Both the position numbers and the translations under genes were made by a program. This document shows positions 1 through 64,000 of a stretch of 64,000 nt of DNA, one piece after another. Position 1 is the first letter of the stretch. Each line of letters begins with the position of its first letter. The notes under the pieces were generated by a model. That model ran no database searches, was not told where the DNA came from, and saw only the letters and a list, made by a program, of their open reading frames with translations. The DNA comes from Anaerovorax sp. IOR16 (GTDB taxonomy: Bacteria > Bacillota > Clostridia > Peptostreptococcales > Anaerovoracaceae): assembly GCF_017168145.1 (NCBI RefSeq), contig NZ_JADQTL010000008.1:248001-312000 (forward strand). The letters are read 5' to 3'.

Positions 1-2160
1 TGATATTAGGTGCTGAATTTGCAACTGTAAATGACTTTTCTACCCATTGGGAATAAGTCCCCGCTATATCCTTTGCACGAACCTTAACCGTATATGTTCC
101 CACCGCATAGTAACCGTCTGCATTTTTGCCTTGCCATTCAAGCACAGTGGCATCTTCATCCGGATCACTTGCTGTGGCAGAAATATTTACAAGAAACTTT
201 CCATCTTTTGCAGTTCTTGTTGGGGTTGCTGTAAACTCAGAAATTTGGGGAGCCGTATTGGTTACGGTAATTTTCTGTGTACATCTGCTTTCTCTTCCCA
301 AACGGTCGGTTGAAACAGAAGTAAGAGCAAATTCACCTGTATCAGAAATCGAGATTGAGCCGCCCTTATCTGTCAGCACTCCAGTGTAACTTACAGGAGC
401 ACCGTTTTTGCTAAGTATCCATGTAATCTTTGCATTTTCGATATGTTCGGATTTGCTGACTTTTACATTGAACTCCTTACCATAATGAATTTGATTTGGC
501 ATGGTAAAGCCAAAATCCAATACAGGCATAATCGTAATGCTTTCACTGTGAGAATACTTTCTGCCAAGTAAATCTATCATGTCTGCGGTTAATACAAACT
601 CTCCATGCTCTTTGAATCTTACCTTACCTCCAAGAGCATTGAGGTTACCGTCAAGAACCATTTCAAGAGATTTCTTTTCACCATTTTTCATTACTATCCA
701 TTCCACGGGAAGTGTGTTGTTATGACCGCTTGTGCGAAGATCTATTTCCGTATCGGTATAGGCCGCTTTTGGCAGTTCAAATCCAATTGCAAGAATAGGC
801 AGAACCTCTGTAGTTTTCTTTGGTTCAAAAAGAAATACTCTGCCTGTTTCATCGGTAACTCGGCACACAAGTTCATAAATGCCTGCTCTCTTGAAATAGA
901 TTAAACCACCATTATTATTAAGTTTTCCATTGACAAAAGTGTTCCAATCTTGGTAACCAAAGGTATTATCTACAAGCCACTCCAAGGTAAGACCGTCTAA
1001 ATCTGTACTGGTTACCGTAATCTCAATCTCCGTATCGGTATGTGCATACTTCGGTGCTGAATAAGTCAAAGTAGGTACAGGGTATACTTTGATATTTTGC
1101 TCATAGGAATAACTTCTGCCACCGTCATCAGTAAATGAGGCTTTTAAAACATAGTTTCCTTTTTCTTTAAAACGAATATTGCCACCATCATTTGTCAAGC
1201 TGCCACTTAAACAATCAGTAAGAGAAACTTTCTGTTCATCTTTTGAGAGTGTCCATATGGCAGTTTTATCCCCAATTTCGCCTAAAGTGGTTTCCACCTT
1301 AACCATATCATCAGTATGCATAATAGTCGGAAGATAAAATCCTACAGAGCCTACGGGATAAACCGTAACTTTTGCGGTATTGGTGAATTTTCTGCCTGCT
1401 TTATCGGTTAATGTAACCGACAGCTGATAGACACCTTTTTCTGTGAAACGAATAATGCTGTCACTTAAAGCAAGGTTCCCTTTGATATATTTTTCAATCT
1501 CAACTTCTTTTCCGTCTTTTGTTAGTCTCCATGATGGTGACAAATTATCACTGTTTTTAATCTCTGTCGTAAGAATAATTGTTTTATCGGTATGTGTTAC
1601 ATTCGGTAAGTTAAGTTTTACCTCAGCCACAGGATAGACCGTGATTTCATGAGAAACAGTCACAACCTTTCCGATTTCATCAGTAATAGTGGCGGTTAGA
1701 GTGTAAATTCCTTTTTCTTTAAATTGCACCGTTCCACCAGTATTACTAAGCTCGCCTACAAGGGAATCTGTTATTTCTGCAGATTTACCATCTTTCGTAA
1801 GAGTCCATACAACAGAGTTACTGCTAAGGTTTTCAGCTTTTAAATCTACGGCAATACTTGTATCGGTATGTGCTGTATTCGGCAAAGTAAAATCTGCAGT
1901 TATAACAGGGTAGACGGATATAATCTGTTTACATGTAATTTTTCTGCCACGGCTGTTTTTAGCTGTTGCTGTAATAGCATAAGTACCTGTATCTTTTGCT
2001 TTGATTGTACCTCCATCAGCTTTCAGCTCACCCTCAAAGGACTTGGAAAATTCAATGGGAAGATCATTCTTGCTGACAGACCAAACGACAGAATTTACAT
2101 ATTTGCCTTGCGGTACAATGGTAATGGATTCTCCTACATACATTGTCTTTGGAAGAGTAA
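1..2160 (-). repeat. Tandem array of ~280-bp coding repeats
   Basis: On the plus strand a phrase close to TATCGGTATGTG (protein H-T-D-T) recurs near 745, 1035, 1305, 1580 and 1862, with a weaker copy near 2130. One unit read from about 1632 to 1916 is 95 residues, with L-P-N-T-A-H-T-D-T near its start, W-T-L-T-K-D-G in the middle and F-K-E-K-G-x-Y then T-I-T-D-E near its end. Units differ in sequence but keep length. Confidence 0.8.
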
Positions 2161-2911
2161 AGCTAAACTGTGGTTCAGGAACATAGGAGGAACTGCCGCC
2201 ACTGCTGTTCCCATGGGAAGGTTTTTCTTCTGGTTTTGCAACAGGTGGCTGTTGATCCTCTTTTTTTATCTGTTCTTTTGCTTTTTCTTCTTTCACAAGC
2301 ATTTGAAAGGCTTCCGCACGTGTAGCTGTATCATTTGGCTTTACTGTTTTATCAGGGTAGCCATTGATAATATAATACTTTCCACCAATGCAAAGATACA
2401 ACTTATCCTCTTTGTTCAAAAGCTGAATGTCTGTAAAATCAAGCTTACAAGTACAATCTTCGCTGTGGCAGTTCGTACCTAATGCACGAACCAACATCTT
2501 TACAATTTCCATTCTGGTAATAGGTTCATCAGGCTTAAATAAATTCTCTTTGTAATCAGATTCTTCAATAATTTCCTTACTTACAAGAAATAAGATATTA
2601 CCCTCTGACCAATGACTTTCAATATCCGTAAAAGAAGAAGCTGGATATTCCTTATCCTCAGCTATCTTTAACGTTCTTGCAAGAAGTGCTGTAAACTCTC
2701 CACGGGTAATGGTTTCATCTGGATGGCAAAGACCATCGGGAAAACCAGTAACAATACCTTGCTCTGTAAGTTTTTGAATTGCTTCTTCCGCCCAGTGTCC
2801 TTTTGCATCTTCAAAGTATAAATGCATAGCATATGCACTTCCTGCAAACATTGAAACGATAAGGCAGGCTATGAGCAGAAAAGAAGAAGTCCTTTTAAAT
2901 TTCTGATTCAT
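1..2911 (-). CDS. SLH-anchored surface protein with long tandem repeats (3' end outside window)
   Basis: The reading frame is open from ATG 2911 (GGAGGG five bases upstream) to the window edge, about 970 codons, with no stop in the window. Residues 1-30 are a signal peptide (basic start, hydrophobic core, A-Y-A before the cut). Three S-layer homology domains follow at about 31-83, 95-145 and 160-215 (F-x-D-I/A...HW and TR-x-E motifs), then a Pro/Gly/Ser-rich linker. The rest is at least seven repeats of about 95 residues ending in I-x-V-Y-P-V. SLH domains bind pyruvylated wall polymers, so this is inferred to be an exported surface protein of the ICE, perhaps for mating contact. The repeats look like beta-sandwich (Ig/cadherin-like) modules; I do not recognise the exact family. 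Confidence 0.85.
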   Translation of the reverse strand, partial: MNQKFKRTSSFLLIACLIVSMFAGSAYAMHLYFEDAKGHWAEEAIQKLTEQGIVTGFPDGLCHPDETITRGEFTALLARTLKIAEDKEYPASSFTDIESHWSEGNILFLVSKEIIEESDYKENLFKPDEPITRMEIVKMLVRALGTNCHSEDCTCKLDFTDIQLLNKEDKLYLCIGGKYYIINGYPDKTVKPNDTATRAEAFQMLVKEEKAKEQIKKEDQQPPVAKPEEKPSHGNSSGGSSSYVPEPQFSFTLPKTMYVGESITIVPQGKYVNSVVWSVSKNDLPIEFSKSFEGELKADGGTIKAKDTGTYAITATAKNSRGRKITCKQIISVYPVITADFTLPNTAHTDTSIAVDLKAENLSSNSVVWTLTKDGKSAEITDSLVGELSNTGGTVQFKEKGIYTLTATITDEIGKVVTVSHEITVYPVAEVKLNLPNVTHTDKTIILTTEIKNSDNLSPSWRLTKDGKEVEIEKYIKGNLALSDSIIRFTEKGVYQLSVTLTDKAGRKFTNTAKVTVYPVGSVGFYLPTIMHTDDMVKVETTLGEIGDKTAIWTLSKDEQKVSLTDCLSGSLTNDGGNIRFKEKGNYVLKASFTDDGGRSYSYEQNIKVYPVPTLTYSAPKYAHTDTEIEITVTSTDLDGLTLEWLVDNTFGYQDWNTFVNGKLNNNGGLIYFKRAGIYELVCRVTDETGRVFLFEPKKTTEVLPILAIGFELPKAAYTDTEIDLRTSGHNNTLPVEWIVMKNGEKKSLEMVLDGNLNALGGKVRFKEHGEFVLTADMIDLLGRKYSHSESITIMPVLDFGFTMPNQIHYGKEFNVKVSKSEHIENAKITWILSKNGAPVSYTGVLTDKGGSISISDTGEFALTSVSTDRLGRESRCTQKITVTNTAPQISEFTATPTRTAKDGKFLVNISATASDPDEDATVLEWQGKNADGYYAVGTYTVKVRAKDIAGTYSQWVEKSFTVANSAPNI

Positions 2912-2923
2912 ATTATCCCTCCG

Positions 2924-3175
2924 TTAACCTTGGTAGTTAAACATTTCTTGGATTTTGCTTTTTAGTGTCGGCATTACAACATCTCCGAATAAAGCATAAA
3001 GTCCTGCAAGAAGCAGACCGCCAAGTACAACTGCAATCAAGATTTTCACTGCACTGTCCACATAATTTTCACCGCTGTTATTTAAAGCGGCAGCTTTCAT
3101 TTTCATTGTCTGAAACATAAAAAACGCTTTAGCCTCAGTCATCTTTTTATTTGCAAAACAAATAATTTTCTTCAT
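2924..3175 (-). CDS. DUF6133/Maff2-type small membrane protein of conjugative elements
   Basis: 83 residues with one hydrophobic helix at about 45-68 and a conserved tail ending P-T-L-K-S-K-I-Q-E-M-F-N-Y-Q-G. The pattern G-E-x-Y-V-D-S-A-V-K-I-L-I before the helix is typical of the small Maff2/DUF6133 proteins found beside type IV secretion genes of clostridial ICEs, where a pilin-like role has been guessed but not shown. GGAGG precedes ATG 3175. It lies 12 bases before the SLH gene and 17 after the SpoVG-like gene, so all are probably one transcript. Confidence 0.75.
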   Translation of the reverse strand: MKKIICFANKKMTEAKAFFMFQTMKMKAAALNNSGENYVDSAVKILIAVVLGGLLLAGLYALFGDVVMPTLKSKIQEMFNYQG

Positions 3176-3192
3176 AATCGTATCCTCCTAAT

Positions 3193-3534
3193 TTACATTG
3201 TCATTGTTGGAGCAGAATTTTGCTCCCGTTCTACTGATTGTTCTTCTTTTTGTTTCTGTCCTTGGGTAAGAGTAATTTCATAAGCTTCAATGACCACATT
3301 CTTCAAATCATTTCTAGCTTCTGCAGTAATAGGAAAGCAGATGTCAATATACTCACCACGTTGTGTTTTGTAATTTGGCATAGATACAAACAATCCCTTT
3401 TGACCTTCCATAAGCTTAATTCCACGAATTGCAAATGCGCCATTTATATTGACATTTGCCATCGCTCTAAACTTACCGTCGGGGCGGATGCTTTGAATTT
3501 TCACATCATAGTGAAGTTCGTTGTTTTGTTTCAT
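3193..3534 (-). CDS. SpoVG-family regulator, ICE copy
   Basis: 113 residues. The first 90 match the SpoVG fold: V-K-I-Q-S-I near the start, A-x-A-N-V-N-I, F-A-I-R-G-I-K-L and a C-F-P-I-T-A-E-A-R region. SpoVG proteins are small nucleic-acid-binding regulators; copies inside ICEs carry a low-complexity tail as here (Gln/Glu-rich, ending P-T-M-T-M). The tail P-T-M-T-M also ends the ArdA-like protein encoded at 7250-8443, a shared feature of this element. A good GGAGG site precedes ATG 3534. The role is probably in regulating the element rather than host sporulation. Confidence 0.85.
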   Translation of the reverse strand: MKQNNELHYDVKIQSIRPDGKFRAMANVNINGAFAIRGIKLMEGQKGLFVSMPNYKTQRGEYIDICFPITAEARNDLKNVVIEAYEITLTQGQKQKEEQSVEREQNSAPTMTM

Positions 3535-3582
3535 TTTCTTGTTCCTCCTGTTTTTTAGTCATAAGAAAAAGGAATACAGTTT

Positions 3583-4140
3583 TTACATCTGCATTCCCAT
3601 TTCTTGTTGTAAGTTTGGCTCTATAAAGCCGATTTCTTTAAATCCAAATCTGTCCACATAGTAAAAACTTCTGCTTGTATCATCGTAAAGCTCCACTACA
3701 TCAGACATAGAAAGAGAATGCCCATTGTAGCCTTTTGGATGATTTATGTTGCATACGGTATAGATAGATTCCAAATCATTTGTATCGAGTTCACCATCAA
3801 ATAAAGCTTTGTAATGCTCAGCGGTCGGCTCACCGAACTTCTTTTGAAATTCCTCCAATGAGATAAAACGCATAGAAAAATCCGAATCAGCATTTAACTG
3901 CCAAATTCGGACTTTTTTAAGTGGCTTGTAATCTTCATTTAACTCAGCAATTTTTTCGCCTTTGGAAAGCTTATCAAAGATGCCCTCCATAACATTGATT
4001 TCATAATTTCTCTTTTCGCACCATACTTTCAGCTCCTCGCAATCAAACATGGTATCTACTGAAGCTTTGCCGTCCTTTATATATCCCGCAGGACTGCCAT
4101 AGTAATAAATACAGCGGTTTTTGAGTTTAATACTATCCAT
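3583..4140 (-). CDS. YodL-domain protein
   Basis: 185 residues. The second half reads like a YodL domain: I-W-Q-L-N-A-D-S then R-F-I-S-L-E-E, L-E-S-I-Y-T-V-C-N, G-H-S-L-S-M-S-D-V-V-E-L and a Y-Y-V-D-R-F-G-F end. This domain of unknown biochemical role is frequent in clostridial ICEs, alone or fused to helicases and methylases. The first 60 residues show nothing recognisable. The gene starts at ATG 4140, 13 bases after the DUF3849 gene, in the same operon. No enzyme motif is visible, so no activity is proposed. Confidence 0.7.
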   Translation of the reverse strand: MDSIKLKNRCIYYYGSPAGYIKDGKASVDTMFDCEELKVWCEKRNYEINVMEGIFDKLSKGEKIAELNEDYKPLKKVRIWQLNADSDFSMRFISLEEFQKKFGEPTAEHYKALFDGELDTNDLESIYTVCNINHPKGYNGHSLSMSDVVELYDDTSRSFYYVDRFGFKEIGFIEPNLQQEMGMQM

Positions 4141-4153
4141 AAAATCCTCCTCA

Positions 4154-4891
4154 TTACTGCATTTTTATTCCTCCCATATCTTGATTTTCCTCCATGTTCA
4201 CTCCTATCTCATTTAGCTTTTCCAATGCCCAATCTGGGAGGTGCTCGGTTTTCAGCTCTCCGATAAAGTCGCTGCGTTCATATTGGCACTTTTCGCCATC
4301 GGAAAGAAATCTGCCGAACACCTTTCTTCCACTTGCCGTAGGAGAGCAGCCAAAGCCGCCCTCACATAAAACAAGCTGGTCACGAGGATTTTTATACTCA
4401 TCTTTGAGGTTTGTGGGACGAAGTACCATCACCTTACCCTCAAAGTTAAGCCCTGTTGGATCATTGCAGTGTTTTGGCTCCCACAAGTTTAAATCTTGGT
4501 AGGCTCGTATTGCTTGGTTAATAAATCCATCCAGTACAGCAGGGTGGCTATCCACGGCAAACTCCAAACGTTTATCAAATCCTTGAATCTTATCGGGAGA
4601 AATATAAAAGCTTTTTGCCCAATCCTTATTCTCACGAGAAAATCTGCCATCATGATTTTTTTGCTGTACGGAATTGGCAAGAACAAAGTTGACTCTGTCA
4701 TATCCAAACTGTGAAATTACTTGTTCTGCTGTATTTTTTGCAAGCCTTAAGCCATTAAAATTCTGGGCAATGACTTTTTCAATGGCATTTCTACACTCTA
4801 CATTTGCTTTATGGGACTCCTTATATAAATCAAGTTCTTGATTTTCCTTTGCAAACTGAAAGCTGTACGGATATACATAATTTTTATCCAT
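4154..4891 (-). CDS. DUF3849-domain protein
   Basis: 245 residues. The start (Y-P-Y-S-F-Q-F-A-K-E-N-Q-E-L then Y-K-E-S-H-K-A-N-V-E-C) is the hallmark of DUF3849, a domain restricted to mobile elements of Clostridia and of unknown function. The C-terminal half contains G-K-V-M-V-L-R-P and a C-E-G-G-F-G-C-S-P segment that I cannot place. Its start overlaps the end of the upstream Cys4/AbrB-like gene by eight bases, suggesting translational coupling. Confidence 0.7.
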   Translation of the reverse strand: MDKNYVYPYSFQFAKENQELDLYKESHKANVECRNAIEKVIAQNFNGLRLAKNTAEQVISQFGYDRVNFVLANSVQQKNHDGRFSRENKDWAKSFYISPDKIQGFDKRLEFAVDSHPAVLDGFINQAIRAYQDLNLWEPKHCNDPTGLNFEGKVMVLRPTNLKDEYKNPRDQLVLCEGGFGCSPTASGRKVFGRFLSDGEKCQYERSDFIGELKTEHLPDWALEKLNEIGVNMEENQDMGGIKMQ

Positions 4892-5363
4892 GAAGAAGTT
4901 CCCCCTTTACAAGCAAAGCATCAAGTTCGCCCATACAAATTCCATAGTTATAAAGTAATTCACGAATATCTTCGGGAATATCTGCAATATCATGGTCGTA
5001 TTCTGCTTGTTCCACACGCACAATTCCGCTGTCTTCCTCAGCATATGCAACCAGTTTTGTATCTTTTGGAATTCCTGCGGTTTCGAGCATATAGTCGGGG
5101 AGTTTGATATTTTCTGTATCCATTTCTTCACAATGGCCGCAATCCTCACAAGTACCACAATTTTTTGCTAAGACTTCGAGCAGATTTTGAGTGATATCCG
5201 TAAACGTTTCAATGGTTTTTACCATATCCATTGCCGTCATTTTTGCCTTTGTCAGTATAATAAGGCGGTCTACTGCGGTAAGAACTACTTCATCACCTAA
5301 GTTTGCAAATTCTATCATTTCATTTTCAACAACCAAGCCTTGCTGTTCATTTAATTTTTTCAT
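4884..5363 (-). CDS. Unknown ICE protein with Cys4 cluster and AbrB-like hairpin
   Basis: 159 residues. Not a family I recognise. A helical N-terminal half is followed by four cysteines spaced two apart (C-G-T-C-E-D-C-G-H-C), fit for a metal or Fe-S site. After that I-K-L-P-D-Y-M-L-E-T-A-G-I resembles the swapped-hairpin (AbrB/SpoVT) DNA-binding pattern, which suggests but does not prove DNA binding. I chose ATG 5363 because AGGAGG lies nine bases upstream; an ATG two codons earlier sits only three bases after the site. The gene overlaps the DUF3849 gene. Confidence 0.6.
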   Translation of the reverse strand: MKKLNEQQGLVVENEMIEFANLGDEVVLTAVDRLIILTKAKMTAMDMVKTIETFTDITQNLLEVLAKNCGTCEDCGHCEEMDTENIKLPDYMLETAGIPKDTKLVAYAEEDSGIVRVEQAEYDHDIADIPEDIRELLYNYGICMGELDALLVKGELLHG

Positions 5364-5376
5364 GTACATATTCCTC

Positions 5377-6339
5377 CTAATCCTCTTTTAAGTAATATTC
5401 AAACTGTTCGTCCTCGTCCTCCAAATTAGAGAAAAGGTTCATTTGAAAGCTCAAATCCTCCATAATCATCTTCTTTGGATCATAATTTGTAATAATCAAT
5501 TCACTGTACTCGGCACCTCCTTCATAACGCTGAGCCAAATTATTGATACGAACAGCAGAGCGAATATAAAAATCCTTATACAGTTCTCTGATGTACTCAC
5601 AATCGTTATACGACACCATCCATAATCCCTTGCACTCTGAAAGCGTATCTCGAAGTCTTACATGGTTCTCTTTTGCAAATCCCACAGAATAATGCCCTTC
5701 TGTTCCAAAATAAGGCGGATCGCAATAGATGAATGCACCATCTCTGTCATACTGCTTGATTAAGTCCTCAAAGTCCTTGTTTTCTATAACAACGTCTTTT
5801 AATCTTTCTGAGGCTTCCCATATAATTCTGAAACACTTTCGAATGTCACAGGGTTGACCTCCAAAGGATGTTGTACTACTGCCATAGCTGTACTTAATAA
5901 GCTTAAAAAAGGCTGCTGCTCTTTTTACTTCGTATAACTCTGTTTTCTTTTCATATAGAAGTTTCATTTCTTCAGCAGACGGTGGAGCAATATATTTTTC
6001 TGCCAATTCCAGTTCTTCAACCATATATGCGTCAGTAAACTCTTCCTGCTCAATAAAATTTCTAAGAACTCCAAATTCATCTCTTGAACAGAGAGGCAAA
6101 AATCCAAGTTCTTTTAAAAAAGCAAGTGGACGTTCTTTCACACATAAAAAAAGGTTTACAAGATTTGAATTAAAATCGTTGTAAACCTCCATACAATTCT
6201 TTCTCTGCCTTTTGCCAAAGAGTACCCAACCGCCACCACCAAACACTTCTATATATCGAGTATGTTTTTTAGGAAACAGCTTATATAACAACTTCCTTAG
6301 AGACTTTTTCCCGCCAATCCATGAAATAAAGCTATTCAC
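5377..6339 (-). CDS. Dam-type (D12 class) DNA adenine N6-methyltransferase
   Basis: 320 residues. The N-terminus holds the AdoMet motif (F-I-S-W-I-G-G-K-K then Y-I-E-V-F-G-G-G-G-W), and the catalytic D-P-P-Y is at C-D-P-P-Y-F-G. Both are arranged as in D12-class enzymes, which methylate adenine N6. The frame stays open upstream into the antirepressor gene, but the start is GTG 6339: AGAAGGTGA lies six bases before it and the D12 homology starts at once. No matching restriction gene is nearby, so it is an orphan methylase, probably shielding or regulating the element; the target sequence cannot be told. Confidence 0.85.
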   Translation of the reverse strand: MNSFISWIGGKKSLRKLLYKLFPKKHTRYIEVFGGGGWVLFGKRQRKNCMEVYNDFNSNLVNLFLCVKERPLAFLKELGFLPLCSRDEFGVLRNFIEQEEFTDAYMVEELELAEKYIAPPSAEEMKLLYEKKTELYEVKRAAAFFKLIKYSYGSSTTSFGGQPCDIRKCFRIIWEASERLKDVVIENKDFEDLIKQYDRDGAFIYCDPPYFGTEGHYSVGFAKENHVRLRDTLSECKGLWMVSYNDCEYIRELYKDFYIRSAVRINNLAQRYEGGAEYSELIITNYDPKKMIMEDLSFQMNLFSNLEDEDEQFEYYLKED

Positions 6340-6366
6340 TTTTCTATCACCTTCTTTCTGAGAAAC

Positions 6367-6412
6367 AAAAAAGGCCGACTGCTTTACTGCATTTGCAGTG
6401 AAACAATCGGCC
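6367..6412 (-). terminator. Rho-independent terminator after the antirepressor gene
   Basis: On the minus strand GGCCGATTG pairs with CAGTCGGCC around an inner ACTGCA/TGCAGT stem, followed by a run of T. It lies between the antirepressor stop and the methylase start. Confidence 0.8.
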
Positions 6413-6427
6413 TTTACTCTGCGGTGT

Positions 6428-7165
6428 TCATATAATCTCACACTCGATAAGAAGTTCCATAAAATACTGTCTGCCTTTTGGCGTGATAAGGGTTTGTGTG
6501 CCACTGTGTCCGTTTCTGCAAAACTCTTTGATTTCAAAAAGTCCGCTATGAACAAATGACTGCATTGGGTGAATGACTTGCTTTGTGTCACGAAACACAA
6601 ACTTTTTATCAAGCAGAAATTGAGTAAATCTCATTGGTTTAATACCGAGTTCCTTTGCGGTAGTGCGGAAATTAACAAGCAAGTTGTTATCTACCAAGGT
6701 GTCAAAGTAATCTGCTTTGGGTTCTAACGTGTCAATTTCATCTTTCAGTCTTTCATTTTCTTCCGCTACCTTTAACATCTGTCTTAAAAACACCGACAAG
6801 TTTTCTGGATTATGGAAAATATCATCAAGCTTTGCTTTGGTAATATATCCACCATAGGCTCTAATAGAGGGGAGGACTTCAGAAGTTACCCAACGCTTAA
6901 ACTTCTTAGCGGTAGGTAGTTTACTGGAGAGAATAAGGGAATAAAGACCACTTTCATTAATAAGAGTTCCTTTTGTTCCGTTGACGGTGAACGTTTCGTT
7001 CACCGTCCTATCATCCTCGTCAACATGATCTCGGATTGCCTTTTGGGGATTGCTATATTTTAAAATTTGTGCTACATCTTTTCCCACAAACCAAGGTTCA
7101 CCATCAATGAGCAAGGTTCTTATCTGCCCGAATTCCTCGTATTCAAAAATCTTTAGTTCATGCAT
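6428..7165 (-). CDS. Phage-type antirepressor, BRO-N plus KilAC domains
   Basis: 245 residues. Residues 5-110 form a BRO-N domain (P-W-F-V-G-K-D-V-A-Q-I-L, S-G-L-Y-S-L-I-L-S-S-K and F-K-R-W-V-T-S-E-V-L-P). After a coiled segment comes a KilAC/ANT-type DNA-binding domain from about 145 (T-T-A-K-E-L-G-I, F-T-Q-F-L-L). Proteins of this kind counter repressors in phages and ICEs. GGAAAG precedes ATG 7165. Hairpin terminators flank it on both sides, so it is probably its own transcript. Confidence 0.9.
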   Translation of the reverse strand: MHELKIFEYEEFGQIRTLLIDGEPWFVGKDVAQILKYSNPQKAIRDHVDEDDRTVNETFTVNGTKGTLINESGLYSLILSSKLPTAKKFKRWVTSEVLPSIRAYGGYITKAKLDDIFHNPENLSVFLRQMLKVAEENERLKDEIDTLEPKADYFDTLVDNNLLVNFRTTAKELGIKPMRFTQFLLDKKFVFRDTKQVIHPMQSFVHSGLFEIKEFCRNGHSGTQTLITPKGRQYFMELLIECEII

Positions 7166-7190
7166 TCACATTCTTCCTTTCCGTACAAAC

Positions 7191-7234
7191 AAAAAAGGCC
7201 GGCAAGTTGATGCTTTCACATCTTCCTGTCGGCC
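7191..7234 (-). terminator. Rho-independent terminator after the first ArdA-like gene
   Basis: Minus strand: GGCCGACAG arm pairs with CTTGCCGGCC, followed by six T. Its GGCCG arms resemble the terminator at 6367-6412. Confidence 0.75.
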
Positions 7235-7249
7235 GTTATTGCTTTATAT

Positions 7250-8443
7250 TCATTTCATTTCCATTGTCATGGTTGGTTTGTTTTGTTCAATCTGCATAGA
7301 AAGTGTCAATCCAGAGAAAGGCACTAACATTCCATAGGGTGTTTTCTCCACACCGTTTTTTTGCATCAATGCCGTTCCGTACCCATCCGTAGAAAGATAG
7401 AAAAGCAAGTCATCTTTTAAAGGCATATCAATATCTTTCAGCATTTTTATTGCATATTCCGATGGAGTTTCACATCCACACTCCAAGGTGAATTCACTTA
7501 GATATTCCGTAACCTCTACGGCAGTCTGCAGATTGAATTTATCAAATGTACTCAGCATTGCCTTGTATTTTGGAATATCTCCATAGGCTTTCATAGTTTC
7601 AATTTTTCTTGCAAGTTCATTGAGAGTGTATAAGTCACTCATATCATAAAACACTTCTTCCAGTTGTGGTATGGTGCTTTCATACTCATAAAACACACAT
7701 TCTTGTGGGGTGCTTGCCCCAGCTTTCTTTACAGCAGTTATAATGTTCGTATTATTTGCTGGCAGTGTAAGTGTTACGGTATGTTCATCATTTGGAATAT
7801 CTCCTATGGGTGCTTTGGCAATCTCTAATCGAAACACATAATTTTTAGGCTGAGGAACAGGGAAGTTTCCGTTATACAGCTGTTTCAGTTCTTCATTTAC
7901 GACTGCATAACCTCTGCCGCAATAAATGCCGTTTTCTTGTTCCCGCATTTCTTTACCCACTTTTTCGCTGTCGATATGGGAAAGTAACCAATTTGCTTTT
8001 TCTGTTGGAAGATTATCAAGCTGTGATACAAACTCATTATCAATATAAAAATTTCCCAGTTCCTTATCATTAAGAACGGGGATATAGTGCATATCTATTT
8101 CATTTACATTCATTGCTAAATTGATGAGTTCACTTATCGTTACCGTATCATTTTTACAGGTAATAGCCGTCAAGGCTTCAAACCGCTGTTGATCCACTTC
8201 ATCTAAATTTTCTACTAACGCTGCAAAATGATTGAGTTCATACAGACTGCAAGGCTCCAGTGCTTTTTCGGCAAGTAGGTCATATTCAATTAAACATTCC
8301 GCAGAAATAACCTTGCTGTCTTCAGATGTGCTGTGTATTTTTTCCAAGCAGTCCTTCATTTCTTCAAAAGTGGCTGGGAGTTCTATGTTTGCATATAACT
8401 TTCCGCTTTTATTGCAGAGTTCTGCTTGCATTACTTTTTTCAT
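7250..8443 (-). CDS. ArdA-like antirestriction protein, two-domain form
   Basis: 397 residues, more than twice the length of classical ArdA (about 165). The ArdA-like signature Y-E-L-N-H-F-A-A-L-V-E-N-L-D plus F-E-A-L occurs near residues 63-88, and a second version (T-L-N-E-L-A-R-K-I-E-T-M) near 277-290, so it looks duplicated. ArdA proteins are acidic DNA mimics that block type I restriction enzymes; this chain is rich in Asp/Glu as expected. The start at ATG 8443 has GGAGG, and its ATGA overlaps the DUF4314 stop. Assignment to ArdA rests on these weak motifs only. Confidence 0.55.
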   Translation of the reverse strand: MKKVMQAELCNKSGKLYANIELPATFEEMKDCLEKIHSTSEDSKVISAECLIEYDLLAEKALEPCSLYELNHFAALVENLDEVDQQRFEALTAITCKNDTVTISELINLAMNVNEIDMHYIPVLNDKELGNFYIDNEFVSQLDNLPTEKANWLLSHIDSEKVGKEMREQENGIYCGRGYAVVNEELKQLYNGNFPVPQPKNYVFRLEIAKAPIGDIPNDEHTVTLTLPANNTNIITAVKKAGASTPQECVFYEYESTIPQLEEVFYDMSDLYTLNELARKIETMKAYGDIPKYKAMLSTFDKFNLQTAVEVTEYLSEFTLECGCETPSEYAIKMLKDIDMPLKDDLLFYLSTDGYGTALMQKNGVEKTPYGMLVPFSGLTLSMQIEQNKPTMTMEMK

Positions 8444-8721
8444 AGACTCATTCCTCCCATCTTAGGTGAATCCACTGTTTGTTCTTCCTGTGGCTTTGAA
8501 ATCACCTTGAAACTATCTTCACCTACTACCACACCAAGGGAACGACCATTGTCCCACTTCATGTGCAGAGTTCCCATATCGTCAACTGAAGTTACTTCTC
8601 CTTGTGTACCGGGCGGTACAGGTGAATACGGATCTGACATACTAAGCAGTTCTAATCTCGTACCAACGGGATATTGCAGTTTAATTCTTTCAACTTGTGC
8701 CTGTGTCGGATATCCTCTCAT
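8440..8721 (-). CDS. DUF4314-domain protein
   Basis: 93 residues. The sequence from R-G-Y-P-T-Q-A-Q-V-E-R-I through P-V-G-T-R-L-E-L to M-K-W-D-N-G-R-S-L-G matches DUF4314, a short domain found in ICE genes and probably a small beta-barrel. I start it at ATG 8721, which has GGAGGG seven bases upstream, rather than at an ATG five codons earlier that lies inside the preceding gene. It sits between the two ArdA-like genes with four-base or shorter overlaps, so the three are co-translated. Confidence 0.75.
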   Translation of the reverse strand: MRGYPTQAQVERIKLQYPVGTRLELLSMSDPYSPVPPGTQGEVTSVDDMGTLHMKWDNGRSLGVVVGEDSFKVISKPQEEQTVDSPKMGGMSL

Positions 8722-8722
8722 T

Positions 8723-10381
8723 TTACATCCCTCCAAATTTCATATCATGATTTTGCTGTTCTATTCCCATTTCCTCAGGCGTCTGTAAACACCAGTTTTT
8801 TGCTCCCCAAAAGCTGACGTATACTTCTTTACCATTGCATTTAATCTCTCGTTGCTCAAAACCTTCGCCCCATCCATCACTCGCTTGACCCGTAATTTCG
8901 TCCTTTATTTTGACAAGCTCATTGTCATTAAGGGGAATTTTTAGTATAAGGTTGGCTACTCCCATTAGCTGACCATTTACTTCTTCTACTGAGAAATCAT
9001 ATCTTTTTACCTTTGCATTGATGCTGTCCTGTTCGCTGTAGTATTTCATCAATCCACGTTCCGTTTCTTCCGGCAAAGCATTTTTCTCAATCGCTTGCAT
9101 AATTTCATCCTTATATTCCGCCAGTTCATCAGGATAAACCTCAATTTCAAAGTCTACTTGATAAAGGTCACCATAGTTATTTTCATCATAATATGTGGTC
9201 GCACGAAGTGGCATATACAGTTTTAACTCCTGTAAGTCTTGTTTTGGAATTTCAATTCCAAGGTGCTCCGATAGAACCTGTGCAAGTTCTGAATTATAAC
9301 CGTGATAGAGAATGTATCCTTTTTCTGTAAATGCACCATTTTCGTTTGCAATTTTCTGCCGTCCATATGCCTTAAAGTCTATATATTCTTCAAGGTTTTC
9401 GTCATACTCAAAATGACCGCTGTCGCAGATAATGTACTTTCCGTATTCCTCAGCGGTATGGATATTAGGGAAGAGTTCAAACTCATACATACTGTCGAGA
9501 AGTGCTTTTAAGTCCTTTTGATCATGTGGCTTGACAAATTCCATCAGCTTTTCAAAATAGCTTTCTTCTTGTGTGCCAAGCTCTCGAAACTTACTTGCTA
9601 GGTGATTAATATCATCCATGTTTTCGCACAGTGGTTTTTCGGAAGTTATGATATCAAGCATTCTGTCTGAAAAGTGGTCACTTGTAAGGCTTAGACTGCA
9701 TTTTGAAAGAGAATCGGCATCCAATCTCAGCAAGACATATTCTATCTGCATTTGGGTACAAGGCAGATAGAGAGATTGACTATATCCGTCTTTTCCCACT
9801 TCTAACTCTGCAATTTCATCTTGCCAATGATACAGGGGAAAGTGCATTCCGTCATAAATTGTCTGTATGGGGTTTTTGTTTTGATAAAGAATTCCGTAAG
9901 GAGTAACCTTTGGAATTTGGTTTTGAGCAAGCATCTTTTCAAAATACGATTTGCCGTCAAAGCTTTGCAATTCTTCCTCACTGACCGCGCCTTCCTCTGT
10001 TAAGTACATTTTCCTGCCTACTGCATCAAGGTCGCTGAAATCGGCTACAAGGCTGTAACAGTGCGTGTTAAAGGTGATATTGATGAGTTCTGCCGTAGTT
10101 TTCGCTTTTTCTGCATATGCCACTGCATAAAATGTTTGAAGTTCATCGTTATCGAAACTGTCCAATCTTTTCATTAGGTAATCTAATTCATGAATGTTGC
10201 AAGCCTTATCTTTTAGGAGAGTAGCTAACCTTTCATCGGATACATCAACAATAGTACAGTTGGGTTCTGTGCTTGGTGCGATTTCTAAGCCAAGACAAAC
10301 TTTTTCAAAATCCTCAGCTTTCCAAGGAAACCATAAGGTTTCAGTTCTTTCATTTACAGGGTTCTTGATTGAAATTCTCAA
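8723..10381 (-). CDS. Large ArdA-like antirestriction protein
   Basis: 552 residues, strongly acidic. It repeats the layout of the 7250-8443 protein: H-E-L-D-Y-L-M-K-R-L-D plus T-A-E-L-I-N-I-T near residues 50-90 and a second unit near 255-310 (D-I-N-H-L-A-S-K-F). An extra C-terminal part of about 200 residues has no recognised domain. It is clearly a paralogue of the shorter protein, so a fused or duplicated DNA-mimic family is likely. An in-frame ATG at 10411 lacks a ribosome site and lies next to a terminator hairpin; TTG 10381, seven bases after GGAGG, is the better start. Confidence 0.55.
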   Translation of the reverse strand: MRISIKNPVNERTETLWFPWKAEDFEKVCLGLEIAPSTEPNCTIVDVSDERLATLLKDKACNIHELDYLMKRLDSFDNDELQTFYAVAYAEKAKTTAELINITFNTHCYSLVADFSDLDAVGRKMYLTEEGAVSEEELQSFDGKSYFEKMLAQNQIPKVTPYGILYQNKNPIQTIYDGMHFPLYHWQDEIAELEVGKDGYSQSLYLPCTQMQIEYVLLRLDADSLSKCSLSLTSDHFSDRMLDIITSEKPLCENMDDINHLASKFRELGTQEESYFEKLMEFVKPHDQKDLKALLDSMYEFELFPNIHTAEEYGKYIICDSGHFEYDENLEEYIDFKAYGRQKIANENGAFTEKGYILYHGYNSELAQVLSEHLGIEIPKQDLQELKLYMPLRATTYYDENNYGDLYQVDFEIEVYPDELAEYKDEIMQAIEKNALPEETERGLMKYYSEQDSINAKVKRYDFSVEEVNGQLMGVANLILKIPLNDNELVKIKDEITGQASDGWGEGFEQREIKCNGKEVYVSFWGAKNWCLQTPEEMGIEQQNHDMKFGGM

Positions 10382-10411
10382 ATTCATTCCTCCAATTCTT
10401 GTTTTTGACAT

Positions 10412-10440
10412 TAAAAATGAGCCACCTTTTAAAGTGGCTC
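10412..10440 (-). terminator. Terminator hairpin between the SLOG gene and the large ArdA-like gene
   Basis: Minus strand: GAGCCACTTT pairs with AAAGGTGGCTC, followed by ATTTTT. It lies just ahead of the downstream gene, so it may act as an attenuator. Confidence 0.65.
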
Positions 10441-10447
10441 AGATTCG

Positions 10448-10954
10448 TTAATTTTCATATAGGTTTGTAATTTGCAGATTTTTTTGTTCGGCATATTTTA
10501 CGGTATATGCTGTACCGCCTTTACTGCCGTCATAGTAGCATATCATTTTACTGCTGTGGTCCACCATGTATCGGTTTCTTTGGTTATAACAGCCTGGGCG
10601 ATAATATGTATTCAGCATTAACTCTTCATCACACTGCTCAAGGATGTCATAATACTTGTCCCGATTTGCCTCATTCCAATTTTTTGCTTGTTCTTCGAAT
10701 GGTATCACAGCAATCAGTGTAATCGCTTTTGGATCATTGGGCTTAATCACTTTTTTTCGTTTCAGTACAGTATCTGCACATAGTAAGTCGAATCCATAAC
10801 ACGCTCCGAAGTAGAATGTGTTTGCTCCATTTGCGATTGCCTCATCAATTTCTTCCCATAGTCTTACCTTAAGTTTTTCAATTTGCTCTTTGCTTTGCGG
10901 TAGCTTTTCACTCCGATGACCGCTGAAGCATAGAGCGTTTTCTTTTTTCTGCAT
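10448..10954 (-). CDS. SLOG/DUF1273-family nucleotide-binding protein
   Basis: 168 residues. Starts with A-L-C-F-S-G-H-R-S-E-K-L, the usual opening of DUF1273/YpsA-like proteins, and continues with F-Y-F-G-A-C-Y-G-F-D-L-L-C-A and D-G-S-K-G-G-T-A-Y-T-V-K-Y-A. These belong to the Rossmann-like SLOG superfamily, predicted to bind nucleotide-derived ligands; members in ICEs have no proven function. It is the first gene after a clear promoter at 10986-11014, so probably the first gene of this ICE operon. Confidence 0.8.
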   Translation of the reverse strand: MQKKENALCFSGHRSEKLPQSKEQIEKLKVRLWEEIDEAIANGANTFYFGACYGFDLLCADTVLKRKKVIKPNDPKAITLIAVIPFEEQAKNWNEANRDKYYDILEQCDEELMLNTYYRPGCYNQRNRYMVDHSSKMICYYDGSKGGTAYTVKYAEQKNLQITNLYEN

Positions 10955-10976
10955 AGTTTTATGCCTCCTTTATAAT

Positions 10977-11014
10977 ACTATATACATAGTATCTATTTAT
11001 ATGTATATAGTCAA
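10977..11014 (-). promoter_or_regulatory. Promoter covered by a 12-bp inverted repeat
   Basis: Minus strand: TTGACT (11014-11009), 17 bases, TACTAT (10991-10986). A perfect inverted repeat ACTATATACATA (10977-10988) and TATGTATATAGT (11000-11011), 11 bases apart, overlaps both boxes, as expected for a repressor site. The small XRE protein at 12606-12848 is a candidate repressor. Confidence 0.7.
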
Positions 11015-11119
11015 TACGTAATGTTGCATATAGAATAGATATAGAGAGACTAACTATTAAAAGTCAAGCTAAAAATAAGTGAAAATATAAAAACTAATTA
11101 ACCTTTTAAAATTGCACAA

Positions 11120-11145
11120 CAAAAAGAGCATTGTAACAATGCTCT
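11120..11145 (-). terminator. Terminator of the IS110 transposase gene
   Basis: Minus strand: AGAGCATTG, loop TTA, CAATGCTCT, then five T. It stands 26 bases after the transposase stop. Confidence 0.75.
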
Positions 11146-11170
11146 AAAAACAATATTAAAACAGAATAAG

Positions 11171-12346
11171 TTAAGCTGCTCTAATATATATTTGACCTGA
11201 TTTCTCAAGCTGATAAATTACTCGAACAAGTTTTTTTGCTGCATGAGAAATTGCAACATTATAGTGTTTGCCTTCTGAACGTTTCTTTGCAAGATAGGCA
11301 GCAAAAGTAGGATCCCACTTACAAACAAATTTAGCAGCATTAAAAATAGCATACCTTAAATATCTCGATCCACGTTTTTCCATCTTGGCATGAGTGGAAT
11401 AAAGCTGACCCGATTGGTAAGTTGACGGAGACAATCCGGCGAAGGCAAGGATTTTGTCAGGTGAACCAAAATTTGTAAAGTCACCTATTTCAGCAATAAT
11501 CATAGCTCCTGTAGCTAAACCGATACCTGGGATTGAAAGAATGGGTGAATTAATTTCTTCCATTATGCGTTTGATTTCCGTTTCAATTTCTTCAATTTCT
11601 CTATCAAGCTCGGCTATAGATTTTATGGTATGTTTGAGTTCTAAAGATTTTGCAGGCATGTGAGAACCTATAGAATTTCTAGCGGTTTCACGAAACAAAA
11701 TTGCCGTTTCTTTTGTAAAACGACCTCTTGAGGATTCAGAAAGTAGGTTTGTCAATTTTAATAAATGAGCATTTGATATAGCTTTCGCACTTGGGAATTC
11801 AAAAAGAAGTGCATAAATAGATACCATATGCAATGTTGCAACTAAGCCTTCAAGTTCAGGAAAGAGTATGTTTACCAGCCTTGAAATAGATTGTTTTAAT
11901 TTTGCACGTTGATTTACCTTATCAAAGCGATAGCGAGTGAGTGATTTTAATTCTTCATTATGGTATAATGTGTCTGTGTAGGACTTTAAGTTCACATCAG
12001 ACATTAACATACTTGCAATAGTGCGGGAATCAACTTTATCCGTTTTCGTCTTTCTAAGGCTTAGACTTTTTCTATAAAGATTGGTATGTAACGGATTGAT
12101 GACAAAGGTGGGAAGACCTTTATCTAGGAGATAACCCAAAATGTTGTAGGAGTAATGTCCTGTGGCTTCCAGTCCTACTTTTATTTTGCTTAAATCCTTT
12201 GTGGTAGATGAAATCTTCTGATAAAGATCAATAAATCCCTCCATGTTGTTCGTGATGGTAAATGATTTAAATAAAACTTCCCCTTCACTGTTCATAATAA
12301 AACAATCATGCTTGTCCTTTGCTACATCAATTCCTACTAAAATCAT
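11171..12346 (-). CDS. IS110-family transposase (DEDD recombinase)
   Basis: 391 residues, normal family length. The N-terminal RuvC-like DEDD domain begins L-V-G-I-D-V-A-K-D-K-H-D, with later acidic residues in V-G-L-E-A-T-G-H-Y and T-D-K-V-D-S-R. The C-terminal Transposase_20 domain has I-P-G-I-G, F-A-G-L-S-P-S-T-Y-Q-S-G (containing the family's catalytic serine region) and G-S-R-Y-L-R. These enzymes move by an RNA-guided reaction. The gene appears intact. A folded 200-base leader lies upstream, as in the IS110 subgroup with a left-end bridge RNA. Confidence 0.95.
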   Translation of the reverse strand: MILVGIDVAKDKHDCFIMNSEGEVLFKSFTITNNMEGFIDLYQKISSTTKDLSKIKVGLEATGHYSYNILGYLLDKGLPTFVINPLHTNLYRKSLSLRKTKTDKVDSRTIASMLMSDVNLKSYTDTLYHNEELKSLTRYRFDKVNQRAKLKQSISRLVNILFPELEGLVATLHMVSIYALLFEFPSAKAISNAHLLKLTNLLSESSRGRFTKETAILFRETARNSIGSHMPAKSLELKHTIKSIAELDREIEEIETEIKRIMEEINSPILSIPGIGLATGAMIIAEIGDFTNFGSPDKILAFAGLSPSTYQSGQLYSTHAKMEKRGSRYLRYAIFNAAKFVCKWDPTFAAYLAKKRSEGKHYNVAISHAAKKLVRVIYQLEKSGQIYIRAA

Positions 12347-12540
12347 ATCATTCGCTCCTTATAAAAGTATTTGATACTGTTTTTAGACCACGGTTGCTCT
12401 TTGCAATTGTAACCTCGTTCTAAATTAACCGTCATGCGGTATCTAACTAATTAACAACTGTACAAAGAGACTGTGGTTAGAGCCTCTCTAAAAACCATCA
12501 AGTGGTAGGTGATTAACACTAATCCACAGTATCTATAACA
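12347..12540 (-). ncRNA. Possible IS110 bridge RNA in the transposase leader
   Basis: The non-coding leader folds well. Bases 12387-12409 can pair with 12455-12477 in a long imperfect stem (shared cores ACCAC/GTGGT, CTCTTTG/CAAAGAG and CAATTG/CAACTG) around a 45-base internal part that holds ACCG-CGGT. A second hairpin TTAGAG/CTCTAA lies at 12478-12492. GATACTG and CAGTATC bracket the whole (about 12373 and 12527). IS110 elements are known to encode such an RNA here; which loops guide target and donor cannot be told. Confidence 0.45.
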
Positions 12541-12605
12541 GTATAGCATTTAGTCCTTGAAGAGGGACTTTAATAACTACGACTTTATTATACGAGGTGG
12601 TTAAT

Positions 12606-12848
12606 ATGAACAACAGCAACTCGATTTTTGAAATTAAGGATTATGGGAAAATTAGCTTTCATGTAAAAGAAATTATGGACAACAAAGATATGACCAGAAG
12701 CAAACTTGCTAAACTTGCAAATATCCGTTTTGAAGTAGCTGACAAATGGTACAACGGAAACATTGAGCGTATGGATATTGATGTCCTCACTCGCATCTGC
12801 TTTGTTTTGGATTGCAAGATTTCCGATTTGATGACATATGAAAAGTAA
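12606..12848 (+). CDS. Small XRE-family (Cro/CI-type) regulator
   Basis: 80 residues. A compact helix-turn-helix: I-S-F-H-V-K-E-I-M-D-N-K-D-M-T-R then L-A-K-L-A-N-I-R-F, ending C-K-I-S-D-L-M-T-Y-E-K, the short YozG-like form without an effector domain. I use ATG 12606 because GAGGTGG ends five bases before it; a GTG three codons earlier lies within that site. It is the only plus-strand gene in the ICE part and could bind the dyad at 10977-11011. Confidence 0.85.
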   Translation: MNNSNSIFEIKDYGKISFHVKEIMDNKDMTRSKLAKLANIRFEVADKWYNGNIERMDIDVLTRICFVLDCKISDLMTYEK

Positions 12849-12861
12849 ATCTCGCCGATAC

Positions 12862-12887
12862 AGAGTCTGTTTTTACAGGCTCTTTTT
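12862..12887 (+). terminator. Terminator of the small XRE gene
   Basis: AGAGTCTGT and ACAGGCTCT pair around TTTT, followed by TTTT. It lies 14 bases after the stop codon and meets the end of the opposing gene. Confidence 0.7.
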
Positions 12888-13575
12888 ATTTGCAGATACC
12901 CAATATCTCTGTTCCATACTTGGTAAGGAGTATAGCATGAATGATAGCTTGAAAGGTTTTCTCATCAATTAGGCTTTCATCCGCAATTTCATTCAGTTTA
13001 ATATACTCTTTCCCTGTAGATATTGTCTTTGCGGTTTGGTAGACAGCGTATCTGTTGGTATCAATTCCTTTTAAATGAACAGATTTAAAATCAACCTTAG
13101 TTAAATAAACATGTGAGGAAGACCATTCCCATAGTTCATGGTCAGCTGTAAGCAAAAACAGAGTGGCAAGAAATTGATAATCAATTTTCTTTACCACTCT
13201 GTTTTTTATTTTGATAATACTTTCAAATCGCTGTCGGTGACTGCTGTCGCAAAAGAAATCGCCATTAAACTCTGAAACCAATTGACTCAATCTTTTTTTG
13301 AGATTATATTCTTTGAAATCCTTAAAGGTACTTTTTACTATGTTTTCATAACATACTGCGTTAGCTTTTAATCTTTCGGATAAGACTAAGCACTTACTTT
13401 CATCATTCCTGCATTTGGGGTATTCAGTACAAAACCGACAGGTAACATCTTCTTCGGTAAATGGAAAGCCTTTTAATACAATCAATCCTTTCCCTCTCTT
13501 AGTAAAGTTGGGCACAAGCATCATCATCTGCTCAAACTCCTGTAACCTTGTGCCGTACATAAATAATTTTGACAT
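12886..13575 (-). CDS. Unknown Cys-rich protein of the ICE
   Basis: 229 residues; family not recognised. Near residues 35-60 four cysteines (C-R-F-C-T-E-Y-P-K-C ... K-C) could hold a metal ion. The C-terminal half is helical, with T-F-Q-A-I-I-H-A-I-L near the end. ATG 13575 is preceded by GAAAGGAAAG; longer in-frame starts run into the upstream terminator. The coding sequence contains a near-perfect 24-bp stem-loop at 13154-13206. It lies between terminators, so probably a single-gene transcript. Confidence 0.6.
   Translation of the reverse strand: MSKLFMYGTRLQEFEQMMMLVPNFTKRGKGLIVLKGFPFTEEDVTCRFCTEYPKCRNDESKCLVLSERLKANAVCYENIVKSTFKDFKEYNLKKRLSQLVSEFNGDFFCDSSHRQRFESIIKIKNRVVKKIDYQFLATLFLLTADHELWEWSSSHVYLTKVDFKSVHLKGIDTNRYAVYQTAKTISTGKEYIKLNEIADESLIDEKTFQAIIHAILLTKYGTEILGICK
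13154..13206. repeat. Near-perfect 24-bp stem-loop inside a coding region
   Basis: AAAAACAGAGTGG (13154-13166) pairs with CCACTCTGTTTTT (13194-13206), and inside it AAGAAATTGAT (13168-13178) pairs with ATCAATTTTCTT (13180-13191) with one bulged T. The A and T runs make it look like a two-way terminator. Confidence 0.8.
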
Positions 13576-13606
13576 TGTAATCTTTCCTTTCTTTTTGTTT
13601 TTGAAC

Positions 13607-13660
13607 ATAAAAAATAGGCTAAGTCTGTAGGTCTTAAGTTGACCTAAGGCTTAGCCTATT
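13607..13660 (-). terminator. Terminator after the HNH endonuclease gene
   Basis: Minus strand: AATAGGCTAAG and CTTAGCCTATT pair, with inner TAGGTC/GACCTA, followed by T-rich DNA. Confidence 0.8.
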
Positions 13661-13688
13661 AATAAAGACTCTATTTTATTAATATGTA

Positions 13689-14468
13689 TTATTTGTTATT
13701 TGACGGAATCCAACCTTTTTTATAATTAGCAGAATGGATTTTAATCCCCTTACCAAGTATCATGTATATTTCGCCATTTCTTTCTATAAAACATCTATTG
13801 CCATTATTAATTTCTTCTATTTCTTGTTCCGTAAAACTAATATTAGGAGGAATTTCATACTTAAAATCAATACATTTTAACTTTTTAATATCTATTTTTT
13901 TATATAAATTATAGTCTAATAATATTTGTTCTGCATCATTTATTACTAATCTATAATCACAATCATATAAAAGAAATATTTCATTGACTGGACACATTTT
14001 TTTATTCTCTTCATCAATTAAATAGACAGGATCATTGCACCCTATAGATATTTGGTATAGATTAGTTGTAAAATCTTTAAACATATTTATAGCAATATGA
14101 TTTCTCATTTGATTTGCTTCAACATCAAAAGTTTGCCCTTTTGCAACATTATGGCGTGAAGTAAGAAACTCTAAATTAGATATTCTACAATCAAAGCCAT
14201 CGTTATTCATATGGTCAACAATCCAACCTCTTTTAGTCATTTCTTGAAAAATTTCTTCCCCATACCATTTTTTCATAATGTATCTATGTAACAAGCCAAA
14301 TTTATTATTTTTTAGGTATCCATTACTATTTATCCAAGTAACCCCTGTAAGCTCTTCATAATAATCCTGGCGATAAGTTGTAAATCCAAGTTTGTCCCAT
14401 TCCTCCCCTAAAATATGAATATCATCATTACATATCTCAAACTTGTTTTTACTCGACAATATAGTCAT
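13689..14468 (-). CDS. HNH endonuclease, homing-type
   Basis: 259 residues. The HNH_3-like core lies near residues 75-110: V-D-H-M-N-N-D-G-F-D-C-R-I-S-N-L-E-F then T-S-R-H-N-V-A-K-G, giving the His, Asn and His of the metal site. Such enzymes nick or cut DNA and often act as homing endonucleases next to insertion sites. AAGGGAG directly touches ATG 14468, so TTG 14459 (nine bases after it) is a serious alternative start. It is the last gene of the mobile block before rlmD. Low-GC, Asn/Ile-rich codon use sets it apart from rlmD. Confidence 0.8.
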   Translation of the reverse strand: MTILSSKNKFEICNDDIHILGEEWDKLGFTTYRQDYYEELTGVTWINSNGYLKNNKFGLLHRYIMKKWYGEEIFQEMTKRGWIVDHMNNDGFDCRISNLEFLTSRHNVAKGQTFDVEANQMRNHIAINMFKDFTTNLYQISIGCNDPVYLIDEENKKMCPVNEIFLLYDCDYRLVINDAEQILLDYNLYKKIDIKKLKCIDFKYEIPPNISFTEQEIEEINNGNRCFIERNGEIYMILGKGIKIHSANYKKGWIPSNNK

Positions 14469-14540
14469 CTCCCTTCACTTAAAGATATGTTTATATGCTT
14501 TTTAGTTTCTTTAACCTCATGTCATCTATATTTTCCCCAA

Positions 14541-14618
14541 TTTTCAAGGCTCAAAAACGGCACTTTTTTGCCCATTTTCAAGCCTCAAAATCGCTCCAAA
14601 ACCACAACATGTTGTGGT
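14541..14618. other. Possible ICE attachment region: direct repeats and 18-bp palindrome
   Basis: TTTTCAAGGCTCAAAA (14541-14556) is repeated with one change at 14575-14590. A perfect palindrome ACCACAACATGTTGTGGT spans 14601-14618, seven bases before the rlmD stop. Short repeats like these often bind ICE integrases or excision factors. Function is inferred from position only. Confidence 0.4.
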
Positions 14619-14624
14619 CAAAGT

Positions 14625-16064
14625 TTACTTTTTGCCCTCCGAACCACATTTCGTCATCATTATTATCGTTTCAACGTGCCCTGTCGAAGGGAACATGTCC
14701 ACAGGCTGCACTTCCTTTACGGAATACCCGCCTTCGCCCAACACCTTAATATCTCGTGCAAGGGTTGCCGGATCACATGACACATAAACAATACGCTTTG
14801 GATCTACTTTAAGCACTGCTTCCAAAAGCTCAGCATGGCAGCCAACTCTCGGCGGGTCCAAAATGACCACATCTGCCTTTACATCTTTTAATCGTTTCGG
14901 CAAAACTTCTTCACTCTTCCCACAGATGTATTCCGCATTTACAATTCCATTGATGACTGCATTACGATTCGCATCAATCACAGCAGCCTTTTCACTCTCA
15001 ATACCGATAATTCGTTTAGCCTTAGACGCACAATATAAACCAATGGTACCCACACCACAATACAAATCAAGCACCGTTTCTTCTCCGGTTAAAGCTGCAA
15101 ATTCAACAACCTTATCATAAAGTACCTTCATCTGTACCGGATTCACCTGATAAAAAGACTTCGGAGATATTTCAAAAACCAAATCCCCTACCTGATCTGT
15201 AATTGTTGGTTTTCCTGCAAGCGTAACACACTCTTTCCCTAAAATTTGAGATCCTTTATTTTTATTTATATTTAAAACAACACTCTCCAAATACCATCGC
15301 GGTTCTCCGCTTTCATTCAAAGGCAAAGCATTAATTGCTTCATCCATTAATTCAATGAGACGTTCTTCCTTTTTTAAATGGCTTCCATTTACAACCAGAA
15401 TCGCCATAACTTCACCCGTAGCAAATGCTGATTTTACAATCAAATGACGCAAAAGTCCCATACCGTTTTTCGGGTCATAGACGCTGACGGTCTGCTCCTC
15501 CACATACTTTTTAACTGCAGCGGCAAGAGCTTCTGCAGGCTCTGCCTGAATCATACAATGCTCACAATGTACAACATCGTGTGTCTTTGGCTTATAAAAT
15601 CCAATGCTGCACGGTTTATTGTTTCTCAATTTTCCTTCATGGTTTTTTACCAATCTTCCCGCTTGAATCGGAAACTGTGCTTTGTTTCGATAGCGGTAAG
15701 GCTCATTCATTCCCAAGGTTGGCTTTACTTCTACATCTGTAACTCCTCCGATTCTCTGCAAACGATCAGAAACCCACTTTTGCTTTAATGATAACTGGCC
15801 TTCATAATCCATACTTTGGAACGTACATCCTCCACACTCTTCAGCATAAGAGCACTGGGGCAAAATACGATGCTCGGATTTTTGTATCAGTGATAAAACC
15901 TTACCTCTTGCAAAGCTTTTCTTTACCTGTGTAATCTCAACCTCTGCCAAATCACCTACAATCGCACCCTCAACAAAAACGGCCATGCCATCTACTTTGC
16001 CGATGCCTTCGCCTTCCATTCCCATATCGATAATCTCTATTTTGTATACTTCACCTAATTTCAA
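14625..16064 (-). CDS. rlmD: 23S rRNA (uracil-C5)-methyltransferase, RlmD/RlmCD type
   Basis: 479 residues. Adds a methyl group from AdoMet to a uracil of 23S rRNA. It has an N-terminal TRAM domain (M-G-M-E-G-E-G-I), a 4Fe-4S cysteine cluster (C-S-Y-A-E-E-C-G-G-C plus C-E-H-C), the AdoMet site L-D-L-Y-C-G-V-G-T-I-G, D-P-P-R-V-G-C and the nucleophile region Y-V-S-C-D-P-A-T. TTG 16064 is the likely start, six bases after AAGGAAG. Which uracil is modified is not readable. The 3' end (H-V-E-T-I) is a known ICE target, and mobile genes lie just beyond. Confidence 0.9.
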   Translation of the reverse strand: MKLGEVYKIEIIDMGMEGEGIGKVDGMAVFVEGAIVGDLAEVEITQVKKSFARGKVLSLIQKSEHRILPQCSYAEECGGCTFQSMDYEGQLSLKQKWVSDRLQRIGGVTDVEVKPTLGMNEPYRYRNKAQFPIQAGRLVKNHEGKLRNNKPCSIGFYKPKTHDVVHCEHCMIQAEPAEALAAAVKKYVEEQTVSVYDPKNGMGLLRHLIVKSAFATGEVMAILVVNGSHLKKEERLIELMDEAINALPLNESGEPRWYLESVVLNINKNKGSQILGKECVTLAGKPTITDQVGDLVFEISPKSFYQVNPVQMKVLYDKVVEFAALTGEETVLDLYCGVGTIGLYCASKAKRIIGIESEKAAVIDANRNAVINGIVNAEYICGKSEEVLPKRLKDVKADVVILDPPRVGCHAELLEAVLKVDPKRIVYVSCDPATLARDIKVLGEGGYSVKEVQPVDMFPSTGHVETIIMMTKCGSEGKK

Positions 16065-16180
16065 ATTTTTCTTCCTTTCAAGCAAAACTAAATTAAAAAC
16101 AATTTAAATGATAATTACTATTTATTTTTATTAAATCGTTTATTTGTAATGCATTATATAGTATTATTTTTCTTTTTACC

Positions 16181-16250
16181 AAGTATACCATAATCGTAGA
16201 ATTCTGTCGCCTGTTTAAGCTTTAACCATATAAGCTATTTTGGTATACTT
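16181..16250. repeat. 10-bp inverted repeat in the rlmD upstream region
   Basis: AAGTATACCA (16181-16190) and TGGTATACTT (16241-16250) are perfect inverted copies enclosing 50 bases. Possibly a regulatory pair; no known motif. Confidence 0.4.
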
Positions 16251-16256
16251 AAATTG

Positions 16257-16294
16257 TTAAAAAGCCGCTACACCAATAGAAAGGCGCAGCGGCT
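16257..16294 (-). terminator. Terminator of the DUF4173 gene
   Basis: Minus strand: AGCCGCTGCGCC pairs with GGTGTAGCGGCT (G-U pairs allowed), then TTTTT; seven bases after the stop codon. Confidence 0.8.
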
Positions 16295-16300
16295 AAAGTT

Positions 16301-17917
16301 TTATAGTCCTAATTCCTTAATCATCTTTTGAGCCCGATCACTCTGATAATTATAATTCTGCAACGTCAATCCATCGTATTCGGAATCATCCCAAGGCTGG
16401 TTTATCAGTATTTTTTTAATCTTCCATTTTAAAGTCTGATTGTCTGTTTCCAGATATAAATCGTGTAAATATGGTACCGAAGCGGCGGACAAGCGGTAAA
16501 GACTTTTTATATCAAGATGCTCCAGCGTTCCTTGCTCATAACGTTCAATGTTGTATTTTGTAATTTGCCCATCTACATTTCCATAAGCAAGTATCATAAA
16601 ACAAACAATAAAAGAAATTACCATAGCTTTTCCTGCCCTGAAATTCACAAATTGTCGTACCAGGATAATGCAGAAAAAGACAAACAACAATAACATAAAC
16701 CATGTTGTATATACCCGAAGTACAGTTAAACCATAATAATGAATGTACATTACCATTTTACTGATGCCCGTTGCTATCAAAAGCAAGGTAAGAATTGAAA
16801 GTATCGAAGTTTCCAGCTTCAATCCCCAATTACTTTTACCTAGTTTTTTTACTTCTTCCTTTTTTAGTTCTTTACTCTGTCCCGAATCATCTTTTGGCTC
16901 TTTGCTCTGTTCCGAATCATCTCTCTTCATAATTAAATAAGCAGCAGCAATCGTCACTAAATTAATTCCTGATACCGTACACAATTCAAAGAAACCACGG
17001 CGTGCATATTCTGCATATGTCATCGAATGCGGTAATACATTGTCAAATGCCGATAAAAGATATACCCCTTGAGAGAAGAAAAATAAAAGGTAAATGGCAT
17101 TCAGTGCTGTCATTGCCGTAAAGATTGCGGCACTCGGTGCAAATTGAAACGCTGCAATCGATTTTTGCACGGATTCCAAAGATGTTTCCTCTGCATATCT
17201 CCCGGTTGCATTTCCATAAAACAGCCCATATAAATAACAGCTTACCGGGATTCCAAACAAAAACTTAATGGCATAATTCAGAAAATGATTCGACAAAGAA
17301 AATGACATTTTTCCAATCAGCATTTCAAACACGGCATCAGCATCCATTAAAAGCTGTATTACCCAAATAAGGATTGGTGCAAAGAAAAATAGCCCTAAAA
17401 CTGACATGAAAATATTCTTTCCTCTTTGACTTTTCATTCCAATCTGCTTAAATCCGAAAAACTGACAAGTAAAATTAGCAAATGGTATAAAAATAAATTG
17501 TAAAATCAAATCCCAAAGAATATATGCAGACAAATGTCCCTCTAATCTTCGCTTTGTTGTTACACAGATCCAATACACTGCAAGCAAAGAAACAAATAAT
17601 AGATTTAAAAACTTTAAAAATCCATTATCAAACAAAAAAAACTGCAAAGAACTAACTAAAGTCAATATTAAATATGGGATGTTTTGCTTTGTCTGTGAGA
17701 AGCCACTTTGACGCATATACAAACCTGCACTCAAACAAAATAACAGAACAAAGCAAGTCGCACTCAAACCCAAAGCGGAAAAACCAATCCAATGCCAGTA
17801 TAAAAATCCGATCACCGGCATAAATAGTGCTAATTGAATGTCTTTTCCATCAAATTTTTTAGGCCGTGCTGCTGCAATGACCCGAATCTCTTCTTTTACC
17901 CCTAACGTATCGTCCAT
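16301..17917 (-). CDS. DUF4173/DUF4153 family polytopic membrane protein
   Basis: 538 residues with about 12 hydrophobic segments; a short acidic N-terminus precedes the first membrane helix near residue 28. A hydrophilic insert near residues 335-360 repeats D-D-S-E/G-Q-S-K-E twice. The pattern fits DUF4173 proteins, which are of unknown function and often sit beside XRE-DUF2975 pairs in clostridia, as here. The last 60 residues (Y-E-Q-G-T-L-E-H-L-D then Y-L-H-D-L) form a soluble tail. No enzymatic motif is visible. Confidence 0.75.
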   Translation of the reverse strand: MDDTLGVKEEIRVIAAARPKKFDGKDIQLALFMPVIGFLYWHWIGFSALGLSATCFVLLFCLSAGLYMRQSGFSQTKQNIPYLILTLVSSLQFFLFDNGFLKFLNLLFVSLLAVYWICVTTKRRLEGHLSAYILWDLILQFIFIPFANFTCQFFGFKQIGMKSQRGKNIFMSVLGLFFFAPILIWVIQLLMDADAVFEMLIGKMSFSLSNHFLNYAIKFLFGIPVSCYLYGLFYGNATGRYAEETSLESVQKSIAAFQFAPSAAIFTAMTALNAIYLLFFFSQGVYLLSAFDNVLPHSMTYAEYARRGFFELCTVSGINLVTIAAAYLIMKRDDSEQSKEPKDDSGQSKELKKEEVKKLGKSNWGLKLETSILSILTLLLIATGISKMVMYIHYYGLTVLRVYTTWFMLLLFVFFCIILVRQFVNFRAGKAMVISFIVCFMILAYGNVDGQITKYNIERYEQGTLEHLDIKSLYRLSAASVPYLHDLYLETDNQTLKWKIKKILINQPWDDSEYDGLTLQNYNYQSDRAQKMIKELGL

Positions 17918-17960
17918 TTTTTCCCCCTACAACCAAAATCTCTAAACCAAATTTTAATAA

Positions 17961-18173
17961 TCAATCCTTGTCTTTCGCATATTCTAAAATATCCCCCGGC
18001 TGGCAATCCAATGCCTTACAAATTTCCTCTAAGGTAGAAAAACGGATTGCCTTTGCTTTATTGTTTTTCAAAATAGATAGATTTGCAGGAGTAATACCAA
18101 TGCGCTCGGAAAGTTCGCCAGCAGACATTTTTCGTTTTGCCATTATCACATCTATATTTACGATGATTGCCAT
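17961..18173 (-). CDS. XRE-family regulator (YozG-like) partnered with DUF2975
   Basis: 70 residues: a minimal helix-turn-helix (M-S-A-G-E-L-S-E-R-I-G-I-T-P-A-N-L-S-I-L-K) with the closing C-Q-P-G-D-I-L-E-Y typical of the family. It starts 13 bases after the DUF2975 stop, so the two form an operon. In this gene pair the XRE protein usually represses its own promoter, and the 15-bp dyad at 18693-18731 is the obvious target here. Confidence 0.9.
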   Translation of the reverse strand: MAIIVNIDVIMAKRKMSAGELSERIGITPANLSILKNNKAKAIRFSTLEEICKALDCQPGDILEYAKDKD

Positions 18174-18186
18174 TCCCTCTCTCCCT

Positions 18187-18633
18187 TCAAATCGTTAATT
18201 CATTTTCTTGTTTTAAAATAACAGCCTTCTCTATAACATTTTTCACCACCCTTAAAATTAAACCAAAGAAAGCAGCTGCAGCAGCGACAATAAGAAATAA
18301 TAAGTAGTAATATCCCGATAGCAATAAGATGCCTGCCACTACAAAGCAGCACCAGGAAATCGCTCGAAGATCCTGCACGTTTTTATCAATAAAAATGCGG
18401 TCTTTTTTTATGTTGCTCAAGACACGATTTAAACAATAAAGTGCAATGAGCGCCGGTATACAGCATGCATAGATGGTAATTAAAAGTGGTACAATCAAAT
18501 CGGGGTTTTTCCCGGTATAAGCCATATAATGTTTTACAAAGTAAGGTGCCCCTATCCCGAATATAACGATAAGTCCCATTACCAGCTTGGTACAAATTGA
18601 CGAAAGCGTCACTGATTTCACTGCATTCCACAT
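18187..18633 (-). CDS. DUF2975 membrane protein
   Basis: 148 residues with four predicted membrane helices (about 10-30, 45-68, 92-112, 117-138). The pattern and the following XRE gene match DUF2975, whose function is unknown. ATG 18633 (M-W-N) with AGAAAGGGAA upstream is the start; longer in-frame versions would run through the promoter at 18668-18696. Confidence 0.8.
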   Translation of the reverse strand: MWNAVKSVTLSSICTKLVMGLIVIFGIGAPYFVKHYMAYTGKNPDLIVPLLITIYACCIPALIALYCLNRVLSNIKKDRIFIDKNVQDLRAISWCCFVVAGILLLSGYYYLLFLIVAAAAAFFGLILRVVKNVIEKAVILKQENELTI

Positions 18634-18667
18634 AATGTTCCCTTTCTTTTTTCCTGAATTTGGTTTT

Positions 18668-18731
18668 ATTATAAAAGGAATAATATTAATTGTCAATATA
18701 TTTTTATCGTTTATCAATAAAAATATATTGA
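18668..18731 (-). promoter_or_regulatory. Consensus sigma-A promoter with 15-bp dyad operator
   Basis: Minus strand: TTGACA (18696-18691), 17 bases, TATAAT (18673-18668), a perfect consensus. The perfect inverted repeat TCAATATATTTTTAT (18693-18707) and ATAAAAATATATTGA (18717-18731) overlaps the -35 box. Such a strong promoter must be held by a repressor, most simply the XRE protein of the operon. Confidence 0.8.
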
Positions 18732-18883
18732 TTTTAAATATTTGGGTATACTATGAATCTATTTAATAAAATTATAAAAGACGATATATAGAATGGGTTT
18801 TTTTATGGTACATGCTTTCTTGATTGCATTCCCTTAATTTGATACAATACTTAGAACAAACAGCAAAGAGATAGGAGTATCTT

Positions 18884-19582
18884 ATGTTACATGAATTTTC
18901 AAGAACAGCGCTTCTTCTTGGGGAAGAAGCAATAAATAAATTAAGCCATGCTTCCGTAGCCGTCTTTGGTGTCGGCGGCGTAGGCGGCTATACAACAGAG
19001 GCCTTAGCAAGAAGCGGTATCGGTCATTTCGCCTTATTCGATAATGATACTGTATCTCTGACAAATATAAACCGACAGATCATTGCGACCCATAAGACGA
19101 TTGGAAGATTAAAGGTTGAAGTAATGAAAGAACGGATTTTGGATATCAACCCAAATGCAGTGGTTGAGATTTATCCGGTATTTTATACTGCAGAAAATGC
19201 AGATCAATTTGATTTATCCAGCTTCTCTTATATCGTCGATGCAATTGATACGGTTGCTTCTAAGCTTTTATTAATCGAACGTGCAAAAGCTGCGAAAACA
19301 CCCATTATATGTTCCATGGGTGCCGGCAACAAACTTGATCCGACTCGCTTTGAGGTAACAGATATAGCCAAAACCTCAGTTTGTCCTTTGGCAAAGGTTA
19401 TACGTTCTGAGTTACGAAAAAGAAATATTAAGGATGTGAAAGTCGTTTATTCAAAAGAAGAAGCAATAAAGCCGGCACCATCCGCCGAAACCGGAAAACG
19501 TCAAATTCCTGGAAGCATTGCTTTCGTGCCTTCCGTTGCCGGACTTATTATTGCTGGTGAAGTCATCAAAGATTTGGTATAA
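18884..19582 (+). CDS. tcdA: tRNA threonylcarbamoyladenosine dehydratase (TcdA/CsdL)
   Basis: 232 residues, a ThiF/MoeB/E1-like enzyme that uses ATP to cyclise t6A at position 37 of ANN-decoding tRNAs to ct6A. Visible are the nucleotide loop V-F-G-V-G-G-V-G-G-Y, the D-N-D-T-V and N-I-N-R-Q-I motifs, the D-A-I-D-T segment and S-M-G-A-G-N-K-L-D-P. AGGAG lies six bases before ATG 18884. It is read divergently from the XRE-DUF2975 operon and stands alone. Confidence 0.92.
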   Translation: MLHEFSRTALLLGEEAINKLSHASVAVFGVGGVGGYTTEALARSGIGHFALFDNDTVSLTNINRQIIATHKTIGRLKVEVMKERILDINPNAVVEIYPVFYTAENADQFDLSSFSYIVDAIDTVASKLLLIERAKAAKTPIICSMGAGNKLDPTRFEVTDIAKTSVCPLAKVIRSELRKRNIKDVKVVYSKEEAIKPAPSAETGKRQIPGSIAFVPSVAGLIIAGEVIKDLV

Positions 19583-19586
19583 GAGC

Positions 19587-20351
19587 TTACCGTTCAAGGC
19601 GATCAAGAATTTTCTTTAAGTATCCCTCATTAAGCAAATGAACGGTTTCAAATTTTCCATTATAAAACACGGCCCAGTTATTGAATACACACGGAACCTC
19701 TTTCGCCTTTTCAAGTGTATCCACCGAAATCAAATCAATGGGTATATTGTTTGCATTACAGTAATCTTCCACTTGCATAATGCAGTTTGGGATATAAGGA
19801 CACTGTTTTCCATAATAAATAGTAAATTTTTTACTTTCAATTATTTGTTTCTTTGCACCCTCTGTAAAATGCGGTTTTGTTCCGTCAAATGACAATGCTA
19901 AAAGTTCATACTCTTCTCCGATATCATCAACCGTTTCAAAACCATATTTAAGCATAAACTTCTTCTCGGAAAGATAAGGTTTTTTCTTCTTGGAGCTAAT
20001 GATGCATATACCGGATTTTCCTTGATTTTTTGCATCGTTGAGACAATACTGAAGCAGCTCTTTTCCATAACCCTTCCCCTTAAAGCTTCCGGAAACCCAT
20101 AAACAATAGATATAGATATAGATATAGTTTTCACCTATAATAGGAACCCATGCTTTTTCAAGTGGTGCATATTCAATAAAAACCTTACCTTTTTCGTTTA
20201 ATTTTCTAAAAATATGCCCTTCGGACATCCTGTTTTTCAGCCATTCTTTTTTTACATTGACCCCACATTGATGCTTTTTATCTGAAATCGCACAGCAGAG
20301 ATGTTCGTTTTCAAGATTTTCTGTAGTAATGTTGATGTATTCATGACTCAT
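19587..20351 (-). CDS. GNAT acetyltransferase with C-terminal YoaP-like domain
   Basis: 254 residues. The N-terminal part is a GNAT fold with the acetyl-CoA loop G-S-F-K-G-K-G-Y-G-K-E near 92-102. The C-terminal part from about 165 (F-T-I-Y-Y-G-K-Q-C-P-Y, later V-P-C-V-F-N-N-W-A-V-F-Y-N-G) is a thioredoxin-like YoaP domain. Substrate unknown. A run of Tyr-Ile pairs near residues 76-83 comes from a six-base tandem repeat in the gene. Its stop is four bases from the opposing tcdA stop. Confidence 0.85.
   Translation of the reverse strand: MSHEYINITTENLENEHLCCAISDKKHQCGVNVKKEWLKNRMSEGHIFRKLNEKGKVFIEYAPLEKAWVPIIGENYIYIYIYCLWVSGSFKGKGYGKELLQYCLNDAKNQGKSGICIISSKKKKPYLSEKKFMLKYGFETVDDIGEEYELLALSFDGTKPHFTEGAKKQIIESKKFTIYYGKQCPYIPNCIMQVEDYCNANNIPIDLISVDTLEKAKEVPCVFNNWAVFYNGKFETVHLLNEGYLKKILDRLER
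20106..20127. repeat. Hexanucleotide tandem repeat in the acetyltransferase gene
   Basis: ATAGAT is repeated 3.7 times without a mismatch, inside the coding region, giving alternating Tyr and Ile. Each copy changes the protein by two residues without a frameshift. Confidence 0.9.
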
Positions 20352-20397
20352 TGATTTACCTCGCTTTCATGTACAAATTTAATACTGCTATAAATAT

Positions 20398-21033
20398 CTA
20401 TTTTCTTATTTTAATCGGATGTCTCAAAACCGTTTTTAGCTTGCTTGCATCACATTTTCTAGGATCACTCAAATATATTTCGTGATGAAATCGAGTTGTC
20501 GTAATATCTATCTCATATCCATTGTCTAAAGCATATTGATCCATAGCCTGAATGGTTTGAGGTTCATCATCATAAGAACCAATATGCATGCATTGCACAC
20601 AAATACCTTCATCATAGGTGAAAAACTCTACTTTTGAAAAGTCTTTTTTCTTCTTTTTCGTTGCTTCTTTTATCGCCCAATTAAAATCTTCTTTTGTCAC
20701 AAAATCAGGTAAGCGAATTATAGAAATCCAATGAAATGTATCCTTGCATGAATAATCAATTCCTATTACATTATCTTGCCACCAAAAGCCTTCTAATGGC
20801 GGTACTACATATTCAAAATACCCGTCTATTTTATGATCCCCTTTATAACTCATTTTGATTGTAAAAGCGATTCCATAAAGCATTCCCATAGCTTCTTGGT
20901 ATTCTCCATTTTCTTCATTTGGATTACCCTTACTTCTTACAGCAATGTAGTTCATCTTTGGTATTTCAACGATTACTGGTTTCTTAGGCGGCATATAATA
21001 CTCTTTGTATTCTTTTTTATAGTCAAATGGCAT
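20398..21033 (-). CDS. GyrI-like small-molecule-binding protein
   Basis: 211 residues. The full chain fits the GyrI-like/SHV2 fold seen in stand-alone ligand-binding proteins: M-N-Y-I-A-V-R-S-K-G-N-P near 28-39, G-F-W-W-Q-D near 83, then a second half with C-V-Q-C-M-H-I-G-S-Y-D-D-E-P-Q-T. These proteins bind, and some hydrolyse, small cationic or drug-like compounds. A copy of the WYL-regulator operator lies about 105 bases upstream at 21138-21160, so the neighbour at 21158-22054 probably controls it. Confidence 0.8.
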   Translation of the reverse strand: MPFDYKKEYKEYYMPPKKPVIVEIPKMNYIAVRSKGNPNEENGEYQEAMGMLYGIAFTIKMSYKGDHKIDGYFEYVVPPLEGFWWQDNVIGIDYSCKDTFHWISIIRLPDFVTKEDFNWAIKEATKKKKKDFSKVEFFTYDEGICVQCMHIGSYDDEPQTIQAMDQYALDNGYEIDITTTRFHHEIYLSDPRKCDASKLKTVLRHPIKIRK

Positions 21034-21137
21034 AGTATGACCTCTCTTTCAAATTAATAGAGCTGTACATTCAAAAAAATTCTTTAAATTTTTGGTTTCA
21101 ATTTCAAATGTTTTATAAGGTATTATAACCGCTTAAA

Positions 21138-21160
21138 TAAGACAACAGCATGTCATATTA
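21138..21160. promoter_or_regulatory. Second operator copy for the YafY/WYL regulator
   Basis: AAATAAGAC, eight bases, GTCATATTA. It shares 18 of 20 core bases with the perfect site at 22084-22109 and overlaps the regulator's stop codon, upstream of the GyrI-like gene. Confidence 0.65.
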
Positions 21161-22054
21161 TTTATAAAGGTTTAAAGTTTCTTGTAACTTCTTTTTTACT
21201 GTGTTGCGTATTTCGATCGGTTCTAATACTTCACAGCAAGGACCAAATGTAGCAATATAATAATACAGCCAATCGCCATTTGGGTAGTCAATTTCCGCAA
21301 TAAAACTGCCGTCAGATTGTTGTTTATATTGCTCAAATTCTTCATAAACTCTATATGCCATTTCATGAGACACCCGTAATTTCAGATGTAAATATTCCTC
21401 TTGATCATATTTTTCTGTTGTCAAAATACGTTTTGGTGCTTTATTCTTAACAACTTCATCAGTAACTTCTAAATCTTTTATACGTCGTAATTTAAAAAAA
21501 CGATAATCACAGCGTGTCTTGCAATATCCATATAAATACCATGCAGTGCCTTTAAAACAAAGCTTTAAAGGTTCTACATTTCGAAAGCTTTTCTCCCCTT
21601 TCATATTAAAATACTGAAATGCAACGGACTTTCGATTACAGATCTCTGTTTTTAATGTTTGAAAAAGCATAGCCTCATCCGTATGGTTATACCAAGAAGA
21701 AAAATCAACTTCAATCCAATCTGCATAAGATTCGCCAAATAAACTACTGAACTTTTTCAATGCAGTATCTTGTCCACTCAAATCTACTGCACTTACTGCA
21801 CGCAGTGATGCAAGAATGTTTTCTTTTTCCACATCGGTCAATACCGTTTTATCTAAAACAAAGTTAGATAATAATGAAATTCCACCGCCTTTTCCTTTGC
21901 TCATATAAATAGGGATACCGGCAGAAGCCAGGGCCTCCACATCACGGTAAATTGTTCGTGAAGACACTTCAAAATGCTCCGCAAGCTGCTTTGCCGTAAT
22001 GGTTTCTTTCTGCAATAACAAATATATAATTTCAAATAACCGATTAATCTGCAT
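21158..22054 (-). CDS. YafY-type transcriptional regulator (HTH plus WYL domain)
   Basis: 298 residues. Residues 1-60 are a DeoR-like winged helix (I-T-A-K-Q-L-A-E-H-F-E-V-S-S-R-T-I-Y-R-D). A WYL domain spans about 135-215 (F-K-G-T-A-W-Y-L-Y-G-Y-C) and a WCX-type end follows. WYL regulators bind nucleic-acid or small ligands and often control stress genes. The perfect dyad TAATATGAC/GTCATATTA 30 bases before its ATG and a second copy before the GyrI-like gene suggest self-control plus control of that gene. Confidence 0.9.
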   Translation of the reverse strand: MQINRLFEIIYLLLQKETITAKQLAEHFEVSSRTIYRDVEALASAGIPIYMSKGKGGGISLLSNFVLDKTVLTDVEKENILASLRAVSAVDLSGQDTALKKFSSLFGESYADWIEVDFSSWYNHTDEAMLFQTLKTEICNRKSVAFQYFNMKGEKSFRNVEPLKLCFKGTAWYLYGYCKTRCDYRFFKLRRIKDLEVTDEVVKNKAPKRILTTEKYDQEEYLHLKLRVSHEMAYRVYEEFEQYKQQSDGSFIAEIDYPNGDWLYYYIATFGPCCEVLEPIEIRNTVKKKLQETLNLYK

Positions 22055-22083
22055 GTTCTCACCTCAAACTCATTGTAGCGTAT

Positions 22084-22109
22084 TAATATGACACCAGCAA
22101 GTCATATTA
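22084..22109 (-). promoter_or_regulatory. Operator of the YafY/WYL regulator
   Basis: Perfect 9-bp arms TAATATGAC (22084-22092) and GTCATATTA (22101-22109) with eight bases between, just upstream of the regulator gene; a variant is at 21138-21160. Confidence 0.7.
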
Positions 22110-22198
22110 ATGCTGTAATAAGCAACTCTAGTTCTGTTTTTATTTCTACCTGTATGACAGCAAACATTTAATAAAATACCTCAATAATATAGACAATC

Positions 22199-22240
22199 AA
22201 AAAAGTCTACAAACACTCTTTCGTTTGTAGACTTTTTTCA
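22199..22240 (-). terminator. Two-way terminator after the peroxiredoxin gene
   Basis: AAAAGTCTACAAAC and GTTTGTAGACTTTT form a perfect 14-bp stem with an 8-base loop and T runs on both strands. Confidence 0.9.
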
Positions 22241-22269
22241 CACATATAATTGATTCATTAAAAATTTGT

Positions 22270-22926
22270 TTATTTTTGTTCGCTCTTGTAACACCACCAC
22301 CAATCCTCACAAGTTAGGCCCATACCATCCGGATTATTTACACGTTCTAATAATTGATTGTATGTTCTTGGCGGCGGTACCAATACAGGCTGACCGGGTA
22401 TCCAGTTTGCCGGAGTCACTACTTTATCACGATCCGTTGTTTGCAAAGCTTCCAGCAAACGCAAAATCTCTGTAACATTTCTCCCATTTGTTAACGGATA
22501 AATTAGAATTGCACGAACGATTTGGTCCGGATCAATAATAAATACGTTTCGTACTGTTTCCGAATTGCTGACATCTGGTGCTATCATTCCATACATCCTT
22601 GCCACATCACCCATACGATCTGCAACAACCGGGAACGGAATTTCAATACCAGTATTCAAATAAATAGAATAAACCCACGCCAAATGAGACGGATTGCTGT
22701 CAATACTCAGTCCCAATAACTTTGCATTACGTTTTTCAAATGCCGGATTTGCATTTGCAAATGCAATAAATTCAGTTGTACATACAGGAGTAAAGTCTCC
22801 AGGATGAGAGAAAAAAATAACCCATTTTCCTTTGTAATCAGACATTTGCATCGCACCCATCGTTGTATTTGCATAAAAATCTGGGGCTCTCATTCCGATT
22901 GAAATGTGATTTTCTTGCATCTCCAT
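22270..22926 (-). CDS. Peroxiredoxin, Prx6/archaeal type
   Basis: 218 residues. Reduces peroxides with the peroxidatic cysteine in F-S-H-P-G-D-F-T-P-V-C-T-T-E near residue 50; the partner Arg lies in P-L-T-N-G-R-N. The C-terminal L-T-C-E-D-W-W-W-C is the extra two-cysteine arm of Prx6-type enzymes known from archaea and anaerobes. It is cytosolic with no signal peptide. The gene stands alone between terminators; no dedicated reductase is adjacent, though trxB lies at 39443-40378. Confidence 0.93.
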   Translation of the reverse strand: MEMQENHISIGMRAPDFYANTTMGAMQMSDYKGKWVIFFSHPGDFTPVCTTEFIAFANANPAFEKRNAKLLGLSIDSNPSHLAWVYSIYLNTGIEIPFPVVADRMGDVARMYGMIAPDVSNSETVRNVFIIDPDQIVRAILIYPLTNGRNVTEILRLLEALQTTDRDKVVTPANWIPGQPVLVPPPRTYNQLLERVNNPDGMGLTCEDWWWCYKSEQK

Positions 22927-22978
22927 CTATTCACCTTCTTTCTTTACATCGTATGTTTCAGTCCCTTACTTCATTCTA

Positions 22979-23018
22979 TAAAAAATGAGGACTAAGAAAT
23001 CAAAAGATTCCTTAGCCC
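22979..23018 (-). terminator. Terminator of the DUF4489 gene
   Basis: Minus strand: GGGCTAAGGAATC, loop TTTT, GATTTCTTAGTCC, then six T after a short spacer. Confidence 0.8.
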
Positions 23019-23081
23019 TCCGTTGTTATCGATTAAAATAATTTATTTTAGAATTTTTATTCTTATGGTAGTTTTTTGCTG

Positions 23082-23771
23082 TTAGCAATCACATAATCCT
23101 TGAGCAATAGCACTTATATCTGGCTTAATAACTCTGACTGCATCGAAGCATCCATCAAAATCTTTTCCTCGAACGATCATTTTATATTCACAGCAATCGG
23201 AACAAGCTCTATCACAGAAAGTGACTGTAAACGGTTCACTTGACACTACTTCAAGATCATCATTGCATTCAATTTCATATCTCTTTTTATATCTCCAGCT
23301 CTGAACCGTTTCTTCATTACCTTTGCAAACCTTTACTAATTCAAACAGCAAATCAATTTCTAGCTCTTTATCGCCACCGCCGCTTCTAACTGTTGTTTCA
23401 GTTTCTGCCTCAATTTCCGGTAACATTTCACCATCTGGCTCACCTTCAGCTGCTCTGCCGCCGCCTCCTCCACCATTTTTAGCTTCTCCTTTGAAGTAAA
23501 TAAGACTGGAAAATTCGATTTTTACAATCGGTCTGCATAGACAAGTCGTATCAATAATTACTTTATCTAATACAAACTTTTGATATCTTTTAACCCAGCC
23601 ACCATATATTTCAAAGTGTGCATCTTGTGGATTGCACCCGCATTCCATTAATATTTCTTTTGGCTTTGGATGTTTTGCGAACAAGCAGAAATTTTTTTCT
23701 TTGCCATTTGGTTTGCCTTGTTCATTATTTTCACTAGGCTCGCAATAATAACAATCTCCGATATATCCCAT
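23082..23771 (-). CDS. DUF4489 Cys-rich protein
   Basis: 229 residues with about 18 cysteines. I-L-M-E-C-G-C-N-P near 40, I-D-T-T-C-L-C-R-P-I-V-K-I-E-F-S-S near 73 and the C-D-R-A-C-S-D-C-C-E-Y end region match DUF4489, a clostridial family often tied to spores or the cell surface but without proven function. An unusual G-G-G-G-G-G-R linker followed by an acidic stretch sits near residues 99-125. There is no signal peptide. AAAGGAG precedes ATG 23771. Single-gene transcript by its flanking hairpins. Confidence 0.75.
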   Translation of the reverse strand: MGYIGDCYYCEPSENNEQGKPNGKEKNFCLFAKHPKPKEILMECGCNPQDAHFEIYGGWVKRYQKFVLDKVIIDTTCLCRPIVKIEFSSLIYFKGEAKNGGGGGGRAAEGEPDGEMLPEIEAETETTVRSGGGDKELEIDLLFELVKVCKGNEETVQSWRYKKRYEIECNDDLEVVSSEPFTVTFCDRACSDCCEYKMIVRGKDFDGCFDAVRVIKPDISAIAQGLCDC

Positions 23772-23918
23772 TTATATTAACTCCTTTAAATATACTTTAT
23801 ATCTATTTAAACTTTGAGATTAGTTATCTCATCTTTATATTATGAAACAATCCTTCAGACGGTTACCCTTTTTCAATAAGGTTTATACAATTTCACTTTT
23901 TCATTTTATACTGGAACT

Positions 23919-23946
23919 AAAAAACACATCCGCGGATGTGTTTTTT
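23919..23946 (-). terminator. Perfect palindromic terminator after the M56-LCP gene
   Basis: AAAAAACACATCCG and CGGATGTGTTTTTT are exact inverted copies with no extra loop bases, working in both directions. Confidence 0.85.
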
Positions 23947-23994
23947 AATTTTCTATAGTACTAAAAGATGCAATATGTAAATAAATACTTGAAG

Positions 23995-25797
23995 TTAAAA
24001 TTCATCTTTTAATACTTTTTGAGCTTCTTCTTCATCGATTCTTATATAAGAAATTCTATCCTCCAATGTTACAGAAAACGGCAAATTGATTTCTTTTATA
24101 TCTTCCATTTGAATAGAATGCTTTCTTGCAATAGCAGAATATTTTTTTATCTCTTTTTTATCAATATTGGTTTCAATGTTATTCGATACTAAATCATATA
24201 GGGAACCTATATTTTTAAATATATCAGTCCCACTTTTCTGAGTTAGGATTGCAACAAGTACCTCCTTTTGGACATCAATACGGGTAATATCTCCCTCCGA
24301 ATATCCCTTTCTAAAACGTACCAGCATTTCTGCTTTGTTACCATCCAAAACTTGTAGTCCCTTTTTTAGATCAATATGTAATCCTTGCATTGGATCATCA
24401 TAATACATATCCTGTGGTACATCATAGCTTATTCCTCCGATAGCATCAATAAAATCTCTGAAGGCAGCCGTATCAATCTTTATATATTTTGATATATTAA
24501 CCCCTAATATATTGTTTAACGCTTGAATAACCTGTTCCGGTGAATGTAAAGCTGCATAATTACCTAGTTTTGTATCTCTGGTTTCATCTTTAATCACCGT
24601 ATCTCTTGGAATCGATAAAATGTTTAAGTTTCCCGTACTTGCTTCATATCCCATTAGAACAAAAGAGTCTACAGGTGTGTTTTCTCCCGAGTCTGCCTCG
24701 CAAGCTCCCATAAATAATACACTAATAATCTCATTATTAGACTCACTATCATCCATTGGATTTGATAACAGTACAATACCAAAGATAGCAATAATAAGAA
24801 TAGATGCTGCTATAACCCACATTTTCGGTTTTTTATATTTCATTATATTTTTCACTCTTTCACCTATGTTACTTTCTCCAAAGCCAAGCAGCCCCTCTGC
24901 AAATAAATTATTTTGTTTCATTGAAATTTCCAGCAGTGTATTTGCATAGCTCTCTCTTTGATCTAATCGGGATATTTTAATTACTTTTTCATCACATGAC
25001 ATTTCCATGTCTTTGCTTGCTAGGTAAAACCAAAACCACATAACCGGGTTAAACCAATGTATAATTAATGCTATGTAAGCTAACGGCTTTAAAATAAAAT
25101 CAAAACGTTTGATATGTACCATTTCATGCAGTAAAATATGCTGCAACTCTTTTTCATAGTCTTCTTTTAAAAAAAGAAAACTTGGCAAAATAATCTTGGA
25201 TCTTAATATGCCACACACAAATGGACTCTCTATTTGGTCTGATACATATACTTCGAAAGGCCACCGTAGTTTAACAATTGCATTACAAGACTCTATAAGT
25301 TCTTTATTTTTCAATCGTGTAGCCGTACTCACTCTTCTAGTTATTTTTAAATACGAAATTATACTATACGCCAGCAATGCCGCTACTCCAATGATCCAAA
25401 TCACTGTACACCCGATTATAATATAATTTCCTTGAGCTAATCCCTCTGATACACTTTCTCCGCCTCTAACTGCATTTTCAAGAGTGTTGCCTAGTATAGC
25501 TTGTGTTTCTTCTATCCCTTGTTGTGATAATGCACCATTATCCAAATTAGGCGTCAAATATGTTTGGCTAAGTGTTTCTCCATACTGCCCCACATTCGGA
25601 TTGACTTTATCTAAAATACTGAAGACCGAGGAAAAAGAGAAAGGCAAAACTAATCGAAGCAGTACAATACCCCAAAGGGCATAAGAAAATAGTTTGGGAA
25701 TCTTTTTTCCAAATATACTGCGGAAAACAAAGATAATTAGTGCTGCAAAAGTGGCAGTAATACTCATATTGACAACAGTCATAAAAATATTTGTCAT
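23995..25797 (-). CDS. BlaR1-like M56 metalloprotease fused to an LCP domain
   Basis: 600 residues. Residues 1-340 look like BlaR1/MecR1: membrane helices near 5-30, 35-55, 125-150 and 310-335, with the zinc motif H-E-M-V-H at 224-228 and a later E-M-S-C-D-E. In BlaR1 a beta-lactam sensor follows the last helix; here instead a LytR-CpsA-Psr domain fills about 360-600, with S-I-P-R-D-T, L-V-R-F-R and G-D-I-T-R. LCP enzymes attach glycopolymers to peptidoglycan. ATG 25797 follows AGAGGTG, one base after the BlaI stop. I infer a wall-precursor-sensing protease that relieves BlaI. Confidence 0.88.
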   Translation of the reverse strand: MTNIFMTVVNMSITATFAALIIFVFRSIFGKKIPKLFSYALWGIVLLRLVLPFSFSSVFSILDKVNPNVGQYGETLSQTYLTPNLDNGALSQQGIEETQAILGNTLENAVRGGESVSEGLAQGNYIIIGCTVIWIIGVAALLAYSIISYLKITRRVSTATRLKNKELIESCNAIVKLRWPFEVYVSDQIESPFVCGILRSKIILPSFLFLKEDYEKELQHILLHEMVHIKRFDFILKPLAYIALIIHWFNPVMWFWFYLASKDMEMSCDEKVIKISRLDQRESYANTLLEISMKQNNLFAEGLLGFGESNIGERVKNIMKYKKPKMWVIAASILIIAIFGIVLLSNPMDDSESNNEIISVLFMGACEADSGENTPVDSFVLMGYEASTGNLNILSIPRDTVIKDETRDTKLGNYAALHSPEQVIQALNNILGVNISKYIKIDTAAFRDFIDAIGGISYDVPQDMYYDDPMQGLHIDLKKGLQVLDGNKAEMLVRFRKGYSEGDITRIDVQKEVLVAILTQKSGTDIFKNIGSLYDLVSNNIETNIDKKEIKKYSAIARKHSIQMEDIKEINLPFSVTLEDRISYIRIDEEEAQKVLKDEF

Positions 25798-25798
25798 T

Positions 25799-26170
25799 CT
25801 ACACCTCTGTCTCATTCGCGCTTTCATCAATGATTCGTCTTAGCTCTTTTATCTCTTGCTTTGATAAGGATTCTTTTTTTAGAAAACTTGCTAAAAACAT
25901 AGGAAGAGAACCATCAAAGGTTTTTTCTAGAAAAGCCTTACTCTCTTGCATTTGGATTTCTTCTCTTGGTACCATATAAGTAACCGTAGCATCTACATTC
26001 TTTGTAATTCCACGTTCACACAATTTACGAAGTACTGTATAAGTAGTAGACTTTTTCCATCCTAATTCTTCAGTGCAAAGTTTAACAAGCTTTGTGGAAT
26101 TCACAGGTGAATGTTCCCAAATAAGTTCCATAAATTTGTACTCTGATTCAAATAATTTATAATCCGACAT
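25799..26170 (-). CDS. BlaI/MecI-family repressor
   Basis: 123 residues, usual length. Winged-helix N-terminus (E-Y-K-F-M-E-L-I-W then L-G-W-K-K-S-T-T-Y-T-V-L-R-K-L), dimer-forming C-terminus. Members are inactivated by proteolysis triggered by the partner M56 sensor, which is the next gene here. GGAGG precedes ATG 26170. The promoter upstream carries two 18-base direct repeats that may be its operators. Confidence 0.93.
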   Translation of the reverse strand: MSDYKLFESEYKFMELIWEHSPVNSTKLVKLCTEELGWKKSTTYTVLRKLCERGITKNVDATVTYMVPREEIQMQESKAFLEKTFDGSLPMFLASFLKKESLSKQEIKELRRIIDESANETEV

Positions 26171-26222
26171 CTTTTATTCCTCCCTATATATTATCTTTTA
26201 TCCTTATAAACCAAAGTGTGTG

Positions 26223-26277
26223 GTCTATCCCAATAAACCTCAGTCATTAGTCTATCGCAATAAACCTTTACTGTCAA
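26223..26277 (-). promoter_or_regulatory. blaI-type promoter overlapped by direct repeats
   Basis: Minus strand: TTGACA (26277-26272), 17 bases, TAGACT (26254-26249). GTCTATCCCAATAAACCT (26223-26240) and GTCTATCGCAATAAACCT (26250-26267) differ at one base and are 27 bp apart; one copy lies between the boxes, so a bound repressor would block initiation. Confidence 0.7.
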
Positions 26278-26294
26278 GAATATTTTTTTTGCTC

Positions 26295-26325
26295 TTAACT
26301 CTCACATAATGTGAGAGTGTATACT
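26295..26325 (+). promoter_or_regulatory. MerR-type promoter with 19-bp spacer and dyad
   Basis: TTAACT (26295-26300), 19-bp spacer, TATACT (26320-26325). The palindrome CTCTCACA-TAA-TGTGAGAG (26299-26317) fills the spacer. A long spacer with a central dyad is the hallmark of promoters activated by MerR-family proteins; no merR gene is in the window. Confidence 0.7.
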
Positions 26326-26366
26326 GAACTTACAGATAAATTAATTCTATTATGGAGGTATTCACT

Positions 26367-26843
26367 ATGCAAAATTTTCAAGTAAAATCGATTGGTAAAA
26401 TCGACGTTAGAGATGATGGAATGTTCATTGCGCTTGAACCAAAGTATATCCCTGCTTTGCAAGCCTTGGATGGGTTCAGCCATATCAATGTAATCTGGTG
26501 GTTCAGTGACTTTGATAATGAAGATATGAGAAATATACTCGAAGCACCACAGCCATATAAAATGGCTCCGCCTTTAATGGGTATATTTGCGACAAGGTCG
26601 CCTATTCGTCCAAACCCTATCGCATTAACTACGGTACAGATTATTCATACCGACTTCGCAAAAGGTATCATTCAAATTGCTGATATTGATGCTAACGATG
26701 GAACTCCTGTACTTGACATAAAACCATATACACCAAGTCTTGACAGAGTAGAAGCTCCCGGACTGCCGGAATGGTGTAGCCATTGGCCAAAAAGTTTAGA
26801 TGAATCGGAAGATTTTGATTGGAAAAATGAATTTAATTTTTAA
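26367..26843 (+). CDS. TrmO/YaeB-family tRNA methyltransferase-like protein
   Basis: 158 residues. The family (UPF0066) uses AdoMet to methylate t6A37 of tRNA. Conserved parts seen: L-D-G-F-S-H-I-N-V-I-W-W-F near 38-50, G-I-F-A-T-R-S-P-I-R-P-N-P-I-A near 72-86, and D-G-T-P-V-L-D-I-K-P-Y. It is close to the minimum length of the family and lacks the C-terminal extension of E. coli TrmO. ATG 26367 has GGAGG upstream. Control by a MerR-type promoter is odd for a tRNA enzyme. Confidence 0.85.
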   Translation: MQNFQVKSIGKIDVRDDGMFIALEPKYIPALQALDGFSHINVIWWFSDFDNEDMRNILEAPQPYKMAPPLMGIFATRSPIRPNPIALTTVQIIHTDFAKGIIQIADIDANDGTPVLDIKPYTPSLDRVEAPGLPEWCSHWPKSLDESEDFDWKNEFNF

Positions 26844-26989
26844 TCTACTACCTTTCTATTTTTTCATATGATTATATACAAGTCTGTGGGAATAATTAAC
26901 AGTAAGTGGTATCCTATTTATATAAAAGAATTTATAAAATGCTTATTTATATCTTTAGATAAGTAAACAAGTTTTGAAAGGAAAAATTA

Positions 26990-27751
26990 ATGAGTGATTG
27001 GTTTACAATAGATCAGATAGACAAGGAAACATATATCATCAGTGAATACCGACATTGGGAAGAAACACATTGTTATTTACTAATCGGTAAGGAAAAAGCA
27101 CTTTTGATTGATACAGGTCTTGGTATATGCAATATTTATAACGAAGTGATAAAATTGACTGACAAGCCGATTACTGCCGTGGCAACTCATATCCACTGGG
27201 ATCATATCGGCGGTCATAAATACTTCCCAGATTTCTATGCCCATAAGGATGAACTAAACTGGCTAAACGGAGAATTCCCATTGACCATGGATCAGATCAA
27301 GGAGATGGTAGTAGATCGCTGTGATCTGCCAGAAGGATACAATGTAGATACCTATGAATTTTTTCAAGGGACACCTAAAAGGTTACTAAAAGATCACGAT
27401 GTAATTGATATTGGAGGGCGTGTTCTGCAGGTCTTACATACGCCCGGTCATTCACCGGGACATATGTGCTTTTTCGAACAGAAGCGCGGCTACCTTTTTA
27501 CCGGCGATTTGGTTTACAAAGATACTTTGTTTGCCTATTATCCCTCTACCAATCCGACAGAATATCTGAAATCTATAGAGCAAGTCGCATCACTTCCCGT
27601 CAATCGAGTTTTTCCGGCACATCACAGTCTGGATATCCATCCGGAAATACTCACCAGAATGCAAACTGCTTTCCGTCAACTGAAAGAAGAAGGCAAGTTG
27701 CATCACGGAAGTGGAATTTTCGAGTATAAAGATTTTGCTATATGGTTGTAG
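26990..27751 (+). CDS. MBL-fold metallo-hydrolase
   Basis: 253 residues. Metallo-beta-lactamase fold with T-H-I-H-W-D-H-I-G-G near 60-69 (H-x-H-x-D-H), H-T-P-G-H-S-P-G-H near 150, F-T-G-D-L-V near 170 and P-A-H-H near 206, giving a complete two-metal site. Substrate not readable; glyoxalase-II-like or other thioester/phosphate hydrolysis is possible. GAAAGGAAA precedes ATG 26990. A strong terminator follows. Confidence 0.88.
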   Translation: MSDWFTIDQIDKETYIISEYRHWEETHCYLLIGKEKALLIDTGLGICNIYNEVIKLTDKPITAVATHIHWDHIGGHKYFPDFYAHKDELNWLNGEFPLTMDQIKEMVVDRCDLPEGYNVDTYEFFQGTPKRLLKDHDVIDIGGRVLQVLHTPGHSPGHMCFFEQKRGYLFTGDLVYKDTLFAYYPSTNPTEYLKSIEQVASLPVNRVFPAHHSLDIHPEILTRMQTAFRQLKEEGKLHHGSGIFEYKDFAIWL

Positions 27752-27768
27752 TTTCATGCAAAAAAATA

Positions 27769-27801
27769 CGCCTTGGAGATTTAAATCCAAGGCGTTTTTT
27801 T
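27769..27801 (+). terminator. Terminator of the MBL-fold gene
   Basis: CGCCTTGGA and TCCAAGGCG pair around GATTTAAA, followed by seven T. Confidence 0.92.
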
Positions 27802-27875
27802 AGGTGCACCCAGCATGGACGTTCATTATTTCCTCCTAAAGGTTGGCATCCTTCCGGATCCAATCATTAGCATTT

Positions 27876-29153
27876 CTACATATTCAGTTCTTCAATCGCA
27901 TAGGTCAGCATATTGATAGCTGCTGGGATGGCCTCCTCATCAATATCAAACTCCGGGTTATGAACTGGTTGCGTAGTATCAGTTCCAATACCTGCATAAG
28001 TGGCTATTCCTCCATTTTCCTGAACTTTGTTCATCATGACTGCTGCATCGTCGGTTCCGCCTATGCTGCCCTCAAAATAAATCTTCTCAAACCAAGGTAC
28101 CTTGCCTGCAGCTCGCTGGATGACTTCCATCATGGTATCATCACTCTGCGAGGCTGGTATTTCACCTAAGTCATTAACGGAATATTCCAGATCATATGAC
28201 CTTGAAGCGCCATCCAAAACATCGAAAACTCTCTTGCGAGCATATTCCGATATTTCCTTATTCTGTCCTCTGTACTCTACGCTCATAAACGCGTTAGGTG
28301 CAATCGTGTTGACTACAACACCTGCATTGAGCACACCCACATTGACTCTGCAGAGTCCCGCTTCGTGTGGAGCGATGGTATGCATGTTGAGTGCAGCTGT
28401 GCAGGCAGCAAGCAATGCATTTTTACCTTCCTGTGATGCACCGCATGGATGAGCAGCTCTGCCATTGAATGTCACATCCAGCTGGCAGTCACTAACGAAG
28501 TCTTTGCATCCACAACAAATTGTATTTGACGGTAGCGGGTTGCCACCACCGGTTAAAGCCACATGTACGGAAATAAAGTTTATCACGTCATCCAGATGAC
28601 CTTTGTCTACTATAGACTGAGCGCCGTAGTACCTTTCCTCTGCCGGTTGAAAAATAATTCGTATCTTTCCCTTTAATGTATCCTTGCGCTCTATTAATGC
28701 CTGTGCCAAACCAAGCCCCATAGCAGTATGCGCGTCGTGCCCGCAGGCATGAACAGATCCTTCATTACAGGATATATAACCTTCGTCAAAAGGTCTGTAA
28801 CCTTCTTTCTTTGGCTCCTGATACGGCAGGCAGTCAATATCAAAACGAAGAGCGGTTATCGGTCCTTCTCTGCCTGTGTCTAGCTCTGCGATTACACCTG
28901 AATAACCCTCTGTCCTCTCAACATATTCCGGCTTGGCACCTTGAACAATGGCACGTTCCTTCTCCACCTTCTTTTCTTCATCACTGAGCATTTCAAAGGA
29001 AAGCGTATTCACATCGATTACATCGGTTCCCATAAGACAAGTATATCCCATTTCCTCAAGAATCTCTGCAACCCTGGCGCTGGTTCTGATTTCTTTCCAA
29101 CCAAGTTCAGGATAGCGATGAAATTCTCTTCTATACTCAATAAATTTGTTCAT
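27876..29153 (-). CDS. M20 amidohydrolase, AbgA-like
   Basis: 425 residues. Two-metal M20 peptidase family: H-R-Y-P-E-L-G-W near 11-18, A-C-G-H-D-A-H-T-A-M-G near 137-147, Q-P-A-E-E-R near 174, and the distal His in Q-P-V-H-N-P. Length and layout resemble AbgA, which with AbgB splits p-aminobenzoyl-glutamate. No second subunit is present here. ATG 29153 follows GAAAGGAAAA; it overlaps the end of the MocR gene by 17 bases. With the MFS gene upstream it probably hydrolyses an imported N-acyl amino acid or peptide. Confidence 0.85.
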   Translation of the reverse strand: MNKFIEYRREFHRYPELGWKEIRTSARVAEILEEMGYTCLMGTDVIDVNTLSFEMLSDEEKKVEKERAIVQGAKPEYVERTEGYSGVIAELDTGREGPITALRFDIDCLPYQEPKKEGYRPFDEGYISCNEGSVHACGHDAHTAMGLGLAQALIERKDTLKGKIRIIFQPAEERYYGAQSIVDKGHLDDVINFISVHVALTGGGNPLPSNTICCGCKDFVSDCQLDVTFNGRAAHPCGASQEGKNALLAACTAALNMHTIAPHEAGLCRVNVGVLNAGVVVNTIAPNAFMSVEYRGQNKEISEYARKRVFDVLDGASRSYDLEYSVNDLGEIPASQSDDTMMEVIQRAAGKVPWFEKIYFEGSIGGTDDAAVMMNKVQENGGIATYAGIGTDTTQPVHNPEFDIDEEAIPAAINMLTYAIEELNM

Positions 29154-30642
29154 TTTCTTTTTCCTTTCTGTTTTTTGCATTTTTCTGCTGTCTGCATTCA
29201 TCCAAAGCCTCTCCCAGAAGGATCACGCTTCGACAGATTTCATCATTTGTGACATTTGAAAAGCACATTCTAATATGCCCTTTTTTTCTATTAGAATTTT
29301 CGTAAAAAACCCATCCAGGCACTACTAACACGCCTTTTTCTTCGGCTAGCTTGCACAACTCACGTTCATTTATATCGTCAGGCAGTGTGCACCAAAGCAA
29401 CAGGCCTCCAGAAGGTTTTTGATAAGTAATGCCCTTATCTGCAATTTTATCCAATTCACTACAGAGCAGGTTTAGTCTGGCGGAGTATTCGCTGCGCACT
29501 ACTTTGACATGACGGTCATACTCACCAGAGTCAATATATTCATTTAGAAAATACTGGCCGATTCCGCTTACGATGGTCTCGTCCACGCTGAGGGCATACC
29601 CCATCATGTCTATGAAGTCTGATGGTCCTACTGCGTAGCCAATTTTCATCATATACGGAAAAATCAAGGTATAAGAATACACATATATTACTAATTTATT
29701 AGCATCCAGTGCATAGAGGCTTGGTAATATTTTTTCTGTGTAAGAAAACTCCTGCTGATAATCCTCCTCGATTATAGGTATGTTATAAGTATTTGCCAAC
29801 TGCAGCAAAGTCTGCCGTTTCTTTAGAGACATCGTAATCCCCGTAGGATTGTGGAAGTTAGGCTGGGTATAGATGAACTTTGGCTTGTATTTCCTGATTG
29901 CATCCTCCAACATATCCATCCGCATGCCGTCCTCTTCCATGGGTACAGTGGCAATATTAATGCCGCGATTATAGAAAATACTGAAGTTATCCGGAACGAT
30001 AGGTTCCTCCGCTACAATCCAGTCTCCTTCGCGTAGATATAGGGAGATCAAATAACTGATGGTTTGATTGCTCTCTGCCATAATCTGTACATTTTTCGGC
30101 ATAACATAGATGTTCTGGCGAGTCAGCAGACGGCAGATATTTTCTTTAAGGCGCTCGGTTTCCCTGCCAAACTCAGTCATGTGGTCTTTCTCGCTGTTAT
30201 TAAAGATTCTCTCTACTACATGTTCCATTTTCAAAACTGGGCTCAGCTTTCTATCCATGATAATACCACCAAAAGAAATCGCGTTCTTTGACTCCGATTT
30301 CCAGTAAATATCATTAAATCGTTTCTCTGCCCGTCGAAATTCATAGCGGAAGGCTTTTTCCAAAGGAAAGAATCTTTTACCAAAATCGGTAATTTCCTTT
30401 GGTGCACCTACAAAATATCCCTTTGGCTTCTGCCTGGATGCCGTCACCAGTTCCTCTGCTATCAAAACATTGTATGCTTTGACCACAGTGTTTCGGTGGA
30501 CGTTCAACGCTTCTGCCAAACGACGCTCCGCAGGTAACTTGAGCCCTGGCGTCAACTCCTGAGACAGAATCTTATCTTTGATTTTAATGGCGATTTGCTG
30601 GTATACAGGTACATAGCTGTTTCGATCTATAGTCAACTCCAT
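29137..30642 (-). CDS. MocR-type GntR regulator with a degenerate aminotransferase domain
   Basis: 501 residues. Residues 1-75 are a GntR winged helix (Y-V-P-V-Y-Q-Q-I-A-I-K-I-K-D-K-I, L-N-V-H-R-N-T-V-V-K-A-Y). From about 120 on it is a fold-type-I aminotransferase with F-H-N-P-T-G-I and E-E-D-Y. The usual S-F-S-K-T-L lysine that binds PLP is missing: an ungapped match through V-I-Y ... I-G-Y puts Leu 326 there. It therefore probably does not form the normal PLP Schiff base and may sense another ligand. Likely regulator of the MFS and amidohydrolase genes beside it. Confidence 0.9.
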   Translation of the reverse strand: MELTIDRNSYVPVYQQIAIKIKDKILSQELTPGLKLPAERRLAEALNVHRNTVVKAYNVLIAEELVTASRQKPKGYFVGAPKEITDFGKRFFPLEKAFRYEFRRAEKRFNDIYWKSESKNAISFGGIIMDRKLSPVLKMEHVVERIFNNSEKDHMTEFGRETERLKENICRLLTRQNIYVMPKNVQIMAESNQTISYLISLYLREGDWIVAEEPIVPDNFSIFYNRGINIATVPMEEDGMRMDMLEDAIRKYKPKFIYTQPNFHNPTGITMSLKKRQTLLQLANTYNIPIIEEDYQQEFSYTEKILPSLYALDANKLVIYVYSYTLIFPYMMKIGYAVGPSDFIDMMGYALSVDETIVSGIGQYFLNEYIDSGEYDRHVKVVRSEYSARLNLLCSELDKIADKGITYQKPSGGLLLWCTLPDDINERELCKLAEEKGVLVVPGWVFYENSNRKKGHIRMCFSNVTNDEICRSVILLGEALDECRQQKNAKNRKEKENEQIY

Positions 30643-30677
30643 AATTATTCATCCTACAACAATTCTTGAATTATCTG

Positions 30678-30720
30678 AAAAAGGTTCTCAATTATGCTCA
30701 ATACAGTAAAAAACCTTTTT
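30678..30720 (-). terminator. Weak hairpin between the MFS and MocR genes
   Basis: AAAAAGGTT and AACCTTTTT are inverted copies 25 bases apart; perhaps a partial terminator or processing site within the operon. Confidence 0.4.
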
Positions 30721-30742
30721 AAAGATTCGCTTATGTTGAATA

Positions 30743-32047
30743 TTATACTTCAGAATAGGCCTCATTAGAATAGGTCTCATTCTCCACGACTTTTTCTTTA
30801 CTATTTTTTACTTTTTCCACATATTTATCCCATATAGTCAACATAACGATACCAATGACCATGATAATGGTGATGGCGATAAACATATAACGGTAACCTC
30901 CAGCTCCGAACGTATCCAGGAGTTTACCTGAACAGAATGGAACGATTACCTCTGGAAGGTAGCCGAGGGTACATACTAGACCGATAGCGGTTCCTGAAAC
31001 TCTAATCGGAATACCGCCCTCTTCCATCATGGAGAATACTAGACTGTAGGCACCGTACATGCCTAAATAAATTAATATACACAATACGATAAATATTGCA
31101 GAACTCATGTTGCCCATGATAACCATCAACAATGTGCAGATTGCCATCAGTGAGAATGTCACATACATGACCTTGGACCTGCCAATCTTATCAGCAAAAA
31201 TTGCTCCGGTGAAAGCAGCTACAGGTCTCACATACTGAGCTGCAATGGTAACGACTGCTCCTGCAGTAGCCGCCATACCAAATCGAGAGGTAGCATACGG
31301 TGTGAAATAGTAGAACGCAATATTCATCACATAGGTGCAGCATAGGATTATCGAGAGTATCCATAGAGCCGGCATCTTGATTACTTCAACGATCTGAGCT
31401 ACGGAAAACTTTTCCTGTTTCTCAACTTTTTCAACTTCAACGGAAGGTTTGTTATCCTTCAATAATATGAAAACTAGAATGCCAAGCAAAACCGCAATAA
31501 TAGAGTAATATGTGATTACACCGTTGAGTCCTGCTGCCTCACTTGATACCTTGCTGAAATAACCGAAGATAGCGACAATGCAAACCCCATCTATGGCGTA
31601 TACTATGCCTCTGCCACCGTCCATGAAACCATATGCCTTGCTCTGTTCATTTTCATTGGCGATTTCACGTAGACTCTTCAAAAGAGACGGCCAAAATGCA
31701 AACAGAGATGTAAATCCCCACATGGCATAAATGGCAAGCAGCATTACATAATTTGGATGCATTAGATGAAGAAATCCGCCCACTCCAGTTAGTATTAAAG
31801 AAGTCGACATCAGTTTTCTGGGAGATACCATGTCTGCAACGACACCTCCAAATAAATAAGATATCATACCGAAAATACCGAACATGGATCCGAAGGTTCC
31901 CATCTGGGTATTAGTCAGATGGTAGGTGGTAAGATAAGCGTCGTAATAATACGATCTGAAATAAGGAAGTCCATAAATCATTGCTCCTGCGATGGTGATG
32001 ACTACCAGCGAAAACAGGTTCTTTCTAAGTTTTGAAGTAGATTCCAT
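30743..32047 (-). CDS. MFS transporter
   Basis: 434 residues with 12 membrane helices. Major-facilitator signature G-G-V-V-A-D-M-V-S-P-R-K between helices 2 and 3 and F-A-D-K-I-G-R-S in the second half. It resembles organic-anion or sugar-phosphate permeases (NarK/UhpC-like group); the substrate is unknown. ATG 32047 follows AGAGGAG; an in-frame extension upstream has no such site. First gene of the probable MFS-MocR-amidohydrolase operon, so the cargo may be the amidohydrolase substrate. Confidence 0.88.
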   Translation of the reverse strand: MESTSKLRKNLFSLVVITIAGAMIYGLPYFRSYYYDAYLTTYHLTNTQMGTFGSMFGIFGMISYLFGGVVADMVSPRKLMSTSLILTGVGGFLHLMHPNYVMLLAIYAMWGFTSLFAFWPSLLKSLREIANENEQSKAYGFMDGGRGIVYAIDGVCIVAIFGYFSKVSSEAAGLNGVITYYSIIAVLLGILVFILLKDNKPSVEVEKVEKQEKFSVAQIVEVIKMPALWILSIILCCTYVMNIAFYYFTPYATSRFGMAATAGAVVTIAAQYVRPVAAFTGAIFADKIGRSKVMYVTFSLMAICTLLMVIMGNMSSAIFIVLCILIYLGMYGAYSLVFSMMEEGGIPIRVSGTAIGLVCTLGYLPEVIVPFCSGKLLDTFGAGGYRYMFIAITIIMVIGIVMLTIWDKYVEKVKNSKEKVVENETYSNEAYSEV

Positions 32048-32136
32048 TCTTTTTCTCCTCTCGCTTGTTGAATATTCTAATAATTTTTGTTCATTATATT
32101 TCAAGTCAGGGTACCAATAAAGTACCAAAAAAAAAT

Positions 32137-32170
32137 AAAAAAGGGTTTGGCGTAGTCCAAAACCTTTTTT
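32137..32170 (-). terminator. Terminator of the DUF3885 gene
   Basis: AAAAAAGGGTTTGG and CCAAAACCTTTTTT pair (one mismatch) around CGTAGT. Confidence 0.8.
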
Positions 32171-32207
32171 AATACTATAATTGTACCTTTCTAAGGTAAG
32201 TTATGAT

Positions 32208-32876
32208 TTATAAACAAGAGGTAATTTCAGAAAATGTTCTATCAATTTCTTTTTTATCATAGTCCAATATCCAGTTGTTAAAGCGATTAAATATAGGACG
32301 GAGTTGTTCTTTATCAGCAGCTATTAAATCAAGACCCTTATCATCATAAAGATGAAACAAAACGGAATTGATTGTATCAACGAAATAGACACTTGAGACA
32401 AGCTCAATGCAGCCTCCAATATCAGCTTTTATAATTTCTTGTAATACCTTATCCGAAGAAAATGATATTGTTTTTAAGTCCCAATACAATTGAAGCTGTG
32501 AGATGACTTCATCATCTTCATCCCACTGAAAAGGCTCTATTACCTGTTCATGGGGCTGTGGTAATCCTACAGCTTTGCAGACAGATAAAATTATATCTTG
32601 GACGTTATTTTCATAATTAGGATATGCGTCAATTCTCAGTACGTTGGGATTTTGAGGCAGATTTTCATATATCGTTTTAGCTCTGTGTAAGGCAGCAGAA
32701 ACATATTCAGGATTTACTGCAAGTTCATGAGAGTATGTATTAGTCAAATATACACCTTCATCTCCTCCAATTTCAAAACGAATGCCTATAGGTGCATTAT
32801 AAAAAATGGGATGCTTTATGCAATCCATTCCTATTCTATGAAGTGTTTTAAAAAAAATATCAGCCAATGTTCCCAA
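32208..32876 (-). CDS. DUF3885-domain protein
   Basis: 222 residues. The start (I-G-I-R-F-E-I-G-G, A-A-L-H-R-A-K-T-I-Y-E-N-L) and the end (L-Y-D-D-K-G-L-D-L-I-A then L-R-P-I-F-N-R-F-N-N-W-I-L-D-Y-D) match DUF3885, a soluble family of unknown function. GGAGGTGA lies five bases before TTG 32876, making TTG the start; a longer reading would begin inside the ribosome site. No link to neighbours is visible. Confidence 0.75.
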   Translation of the reverse strand: MGTLADIFFKTLHRIGMDCIKHPIFYNAPIGIRFEIGGDEGVYLTNTYSHELAVNPEYVSAALHRAKTIYENLPQNPNVLRIDAYPNYENNVQDIILSVCKAVGLPQPHEQVIEPFQWDEDDEVISQLQLYWDLKTISFSSDKVLQEIIKADIGGCIELVSSVYFVDTINSVLFHLYDDKGLDLIAADKEQLRPIFNRFNNWILDYDKKEIDRTFSEITSCL

Positions 32877-32914
32877 TCGATTCACCTCCAATATGATGTG
32901 AGTTATCTAAAACT

Positions 32915-33058
32915 TTAAAGAAGTTTAGCCATATAAATACGAGAAATATCTCCCCAAGGATGGTACCCATCAGCGATATATTCAAAATGATAATGCTCGT
33001 AATATCCTATATGATCTGTACATAAATAAAGATTATTCCTTTCTCTTATTTTCCCTGA
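32915..33058 (-). pseudogene. C-terminal remnant of a GNAT acetyltransferase
   Basis: About 48 codons end at TAA 32915 and read [14 protein letters not shown], then [12 protein letters not shown], a well-known GNAT C-terminus. The rest of the gene is gone; the next gene begins its stop codon at 33062. Confidence 0.7.
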
Positions 33059-33061
33059 ACA

Positions 33062-33895
33062 TTACTTTTTAAGGTTTTCTAAAATCTCATGATAGCGTTT
33101 TGTAGCCAACACACTCGGTGCACCCTTTTTACAGAAAGAGAGTTTTGCTAATTTGGGAACAACACGCTCAACTACGATTTGACCGTCTACGGTTTTTGTC
33201 TGCAATGTGTCTAATGCTTCCAGAAAGCGGCTATCTTTCTTTGCTCGATTATAGAATGACAAGACATACACATAATCAAACAGGTTATAGTTGCGAAATG
33301 GATACTCAACCTGCATAAACAATGTACCAATTCCGTAATGGCAAGGACCAATCGGTTTCCGAATCACCCAATGTTCCAACAAAAAATCCACGGCTCTATC
33401 AAGTGCCTGTTCTTTGTTTAAGTAATCGCTAAAGCGAAATGCATCAAGCGTATTCAGCGTAGGCTGTGGATTGGAGTATTCCGTTTCTTCTCCATGTCCA
33501 AAGGAAAACTTATTGCAGCGCCAACCACCATCTTTATACTGTGTGTCTAAAAAATACTGAAACGTCTTTTGAAGTCTGTCGTCATGAGCATACCCCATAT
33601 GGCACAACACATTCGCTGCAATCGCCGTCTGGCATGGATAAATACTGCCTTTGGGATATATTTTAAATCGCCCATCTTTTTGCCACACACTGAAAATCAA
33701 ATCAGCGGTATCTTTTAAAATCGGCTCATTAGGGAGCATTCCTAATTCCAATAAGTAAAGAGCGCTTTCAAAAGTTGAAAACGGCGAACCTTTTAGCAAT
33801 CTTTTATCCTGTGTAGCCCAAAGGTCTGCCCCATTGTCATGCCTGTGTGATAAGATTACTTCTACATCAGATAAATATTGTTGTTCCACTGCCAT
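33062..33895 (-). CDS. Prenyltransferase/squalene-oxidase-like alpha/alpha-toroid protein
   Basis: 277 residues. Repeats of about 50 residues with G-R-F-K-I-Y, D-G-G-W-R-C-N and T-L-N-T-L-D-A-F are typical of terpenoid-cyclase-like toroid folds. The catalytic D-x-D-D of cyclases is not present, so a binding or unknown role is more likely. GGAGG lies eight bases before ATG 33895. Similar stand-alone proteins in clostridia are annotated as prenyltransferases without proof. Confidence 0.65.
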   Translation of the reverse strand: MAVEQQYLSDVEVILSHRHDNGADLWATQDKRLLKGSPFSTFESALYLLELGMLPNEPILKDTADLIFSVWQKDGRFKIYPKGSIYPCQTAIAANVLCHMGYAHDDRLQKTFQYFLDTQYKDGGWRCNKFSFGHGEETEYSNPQPTLNTLDAFRFSDYLNKEQALDRAVDFLLEHWVIRKPIGPCHYGIGTLFMQVEYPFRNYNLFDYVYVLSFYNRAKKDSRFLEALDTLQTKTVDGQIVVERVVPKLAKLSFCKKGAPSVLATKRYHEILENLKK

Positions 33896-34011
33896 TATTA
33901 TTTTCCTCCATGAAAAAAACATAGGTTTTCTCTTATTGTAAATCAAAAATAAGACTAGCACTCAATTTCTCGATGTTCTTCGGACTTTGCTTTGCATCAT
34001 TATATCACACA

Positions 34012-34060
34012 AAAAGAAAAACGGGATGTATGAGTTCAAACTCTCATACATCCCGTTTTC
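34012..34060 (-). terminator. Terminator overlapping the end of the XRE-membrane gene
   Basis: ACGGGATGTATGAG and CTCATACATCCCGT form a 14-bp stem. The gene's TGA stop lies inside the stem, and T-rich DNA follows. Confidence 0.88.
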
Positions 34061-34673
34061 TTGGTGTTTTGTAAAGAAGTTTAATAGTGAATCCTACCAG
34101 CGTGAGCAGTCCAAGTGTCATACACCATGCAATGATTGCATGAATTACTAGGTCATCTCTATATATCCACGGTGTAAAGGCCCACCAAAATCGAATGCCT
34201 GTTGCATAGCGAAAATATGTGTAAACTTGTATATACAATGCCCACCCGCACCAAAGACCGAGGTGCTTCTTTATAAAGAAGCACATTGCACCTAAGGTAA
34301 AGAATGGAGAAGCAAAAATAAGTGCAGCCAGTAGATCTGCTAATATCAGAAATACAAGGAATATCACAGCAGCAGCAATCAGTAAAATAATGCCGACCAT
34401 CCTGCTATTAGGTATCTGGCTGTGCGCAGTATGTCCATTCACCTCAGCCTGTTGCGTCTCTGATGGATTTCCGCACTCCGTTCCGCACACAAGTTCATCG
34501 AGAGATACACCAAATAATTTTCCTATATCAACAAGTTTATTTATTTCTGGTATAGAGGTATTTGTCTCCCATTTTGAAATCGACTGACGCGAAACGCCAA
34601 GTGCTTCAGCCAGATCACTTTGGGACATATTTTTCTTAATCCTAAGATCATGAATTCTTTCGCCTATATTCAT
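34044..34673 (-). CDS. XRE-family regulator with C-terminal membrane domain
   Basis: 209 residues. Residues 5-60 are a Cro/CI helix-turn-helix (M-S-Q-S-D-L-A-E-A-L-G-V-S-R-Q-S-I-S-K-W-E). After a polar linker come four to five hydrophobic segments from about 92 on. Membrane-tethered XRE proteins of this shape are common in Firmicutes and may sense envelope state. GAGGA precedes ATG 34673. Single gene. Confidence 0.88.
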   Translation of the reverse strand: MNIGERIHDLRIKKNMSQSDLAEALGVSRQSISKWETNTSIPEINKLVDIGKLFGVSLDELVCGTECGNPSETQQAEVNGHTAHSQIPNSRMVGIILLIAAAVIFLVFLILADLLAALIFASPFFTLGAMCFFIKKHLGLWCGWALYIQVYTYFRYATGIRFWWAFTPWIYRDDLVIHAIIAWCMTLGLLTLVGFTIKLLYKTPRKRDV

Positions 34674-34800
34674 GTCATATCCTCCTTTGGTTTCTTATAC
34701 TGTTATTATATCGAATGACTTCATAGGCAGTCTACCAATCCTGCTTTGAATATTAGCAACTAATGGTTGCAAGTACAAAATACGATTTCTTTCAGGAAAG

Positions 34801-35325
34801 TTAGACGGAGATTTTTGTTCGACTATAAATCAAATGAGGCATATCAATATTATTATAATGTTTCACATATTCACTTTCAATTTTCATATTAAGTTTTTCT
34901 GCAATTCTACGTGATGGTAAGTTGTTGGGTCTGATTTGGGCTATTACTTTATCTGCATTTAATTTAGAAAAAGCATAATTCATGCAAGCTTCTGCGCCCT
35001 CAAGGGCATACCCTTTTCCCCAATATCTTTTATTAAGTATATATGCAATTCCAATATGTTGAGTACCATTAATGTCTTCAATTAAAGGACCTATCACGCC
35101 TATAAAATCATTTGTGCTTTTTACAATAACAGCAAAATAACTATATCCTTCATTTGCATAGCGAATAAGATTTTTATTAATCCATTCATTGACTTCTTCG
35201 TCTGTAAAAGCATGTTCCCACGCATACATCACTTCGGAATCCTGTAATATAGTTCTTAAACTATTAAAATCACTCTTGGAAATTTTACGGAAATTCAATC
35301 TTTTTGATTCTATAATCCAATTCAT
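34801..35325 (-). CDS. GNAT acetyltransferase, RimJ/RimL type
   Basis: 174 residues. Starts I-I-E-S-K-R-L-N-F-R-K-I as in RimJ/RimL-like enzymes, with the acetyl-CoA motif N-K-R-Y-W-G-K-G-Y-A-L-E near 98-109 and N-x-P-S-R-R-I-A-E-K-L near 135. It likely N-acetylates a protein N-terminus or small amine. GAGGTGA lies five bases before ATG 35325. Confidence 0.88.
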   Translation of the reverse strand: MNWIIESKRLNFRKISKSDFNSLRTILQDSEVMYAWEHAFTDEEVNEWINKNLIRYANEGYSYFAVIVKSTNDFIGVIGPLIEDINGTQHIGIAYILNKRYWGKGYALEGAEACMNYAFSKLNADKVIAQIRPNNLPSRRIAEKLNMKIESEYVKHYNNIDMPHLIYSRTKISV

Positions 35326-35385
35326 TAAAGTCACCTCACCAATATAAGTAATCCTTGCTCCAAGTTTAACACAGATAAAAACAAA

Positions 35386-35421
35386 AAGTCATGTATAAGT
35401 TGAACTCCTCATACATGACTT
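35386..35421 (-). terminator. Terminator-like hairpin upstream of the GNAT gene
   Basis: AAGTCATGTATAAG and CTCATACATGACTT pair (two mismatches). It resembles the terminator at 34012-34060. It would stop transcripts reaching the GNAT gene from upstream DNA. The rest of 35422-35590 is very A+T-rich with no gene seen. Confidence 0.6.
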
Positions 35422-35593
35422 CTTACTGGTATAGGCATCGCAGAGCACTTTATATTGAATGCTCTTTACATGACAATTATCTCTAATAAAATGATTAATA
35501 ATCAAAATATATTGAAAATACCAAAAAAATAATAATATAATAAAAATATAAATTATTTTTTAATTATTTTTATTATCTGTTATGGAGGTTTTT

Positions 35594-36046
35594 ATGGATA
35601 TCATCCCTATGTTCAAACAAATAAATATAAATAATAAAGTTTTTTTATTGTTTAGCTATATTTTTTTCATGATTTGTATCTATTGTTGTTTACTTTATCA
35701 TAATTATATTGGAGAACAACATCGAACATATCTAATTGATTATTATTTTTTTTATGTATCCCTAATTTATATTACAATTGCAGTTTTACTATATTTATTG
35801 ATTCATATTGGCGAAAAACTAATATCTTATGTTGTTTTCTTTTTTTATAATCTATTTTTTATAGCTGCATGGATTTTTCTTATGCTTTCACATAATTTAT
35901 ATATATCTATTATAATGCGGTATTATATTATTGTGCCTCATTATGCAATTTCAAATGTAGTTCTTGGAGTTGTATTAGTGATGTTTGTTCGATCAGCTAT
36001 CTATCATATAAAAAGACGAAATTCAAATAAAATGATGCCATCGTAG
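35594..36046 (+). CDS. Hypothetical AT-rich membrane protein
   Basis: 150 residues, four to five hydrophobic segments, many Tyr, Ile and Phe; family not recognised. GGAGG lies five bases before ATG 35594. The DNA is far richer in A+T than its neighbours, hinting at recent acquisition or at loss of constraint. A tRNA-like relic follows directly after its stop codon, and an IS lies just beyond. Confidence 0.55.
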   Translation: MDIIPMFKQININNKVFLLFSYIFFMICIYCCLLYHNYIGEQHRTYLIDYYFFYVSLIYITIAVLLYLLIHIGEKLISYVVFFFYNLFFIAAWIFLMLSHNLYISIIMRYYIIVPHYAISNVVLGVVLVMFVRSAIYHIKRRNSNKMMPS

Positions 36047-36061
36047 ATGGGCAATTTGACT

Positions 36062-36097
36062 CTCACCTCAGGAGGTTCGACTCCTCGCTCACAAAAA
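36062..36097 (+). pseudogene. tRNA 3'-half-like relic
   Basis: GGAGG, loop TTCGACT, CCTCG forms a T-arm with the exact TTCRANY loop consensus and one mismatch at the stem base. No matching 5' half lies upstream. The T-arm is nearly the same as that of tRNA-Leu at 37740-37826, so it may be a fragment left by integration or deletion. Confidence 0.3.
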
Positions 36098-36104
36098 CAT
36101 AAAA

Positions 36105-36123
36105 AGACGCCCAAAGGGCGTCT
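36105..36123 (+). terminator. Terminator hairpin, left copy of the IS target duplication
   Basis: AGACGCCC-AAA-GGGCGTCT. The same 19 bases recur at 37712-37730 on the other side of the IS, where they are followed by TTTTTT. Before insertion this was one two-way terminator between the relic and tRNA-Leu. Confidence 0.85.
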
Positions 36124-37711
36124 CAGACTGTAGACAAGGATATCTCTATCTTTGCCTACAGTTTTTTTTACATAATGTAATACATTTTATTGTATTTATG
36201 GTAAAATATATGTATAAATACATGGAGGTATTTGCTTTATGATGGGTAAGAAAGATTTATTAGGTCGTGATCAATTTCAAATGGTAACCTTGAATTCTCT
36301 TGTTCCACAAGATCATATTATTCGTAAGATAGATACTGCGATTAATCTCTCTTTCATTTATGACCTTGTAAAAGATTTGTATTCTGATGTGGGAAAAGAA
36401 AGCATCGACCCTGTCGTCTTAATTAAAATTACCCTCATTCAATATACCTTTGGTATTCGATCCATGAGGCAGACCATTAAAGAAATTCAAACGAATGTAG
36501 CTTATCGATGGTATCTTGGTTATAGTTTAGAGGAAGAAATTCCTCACTTTTCTACCTTTGGTAAAAACTACTCTCGTCGGTTTCAAAATACTGACTTATT
36601 CGAACAAATCTTTCAAAGAGTCATTGCTGAAATTATGGAATATGAATTCATTAATTCAGAAAGCATTTTCATTGACGGTACACATATTAAAGCAAGTGCA
36701 AATAACCATAACAGTGAAAAAGAAACCGTTTTGGAATCCGTTAAATACTATGAAAAAGAACTAATGAAAGAAATTAACGAAGATCGCATTGAACGAGGAA
36801 AACAAGCTTGTAAAAAAAAACGGAAGCCAAAGAAAAGACAAAAGTAATCAAGAAAAGTACCGTAGATCCGGATTGCGGTGTATTTCATAAAGGAAAGCAT
36901 AAGGTAGTATTTGCTTATGCTGCAAATGTAGCTTGCGATCGAAACAATTACATACTTGCTTTTCATACAAATCCAGGAAATGTACATGACTCAGTTGCAT
37001 TCCCAAAGATTTATGAAAAAGTAAAAAGATATAAAGGTGTAAAAAATATTGTAATGGATTCCGGATATAAAACACCTGCAATTGCTAGAGAAATACTCAA
37101 AGATAAACGAATTCCTATCCTACCATACAAACGACCTATGACAAAAAATGGTTATTTTAAAAAACACGAATATGCTTATGATGAATACTATGATTGCTTT
37201 GTATGCCCAGAAAACCAAGTGTTAAACTATACTACAACAAATAGAGAAGGGTATCGGGAATATAAGAGTAAAGGAGAAATTTGCAAGAGTTGCCCTTCCT
37301 TATCAGAATGCACAGCAAGTAAGGACCATGTAAAAGTAGTCACACGTCATATATGGGAAAACTACATAGAGCAATGTGAGGACATTCGTCATACTCCAAA
37401 GTATCGAGATCTTTACAAACTACGGAGTCAAACCATTGAGCGAGTCTTTGCAGATGCAAAAGAAAAACATAATATGCGTTATACACAATATCGAGGGATT
37501 CAGAAGATAGAAATGGAACTGAATCTTCTTTTTGCGTCCATGAATCTAAAAAAACTAGCAACATGGATTCATAAATCTGAAAGAAGGAATCAAATGGCAT
37601 AGAGATATCCTTTTATTTTTTCTTTTTTTAAAAGCTTTATAGAAAAAATAGAAAATACCTTGCAGAAATTATAAGAATATAAATTTAGCAAGGTATTTTG
37701 TCTACAGTCTG
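36124..37711 (+). mobile_element. IS1182-type insertion sequence, 1588 bp
   Basis: The ends are perfect 14-bp inverted repeats CAGACTGTAGACAA (36124-36137) and TTGTCTACAGTCTG (37698-37711). It is flanked by a 19-bp direct duplication of a terminator stem-loop. IS1182 elements are known to favour palindromes and to make variable, long duplications. The left end also folds into a terminator-like hairpin (36125-36170) ahead of the transposase, probably to block readthrough. Confidence 0.88.
36239..37602 (+). pseudogene. IS1182-family transposase, frame broken at an A9 run
   Basis: The first frame (36239-36847, 202 residues) carries the N-terminal domain and the DDE strand S-I-F-I-D-G-T-H-I-K. 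Near 36810 a run of nine A is followed by a stop at 36845. A minus-one shift in the run joins it to the second part (up to 37602) with H-K-V-V-F-A-Y-A-A, V-M-D-S-G-Y-K-T-P, a C-K-S-C-P...C cluster and R-S-Q-T-I-E-R-V-F-A-D-A-K-E. IS1182 enzymes are usually one frame, so it is a decayed or slippage-dependent gene. GGAGG precedes ATG 36239. Confidence 0.88.
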
Positions 37712-37734
37712 AGACGCCCAAAGGGCGTCTTTTT
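37712..37734 (-). terminator. Terminator of tRNA-Leu, right copy of the IS duplication
   Basis: AGACGCCC-AAA-GGGCGTCT then TTTTTT. On the minus strand the T tract was lost with the IS insertion: tRNA-Leu readthrough now meets the IS end instead of the original A/T run. Confidence 0.75.
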
Positions 37735-37739
37735 TATGT

Positions 37740-37826
37740 TGGTGCAGGCAAGAGGACTCGAACCTCCATGAAGAAACCTTCACACGGACCTGAACCGTGC
37801 GCGTCTGCCAATTCCGCCATGCCTGC
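37740..37826 (-). tRNA. tRNA-Leu (anticodon CAG)
   Basis: Acceptor GCAGGCA pairs with TGCCTGC, followed by A and an encoded CCA. Anticodon arm CACGG-TTCAGGT-CCGTG gives CAG. A long variable arm, as expected for a class II tRNA, and T-arm GGAGG-TTCGAGT-CCTCT are present. Confidence 0.96.
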
Positions 37827-37939
37827 GTATTGTTACGAAAATTATATTAGCACGAAAGGTAAGGAAAATCAAGTAAATAATAAAAAACCGTTAGTGCAAT
37901 CGATAAGAAAAAGGGATTTGTCCTGTTCTTTATAGCTGC

Positions 37940-37977
37940 AAAAAAATATCGAAACAGCCGCTAATACGGTTGCTTCG
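37940..37977 (-). terminator. Terminator of the trxB-flavoprotein operon
   Basis: Minus strand: CGAAGCAACCG, loop TATTAG, CGGCTGTTTCG (two mismatches), then ATATTTTTTT. Confidence 0.75.
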
Positions 37978-38043
37978 ATTAAATACTTGTTTCTATTCTT
38001 TTGACTCTTTGTTCATTTATTTCTTATTGTATTGCATTTTTTA

Positions 38044-39423
38044 TTATTGATACTTTTCAATCAGTTTTCGTGCTACCCATACTCCGCTTGCTGATGCCTG
38101 AGATAAGGAATGTGTTACGCCGGAACCATCACCTAAAGCATACAGACCCTTAATCTTTGTCTCAAGGTTTTCATCCACCTGAACCTTAGAATTATAGAAT
38201 TTTACTTCCACACCATAAAGCAGTGTATCTTCGTTTGCTGTACCCGGTGCAATCTTATCCAAAGCATAAATCATTTCTATGATAGCATCCAGCTGTCTCT
38301 TTGGAATTACTAAGCTCAAGTCACCAGGTGTTGCCTTCAATGTCGGATTTGTAAAGCACTTTTCCATTCTGCGTGCACTACTTCTTCTTCCCTTAACCAA
38401 ATCACCAAAACGCTGTAATAAAACACCGCCTCCAAGCATATTGGAAAGCTTTGCAATTGATTCACCATATTCGTTGCTGTTCTTAAACGGTTCGGTGAAT
38501 TTGTTTGATACCAATAAAGCAAAGTTTGTGTTTTCGGTACGCAATGCAGGATCAGAATAACTATGTCCATTTACAGTAACAATACCATTTGTATTTTCTG
38601 ATACGACTTCACCATATGGATTCATGCAGAATGTACGAACCATGTCATTGTATTTTTCTGTCTTATAAACAATTTTACTTTCATACACTTCGTCAGTAAT
38701 GTGCTTAAATACTTCTGCAGGTAATTCTACACGTACACCAATGTCTACACGGTTGGACTCTAATTCAATATCCATTTTATTGCACACATCCGAAATCCAC
38801 TTAGAACCGGAACGACCTGTTGCAAGGACTAATTCATTGCACTGGAATTCCTCACCCTTATCTGTTGTAACAGAAAATCCTTCATCAAACTTTTCCACCT
38901 TAGAAATTGTAGTGTGGAACATGGTATCTATGCGTTCTTTTGTGTAATCAAAAATTTTACCTAAAATACGTACATTTCGGTCAGTACCTAAATGTCTTAC
39001 CTTTGCATCTAATAAATGTAAATTGTTACGCAGTGCAGTTGTCTTTAAATCCGTACTTCCGGTCGAATAAAGCTTCGCATCCGCTCCACCCATATTACAG
39101 AGTACTTCATCAACATATTCCATCAGATTTAAGGCCTCTTCAGCTCCTACATAACGATGCAGATCGCCTCCAAACTGATTTGTAATATTGTATTTGCCAT
39201 CCGAAAGCGTTCCTGCTCCACCATAACCATTCATAATATGACAAGGGCTACACTTGATACAATTGCTTACCTTACCCAATTTAATCGGGCAGATTCTCTG
39301 TTCTAAGCTTGCACCCTTATCGATCATAAGAACCTTTGCCTTATTCTCTCTTTTGGTTAATTCATAAGACATAAACACTCCGCTGGCGCCTGCTCCAACA
39401 ATAATTACATCGTACTTTTTCAT
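38044..39423 (-). CDS. FAD-dependent dehydrogenase of the COG2509 family
   Basis: 459 residues. N-terminal dinucleotide fold V-I-I-V-G-A-G-A-S-G-V-F, then the family's cysteine-rich stretch I-C-P-I-K-L-G...C-I-K-C-S-P-C-H with G-Y-G-G-A-G-T-L-S-D-G-K, and a C-terminal FAD motif L-Y-A-L-G-D-G-S-G-V-T. The family is widespread in anaerobes but its substrate is not settled. It starts 20 bases after trxB, so the two flavoproteins are co-transcribed. GGAGG precedes ATG 39423. Confidence 0.85.
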   Translation of the reverse strand: MKKYDVIIVGAGASGVFMSYELTKRENKAKVLMIDKGASLEQRICPIKLGKVSNCIKCSPCHIMNGYGGAGTLSDGKYNITNQFGGDLHRYVGAEEALNLMEYVDEVLCNMGGADAKLYSTGSTDLKTTALRNNLHLLDAKVRHLGTDRNVRILGKIFDYTKERIDTMFHTTISKVEKFDEGFSVTTDKGEEFQCNELVLATGRSGSKWISDVCNKMDIELESNRVDIGVRVELPAEVFKHITDEVYESKIVYKTEKYNDMVRTFCMNPYGEVVSENTNGIVTVNGHSYSDPALRTENTNFALLVSNKFTEPFKNSNEYGESIAKLSNMLGGGVLLQRFGDLVKGRRSSARRMEKCFTNPTLKATPGDLSLVIPKRQLDAIIEMIYALDKIAPGTANEDTLLYGVEVKFYNSKVQVDENLETKIKGLYALGDGSGVTHSLSQASASGVWVARKLIEKYQ

Positions 39424-39442
39424 TCTTTCCTCCAGTATTCTT

Positions 39443-40378
39443 TTATTCCAAAGAATCTATATATTTTTCTGCTTGCACCGCACCGATCGCTCCATCCGAA
39501 ACAGCAGTGACAACCTGTCTTAAGCTTTTCACTCTTACATCCCCTGCTGCAAAAACACCATCAATGGACGTTTTCATCATATCATCAGCTTTGATGTAAC
39601 CGTTTTCTAATTCCAATTCTTCTTTAAATAAAGCCGTATTTGGTGCATAGCCTACAAAAACAAATACACCGAACGTCATATCTTCCGGACTTGCTATATA
39701 CTCTGTCTTTTCCCCTGTTTTTAAATTCTTGATAACCATCTTTTCTAAAATACCGTCTCCAGAAAGCGACTCAATGGCAGAATCCCACATAAAATCAATC
39801 TTTGGATTTTTCTTTGCCTTTTCTTGAATGGATTTTGCCGCACGCAGCTGATCTCTGCGATGAATAATGCTTACCTTTCTAGCAAACTTCGTAAGGAAAA
39901 GAGCTTCCTCTACTGCCGTATCTCCACCGCCGACTACAAACACATCAAGTCCACGGAAAAAAGATGCATCACAAGTCGCACAATAAGAAACTCCGCGTCC
40001 AATGAACTGTTCTTCCCCTTCACATCCTAAACGCTTTGAAGCAGCACCGGATGCAATAATAATCGACTTTGCACGATAGGTCTCTTGTTGACCTTTTAAT
40101 ACCTTTACCTTTTGTGATAAATCAACCTCAGTTATTTCATCCGAAATTGTCTCTACTCCAAAATGCGCAGCCTGCTTTTTCATACGATCAATCAAAGTCG
40201 CACCAGATTCTTCTTCGACACATCCCGGATAATTTTCAATTTCCGATGTCATCATAATCTGTCCGCCTACTTGTTCCTTTTCAATCAACAAAGTAGAAAG
40301 AGTCGCTCTTCCTGCATAAAGTGCAGCAGAAAGTCCTGCAGGTCCGCCACCAATGATAACAACGTCATATACTTTCAT
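39443..40378 (-). CDS. trxB: Thioredoxin reductase
   Basis: 311 residues, normal length. FAD site G-G-G-P-A-G-L-S-A-A-L-Y, the redox pair C-A-T-C-D near 136-139, NADPH site V-G-G-G-D-T-A-V-E-E-A and C-terminal A-G-D-V-R-V-K are all present. It passes electrons from NADPH to thioredoxin. ATG 40378 with GGAGG six bases upstream is the start. No thioredoxin gene is next to it; the COG2509 flavoprotein is its operon partner. Confidence 0.95.
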   Translation of the reverse strand: MKVYDVVIIGGGPAGLSAALYAGRATLSTLLIEKEQVGGQIMMTSEIENYPGCVEEESGATLIDRMKKQAAHFGVETISDEITEVDLSQKVKVLKGQQETYRAKSIIIASGAASKRLGCEGEEQFIGRGVSYCATCDASFFRGLDVFVVGGGDTAVEEALFLTKFARKVSIIHRRDQLRAAKSIQEKAKKNPKIDFMWDSAIESLSGDGILEKMVIKNLKTGEKTEYIASPEDMTFGVFVFVGYAPNTALFKEELELENGYIKADDMMKTSIDGVFAAGDVRVKSLRQVVTAVSDGAIGAVQAEKYIDSLE

Positions 40379-40632
40379 CACATTCCTCCGTTATTTCTCA
40401 ATCTTCATACTCTCAAATGATTCTCGAATGACTCATTTTCAGAATGAATCCTGAACATCTGAAAATCCATATGACTCATATAGATTTTGCCAACAGTTTA
40501 GTATAACATAAATTCCCTTTTTGGTATAGTTTTTCATTAGGGATCCAATATATATATTTTACCCAAAAACTAAGGTGCAAAACATAAAAAATGGTATTAA
40601 AAGAACATAGTATCTCATTTAAAAAACGCTTA
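40379..40632. other. Intergenic region, promoter side of trxB
   Basis: 254 bases, A+T-rich. It carries the trxB ribosome site at its left end and a T-rich stretch near 40510-40545. I see no convincing gene, RNA or hairpin. Confidence 0.5.
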
Positions 40633-42015
40633 TTAACGATTAATGATTGGTATTGGTGTTTTATCAATTTCATCCAAGTGTCCCTCATAAACATAATACT
40701 CTGTTTCCCTTGCAATGACTCCACTAAGCAGTAGCACTGCAATGAGATTCGGAATTGCCATCAACGCATTCAGCATATCTGCAAAACTCCATATAATCTC
40801 TAAGTTAGAAACTGCACCGACAAAAACCATTGCAATCCATATTAATCGATATGGATATATTACTCTCTTTCCGAACAAGTACTGTGCTGCTTTTTCACCA
40901 TAATACGACCATCCTAAAATAGTCGAAAACGCAAACGCAATCATACCAAAGGTTAAAACAATTGGCCCTATGTAAGGAATCTGATCAAACGCCATAGACG
41001 TAAGCTGCCCTCCATTTCCTTCGGTTGCATTGATTTCAGGATTTGCAAGAATGGTACTGACTAGCACCAAACCGGTTATTCCACAGATTACACCCGTATC
41101 CCAAAACGTTGCCGTTGAAGAAACCATTGCTTGGCGCACCGGATTTCTTGTCTGTGCAGCGGCCGCCACAATTGGTGCAGAACCCATTCCGGACTCATTG
41201 GAAAACAATCCTCTTGCCACACCGTAACGACAAGCAATCAAAATCGTAGAACCGACAAATCCGCCTCCTGCAGCTCGCTTTGTAAAAGCTCCTAAAAGAA
41301 TTGTTTTTATGGCATCCATTAAATAGCTCTGATTTATAAATAAAATAAGAATGCATCCTACAACATAAAAAAGAGCCATAAACGGCACCAGTTTTTCACA
41401 GACCTTTGTTATGGACTGTACGCCCCCTATAATGACAACCGCTACCAATAGTGCTAACAGGATTCCGGTTATTTTTTCAGATACATTAAAATTTTGTTTT
41501 ATTACAACAGAGACTGCATTTGCCTGTACCCCGGAACCAATTCCAAAACCCGCCAACGCAGTAAACACTGCAAATAAAACAGCCAGCCATTTCATCTTTA
41601 GTCCTCGTTCCAATGCATACATAGCACCACCAAGCATCGATCCATCTGCGGTTTGCACACGATATTTTATTGCAATGAGAGCTTCGCTATACTTTGTTGC
41701 TATTCCAAAACAACCTGTAATCCAAGTCCAAAATACAGCACCGGGCCCTCCGAGTGCAATTGCCGTCCCAACACCCACAATATTCCCTGTACCAATCGTA
41801 GAAGCCAGCGCTGTTGTCAAGGCACCAAATTGGCTCACATCCCCCTTTGCTCTGTAATCCTTTGTAACTGATAGACGAATACTATGAAATATTTTTTGCT
41901 GAATGACTCCCGTTCGAAATGTCATAAAAATATGAGTTCCAAACAGCAAAATCAGCATTGGAACCCCCCACAAGTATCCATTGATCCACAATTCAAACAC
42001 ATGGATGGTTTCCAT
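40633..42015 (-). CDS. Sodium:alanine symporter family protein (AGCS/AlsT type)
   Basis: 460 residues with about 10-11 membrane helices. Family patterns: G-A-L-T-T-A-L-A-S-T-I-G-T-G-N-I near 59-74, F-S-N-E-S-G-M-G-S-A-P near 270 and S-T-I-L-G-W-S-Y-Y-G-E near 380. Imports alanine or glycine with sodium. Two starts have good sites; ATG 42015 (GGAGG five bases upstream) gives the family's usual N-terminus, while ATG 42027 would add four residues. Confidence 0.9.
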   Translation of the reverse strand: METIHVFELWINGYLWGVPMLILLFGTHIFMTFRTGVIQQKIFHSIRLSVTKDYRAKGDVSQFGALTTALASTIGTGNIVGVGTAIALGGPGAVFWTWITGCFGIATKYSEALIAIKYRVQTADGSMLGGAMYALERGLKMKWLAVLFAVFTALAGFGIGSGVQANAVSVVIKQNFNVSEKITGILLALLVAVVIIGGVQSITKVCEKLVPFMALFYVVGCILILFINQSYLMDAIKTILLGAFTKRAAGGGFVGSTILIACRYGVARGLFSNESGMGSAPIVAAAAQTRNPVRQAMVSSTATFWDTGVICGITGLVLVSTILANPEINATEGNGGQLTSMAFDQIPYIGPIVLTFGMIAFAFSTILGWSYYGEKAAQYLFGKRVIYPYRLIWIAMVFVGAVSNLEIIWSFADMLNALMAIPNLIAVLLLSGVIARETEYYVYEGHLDEIDKTPIPIINR

Positions 42016-42231
42016 TAAATCCTCCATTATCATTCTCCTCTCTTTATGGAAACGAAACTACAGTTTAATCCCCGTTCTGCAAAAGAATCCACTTTTTCAT
42101 AAAACAGAAAATATTGTTTTCTATTCTAAAAAATCAGTCATCTTTGAAGCATTTATGATATAATAAAACTCGTCCGTTATATCTAAAACGATCATTTGCA
42201 ATCGTATCATTCATTCTAAGGAGCTTATACT

Positions 42232-42399
42232 ATGAACAAAAAAAATCTTTACGTTGCTATCTTTATGCTGCTTGCAGGTATTTCTTGCTTAGGAGTCAGT
42301 CTTCATAATGGTTTTTCTCAGATTCAAAGAGGTACTCTTGTAGGTGCATTTATGTTTTTTGCCTTTGCCGTTATGTTCCTTCGACATTTAAATGACTAA
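42232..42399 (+). CDS. Small two-helix membrane protein
   Basis: 55 residues: basic start M-N-K-K-N then a hydrophobic helix (about 6-22), a short polar turn with Q-I-Q-R-G, and a second helix (about 36-50) ending F-L-R-H-L-N-D. AAGGAG lies eight bases before ATG 42232, and a terminator follows at 42441. Codon use looks real. Family not recognised. Confidence 0.7.
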   Translation: MNKKNLYVAIFMLLAGISCLGVSLHNGFSQIQRGTLVGAFMFFAFAVMFLRHLND

Positions 42400-42440
42400 T
42401 AAAACTGACATTTCAAAAGTCCACCGATAAAAGATATAAA

Positions 42441-42481
42441 AAAAACCTGCAAGAAAGAAATTTTCTTTCCTACAGGTTTTT
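42441..42481. terminator. Two-way terminator between the small ORF and the DUF1292 gene
   Basis: AAAAACCTG and CAGGTTTTT flank an inner GAAAGAAA/TTTCTTTC stem; A and T runs lie on both sides. Confidence 0.85.
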
Positions 42482-42491
42482 ATTTGTCTTA

Positions 42492-42803
42492 TTAAGCTTC
42501 TTCTGCTGTCAACTTATCAAACTCTGCAACGACTTTTTCAAATTCTGCATCGTCTTCAATGTCAACCAATTCAAATTCATCTTCTCCGGTTTCCTTATAG
42601 CCATAAATGTAAACATCATCACTACCATCGTCCGGAATCAAAGCAATGTATTCTTTCCCTTCATAATCGAAAAGGCCCATAATTTCACATTCTACTGCAA
42701 CGCCATCATCAAACTCTAATGTGATAAAATCTGCATCATTATCGCCTCCGCAGCAGCAATCGTCACTGCAGCCACCAGGTGTGCACTTTTCTTTTTCACT
42801 CAT
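42492..42803 (-). CDS. DUF1292 family acidic protein with Cys-rich N-terminus
   Basis: 103 residues. The core F-I-T-L-E-F-D-D-G-V then E-Y-I-A-L-I-P and the very acidic tail match DUF1292 (UPF0473). Five of the first 20 residues are cysteines (C-x5-C-x3-C-C-C), as in several clostridial members; a metal role is possible. Function unknown. AGGAGG precedes ATG 42803. Confidence 0.85.
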   Translation of the reverse strand: MSEKEKCTPGGCSDDCCCGGDNDADFITLEFDDGVAVECEIMGLFDYEGKEYIALIPDDGSDDVYIYGYKETGEDEFELVDIEDDAEFEKVVAEFDKLTAEEA

Positions 42804-42863
42804 ATGTTTATCCTCCTATAAATTTCCCATTTTCTTCATTTTGGGTATACTATCACTATAACA

Positions 42864-44708
42864 CTATAATGGTTGTTTCACAATTGAATTATGCAAATGT
42901 TGATGAATCTTTTCTGCCACAGTTCGATTCATCCCGGAAACTTGAGTCAATTCTTCTATCGATGCTTGTCGAATTGCGTCAATACTTCCAAACGCAGACA
43001 ACAATGCCAGTTTTCGTTTTTCTCCTACACCATCAATTTCATCCAAAATAGACTTCTGTAATTTTTTACTTCGTAATCCTCGGTGGTAATCAATCGCAAA
43101 TCGATGCACTTCCTCTTGAATCAAAGCAATGTATTTGAATAAAACCGGATTGCTTCTTAAATCCAATTCCCTCTGTTGATAAACCAATCCTCTTGTTCGA
43201 TGTCTATCGTCCTTAACCATTCCAGCAACCGGTATAGAAACATTCATAGCCGAAAGGACCTGCTCCACCACAGCTACTTGATTTTTACCGCCATCCATAA
43301 GCAAAAGATCCGGCATTTTTGAAAAGGATGCATCTCCTTGCAAACCTCGTTTCATTCTGCGATACATCACTTCCTGTAAACTCCCATAATCGTTTGGCCC
43401 TTCGATGGTTCGAATTTTAAATCGACGATAATCCTTGCGAACCGGCTTTCCGTTCTCGAACACAACCATCGCACCAACAGAATCTACACCATTTGTATTA
43501 GATATGTCATATGCCTCAATGCGCCAACTTCCTTCTGCATGAAAACCAAAAAAGGAAGATAATGCTTCTGAAATAGCGGATGCCTTTTCTTGTTGATTTC
43601 TCGCTCTTTCATCCAAAACCTTCGAAAGTTCAATGACATCCCGTTTGGCAAGGTCTAAAAATGCTTTTTTCTCTCCCTTTTGAGGTACAACAAGTTTTAC
43701 ATTGCTTCCACGAAGCTCGGTTAGCCACTTTTCAAGCAATTCCGTTTCCGGCAAATCCTCTTCCAATAGAATTTCCTTTGGAACCATAATACTCGGTGAA
43801 TAATATTGCTTTAAAAACGCTGCTAATACCTCCGCATTATTCTCCTCAGGCATTGCCTGCAAATGATAAGTCTCTCTTCCGCTATGTTTGCCCTGTCTTA
43901 CAAAGAAAACAATCACATGAACACCAACCTGTCCCTTTGAAACCAAAACAACATCCATGTCACCAGCAGCACTCAAAACTACCTTTTGCTTTTCCGAAAC
44001 CGCTTTTACAGCAGCGATTTGATCGCGATACTGTGCAGCCTGCTCAAATTGAAGATTCTCAGAAGCCTCAATCATACGCCTTTCTAATTCTTCCAAAAGC
44101 CCCTTATTCTTTCCGCTCAAATAATCAACAGCCTGCTGGATCTGACGTCCATACTCTTCACGGCTTACAGTACCCGTACAAATTCCTCTGCAGCGATGAA
44201 TATGATAATTCAAGCAAGGCTGAAATCCATTTGTAAAGTTTTGAGCTGAGCAACGTTTTAGTATAAACACATCGTTTAGTAAATCAATCATTTGATTGAC
44301 TGCGCCGACATCGGTATAGGGGCCAAAATATTTTGCACCATCAGTTATGACTTTCCTCGTTTTTAAAATTCGAGGGTATTCCTCTCCCATAGTCACCTTG
44401 ATATAAGGATACGTTTTATCATCCCGTAAAAGGACATTATACCGCGGCATATATTTTTTAATAAGATTATTTTCTAAAATCAAAGCTTCCATTTCCGTAT
44501 CGGTGGTAATGTACTCGAATTCCTCGATATGAGATACCATTGCACGTACTTTGGCATCCTGCCTTTTTGAAGATTGGAAATATTGCCGCACGCGATTTTT
44601 CAAAGAAACCGCTTTACCCACGTAAATAACCTTTCCCATCTTATCTTTATGCAAATAAACCCCGGGCTTGTCCGGTAATTTTTTTAAATTTTCCTTGATA
44701 TCAAACAT
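42864..44708 (-). CDS. uvrC: Excinuclease ABC subunit C
   Basis: 614 residues, full length. GIY-YIG nuclease at about 12-90 (P-G-V-Y-L-H-K ... V-I-Y-V-G-K-A), UVR motif near 205-235, the RNase H-like second nuclease near 380-500 (Y-D-I-S-N-T-N-G) and helix-hairpin-helix at the end (I-D-G-V-G-E-K-R-K). Makes both cuts in nucleotide excision repair with UvrA/B. AGAGGTGA precedes ATG 44708. Confidence 0.96.
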   Translation of the reverse strand: MFDIKENLKKLPDKPGVYLHKDKMGKVIYVGKAVSLKNRVRQYFQSSKRQDAKVRAMVSHIEEFEYITTDTEMEALILENNLIKKYMPRYNVLLRDDKTYPYIKVTMGEEYPRILKTRKVITDGAKYFGPYTDVGAVNQMIDLLNDVFILKRCSAQNFTNGFQPCLNYHIHRCRGICTGTVSREEYGRQIQQAVDYLSGKNKGLLEELERRMIEASENLQFEQAAQYRDQIAAVKAVSEKQKVVLSAAGDMDVVLVSKGQVGVHVIVFFVRQGKHSGRETYHLQAMPEENNAEVLAAFLKQYYSPSIMVPKEILLEEDLPETELLEKWLTELRGSNVKLVVPQKGEKKAFLDLAKRDVIELSKVLDERARNQQEKASAISEALSSFFGFHAEGSWRIEAYDISNTNGVDSVGAMVVFENGKPVRKDYRRFKIRTIEGPNDYGSLQEVMYRRMKRGLQGDASFSKMPDLLLMDGGKNQVAVVEQVLSAMNVSIPVAGMVKDDRHRTRGLVYQQRELDLRSNPVLFKYIALIQEEVHRFAIDYHRGLRSKKLQKSILDEIDGVGEKRKLALLSAFGSIDAIRQASIEELTQVSGMNRTVAEKIHQHLHNSIVKQPL

Positions 44709-44863
44709 CCTTGTTCACCTCTATTTTATTATACAGAAAATTTAGCTTCAAACAACTATCGCTTTGCAATGGTGACAAAATTTGACTTTTTTATTTTAAT
44801 ACTTTTGCTTTGTATACAAAAGTGTTAGAATTTAGAGAGCAATACAAACAGGAGGAAGTACAC

Positions 44864-45772
44864 GTGAAAACATATGACATCATTGCGTTCGGTGAATTGC
44901 TCATCGATTTTATACTACAAGAGGACGGTTCTTACGTTCCCAACCCAGGTGGTTCTCCCGCAAACCTAATATCCGTTCCAGCCAAATGTGGACTCCGAAC
45001 TGCTTTTATCGGAAAAATTGGATCAGACAGCTTCGGTAAAACAGCATTGAATACTCTGCAAAAGTTTCAAGTAGATACCAGTGCAGTTGTTTTGGATCCT
45101 AATGTATTCACTACTTTGGCTTTTGTAAATATAAATGAATCTGGTCAAGCTATTTATGAATTTGTCAGAAAACCAGGATCTGAAACACAATATACAAAAG
45201 AAGAATTGCCAATTTCTATGTTAAAAAATACAAAGATTTTTCATTTTAGTAGTCTTTCACTTACACATCCACTTTCCAGAGAAGCAGCATTTGAAGCAGT
45301 TCGCATCGCACGTAAATCTGGAGCAATTATCAGCTTTGAAGCGAGCTATTTAAACGGCGTATGGAACAGTAAGGAAGAAGCAAAAAAACAAATCTTACAA
45401 GGGATTAAAGATGCTGATTTAGTGAACATTACCCAAGAAGATCTTCATTTTCTCGGAATATCTCCAATGGATCTGCTTCACCAATACAGCTCCCACTTTA
45501 TCCTCATAAACATGGGAGAAAACGGATGCCGCTACGTAGGTCGAGACGGTGAAGGCTATGTGCAAGGCATTAAACAAGTTCAAGCAATGGATAGCCACAC
45601 AACTTCTGATATTTTTATGGGGGCAGCTCTCTTACGTTTTTTAGAGCTCGGTATACCAGTCAAACAACTGAGTGCCCCGAATTTAGAGAATATACTTCAT
45701 TTTGCCAATGAAACGGCTTCTTTATGCACATGTAAATACGGAATTTTATCCGATCAATGCAATCTAAAGTAA
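44864..45772 (+). CDS. PfkB-family carbohydrate kinase with altered GAGD motif
   Basis: 302 residues. N-terminal PfkB signature (A-F-G-E-L-L-I-D-F, N-P-G-G-S-P-A-N-L, G-K-I-G-S-D-S-F-G) fits fructokinase-like enzymes. In the C-terminal signature, normally D-T-T-G-A-G-D, this protein has D-S-H-T-T-S-D near 243-249: the catalytic Asp remains but the Gly-Ala-Gly anion hole is lost, so activity is doubtful. GTG 44864 with GGAGG upstream is the start. Divergent from uvrC. Confidence 0.8.
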   Translation: MKTYDIIAFGELLIDFILQEDGSYVPNPGGSPANLISVPAKCGLRTAFIGKIGSDSFGKTALNTLQKFQVDTSAVVLDPNVFTTLAFVNINESGQAIYEFVRKPGSETQYTKEELPISMLKNTKIFHFSSLSLTHPLSREAAFEAVRIARKSGAIISFEASYLNGVWNSKEEAKKQILQGIKDADLVNITQEDLHFLGISPMDLLHQYSSHFILINMGENGCRYVGRDGEGYVQGIKQVQAMDSHTTSDIFMGAALLRFLELGIPVKQLSAPNLENILHFANETASLCTCKYGILSDQCNLK

Positions 45773-45781
45773 CAAAATAAC

Positions 45782-45828
45782 AAACCCATCAACTACATCT
45801 ACTTCTTTGATGTGTTGATGGGTTTTTT
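45782..45828 (+). terminator. Two-way terminator between the PfkB and DacF-type genes
   Basis: AAACCCATCAAC and GTTGATGGGTTT pair with an inner ACATC/GATGT, then six T. Confidence 0.9.
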
Positions 45829-45836
45829 CTTTCACT

Positions 45837-47207
45837 TTAGCTGCGACGCTGGTAACGCCGTTCGTATTCTTCTTCCCATGCAGTCCTTCGCTCCAACTCT
45901 TCTCGTTGGATTCGCTTTTGCCGTTCTAATCTTCTTTGCTTTCGCAACCGCACTTGTCTTCGTTTCAATGCAATATAGGCTCCCATTAATAAAATCAGAA
46001 ATCCTACGATGATTAAGGCCACAATTCCAATGAGTTTTGCCGTTTTATCTGTTATTCCGAAAATGGATAACGGGCCTCCTTTTTTTACATTGACTGCCGC
46101 AACGGCTTCGTATTCTTTTAAAAGGGTATCTCCTTCATAAACTTGCAGAACACCCGCTTTTTCTCCCTTTTTTACCGGTGCTTTTAAAGACTTATCCAAA
46201 ACAAGCTTTGTAGATAATACCGAAGGCGATGCCTCAACGGGCAATGTCGTTGCAGCGTCTTTCGCCAGTGTTACCTTAACTCGATTCACACTGCCTCTGG
46301 ATACCTTAATCTCACCCAACTCCGTACCTGACTCCATAGAATGAACCGTTTTATAATTAGCAAATCCATAATCCAATAATGTAATACAGTCAGCGAATCT
46401 ACCTTTATCGGTCGAAGCCAATGTTACAGCTATCAATTCGGTATCTCCTCTTTTTGCACTGGCCACCAAGCAGCCACCAGCATGACTTGTATATCCCGTT
46501 TTAATTCCTGTAACACCTTCATATTTGCATCCACGTAAAACACCATTTACGACAACCTTTGTCTTTTCGTCATAAAGCATGCGATTTGTATTGTACATGT
46601 AACGTGTTTCTTGCTTGTTTGTCTGAGGTAATACAAAGCGGTATGTTGTTACCAAATCTCTGAATTTCTCATTGGTCATTGCATATTTTGCAATCATTGC
46701 CAAATCATATGCAGTAGTAACATGGGCATCATCGTGAAGTCCGTTCGGTGTTACAAAATTTGTATTTTTCGCACCAAGCTCCTTTGCACGTTGGTTCATA
46801 AGCTTTGCAAACTCTTCTACACTCCCCGATACTTCCTTTGCAAGTGCAACGGCAGCATCGTTTGCCGATTCTGTCATCATTCCGTATAAAATTTGCTCTA
46901 CCTTCAGCTGTTCCCCTTCAATTAAGTACATTCGACTGCCTTCTGTAAAAGGCGTATCGGTATCAACGGTTACTACTTTATTTAAATCTAAGTTTTCTAA
47001 CGCTAAAAGTGCGGTAATCATCTTTGTCGTACTTGCGGGATATCTTTGTACATCGGCATCCTTCTGATAAAGGATTTCCCCTGTAGTCGCATCAATCAAA
47101 ATACCGCTGGCACCTCCGATTATCGGTTCTGCTGCTGCACCATACGAAAAGTTTGTAGCACTACATACGAAAATGACCGCAAGCAATGCAGCAAAAAACT
47201 TCTTCAT
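45837..47207 (-). CDS. D-alanyl-D-alanine carboxypeptidase, S11 family (DacF-like)
   Basis: 456 residues. Signal peptide at 1-24, catalytic S-T-T-K near 60, E-S-A-N-D near 114 (SxN motif) and K-T-G-Y near 235. Trims the last D-Ala of peptidoglycan stem peptides outside the membrane. A membrane helix at about 390-415 and a very basic tail (K-R-R-Q-V-R-L-R-K-Q-R-R) end the chain, unlike the usual amphipathic anchor. GGGGGAG precedes ATG 47207. It lies 27 bases after the mutase gene. Confidence 0.93.
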   Translation of the reverse strand: MKKFFAALLAVIFVCSATNFSYGAAAEPIIGGASGILIDATTGEILYQKDADVQRYPASTTKMITALLALENLDLNKVVTVDTDTPFTEGSRMYLIEGEQLKVEQILYGMMTESANDAAVALAKEVSGSVEEFAKLMNQRAKELGAKNTNFVTPNGLHDDAHVTTAYDLAMIAKYAMTNEKFRDLVTTYRFVLPQTNKQETRYMYNTNRMLYDEKTKVVVNGVLRGCKYEGVTGIKTGYTSHAGGCLVASAKRGDTELIAVTLASTDKGRFADCITLLDYGFANYKTVHSMESGTELGEIKVSRGSVNRVKVTLAKDAATTLPVEASPSVLSTKLVLDKSLKAPVKKGEKAGVLQVYEGDTLLKEYEAVAAVNVKKGGPLSIFGITDKTAKLIGIVALIIVGFLILLMGAYIALKRRQVRLRKQRRLERQKRIQREELERRTAWEEEYERRYQRRS

Positions 47208-47233
47208 AATTGTCTCCCCCTGTTATCGACTAT

Positions 47234-48448
47234 CTAGCAACCAAAAAAATAATCTGTCAATTCATAGCCATTGCCAAAAAACAGGCTAGACGCAGCTGCT
47301 GCTGTTTCATTAAATCCTCGATTCTCATCCTCTTCCGTTTCTTTGCTGCTGTCATAGAGAACAAACGGTACCGGCTTTCCGGCATGCGTACGAATGGAAA
47401 TAGGAGTCTGATGATCCGGTAAAATTAAAAAGCGGAAGTCTTCTCCGGTGCTTCTCAAATATTCAATCACCGGTCCCACAATCTTTTCATCAATCAATTC
47501 CATAGATTTTATTTTTCCCGGAAGGTCTCCTTGATGAGAGCATTCATCCGGTGCTTCTACATGCAAGTAAATAAAGTCCATTCCTTCCTTAAATTGCTGA
47601 ATTGCAGCTTCAGCTTTTCCCGAGAAATTAGTATGAATGGTTCCGGTTGCGCCCTCTACATCTATGGATTTCAAACCAGCACAAATACCAATGCCCTTAA
47701 TCAAATCCACTGCGGAAATGGTTGCACCTTTAATGTGATATTTATCATAGAAGGAAGAAAGAAGCGGTTTTTTACCTTGTCCCCAAATCCAAATAGAATT
47801 TGCAGGATTTAATCCTTTTTCCACACGCTTTACATTCACCGGATGTTTTGAAAGCAACTCATAGCTTTCCTTCATCATATTAGATATAAAATCAACGCCA
47901 TTACCCTTAGGCATATATTCTCCGACTTTTTGCGTCAAGATATCATGAGGCGGAGTCAATACATAGTCTGTCCCACCATTTTTTACAATCATGCAGTGAC
48001 GATAACTTACACCAGTATAGAATTGAATGAGTTCACTTCCAAATTTCTCGTTAACTGCTTTGATTAATTCATCCGCTTCTTCCGTTGTAATGTCACCGGA
48101 GCTATGATCCAATACTGTTAAATCCTCATAAGCACCTTCACCCTGTAATGTTACTATATTACATCGAAATGCAACATCCGTATCAGACATATCAATCCCA
48201 ATACTCGCTGCCTCAAGTGGAGAACGTCCTGTCAAATAAACTCTGGGATCATAACCCATAACAGATAAGTTTGCGGCATCACTTCCCGGAGCAATTCCTT
48301 CAGGTACTGTACTGACCACTCCAACTGTACCTTTTTTTGCAAGCTGATTTATGTTCTTTATATTTGCTGTTTCAAGAGGTGTTTTTCCACCTAGCTTCTC
48401 AATGGATTCGTCACCCGCTCCATCTGCTACTAAAATTAAATACTTCAC
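47234..48448 (-). CDS. Cofactor-independent phosphoglycerate mutase, ApgM type
   Basis: 404 residues, alkaline-phosphatase superfamily. Metal and nucleophile motifs: V-A-D-G-A-G-D near 7-13, G-S-D-A-A-N-L-S-V near 55-63, Y-L-H-V-E-A-P-D-E-C-S-H-Q-G-D near 275 and P-D-H-Q-T-P near 335. Interconverts 2- and 3-phosphoglycerate, though some relatives were proposed as homoserine kinases. It faces serC-serA across the T-rich spacer, so a link to 3-phosphoglycerate supply is plausible. The start codon is GTG 48448 with GGAGT upstream. Confidence 0.88.
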   Translation of the reverse strand: MKYLILVADGAGDESIEKLGGKTPLETANIKNINQLAKKGTVGVVSTVPEGIAPGSDAANLSVMGYDPRVYLTGRSPLEAASIGIDMSDTDVAFRCNIVTLQGEGAYEDLTVLDHSSGDITTEEADELIKAVNEKFGSELIQFYTGVSYRHCMIVKNGGTDYVLTPPHDILTQKVGEYMPKGNGVDFISNMMKESYELLSKHPVNVKRVEKGLNPANSIWIWGQGKKPLLSSFYDKYHIKGATISAVDLIKGIGICAGLKSIDVEGATGTIHTNFSGKAEAAIQQFKEGMDFIYLHVEAPDECSHQGDLPGKIKSMELIDEKIVGPVIEYLRSTGEDFRFLILPDHQTPISIRTHAGKPVPFVLYDSSKETEEDENRGFNETAAAASSLFFGNGYELTDYFFGC

Positions 48449-48864
48449 TTTTTTTACTCCTTTACCTACGATAGTTTTAAAACAAATGTTGATTTTTCAA
48501 TGTTCACTCGACATATCACACTTTTTAATCAATCCATTTTTTTCGTTATTTTTCACCTGTAAAATTACATTTTTAAGATATTTTTTTGAAATTTAGATCT
48601 AAAAACAACAGTTTTTTGTTCAATTTCACTTGCATTTAGATCAGCTTTTTTAAAAAATATGTGGTTTTTTTGATGTCTCATCACGGTTTTTTTTGAATTT
48701 TACCGTTCATTTTGCTTTCAAAAAATCGTTTTTTACTCTATTTTTTGAAAATCTCAGTTCATTTTGAACGGCTTTTTCTTAGTTTTTTTAATATTTCCGA
48801 TGAGTTTTTTTGTACTTTTTTTGTTTTTTTGTATTGTTTTTTTCGTTTTTGTACATACATCTAC
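48449..48864. other. Long T-tract-rich intergenic region before serC
   Basis: About 400 bases between divergent genes. From 48530 to 48860 the plus strand carries more than fifteen runs of five to nine T, spaced roughly 10-25 bases, and no reading frame. GTTCATTTTG occurs twice (about 48704 and 48748). No T-box or riboswitch signature is visible. It may be intrinsically curved DNA that helps the serC promoter. Confidence 0.6.
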
Positions 48865-48893
48865 TTTACTATTGTAACATAAAGTGCTACAAT
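48865..48893 (+). promoter_or_regulatory. serC promoter with overlapping dyad
   Basis: TTTACT (48865-48870), 17 bases, TACAAT (48888-48893). ATTGTAACA and TGCTACAAT (48871-48893) form an inverted repeat with 8 of 9 pairs, covering spacer and -10: a likely repressor site for serCA. Confidence 0.6.
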
Positions 48894-48930
48894 TGGGGAT
48901 ATAAATTTTTTGGCTAGGAGGCGAAAACAC

Positions 48931-50022
48931 ATGAGTAACACAGCAAGAGTTTTTAATTTTTCAGCTGGTCCCTCCATGCTACCTTTAGAGGTAATGGAGC
49001 GTGCCGCAAAAGAAATGACAAATTATGAAGGGTGCGGCATGTCCGTTATGGAAATGAGTCACCGTTCGGCAGATTTTAAAAAGATCATTGATACCGCAGA
49101 ACAGGATTTAAGAGACATCATGAACATTCCTGATAATTATAAGGTTTTATTCCTACAAGGTGGCGGTAGCTTACAATTTTCCATGATTCCATTGAACCTT
49201 CTTCGCAATTCGAAGAAAGCCGATTATATTGTAACCGGATCATGGGCGAAAAAAGCAGCAAAAGAAGCAGAAAAATTTGGAGACATTAAAGTCGTAGCTT
49301 CTTCTGAAGATAAAACCTTTACTTATATTCCGAAGCTTTCAAAAGAAGCCTTTCGCGAAGATGCCGACTATGTTTATTTAACCGGAAACAATACAATTTA
49401 TGGAAGTCGCTATGTAGAATTTCCGGATACCGGGGACATTCCTCTGGTTGGCGACTTTTCTTCTAATATATTATCACAGGAAATTGACGTTTCTAAATTT
49501 GGGATTATCTGGGCAGGCGCTCAGAAAAACATAGGCCCAGCCGGTGTAGTCATCGTCATTATTCGTGAAGATTTACTAGGTCATGCAGATAAAAATGTTC
49601 CAACTATGCTTGACTACAAGATAGCCGCAGACAATGGTTCCATGTATAATACACCACCAACCTACGGCATTTACGTGGCAGGTTTAACCTTCCAATGGAT
49701 TAAAGCAAAAGGCGGCGTAAAGGAAATGGAAAAGCGAAACATTGAAAAAGCATCGAAACTTTACGATTACATTGACAGCAGTAAGCTATATAAGGCTCCG
49801 GTTGCAAAGGAAGACCGTTCTCTTATGAATGTGGTCTTTGTTACCGGCAATGATGATTTGGATAAGAAATTTGTTGCGGAAGCAAAAGCACAGGGTCTTG
49901 TAAATCTTGGCGGTCACAGAAGCATCGGCGGTATGCGTGCAAGTATTTACAATGCAATGCCTACGGAAGGTGTAGATAAGCTAATTGCTTTCATGAAAGA
50001 ATTTGAAAAGAAAAATATATAA
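48931..50022 (+). CDS. serC: Phosphoserine aminotransferase
   Basis: 363 residues. Begins F-N-F-S-A-G-P-S-M-L-P; S-H-R-S near 40 and the PLP lysine in W-A-G-A-Q-K-N-I-G-P near 195-200 are in place. Converts 3-phosphohydroxypyruvate plus glutamate to phosphoserine in serine synthesis. ATG 48931 follows AGGAGG; an upstream in-frame start would overlap that site. serA follows 24 bases later. Confidence 0.96.
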   Translation: MSNTARVFNFSAGPSMLPLEVMERAAKEMTNYEGCGMSVMEMSHRSADFKKIIDTAEQDLRDIMNIPDNYKVLFLQGGGSLQFSMIPLNLLRNSKKADYIVTGSWAKKAAKEAEKFGDIKVVASSEDKTFTYIPKLSKEAFREDADYVYLTGNNTIYGSRYVEFPDTGDIPLVGDFSSNILSQEIDVSKFGIIWAGAQKNIGPAGVVIVIIREDLLGHADKNVPTMLDYKIAADNGSMYNTPPTYGIYVAGLTFQWIKAKGGVKEMEKRNIEKASKLYDYIDSSKLYKAPVAKEDRSLMNVVFVTGNDDLDKKFVAEAKAQGLVNLGGHRSIGGMRASIYNAMPTEGVDKLIAFMKEFEKKNI

Positions 50023-50046
50023 ACATTTAAAAAGGAGAATCTAAAA

Positions 50047-51210
50047 ATGTTTCAAATTGCTACATTAAATAAAATATCAAGGAAAGGAACCTCTCACTTT
50101 ACAGATCAATACGCAATAACAGATGCAGTGGAAAAAGCAAATGGTATCTTAGTTCGCAGCCATGATATGCATTCTATAGAATTTTCGGATAACCTACTGG
50201 CTATTGCAAGAGCAGGTGCAGGCGTGAATAACATTCCAATTGAGCACTGTTCAGAAAAAGGAATCGTTGTATTCAACACACCAGGTGCAAATGCAAATGC
50301 AGTAAAGGAATTGGTTCTTACTGGTTTACTTTTAGCTGCCCGTAATATTCCGGATGCCGTTTCTTGGACAAAAACACTGAGTGGCGACATTGGTAAAGCT
50401 GTAGAAAAGAATAAGTCTCAGTTTGCAGGAAGAGAAATTCAAGGAAAAACATTAGGTGTAATTGGTTTAGGTGCAATCGGTGTTATGGTTGCAAATGCTT
50501 GTGAAATGCTCGGTATGAAAGTAATCGGATACGACCCTTACATTTCCTTGCACTCTGCACACGCTCTTTCCAATACCATTCCGGTAGTTACCAACTTAGA
50601 TGCTTTGCTTCCAAAGTGTGATTACCTCACGATTCACGTTCCGGCTATGGAAGCAACAAAAGGGATGATTGATGAAGCTCGCTTCAAACAAATGAAAAAC
50701 GGAGTTTGCTTCTTAAACTTTGCAAGAAATACTTTAGTGAATGAAGATGATCTTCTTGCTGCGATTGAAGCAGGCAAGGTAAAGAAATACGTTACAGACT
50801 TCCCAAATGAAAAGGTTCTTTACCGCAGCGGCGTGATTTGTCTGCCTCATCTTGGTGCATCAACACAGGAAGCGGAAGAAAACTGTGCACAAATGGCAGT
50901 AGATCAAATGATGGATTTCTTAGAAAATGGTAATATTACAAACTCTGTAAATTATCCAGCCTGCAATCTTGGTGTATGTGAATCCAAAGCAAGAATTTTA
51001 GTATTGAATCGAAACATTCCGGCAATGCTTGGTAAAATTACCGGTATTTTAGCAGACAGCAACATTAATATCAGTGATTTGAGTAACCGTAGCAAAGGCG
51101 ATTACGCTTGCACACTCATTGATGTTGATTCCGAAGTTGATGAAATGGAATTGAAAAAGTCACTTGCTGTAGACGGCATTGTATCTGTTCGTGTCATTCC
51201 TGGAAAATAG
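50047..51210 (+). CDS. serA: D-3-phosphoglycerate dehydrogenase
   Basis: 387 residues, the short form. NAD site G-L-G-A-I-G-V-M near 140-147, catalytic Arg in N-F-A-R-N, and the catalytic His in C-L-P-H-L-G-A-S-T near 263-271. A C-terminal ACT domain from about 315 (I-L-V-L-N-R-N-I-P-A-M-L-G-K-I) would bind serine for feedback control. Oxidises 3-phosphoglycerate, the first step of serine synthesis; serC upstream gives the second. No serB is in the window. Confidence 0.95.
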   Translation: MFQIATLNKISRKGTSHFTDQYAITDAVEKANGILVRSHDMHSIEFSDNLLAIARAGAGVNNIPIEHCSEKGIVVFNTPGANANAVKELVLTGLLLAARNIPDAVSWTKTLSGDIGKAVEKNKSQFAGREIQGKTLGVIGLGAIGVMVANACEMLGMKVIGYDPYISLHSAHALSNTIPVVTNLDALLPKCDYLTIHVPAMEATKGMIDEARFKQMKNGVCFLNFARNTLVNEDDLLAAIEAGKVKKYVTDFPNEKVLYRSGVICLPHLGASTQEAEENCAQMAVDQMMDFLENGNITNSVNYPACNLGVCESKARILVLNRNIPAMLGKITGILADSNINISDLSNRSKGDYACTLIDVDSEVDEMELKKSLAVDGIVSVRVIPGK

Positions 51211-51234
51211 CACCATAATTTAATGAAACAATAA

Positions 51235-51267
51235 AAAGATAGCTCTGTCACAAACAGAGCTATCTTT
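51235..51267 (+). terminator. Two-way terminator after serA
   Basis: AAAGATAGCTCTGT, loop CACAA, ACAGAGCTATCTTT: a perfect 14-bp stem between converging genes. Confidence 0.92.
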
Positions 51268-51282
51268 CATTTTATAGTCGTT

Positions 51283-53109
51283 TTATTGAATTAAATTTGC
51301 AAGGAATGTCGCAGCCTGTGCACGACTTGCCGTTAAAGTCGGTGCCAGCATTCCATCCATTCCATTTACTGCTTTTTTTGAAATAAAATAACTCATTGCA
51401 GAAGATGCATATGGATACACCTGATCTTTATCCGGAAAAGCATCCAAAGCGGAAACATCTACATTTCCGTCAATTTGATTTTTACGTTCAAGTGCACGAT
51501 ATGCCATCGTGAACATATCCTGTCTGCTAATTAAGCTTTCCGGCGCAAAACAATCTTCACTCACACCATTGACCAAACCAATTTGCTTTGCAGTTGCCAG
51601 TTGTTTTGCATAATACGCATCAGGAGCAACATCCGCAAACCCTTGCGCACCTTCAATGTTGTCTATTTCAAGCATGCGAAGCAACATAAGTACAAAATCT
51701 GCACGTTTAATTTGATAATCCGGCATTGCACGATTATACAAATCACCCTTAATAATACCCTTTTGCGCCATCAGCTCCATATATGGCTTCGACCAATGTC
51801 CTTCCAGATCAACAAACGAAGAAACGGGATCATTCGGTGTAACCGGAATTCTTGTTTCATCGCCGCCTCTTGATGGTTCTTCTATCGTATTGTTCCCTGC
51901 TAATGGTGTCTCATTCAAACGTTTCATTAGATCCGCTAAATCATGGTTCGCTTTAAAGCTGGAATAAGCATACATGCAATATCCCTTAACTTGGCTTTTC
52001 GTTCGATTTAAGTTTACTTGTCTTTCTATTTCACTCACACCATACCACGGACTGCTGGTATCGCTGTTTCCTACTCGATAAGCAGCTTGTCCGATATAAA
52101 GATCAACATCCGTTCCATCTACCACATCACACCACCAATTTAACAGCTTTTGATAATCAGCAAGGTTAAAACCGATATTCCAGTAAATCTGCGGAATGAT
52201 ATAATCTACATATCCTTTCTTTACCCATCCCCTAGAATCGGCATAATTCTTATTATAAGATTCTGCGCCTCTGGTATCGCTTCCTCTTGCATCTGTGCTT
52301 TTATTTGCCCAAATTCCCATAGGGCTGACTCCAAAAACTAGATTGGAATCTTTCATATGTACGATATCATAAATCCCTTTAACCAGTTGATCTATGTTAT
52401 CTCTTCTCCAATCCTGAATTGAAGAAAAACCATTCCCATATTGTGCAAAGGTATCATTGTCAGCAAAGTTGCTTCCCGGATAAAAATAATCGTCAATCTG
52501 AATGCCGTCTACATCATAATTATCTAGAATTTCATTAACACCTTCAAGTATGTATTCTCTGGCTCCCGGCTCTCCCGGATTCCAATACATCTTTCCATCG
52601 GAATGCGTTACCGTCCATTCCGGATGCTGTACTGCCGGATTTTGTGAAGTTAAGGTTGCATTATCATTCGGCTTTGCGGTAATTCGATAAGGGTTAATCC
52701 ACGCATGAAGCTGTAATCCTCTTTTATGTGCTTCCTCAACAAAGAATTGAAGTGGGTCAAAGTCGTGGTCGGGAGCAAGTCCTTCTTTTCCGGTCAAATA
52801 TTTAGACCACGGATATAGCTTTGACGGATATAATGCATCGTTACTCGATCTTACTTGCAAAACAACGGCATTAAATCCCATTTCTTTTGCATGATCTAAG
52901 ATAGCAATGGCATCTTTTTTCAGAGATTCATCATCCGTTGTTACCTTTGAAGGATAATGCAAACTAAATACACTGGCTACCCAAACACCACGAAAGTTTT
53001 CGGAATAACTTGCAGCATCACTTTCTCTCACATTGCTCGGTAAAAAAAACAAGCCAACCATTAAACTAAGTACCAAAATACTTGCAAAAATTCTTTTACT
53101 CTTCCTCAT
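51283..53109 (-). CDS. Secreted GH10-like (DUF187) glycosidase with SLH domains
   Basis: 608 residues. Signal peptide at 1-33. A GHL10/DUF187 TIM barrel spans about 38-390: F-R-G-V-W-V-A-S-V, W-I-N-P-Y-R, G-I-Q-I-D-D-Y-F-Y and P-Q-I-Y-W-N. After a Thr/Pro-rich linker, three SLH repeats (about 425-608, with F-V-D-L-E-G-H-W and R-A-D-F) fix it to the wall. Related YngK-like proteins may cleave peptidoglycan-linked sugars; the true substrate is unknown. GGGGAG precedes ATG 53109. Confidence 0.9.
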   Translation of the reverse strand: MRKSKRIFASILVLSLMVGLFFLPSNVRESDAASYSENFRGVWVASVFSLHYPSKVTTDDESLKKDAIAILDHAKEMGFNAVVLQVRSSNDALYPSKLYPWSKYLTGKEGLAPDHDFDPLQFFVEEAHKRGLQLHAWINPYRITAKPNDNATLTSQNPAVQHPEWTVTHSDGKMYWNPGEPGAREYILEGVNEILDNYDVDGIQIDDYFYPGSNFADNDTFAQYGNGFSSIQDWRRDNIDQLVKGIYDIVHMKDSNLVFGVSPMGIWANKSTDARGSDTRGAESYNKNYADSRGWVKKGYVDYIIPQIYWNIGFNLADYQKLLNWWCDVVDGTDVDLYIGQAAYRVGNSDTSSPWYGVSEIERQVNLNRTKSQVKGYCMYAYSSFKANHDLADLMKRLNETPLAGNNTIEEPSRGGDETRIPVTPNDPVSSFVDLEGHWSKPYMELMAQKGIIKGDLYNRAMPDYQIKRADFVLMLLRMLEIDNIEGAQGFADVAPDAYYAKQLATAKQIGLVNGVSEDCFAPESLISRQDMFTMAYRALERKNQIDGNVDVSALDAFPDKDQVYPYASSAMSYFISKKAVNGMDGMLAPTLTASRAQAATFLANLIQ

Positions 53110-53193
53110 TTTTTACTCCCCTTTTTACTGCTATAATCCTGAGATACCTTTTTTTAATCTTATTTAATTAAATTTAGACTATAAATGAAATTA

Positions 53194-54018
53194 TTATGCC
53201 GTTTCATCCCATACGACGTTAACCAATACTCCGAGAACCAATACACTCCCCAAAATATAAAACCAGAAGAGCAAGGCTACAATCGATGCCAAACTACCAT
53301 ACAACAAATCAAAATTGGCAAAAACCCTTGTATAGTAAGAATACACGTAGGTTGCAATCAACATACCCGAAGAGGCAACAATGCTTCCCGGCAAAAAACG
53401 TTTATATGGCATCCGCTCTGCAGGCAACGAGTAATAATTATAACTTACGGTCAAGAAATAAACTGCAATCGCCAAAGGCCATCTTAGAATATACCAGACA
53501 TCACTTACATTAAATGGTAAATGTAAAAATTTCTCAACGTAAAGGTTAACAATAATTAAAATACCTTCCCCGTAAACCAAAATAACTAAGCTAAACACGA
53601 ACATGAACATCGTCAAAATAATATTTTTGATGGCACGTAATCGTTCCTTTACGTACCCATATTGCAGAGTTTTTCCGGTATAAGCATAATTTGAAATTAA
53701 CACCATGGAAAATTGTGCTTTCGAAGCTGCCCAAAGAGCAAATGCAACAAAAATAATACTAAAACTGCCCGGCGTGGTTTGATTGAGGTATTTTAATACT
53801 TCCCCCGCCATTTCTACATTGACGTATTCCATAACCAGTTCTCGAATGACACCCAAAGATAAAGAAAACACATTCAAAAGTTCACCCAATAAAATGGCAA
53901 TCGGCACCATGGACATGATGAAATAAAATGCAAGCTCTGCAGACAGTCCCTGGTAATATGGGTCACGCATCCTCTTAATGATGCGTAAAATCATATCCAG
54001 TAATCTTTTTTTTGTCAT
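53194..54018 (-). CDS. YihY/BrkB-family membrane protein
   Basis: 274 residues with six membrane helices and the family opening [13 protein letters not shown] near 28-40; [10 protein letters not shown] closes the domain. Function unknown despite old RNase BN labels. It follows rdgB by 15 bases, probably in the rph-rdgB-yihY transcript. Confidence 0.88.
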
Positions 54019-54033
54019 AGCATCCCCTTTTTA

Positions 54034-54624
54034 TTATTTTTCTTTCAACTTCTCCCTCAGATTTTGAAGTGCAATCGAGCGATGACTGATTTTATTTTTT
54101 TCTTCAGCAGAAAGTTCTGCAAATGTCCGGTCAAATCCATCCGGTACAAAGAGAGGATCGTATCCAAAACCATTGTTTCCTCTTCCCTTATATAAAATAT
54201 GCCCTCTGCATTCCCCTCGTGCTACAATTTTTTCGCCGTTCGGATAGACCATAGTGATAACGGAAACAAACTTTGCGGTTCGCTTCTCTTCCGGCACATC
54301 CTTTAGCAGCAATAAAAGTTTTTCATTATTTTTTTCATCGTTACTGTCTTCACCTGCAAATCGAGCGGAATAAACACCCGGAGCTCCATCTAAAGCATCC
54401 ACCATCAGACCCGAATCGTCTGCAATCGTAATATTACCGCAAACCTTCATAATTTCTCTTGCTTTTTTTTCCGAATTCTCTTCAAAGGTTTTCCCGTCTT
54501 CTTCAATCTCAAATTCTGGTACGCCAGCATCCAAACGTGATACCATATTCATTCCGAATTCCTTTGTAATGGCACTCATTTCTTCAATTTTATGTTTATT
54601 TTGTGTTGCGGCTACAATCCTCAT
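54034..54624 (-). CDS. rdgB: XTP/dITP diphosphatase
   Basis: 196 residues, normal length. A-T-Q-N-K-H-K at the start, A-D-D-S-G-L-M-V-D-A-L-D-G-A-P-G near 68-83 and F-G-Y-D-P-L-F near 150 are the RdgB/Ham1 motifs. Removes inosine and xanthosine triphosphates from the nucleotide pool. rph lies 23 bases upstream, a common pair. The hypoxanthine-DNA glycosylase at 60901-61401 would act on what it misses. Confidence 0.95.
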   Translation of the reverse strand: MRIVAATQNKHKIEEMSAITKEFGMNMVSRLDAGVPEFEIEEDGKTFEENSEKKAREIMKVCGNITIADDSGLMVDALDGAPGVYSARFAGEDSNDEKNNEKLLLLLKDVPEEKRTAKFVSVITMVYPNGEKIVARGECRGHILYKGRGNNGFGYDPLFVPDGFDRTFAELSAEEKNKISHRSIALQNLREKLKEK

Positions 54625-54647
54625 TTATTCTCCTCCTTTGCATCTCT

Positions 54648-55382
54648 TTAAAGGTTTATTTCCCCCAAAACTTCCTTTTGTACTTGATGCAGATCACTGC
54701 ATCCCTTTGTTGCTGCAGCTATGAGTTCCTGTAGCTGTACTGCCGTAAATGGTGCTTCTTCTCCGGTACCCTGCACTTCTATGAATTCACCTTGATCCGT
54801 CATAACAACATTCATATCCACCTGGGCTCTAGAGTCTTCGCTGTAACAAAGATCAAGCATAACTTTACCATCAATAATACCAACGCTGACAGCAGATACC
54901 ATACTTCTTACCGGTATTTCTTCTAAAGCGCCCTGTTCCTTTAACGTCTTCATTGCCTCTACCATCGCAATAAACGCGCCGGTAATGGATGCTGTTCTTG
55001 TTCCACCATCTGCCTGAATCACATCACAATCCAGCCAAATCGTTCGTTCTCCCAGCTTCTCCATATCAACTACAGAGCGAAGAGAACGCCCAATCAAACG
55101 CTGAATTTCCTGACTTCTCCCATCAATTTTCCCTTTTGAAGAATCCCTTTGCTTGCGAGTTTGCGTAGAGCCCGGAAGCATACTGTACTCTGCACTCACC
55201 CAACCTTGTCCGGTTCCTTTCAAATGCTTCGCAGTCTTTTCTTCCACAGTAGCGGTACAAATAACCTTTGTATTTCCCATTTCAATCAATACTGATCCAG
55301 CTGGATGCATCAAGTAATGATTGTTTATTTTTACAGCTCTCAATTCGTTGACTGTACGCCCATGATCTCTCAATTGTTCCAT
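54648..55382 (-). CDS. rph: Ribonuclease PH
   Basis: 244 residues. Conserved R-x3-E-L-R near 9-14, [11 protein letters not shown] near 64-74, R-S-L-R-S-V and [13 protein letters not shown]. Phosphate-dependent 3'-5' trimming of tRNA and other RNA ends. First gene of the rph-rdgB-yihY group. Confidence 0.95.
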
Positions 55383-55403
55383 ATTTAATAGTCCTTTCTA
55401 TAT

Positions 55404-56027
55404 CTAGGAATTTTTCATAATGACACTTTCAATGACATCTGCAACATTTTCACAAACGTCACAACATTTTTCTAAGCAATCAAACGTCTTCGTCCAACGA
55501 ATAATTTCTATCGTATCCTTTGAGGAAACATAAAGATTCCGCATGGCTTCCATATAAATACGATCACCATCTTCTTCAAGACGATTAATTTCTATAATTA
55601 AAGAATGAAGATTTTTTGATTTTCGGAAATTAGAAAATTCCATTAATGCAGTCTTTAAAGCATCACAAAGTTTACAAATAACTTTAGCTAGTTCTAATGC
55701 CTCTGGTCTCACTTCAAGAATATCAAACATATACAAACGCATAACGACATCTTCAATGGCATCCGTTACGTTGTCAATTTGATGTGCCATTTCCATAATG
55801 TCTTCGCGTTCAATCGGCGTAATAAATTCTTTCGCAAGTTTTTGCATCATCAAATGCTTTTCAATATCGGCCTGATGTTCAATAACATGCATATCCTTCA
55901 TTTTAATCTGCAATTCTTCTGTTTGATAATTTGCCAACACGTCTTTTAATAAGTCCGCTGCTTCACACGAATATTTTACTAAGCTAACAAAGCGTTCAAA
56001 ATAATCTTCATCTCGTTTTCGTGCCAT
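55404..56027 (-). CDS. DUF47 (PhoU-like) partner of the phosphate transporter
   Basis: 207 residues, all helical, with the family's V-I-E-H-Q-A-D near 48 and I-D-N-V-T-D-A-I-E-D near 87. DUF47 proteins are cytosolic PhoU-like regulators encoded beside PiT transporters, as here (22 bases after it). AGGAGG precedes ATG 56027. Confidence 0.92.
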   Translation of the reverse strand: MARKRDEDYFERFVSLVKYSCEAADLLKDVLANYQTEELQIKMKDMHVIEHQADIEKHLMMQKLAKEFITPIEREDIMEMAHQIDNVTDAIEDVVMRLYMFDILEVRPEALELAKVICKLCDALKTALMEFSNFRKSKNLHSLIIEINRLEEDGDRIYMEAMRNLYVSSKDTIEIIRWTKTFDCLEKCCDVCENVADVIESVIMKNS

Positions 56028-56049
56028 TTTCTATTTTCCTCCTCTTGTA

Positions 56050-57102
56050 TTAAAACATACGCATAAATAAATGCGCCATCAAATACCCAATGAATCCGCA
56101 ACCCGGAAATGTCAGCACCCAAGTTAATACCATCTCTTGCACCAGACGCCAATTAACACACGTAAGTCTTTTTGCTGCGCCAATACCCATAATTGCTGTT
56201 GTTTTGGTGTGTGTCGTACTAACCGGAATTCCTGTAAGAGAAGAAACAAGCAAGCAGCTCACAGCAGCCAAATCAGCGGAAAATCCTTGATGCTTATTCA
56301 ATCGAACCATATCCATTCCAACAGATTTAATAATACGATAGCCTCCAATAGAGGTTCCGAGTGCCATCATAAGTGAACATAAAACCATCAACCAAATCGG
56401 AATGATAAAATGATCTACTGTTCCGTCTCCTTTTGCCAAGAAAATACCCAGCATAAACACACCCATAAATTTTTGCCCATCTTGTGCCCCATGCATGAAT
56501 GCCATACCGGCACCACTCAATACCTGTGCTCTCTGAAAGAAAAAAAAGGCTTTTCGCCGATCCATACCACGAAACAAAAATTCCACTAACTTAACTAAAA
56601 TCCATCCCAAACCGAATCCCAGTATAGTAGATAACAGCAAACCATAAATGACCTTCATCCATTCAGCGATATGTATTCCGGCCATCCCACCTTGAAGTGC
56701 GATCGCCGCACCGGAAATTCCAGCAATCAATGCATGACTTTCACTTGTAGGAATACCAAAAAACCAAGCAGCAACTGCCCAAACAACAATGGCAAACAGT
56801 GCTGCACATAATGCTACGGTTGCACTTTCGGTATTGCCTCCAAATTCAACCATGTTATAAATGGTTTCTGCTACAGTTGCATTCACCATTGTCATAAATA
56901 AAACACCTAAAAAATTAAAAATCGCAGCCATAATAATGGCTGAACGAGGCTTTATAGAATGTGTAGAAATACAAGTTGCGATTGCATTTGGCGCGTCCGT
57001 CCACCCATTTAGCATTACAACACACAAAGTTAAAAACACTGTAACAAATAGCGTAGGACTATTAAACAATTGCTGCAAAAACTCATTTAAAGATATGGTC
57101 AT
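56050..57102 (-). CDS. PiT-family inorganic phosphate transporter
   Basis: 350 residues with about ten membrane helices. The two inverted signatures are visible: G-W-T-D-A-P-N-A-I-A-T near 33-43 and M-H-G-A-Q-D-G-Q-K near 205-213. Imports phosphate with a cation. ATG 57102 has TAGGAGA upstream; the in-frame extension belongs to the end of the acyltransferase gene. Pairs with the DUF47 gene. Confidence 0.93.
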   Translation of the reverse strand: MTISLNEFLQQLFNSPTLFVTVFLTLCVVMLNGWTDAPNAIATCISTHSIKPRSAIIMAAIFNFLGVLFMTMVNATVAETIYNMVEFGGNTESATVALCAALFAIVVWAVAAWFFGIPTSESHALIAGISGAAIALQGGMAGIHIAEWMKVIYGLLLSTILGFGLGWILVKLVEFLFRGMDRRKAFFFFQRAQVLSGAGMAFMHGAQDGQKFMGVFMLGIFLAKGDGTVDHFIIPIWLMVLCSLMMALGTSIGGYRIIKSVGMDMVRLNKHQGFSADLAAVSCLLVSSLTGIPVSTTHTKTTAIMGIGAAKRLTCVNWRLVQEMVLTWVLTFPGCGFIGYLMAHLFMRMF

Positions 57103-57115
57103 GTTCTTTCTCCTA

Positions 57116-58162
57116 TTAATGGTCAAAACCTTGAGGCAAAACAAGCTTCTTTGAAGAATTGGCGACTTTTTTATAAAGCCGTAAGATTTCATTATATAAT
57201 TGACTTAGACTTCGGTTATAAAGGAAAACAACCCATGGCCGGGAAAAGATCCATATGGTCGCAATTGCACAAAGCAACAAACAGAAATACGAATATGCAT
57301 TCTGCTGTCCAAAAATCTGCGTTGCTTTAATCCCATAACGTATAATTATATGTAATACAAAAACCGTCATTGTCCCTTGCCCAATTGAGCTTAAAATCGT
57401 CTTTGTACGCGGAATCAAAGCTATAAAAACAATAATCCAAGCAAGTGCAATTAACATCAAACCGCCACGCTCAAGCAATCCTTGTACTGCCGAAAGTCCC
57501 TCACTTGCATAAGGTCTCTTAAATAAGATGGAGTTCCATCCAATTCCTGTGTAAGCGATGATACCTCCAAATGCAGGAAGAATCATAAGAAGCGGGATGG
57601 TCACTATTTTTGGAATCTTTCTCATTTTTTCTATATGCTCCGAGGTACAAAGATAACCTCCTATAAAAAACGGTAAAAATCCAAATACTCTACCTAAACT
57701 TAAATTCTCATTTAAGAATGGTACAAAACCCGAAAACAGCGACAATATTACACTTATTGGCAATAAAAACGGAATCTTTGCAACATCCTTTATAAAGTAT
57801 CGATAGAAAAACAGCACCAGCAAATACCATAAAGCCATGGAAGGCTCTGTAAAATGCAATTTAGAATTATCCCATCCAAAAATCAACACTCGTATAAAAT
57901 ACATGACAACCGTCAAAATCAAATAAGGAAACAAAAAACTTTCAATTGCAGTCTCCTTGCATTTTTCTACCTTCTTAGAAAAGTATCCGGACACAAACAG
58001 GAATACTTGCATAATAAAGCAGAAAAAAGTAGCATAGATGGCACTGCCCCATGTTTCAAGTTCAAATGTTGTAGCACGTAAAAAATGTGCATAAACAACA
58101 CAAAAAATTAAAACGCCTTTTATATTATCAAATAGAAAATCACGTTCTTTCCTATGTTCCAT
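57116..58162 (-). CDS. Acyltransferase-3-like membrane protein (fucose 4-O-acetylase type)
   Basis: 348 residues, about ten membrane helices. The start D-N-I-K-G-V-L-I-F-C-V-V-Y-A-H near 12-26 holds the His of the acyltransferase-3 family; L-F-V-S-G-Y-F near 55 and A-L-W-Y-L follow. Such proteins acetylate cell-surface sugars; the acceptor is unknown. AGGGGAGG precedes ATG 58162. Confidence 0.87.
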   Translation of the reverse strand: MEHRKERDFLFDNIKGVLIFCVVYAHFLRATTFELETWGSAIYATFFCFIMQVFLFVSGYFSKKVEKCKETAIESFLFPYLILTVVMYFIRVLIFGWDNSKLHFTEPSMALWYLLVLFFYRYFIKDVAKIPFLLPISVILSLFSGFVPFLNENLSLGRVFGFLPFFIGGYLCTSEHIEKMRKIPKIVTIPLLMILPAFGGIIAYTGIGWNSILFKRPYASEGLSAVQGLLERGGLMLIALAWIIVFIALIPRTKTILSSIGQGTMTVFVLHIIIRYGIKATQIFGQQNAYSYFCLLLCAIATIWIFSRPWVVFLYNRSLSQLYNEILRLYKKVANSSKKLVLPQGFDH

Positions 58163-58348
58163 AAAAAATAACCTCCCCTTACTTTTTCCAACAGCTATTC
58201 ATTATACCTCTTCCAGGTGAAAAAGCAACGGGCATTTTGTCAAATTGATTCATCTTCCTATATTTTTCAAGTAGGTACTTTATAATTGATATTTCAATTT
58301 ATAATTTATAATTTATACTTTAAGGTATGTATTATCTATCCATTGTGT

Positions 58349-58609
58349 TTAATCATCTGCTTCTTCCGCTAAAACTTGATATAAAGCAGTAGCAAGTTGA
58401 TCTCCGCAAGAAGTAGGACGTCCACTGCAAGAAATACCTTTACAGCATTTTATAACCTCTTCTGCCTTCATACCCTCCACCAATTTGCCAATCGCCTTTA
58501 AATTCCCATCGCATCCACCTGTAAACTTTACATTTTTAACAACACCATCTTCCAGTGAAAATTCGATTAATTTGGAACAGGTTCCATCCGTCTTATAAGA
58601 ATAGTTCAT
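58349..58609 (-). CDS. TSCPD-domain protein, TIGR03905 type
   Basis: 86 residues. G-T-C-S-K near 9-13, F-T-G-G-C-D-G-N-L-K-A-I near 31-42 and G-R-P-T-S-C-G-D-Q-L-A match the TSCPD domain, known from vitamin-B12-dependent ribonucleotide reductases and found as small stand-alone proteins in clostridia. Four or more cysteines could bind metal. Follows the GDPD-like gene by 11 bases. Confidence 0.88.
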   Translation of the reverse strand: MNYSYKTDGTCSKLIEFSLEDGVVKNVKFTGGCDGNLKAIGKLVEGMKAEEVIKCCKGISCSGRPTSCGDQLATALYQVLAEEADD

Positions 58610-58620
58610 TTTCTTTTCTC

Positions 58621-60306
58621 CTAGTCAAACAATTTTTTAGCTATATCTATTACTTGCTGTCGTTCTTTCTTTTCTAATACTGTCCCCTCCGGTAATAAGA
58701 TTAAAACGCCATCTTTATCCAAGTAGTTTCTTCCAAAGATTTCTTGATAAAATACTCCTGCAGCATAGGCTCTCCCTTGTATCAACGTCATTTTCTGGTT
58801 TAAAACTTTACGAGATCCACCACGCGTCAACGCATTACTTCCTACTCTACTCGTATACAGCTTGCCTTTATCTGTAATTCGCATAGTTTTCGTATTATCC
58901 ATATAAACCGACGTTGCTCCCAACTTCGTCCCGATCGTTGCCAAATGCACCATAGTATTGTCATACTCATCAGCATAAGCTGCCTGTAATTGCTTTCCAT
59001 TATGATAAAAATTAGGTTTACCGTCAACAAAATACATACTGCTCCCGGCCTTGGATATGATTGATTTCTCTAATACTTCTTGAACCTTTCTTGATGCTTT
59101 TTGTGCTGCAGATTTAAAATCGGGTGTAACAACCCATTTATCCAACAAGTATTCATTTGTCTCATTTACAACCTGACAAGGCCCTTTATCGACCCATATG
59201 TAATAAGTAAGCTTCGCAATCTGCCTCGAAAAAGAATCTTCTACAATCGCAGTTAATTTATGTTTTCCAGGCGATAACAAATCCTTATCAAGGCATAACG
59301 CTGTGCCTACCGGAGCTTCGCCCAAATTCTTATTTTCACTGCTGTATTGTACTTTATCCCCGAAATTAGACTTTGTTCCTTTTATCTTTAAGCGAATTTC
59401 GTTTTCGTAAAACTCATAGTCCAAGCGTTTTCCTGCATCCCCAGCACCGGTTTTTACTAAATAGTAGCCTCCTGCCTGCATGCTCTCCCAATCAGCAGGA
59501 ATTAAATCATCCGTATAAATACCGAATGCTCCTTTTTGCTTCGCCTCCTGCATTCGTTCCACATCGTTAATTGTATGCATATACACCACGATTCCATAGC
59601 TTTGCAACTCCTTTGCAATGGTTTGATTTCTAAGTTCTTCACTCATTGTCACTGCATAAATGCCATTATCCTTTACAAATCGAATAATCTTAGCAGCATT
59701 CAAACTCTGCATCTTATACAGTGTAAGAATGATTTGCTTGTATCCTAATTCTTTGACTGCTTTTAATTCTTCAAAACGATAAATCTGCGCAATGATTTGA
59801 TCCTTACAATCTGGATATTTCTGCGCGATAAGAGTAAGCAGCTTAATGTTATCTTCCTTCGTATCGGTAATGATTCGAACCTCAGGATGCTCCTTTAATA
59901 AAGTTGAAAGTTTTTCAAACGTCATTGGCTCAAATTTTTCAAATATCTTTGCTTTTTCAAATTGTTCTAAAGTAAGCTTATTATTGGATGCAAGACCTAG
60001 CATATCCTTGCTGGTATAATCCCAATCATGAAGCATTACCACTTCCTGATCCTTCGTAATACCCATATCCAGCTCAATCAATCGAAATCCGTGATGAATG
60101 GCTTGCTCGACTGCTTCCATAGAATTCGTCGTGTAATAGCCTTGTACAGACCCGCCGCCCTGAGCAATCAATCTTTCATATTTGGTATTTACTTTATGTG
60201 AAGTTGCTTCCCCAGCATAGCTCGTTGGCACCGCAATGGTGCTAACCATAAAAACAAATGAAAAGAGGCTTAGCATAACGCGAAATAAAAAATGCCTGTG
60301 TTTCAT
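58621..60306 (-). CDS. Secreted GDPD/PI-PLC-like protein lacking one catalytic His
   Basis: 561 residues with a signal peptide (1-31, A-Y-A). A GDPD-type barrel at about 40-275: I-E-L-D-M near 76, M-L-H-D-W-D-Y near 91-97. The first catalytic His (A-H-x-G in relatives) is Gln 49 here (CAG codon at 60162-60160), though T-N-S-M-E-A-V fits the variant family. A C-terminal copper-amine-oxidase-like or wall domain follows (about 430-545). It may be a phosphodiesterase with altered chemistry or a binding protein. Its ATG overlaps the idi stop by four bases. Confidence 0.85.
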   Translation of the reverse strand: MKHRHFLFRVMLSLFSFVFMVSTIAVPTSYAGEATSHKVNTKYERLIAQGGGSVQGYYTTNSMEAVEQAIHHGFRLIELDMGITKDQEVVMLHDWDYTSKDMLGLASNNKLTLEQFEKAKIFEKFEPMTFEKLSTLLKEHPEVRIITDTKEDNIKLLTLIAQKYPDCKDQIIAQIYRFEELKAVKELGYKQIILTLYKMQSLNAAKIIRFVKDNGIYAVTMSEELRNQTIAKELQSYGIVVYMHTINDVERMQEAKQKGAFGIYTDDLIPADWESMQAGGYYLVKTGAGDAGKRLDYEFYENEIRLKIKGTKSNFGDKVQYSSENKNLGEAPVGTALCLDKDLLSPGKHKLTAIVEDSFSRQIAKLTYYIWVDKGPCQVVNETNEYLLDKWVVTPDFKSAAQKASRKVQEVLEKSIISKAGSSMYFVDGKPNFYHNGKQLQAAYADEYDNTMVHLATIGTKLGATSVYMDNTKTMRITDKGKLYTSRVGSNALTRGGSRKVLNQKMTLIQGRAYAAGVFYQEIFGRNYLDKDGVLILLPEGTVLEKKERQQVIDIAKKLFD

Positions 60307-60830
60307 TCTGATTTGATTCCCCTTTGTATTTCTTTGATGACTCTAGGTGCCGCCAGTATAAACCATGGCGCAAACTGACTTGGATTTTCTTCTAGTTCCT
60401 TTTTTAAGGTTTCAAAAGAAACCCATTTCATTTCCGAAATTTCCTCTGGATTTGGATGAAAATCTCCATTATACTCTCCGACAAATACATGATCATATTC
60501 ATGTTCGTACAAATCCTCTGCGAACTGATGCTGATACGTAAACTCAAAAATTGGAGTCAGCTCGCAGGAAATACCTGCTTCTTCCTGTAATCGGCTTTTG
60601 GCAGCTCCCAAAACCGTCTCATCTTCTCTCGGATGAGAACAACAGGTATTTGCCCAAAGACCACCAGAATGGTATTTGTCAAACGCTCTTCTTTGAATGA
60701 GCATTTTGTTATCATGATATAAAAATACGGAAAAGGCTCGATGCAGAAGAGGTTCTTTGTGCGCATCTTCTTTTGAAGCCGTTCCGATTGCTTTATTTCT
60801 ATGATTGACTAAAATCACTTGATTTCGCAT
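60303..60830 (-). CDS. idi: Isopentenyl-diphosphate isomerase, type 1
   Basis: 175 residues, NUDIX fold. H-R-A-F-S-V-F near 31-37, the catalytic Cys in T-C-C-S-H-P near 62-67, and S-R-L-Q-E-E-A-G as NUDIX box. Interconverts IPP and DMAPP for isoprenoid synthesis. Type 1 is less usual than type 2 in Firmicutes. Translationally coupled to the GDPD-like gene. Confidence 0.92.
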   Translation of the reverse strand: MRNQVILVNHRNKAIGTASKEDAHKEPLLHRAFSVFLYHDNKMLIQRRAFDKYHSGGLWANTCCSHPREDETVLGAAKSRLQEEAGISCELTPIFEFTYQHQFAEDLYEHEYDHVFVGEYNGDFHPNPEEISEMKWVSFETLKKELEENPSQFAPWFILAAPRVIKEIQRGIKSE

Positions 60831-60900
60831 ATATTTTCCTTACTTTGTTTTCTTAGTTGACTCATTATAAATCGTATTTGTTTCCTTAGCTTTATTAAAG

Positions 60901-61401
60901 TTACAAATAATTTTTAATCTGGCTCCAGCTTTCAAGAAACTCCGGCTTTCCTTGCATCGCTCGGTTTGCAGGACTTGTCGAAGGCAAATATTCAGCTTTA
61001 ATCCCATTTACAGGATAACATAATTTTTCATATAGCTGACTGCCCTTTTTCCCTGTAGTAAAAACCTTTTGAATGGATGCATTCTGGAATATTTCACTGA
61101 AATCATTTGCAATCGGATTTTGAATGCTGTCATCTCTTGCACCTATAATTTCGCAGCTTGCCAATACATCCCATACTGCTATGTGATTATCCAGTAAAAA
61201 CTTCTTCCTTTCTTCTGGTGTCGGTATTGGTTCTTGCTGATTTAACACCTTAGCTACAATTTTCCAAAAAATATTTTGTGGATGCCCATAATAAAAATGA
61301 TTCTCTCTCGACTTTGGAGAAGGGAAGCTTCCTAATATCAAAATTTTAGAATTTTCATCGTAAACTGGCTTCCATGGGTGGAATAATTGTTCCAACTTCA
61401 T
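60901..61401 (-). CDS. DNA-deoxyinosine (hypoxanthine) glycosylase, UDG superfamily
   Basis: 166 residues. I-L-I-L-G-S-F-P-S-P-K-S near 20-31, Y-Y-G-H-P-Q-N-I-F-W near 37-46 and L-P-S-T-S-P-A-N near 139-146 are the motifs of family-6 UDG-fold enzymes, which cut hypoxanthine from DNA. Next to thpR and a second UDG-like gene, so perhaps a small DNA/RNA-repair operon. Confidence 0.9.
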   Translation of the reverse strand: MKLEQLFHPWKPVYDENSKILILGSFPSPKSRENHFYYGHPQNIFWKIVAKVLNQQEPIPTPEERKKFLLDNHIAVWDVLASCEIIGARDDSIQNPIANDFSEIFQNASIQKVFTTGKKGSQLYEKLCYPVNGIKAEYLPSTSPANRAMQGKPEFLESWSQIKNYL

Positions 61402-61415
61402 TCACAATCCTTTCA

Positions 61416-61946
61416 CTATAGCAGCTTTTTATCATAAATTTCCGTATAAATCAGCTTACCCTGAATCCGTTCGGATTTCATTAAACTTATTTTATGCACA
61501 TCAATCGTAAATCCATCCTCATACTCATCATATAACACAACACCGGAATGTTTCCAAATTACCTTTCTTGCCAAAGTAAAATGAGGCTGAAACGTGCGTT
61601 TCTCCACAGAAAAACCATTATGTCGTAACTGATCGGTAAGCTGTGCATGAAGTTCTATGAGCTTGGTATTCTTTTTGACATTAAAAAAACAAATATCTCC
61701 GCCTTGCCTCTGAAATGATCCAAGTTTACCGCTATTCATTAAAAAGGATTCGGATTGTATTTGATTCATACATTGCTTTAAATCATCCACTCGCTCTGTC
61801 TCTCCAAGAAACGCAAGTGTCATATGAAAATTTTCTGCTCTTGTAAAGCTTGCTTTTTCAATGCTTGTTTCTCTTAAATGCTGCCCTATGTGAAAGAGTT
61901 TTTCTTTTGTCTCTTCTGCTAAAGGAATGGCGATAAATAAGCGCAT
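61416..61946 (-). CDS. thpR: RNA 2',3'-cyclic phosphodiesterase
   Basis: 176 residues. Two H-x-T motifs, H-M-T-L-A-F near 43-48 and H-F-T-L-A-R near 127-132, define the 2H family; length is standard. Opens 2',3'-cyclic phosphate RNA ends. AGGAG precedes ATG 61946; it lies nine bases after the preceding gene. Confidence 0.93.
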   Translation of the reverse strand: MRLFIAIPLAEETKEKLFHIGQHLRETSIEKASFTRAENFHMTLAFLGETERVDDLKQCMNQIQSESFLMNSGKLGSFQRQGGDICFFNVKKNTKLIELHAQLTDQLRHNGFSVEKRTFQPHFTLARKVIWKHSGVVLYDEYEDGFTIDVHKISLMKSERIQGKLIYTEIYDKKLL

Positions 61947-61955
61947 TTTGTTCTC

Positions 61956-62531
61956 CTATTTTTTATAGTTTTCGATGCATTCCATGACATCGTGAACGAA
62001 TTTGCCTTCTAATTGGCGTACATTAGAACGCGTTACCATAAGAAGTGCACCTGAATCCGTCTCTCCAATTCCTTCCAATGTTTCACCTTTGAGAAGAGAT
62101 ACAATTGGTAAATCAAAGTCCCAAATTCCAGTCCACCCGGTTAAAAACAATACATGTGTTGGTTCAAGCAAATCAATTTCCGCATTGATAATCTCTTTGC
62201 ACAAATCTTTTTGCAGATCCATAAGTTCTCTGGACATCTTTTGTCCGTCTTTCGAAGTCAGTTTATATAAACTAGTCCAAGCGACATTTTCCATCCATTC
62301 TGGATTATGTTGCCCCAAAAAGTGTTCTGTAATGTGTTTCAGCGGCCCCCAAAATTCAGTATCTTCAAATGCAAAGGTCTTTCCTACAACCATGAGTCTT
62401 TTTTCATTATTCGCATATTGTTTGCCTGCAGCATAGCCCTTTCCTACCAAGTTTTCTAATTGCTCTTCCGGAATTAAATCCGCGAGTTTTTCATACAAGG
62501 CATTTAATTTTTCTATTTTTTGCTGATTCAT
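61956..62531 (-). CDS. Probable uracil-DNA-glycosylase-fold protein
   Basis: 191 residues. R-L-M-V-V-G-K-T near 45-52, N-V-A-W-T-S-L-Y-K near 84-92 and T-H-V-L-F-L-T-G-W near 128-136 resemble distant UDG-superfamily proteins often labelled hypothetical. The usual active-site pair is not clear, so activity is uncertain. First gene of the group leading to thpR and the hypoxanthine glycosylase. Confidence 0.55.
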   Translation of the reverse strand: MNQQKIEKLNALYEKLADLIPEEQLENLVGKGYAAGKQYANNEKRLMVVGKTFAFEDTEFWGPLKHITEHFLGQHNPEWMENVAWTSLYKLTSKDGQKMSRELMDLQKDLCKEIINAEIDLLEPTHVLFLTGWTGIWDFDLPIVSLLKGETLEGIGETDSGALLMVTRSNVRQLEGKFVHDVMECIENYKK

Positions 62532-62727
62532 CGCTTTTTCTTTCCTTCTTTCTTTTTCTGTAAAAATCCCATCTATTTATTATTACCTTTTATCGGCTGA
62601 TTTAAAATCTATGAATAGTAGGTTATCCTATTATCATAGCACGAAATACAAAAAAGAAAAAGAGTCAGGAAGTGTTTGAAAGAAGATAAGATGATTATTT
62701 AAATCAATATTGCCGGGAAAATGTAAA

Positions 62728-62756
62728 TTGACTGAAATTGCTGATTCTGCTATGAT
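62728..62756 (+). promoter_or_regulatory. Promoter of tRNA-Arg
   Basis: TTGACT (62728-62733), 17 bases, TATGAT (62751-62756), 22 bases before the tRNA. The rest of 62532-62727 shows no gene. Confidence 0.8.
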
Positions 62757-62777
62757 AATTATGATTAAGATTGATAT

Positions 62778-62854
62778 GCGCCCGTAGCTCAGCTGGATAG
62801 AGCGTTGGACTCCGACTCCAAAGGCCACAGGTTCGACTCCTGCCGGGCGTACCA
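62778..62854 (+). tRNA. tRNA-Arg (anticodon CCG)
   Basis: Acceptor GCGCCCG pairs with CGGGCGT; anticodon arm TTGGA-CTCCGAC-TCCAA gives CCG; T-arm ACAGG-TTCGACT-CCTGC; CCA is encoded. Confidence 0.96.
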
Positions 62855-62859
62855 AACAC

Positions 62860-62910
62860 AAAACCGCTAAAATCATTAAATTTTAATGATGGCAACGGTT
62901 TTATTTTTTT
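62860..62910 (+). terminator. Terminator of tRNA-Arg
   Basis: AAAACCG and CGGTTTT flank an inner ATCATTAAA/TTTAATGAT stem, followed by T-rich DNA. Confidence 0.85.
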
Positions 62911-62929
62911 ATCTTTTTCCTACAAAATA

Positions 62930-62973
62930 TTGACTTCAAGGTCTATATTTATTATTATAGACTTCGAGGTCTA
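62930..62973 (+). promoter_or_regulatory. TetR-gene promoter with two operators
   Basis: TTGACT (62930-62935), 17 bases, TATTAT (62953-62958). TTGACTTCAAGGTCTA (62930-62945) and TAGACTTCGAGGTCTA (62958-62973) are near-identical palindromes 28 bp apart, one on each box. Self-repression is the simple reading. Confidence 0.78.
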
Positions 62974-63046
62974 TGTTTAATTGTTTTGATTTTTTACTGA
63001 CTATATTTTCTGCATTTGTTGGTTAAATATAAAAAGGAGCTACTTT

Positions 63047-63673
63047 ATGAAACGCGAAGAACAACAGGAACAAAGCCGAAACAGAATATTACAGGCTGCA
63101 ATTAAAGAATATGGTTCAAAAGCATTTAGTGAAACCTCAATTAATTCAATTTGTAATGAAGATGGCATTTCTAAGGGGTTAGTCTATCACTATTTTGGTA
63201 ATGTAGACGGTCTTTTTCTTGCGTGCGTAAAAATGTGCTTTGATAAATTAGAAGCTTATTTAAAAGAAAATGTATCCTTAAACAATGAAAATCGAAATGG
63301 CGCACTCAATTCCTTTTTTTCTGCCAGATATACTTTTTTTGAACAAAATCCATTGTTATGTAATATTTTTATTGTTGCGATGTTTCAAGCCCCTTCGCAC
63401 TTACAAAATGAAATTAAAAATCTTCATAAAAGCCTAGAGCATTTTAACAAAAATTTTATTTATCAGCTTATTGGATGTTTTGAACTGCGAAAAGGTTTTT
63501 CAAAAGAAGAAGCAATCGAATACATTATAACTTTTTTTAATTTTTATGTAAGTTCTTTTCATAGTACTATAATGAAAGATTTTACACAAAATGATCAGTT
63601 AGCACTAAGCAAATACCATATGACGAAATTTATGGACATGTTACTTTATGGTATTTTCGTACAGGAGAAATAA
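63047..63673 (+). CDS. TetR/AcrR-family regulator
   Basis: 208 residues. N-terminal helix-turn-helix (R-I-L-Q-A-A-I-K-E-Y-G ... I-S-K-G-L-V-Y-H-Y-F-G near 15-50) and a helical ligand domain rich in Phe. AAGGAG precedes ATG 63047. Two operators at its promoter point to autoregulation. The next gene starts five bases after its stop, so it probably regulates that membrane protein too. Confidence 0.93.
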   Translation: MKREEQQEQSRNRILQAAIKEYGSKAFSETSINSICNEDGISKGLVYHYFGNVDGLFLACVKMCFDKLEAYLKENVSLNNENRNGALNSFFSARYTFFEQNPLLCNIFIVAMFQAPSHLQNEIKNLHKSLEHFNKNFIYQLIGCFELRKGFSKEEAIEYIITFFNFYVSSFHSTIMKDFTQNDQLALSKYHMTKFMDMLLYGIFVQEK

Positions 63674-63677
63674 AATT

Positions 63678-64000
63678 ATGTCAGACTTACTACAGTTTAT
63701 TCTTGTTATTATAATTGCTTTTATCATAGGAAAAAAGAACGCTCTTCTCCCTATACTCTACTTTTAACATGTTTCATGATTTTGGTAGCATCTACAATAG
63801 GATTTTTATGCAATGCTATTATTTTTAATAAACCTATATTAAATTTTATGCTGATAGGGATGACTTTTTCCGCAACCTTTGCTAATATGGTTACTGAAAA
63901 AAGGTTGGAAAACATTACAAAATCATTTCAGCCTATTTTTTCAAGGGCAGCAGGTAAAATTTTAGGTGCTTCATTTGGTGCAAAGATTACCAATGCTCCC
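63678..64000 (+). pseudogene. Membrane protein gene with one-base frameshift, cut by window edge
   Basis: ATG 63678 (GGAG upstream) opens a 29-codon frame that stops at 63767. Adding one A to the A6 run at 63731-63736 restores a frame that stays open to the window end, with hydrophobic helices (F-I-L-V-I-I-I-A-F, then T-C-F-M-I-L-V-A-S-T-I-G-F) and a G-K-I-L-G-A-S-F-G-A-K segment. Family not recognised. Broken, slippage-read or a sequencing error; partner of the TetR gene. Confidence 0.65.

Follow-up and report, generated by a model that had tools for sequence, protein, structure and literature searches.

Can a MocR-type regulator work after losing the lysine on which its relatives hold their cofactor, and what would it then sense? 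GabR, for one, reportedly forms an external aldimine with GABA (Wu 2017). In the accessible text of PMC5320631, characterised MocR regulators bind PLP; that of PMC6677901 reports a lysine and an aspartate as conserved in every MocR cluster, and describes the roles of Tyr205, Asp279, Lys312 and Arg430 in GabR. The window analysed here, a stretch of 64,000 nucleotides from Anaerovorax sp. IOR16, encodes a regulator of this type in which the lysine is missing. The gene and its domains are:

29137..30642, minus strand: gene of the lysine-less MocR-type regulator, 501 aa, with the Pfam domains GntR and Aminotran_1_2
30427..30603, minus strand: GntR winged helix-turn-helix, residues 14-72 (PF00392, E 3.1e-15)
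29236..30156, minus strand: aminotransferase-like (fold type I) domain, residues 163-469 (PF00155, E 1.3e-23)

Both parts by which the MocR subfamily is recognised are present, the N-terminal GntR winged helix-turn-helix (PF00392) and the C-terminal class I aminotransferase domain (PF00155; hhalign Probab 100). The best family score is that for PdxR (NF052282), 299.9 bits, below the curated cut-off of 320; the score for GabR (NF052285) is 185.3 bits against a cut-off of 600. An AlphaFold2 model built with the window protein and four related sequences reached a mean pLDDT of 59.9 and a pTM of 0.36, with the pocket loop below 50, values too low for structural conclusions.

The first-pass annotation of this DNA, which placed Leu326 where the PLP lysine should be, is borne out by three methods. 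In the phmmer alignments the lysine of T-F-S-K in 1x0m, 3aov and 1wst falls on the leucine of S-Y-T-L in the window protein, with no gap nearby. MAFFT also sets Leu326 opposite the Schiff-base lysine, and profile-profile comparison with lysine-bearing MocRs by hhalign does the same (Probab 100, E 5e-111). The agreement of the three rules out an alignment artefact as the source of the leucine. Where GabR has Lys312 for the internal aldimine and Asp279 at the pyridine nitrogen, the window protein has Leu326 and Glu293. For the phosphate-cup glycine and for the counterparts of Arg266 and Arg386 we assume the roles that these residues have in AAT. The codons concerned are:

29665..29667, minus strand: Leu326, at the Schiff-base lysine position (phmmer, MAFFT and hhalign alignments)
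30073..30075, minus strand: Glu190, replacing the phosphate-cup glycine (by alignment; role of the glycine presumably as in AAT)
29644..29646, minus strand: Lys333, replacing the phosphate-binding arginine (by alignment; taken to be the place of AAT Arg266)
29269..29271, minus strand: Arg458, the retained substrate-carboxylate arginine (presumed equivalent of AAT Arg386 and GabR Arg430)
29995..29997, minus strand: Val216, replacing the ring-stacking Tyr/Phe, Tyr205 in GabR (by alignment; role from the accessible text of PMC6677901)
29764..29766, minus strand: Glu293, replacing the pyridine-nitrogen aspartate, Asp279 in GabR (by alignment; role from the same text)

Arg458 is a putative counterpart of GabR Arg430. 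The first-pass annotation had also described N-P-T-G and E-D-Y around the pocket as remaining. The former is intact (Asn265), and Ser323 is kept as well, but the place of the pyridine-nitrogen aspartate is taken by Glu293, followed directly by the D and Y of the motif. The pocket is thus less intact than had been claimed.

The window gene is not a lone oddity. Matches at E <= 1e-60 occur in 92 of 296 sampled genomes of its bacterial family. A set of 171 hits, after removal of duplicates and of proteins shorter than 380 aa, leaves 128 distinct homologues, 85 of which lack the lysine. Setting aside one GabR-like protein (L004) and adding four proteins from an order-level search (those shorter than 330 aa removed, the repeat copies L247, L251 and L254 counted once) gives 88 lysine-less relatives, a count that covers the match rows read, a subset of all matches. 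They divide into subclades A (window-like, 23 proteins), B (55), C (6) and D (4). The residue at the lysine position is Leu in 75, Phe in five, Ala in four, Met in two and Gly in two, and in clade A it is hydrophobic throughout (Leu 21, Met 2). Four named close relatives, from Emergencia timonensis, an uncultured Emergencia, an uncultured Firmicutes bacterium and a Clostridiales Family XIII bacterium, are 67-90% identical to the window protein; the window's own genome also holds a clade B paralogue (L002/L056), 36% identical. The members read come from three families of the order, clades A to C from the window's family and the B member L016 and clade D from two others. At the same threshold, the proteins that phylum- and class-level searches returned from beyond the order were all lysine-bearing, where the site was read.

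The rest of the pocket was compared between the 88 lysine-less relatives and 91 lysine-bearing homologues, the latter picked by their similarity to the lysine-less proteins and not at random. The phosphate-cup glycine is found in one of 88 (Glu in the other 87) versus 91 of 91, the ring-stacking Tyr or Phe in none versus all 91, the pyridine aspartate in 15 of 88 (Glu in 67) versus 88 of 91, and the phosphate arginine in 17 of 88 versus 91 of 91. Loss is milder at the NPTG asparagine (46/88, with Asp in 36, versus 89/91). The carboxylate arginine is present in 87 of the 88, the remaining row being truncated, versus 87 of 91. Judged by alignment, then, nearly all PLP-touching residues have changed and the substrate-carboxylate residue has not; this arginine, which the lysine-bearing homologues keep to the same extent, could be structural. 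Arg458 and Glu190 are among 31 columns that are at least 97% conserved in the lysine-less set, and other pocket residues differ between subclades as the neighbouring pathway does. Clade B has Asp at the place of the NPTG asparagine in 36 of 55 members, Asp265-Glu293-Asp294 in 24 and Asn-Glu-Asp-Glu at 265-293-294-295 in 11. Such a strongly acidic slot would suit a guanidinium group. A substitute lysine common to the branch is ruled out, since no lysine column is conserved over the whole lysine-less set, the best (column 389) reaching 81%. Lys333 is shared by 19 of 23 clade A and 4 of 4 clade D proteins; the other four of clade A, all 55 of clade B and all 6 of clade C have another residue there.

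Clades A to D are delimited by the absence of the lysine, which makes its count of 0/88, and of 91/91 in the other set, true by definition; the real test is therefore whether trees built without the pocket columns place any lysine-bearing row among them. None does so in either of two trees, of 81 and 51 rows, both thinned sets and both unrooted. In the careful maximum-likelihood tree of 51 rows, the 28 lysine-less rows, representing all four subclades, lie on one side of a single branch (support 100/100), and they can be explained by one change. The simplest reading of these trees, though not a proof since they are unrooted, is that the lysine was lost once, in the common ancestor of A, B, C and D. 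The protein set aside above, L004, falls outside this branch in the 81-row tree. This GabR-like MocR, also from the window's bacterial family, has Ser in place of Lys and keeps the glycine, tyrosine and aspartate.

Compared with two relatives over partial sequences (387 and 327 codons), the window gene has dN/dS values of 0.11 and 0.064; the clade B paralogue has 0.039. Selection on these genes is purifying, and their products appear to be working proteins.

The first-pass annotation had set the regulator between an MFS importer and an AbgA-like amidohydrolase, and both neighbours are confirmed. All three genes lie on one strand:

30743..32047, minus strand: upstream gene of the operon, for an MFS transporter (start placed at the ATG at 32047, which follows GAGGAG)
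27876..29153, minus strand: AbgA-like M20 amidohydrolase gene (with its probable start codon, the ATG at 29153, it shares 17 nt with the end of mocR)

The amidohydrolase scores 261.3 bits against the curated cut-off of 153.75 for M20 family TIGR01891, and its nearest solved relative is 3io1, an aminobenzoyl-glutamate utilization protein (E 4e-97). The first-pass annotation had proposed looking for the same loss in relatives that share the three-gene cluster, and this check turned out positive. In clade A, 21 of 23 loci have an MFS or YfcC-like transporter gene no more than two genes away and 17 have an M20 gene there, with three more M20 genes masked by a longer antisense ORF. The neighbours of clade B, tabulated for 54 of 55 loci (L115 missing), are those of arginine breakdown. 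Four of the 54 have no downstream ORF; among the other 50, an arc gene (ornithine carbamoyltransferase, arginine deiminase or carbamate kinase) lies downstream in 45, all three in 36, and five have no arc gene in view. The arcBAC families were checked on one example each, and all exceed their cut-offs. In clade C an amidohydrolase adjoins the regulator in 6/6 loci and an MFS gene is within view in 5/6; the enzyme resembles Xaa-Pro dipeptidase, with a score below that family's cut-off. In clade D, an LD-carboxypeptidase and an Opp peptide transporter follow downstream in each of the three loci viewed out of four, with Pfam support in the L256 copies (S66, SBP_bac_5, BPD_transp_1). By gene content, what the subclades have in common is the predicted import and degradation of amino acids and peptides.

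Ahead of most of the A, B and D operons lie direct repeats, which are weakly represented in C. According to the accessible text of PMC5320631, repeats spaced by one or several whole helical turns are usual in MocR operators, and direct repeats 23-24 or 32-33 bp apart are also what the predicted sites consist of. In the window the candidate elements are:

32118..32162, minus strand: predicted operator, TTTTGGACTACG (32162-32151) and TTTTGGTACTTTA (32130-32118), repeats 32 bp apart (pattern match)
32093..32098, minus strand: TATAAT, which could serve the MFS-mocR-M20 operon as its -10 element (from the sequence)

The listed TTG start of the MFS gene, at 32128, falls within the predicted operator. 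For clades A and D the predicted operator is a direct repeat of TTGGACTA / TTGGYACTTT at 23-24 or 32-33 bp, the wider spacing being longer by about one helical turn. For clade B it is CTGGYACA / CTGGTACTTT, 24 bp apart in all 33 of 42 loci with a strict match and frequently followed, 23-28 bp on, by a TATAGT-like sequence. Searched on either strand, the strict pattern is found in 15/23 loci of A, 33/42 of B, 1/6 of C and 4/4 of D, and in 0/24 upstream regions of lysine-bearing MocRs. The eight clade A loci that it misses include the window's own and L036, which are cut loci, and L064 and L066, which show comparable boxes ahead of an MFS gene lying downstream; in L061, L074, L075 and L076 no repeat of this type was seen. 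Clade C has two further loci with near-matches 24 bp apart.

The strict rule was written after the sites had been seen, so its strength rests on shuffled sequences (the strict pattern in at most 0.01 loci on average), on the control of lysine-bearing MocRs and on the single match per pattern in the window's genome. There the A pattern matches once, at contig C8 280120-280160, which is the predicted operator of the window, and the B pattern once, before arcB; the reversed patterns match nowhere. Among 14 genomes searched, the A pattern is matched in eight (11 sites; absent in six) and the B pattern in seven (7 sites; absent in seven), and in the reversed control a single site, in one genome, matches the A pattern and no site the B pattern. 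Emergencia timonensis (G281) has the A pattern four times; three of the sites lie next to regulators of clade A or C, and the fourth precedes an opp operon that ends in an amidohydrolase.

We consider it probable, with reasonable confidence, that the window protein is a PLP-free derivative of MocR, with a carboxylate bound directly as its ligand and the MFS-mocR-M20 operon under its control. The intact winged helix-turn-helix would bind the direct repeat before the operon, as the conserved sites suggest. The aminotransferase fold would be retained as dimer and sensor; its lysine and most of its PLP contacts are replaced, and the old active site keeps the arginine expected to grip a carboxylate and has gained the near-invariant glutamate in the phosphate cup. 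The effector would sit, with no cofactor, where PLP and substrate once bound. The kept arginine and the cup glutamate together suggest a carboxylate-bearing substrate or product of the neighbouring enzymes: most likely an N-acyl amino acid, a dipeptide or an aminobenzoyl-glutamate-like compound for the window protein, and arginine or a relative for clade B. Binding of the effector may reshape the dimer and so switch on import by the MFS transporter and hydrolysis by the M20 enzyme of the compound itself. We propose activation because the likely promoter follows closely on the second repeat; the sequence fits activation or repression. In all, the residue losses, the tree grouping, the selection, the gene context and the conserved repeats are seen in the sequences themselves, and from these we infer PLP absence, DNA binding, ligand class and activation. 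The first-pass suggestion that the regulator senses a ligand without Schiff-base chemistry gains support from the grouping in the trees, the lack of a common alternative lysine, the lost cup and stacking residues, the kept carboxylate arginine, purifying selection and the conserved predicted operators.

Other explanations have to be set against the same pocket. PLP, PMP or a PLP-ligand adduct might still be bound non-covalently, as effector or co-effector. Weak binding of this kind is conceivable because Asn265 and Ser323 remain in the window protein; the pyridine aspartate and phosphate arginine persist in the minorities counted above, and the pocket of L004, which lost the lysine and kept its other contacts, makes a non-covalent mode conceivable in bacteria of the window's family. 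However, a glutamate in the phosphate cup of 87 of 88 proteins should repel the phosphate, and the disappearance of the stacking aromatic from all 88 should abolish ring packing; we regard this explanation as unlikely. Loss of cofactor contacts would, taken by itself, fit a C-terminal domain that has become a ligand-free dimerisation module, the regulator being governed solely by its own level. Such a module, a somewhat poorer prospect still, is at odds with the position of two of the most conserved columns, Arg458 and Glu190, in the former active site, and with pocket residues that change by subclade along with the neighbouring pathway.

That a different lysine makes the Schiff base is very improbable. 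Lys333 would be the candidate in clade A, and it is frequent there and constant in clade D, yet it is absent from four clade A proteins and from all of B and C, it lies seven residues on, at the place of the phosphate arginine, and the set as a whole has no conserved lysine column. Least credible of all, and scarcely to be entertained, is a decaying pseudogene: beyond the lost lysine nothing points that way except one relative, L064, with an in-frame stop, and the low dN/dS of the window gene and the clade B paralogue, the intact ORF, the uniformly hydrophobic replacement in clade A and the conservation of the predicted operator all contradict it.

The PLP-free, ligand-binding reading of the window protein can be extended to its relatives. 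The whole branch may have given up the cofactor and turned the pocket for PLP and substrate into a direct amino-acid receptor, for arginine in clade B; taken jointly, these propositions fall a little short of an even chance, and we put them forward tentatively. The old carboxylate arginine would hold the carboxylate of the ligand, and the old PLP slot, made acidic by Glu190, by Glu or Asp at 293 and in clade B by Asp at the NPTG asparagine, would hold its side chain. If this is true, clade B is a kind of arginine sensor for the arginine deiminase operon that was met nowhere in the literature searched. The titles and abstract openings covered describe no lysine-less MocR clade, nor any MocR protein that regulates an arginine deiminase operon, a weak negative in both cases as subscription literature was thinly covered. 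A branch that is PLP-free by nature would illustrate how a sensor dependent on a cofactor can turn into one that binds its ligand directly, with its fold, operator type and job kept. The label 'PLP-dependent' is probably wrong for lysine-less MocR proteins, and the branch supplies candidate regulators for the breakdown of arginine, peptides and N-acyl amino acids.

Among known systems, PdxR (NF052282) has the same combination of winged helix-turn-helix and fold type I domain and responds to PLP, according to the accessible parts of PMC5320631 and PMC4944035. In the window protein, by contrast, the lysine, pyridine aspartate, stacking tyrosine and phosphate cup are replaced, and the neighbours are MFS and M20 genes instead of pdx genes. 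Bacillus subtilis GabR (NF052285; 4n0b, 4mgr), as far as its accessible descriptions go, shares the domain architecture, a carboxylate arginine and direct-repeat operators, which are predicted in the window; the difference is that GabR forms its Schiff base on Lys312 (accessible text of PMC6677901), whereas the window protein has Leu326. The AbgA-like M20 amidohydrolases, represented by 3io1, match the downstream enzyme of the operon in sequence. The TauR operator, direct repeats of CTGGACYTAA in the accessible text of PMC5320631, is close to the TTGGACTA and CTGGYACA boxes, but TauR is another regulator, of another pathway (taurine). A further parallel is a laboratory mutant, EnuR Lys302His, likewise a MocR without the PLP lysine: in the accessible text of PMC8739950 its PLP binding is abolished and it is locked as a repressor that cannot be induced. 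Loss of the lysine destroys induction in that mutant, whereas in the branch described here the loss is natural, branch-wide and accompanied by other changes in the pocket. As EnuR without its lysine loses both PLP and inducibility, the lysine-less branch must work otherwise.

In most clade B loci, arcB-arcA-arcC directly follows the lysine-less MocR-type regulator (45 of the 50 loci with a downstream ORF). This makes the clade B protein, which has a representative in the Anaerovorax genome, a candidate for controlling the arginine deiminase operon:

Contig C3, 55183-56700 (7184-8701 of locus L056): clade B lysine-less MocR.

Our literature searches did not find a MocR regulator of the arginine deiminase operon described. 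In five loci (L056, L079, L085, L100 and L114) the gene immediately upstream of the clade B mocR belongs to one and the same cluster, and its L079 copy is a DUF1836 gene (PF08876). In four others (L096:4349-5830, L084, L086 and L087), the next gene after mocR is a sigma-54-type activator gene on the opposite strand; PF00158 was found in the L096 copy.

The operator predicted for clade A, the subclade of the window protein, has a copy at an operon of a different kind:

Locus L252, about 6398-6439 / L290: predicted copy of the clade A operator, before an oligopeptide ABC transporter operon.

In Emergencia timonensis, the oligopeptide ABC transporter operon, with an amidohydrolase as its last gene, is also preceded by this operator, and its presence there suggests control in trans. 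A single genome carries a tandem pair of MFS-mocR-M20 cassettes (L060:7465-13311), and in L064 (7553-8719 and upstream) an in-frame stop splits the clade A mocR copy between its HTH and sensor parts, of which the sensor part alone entered the residue counts.

Loss of the Schiff-base lysine is also observed in a GabR-like MocR, to which 116 of 197 genomes of the bacterial family have a match at E <= 1e-80, the site having been read in 15 members:

Contig C10, 633797-635251 (L004, L274, L289:5795-7252), with further copies in L275-L288: GabR-like MocR with Ser at the Schiff-base place.

Serine replaces the lysine (S-F-S-S-T-L) in all 15 members in which the site was read, including that of the window's genome, while the stacking Tyr and the pyridine Asp are retained. 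This loss is a second event, distinct from that of clades A-D. In the three loci viewed (L289, L276 and L279) this gene and one for an ECF transporter S component (PF07155) point away from each other, and the Ser-bearing regulator may therefore respond to a vitamin, free PLP or another, through non-covalent binding.
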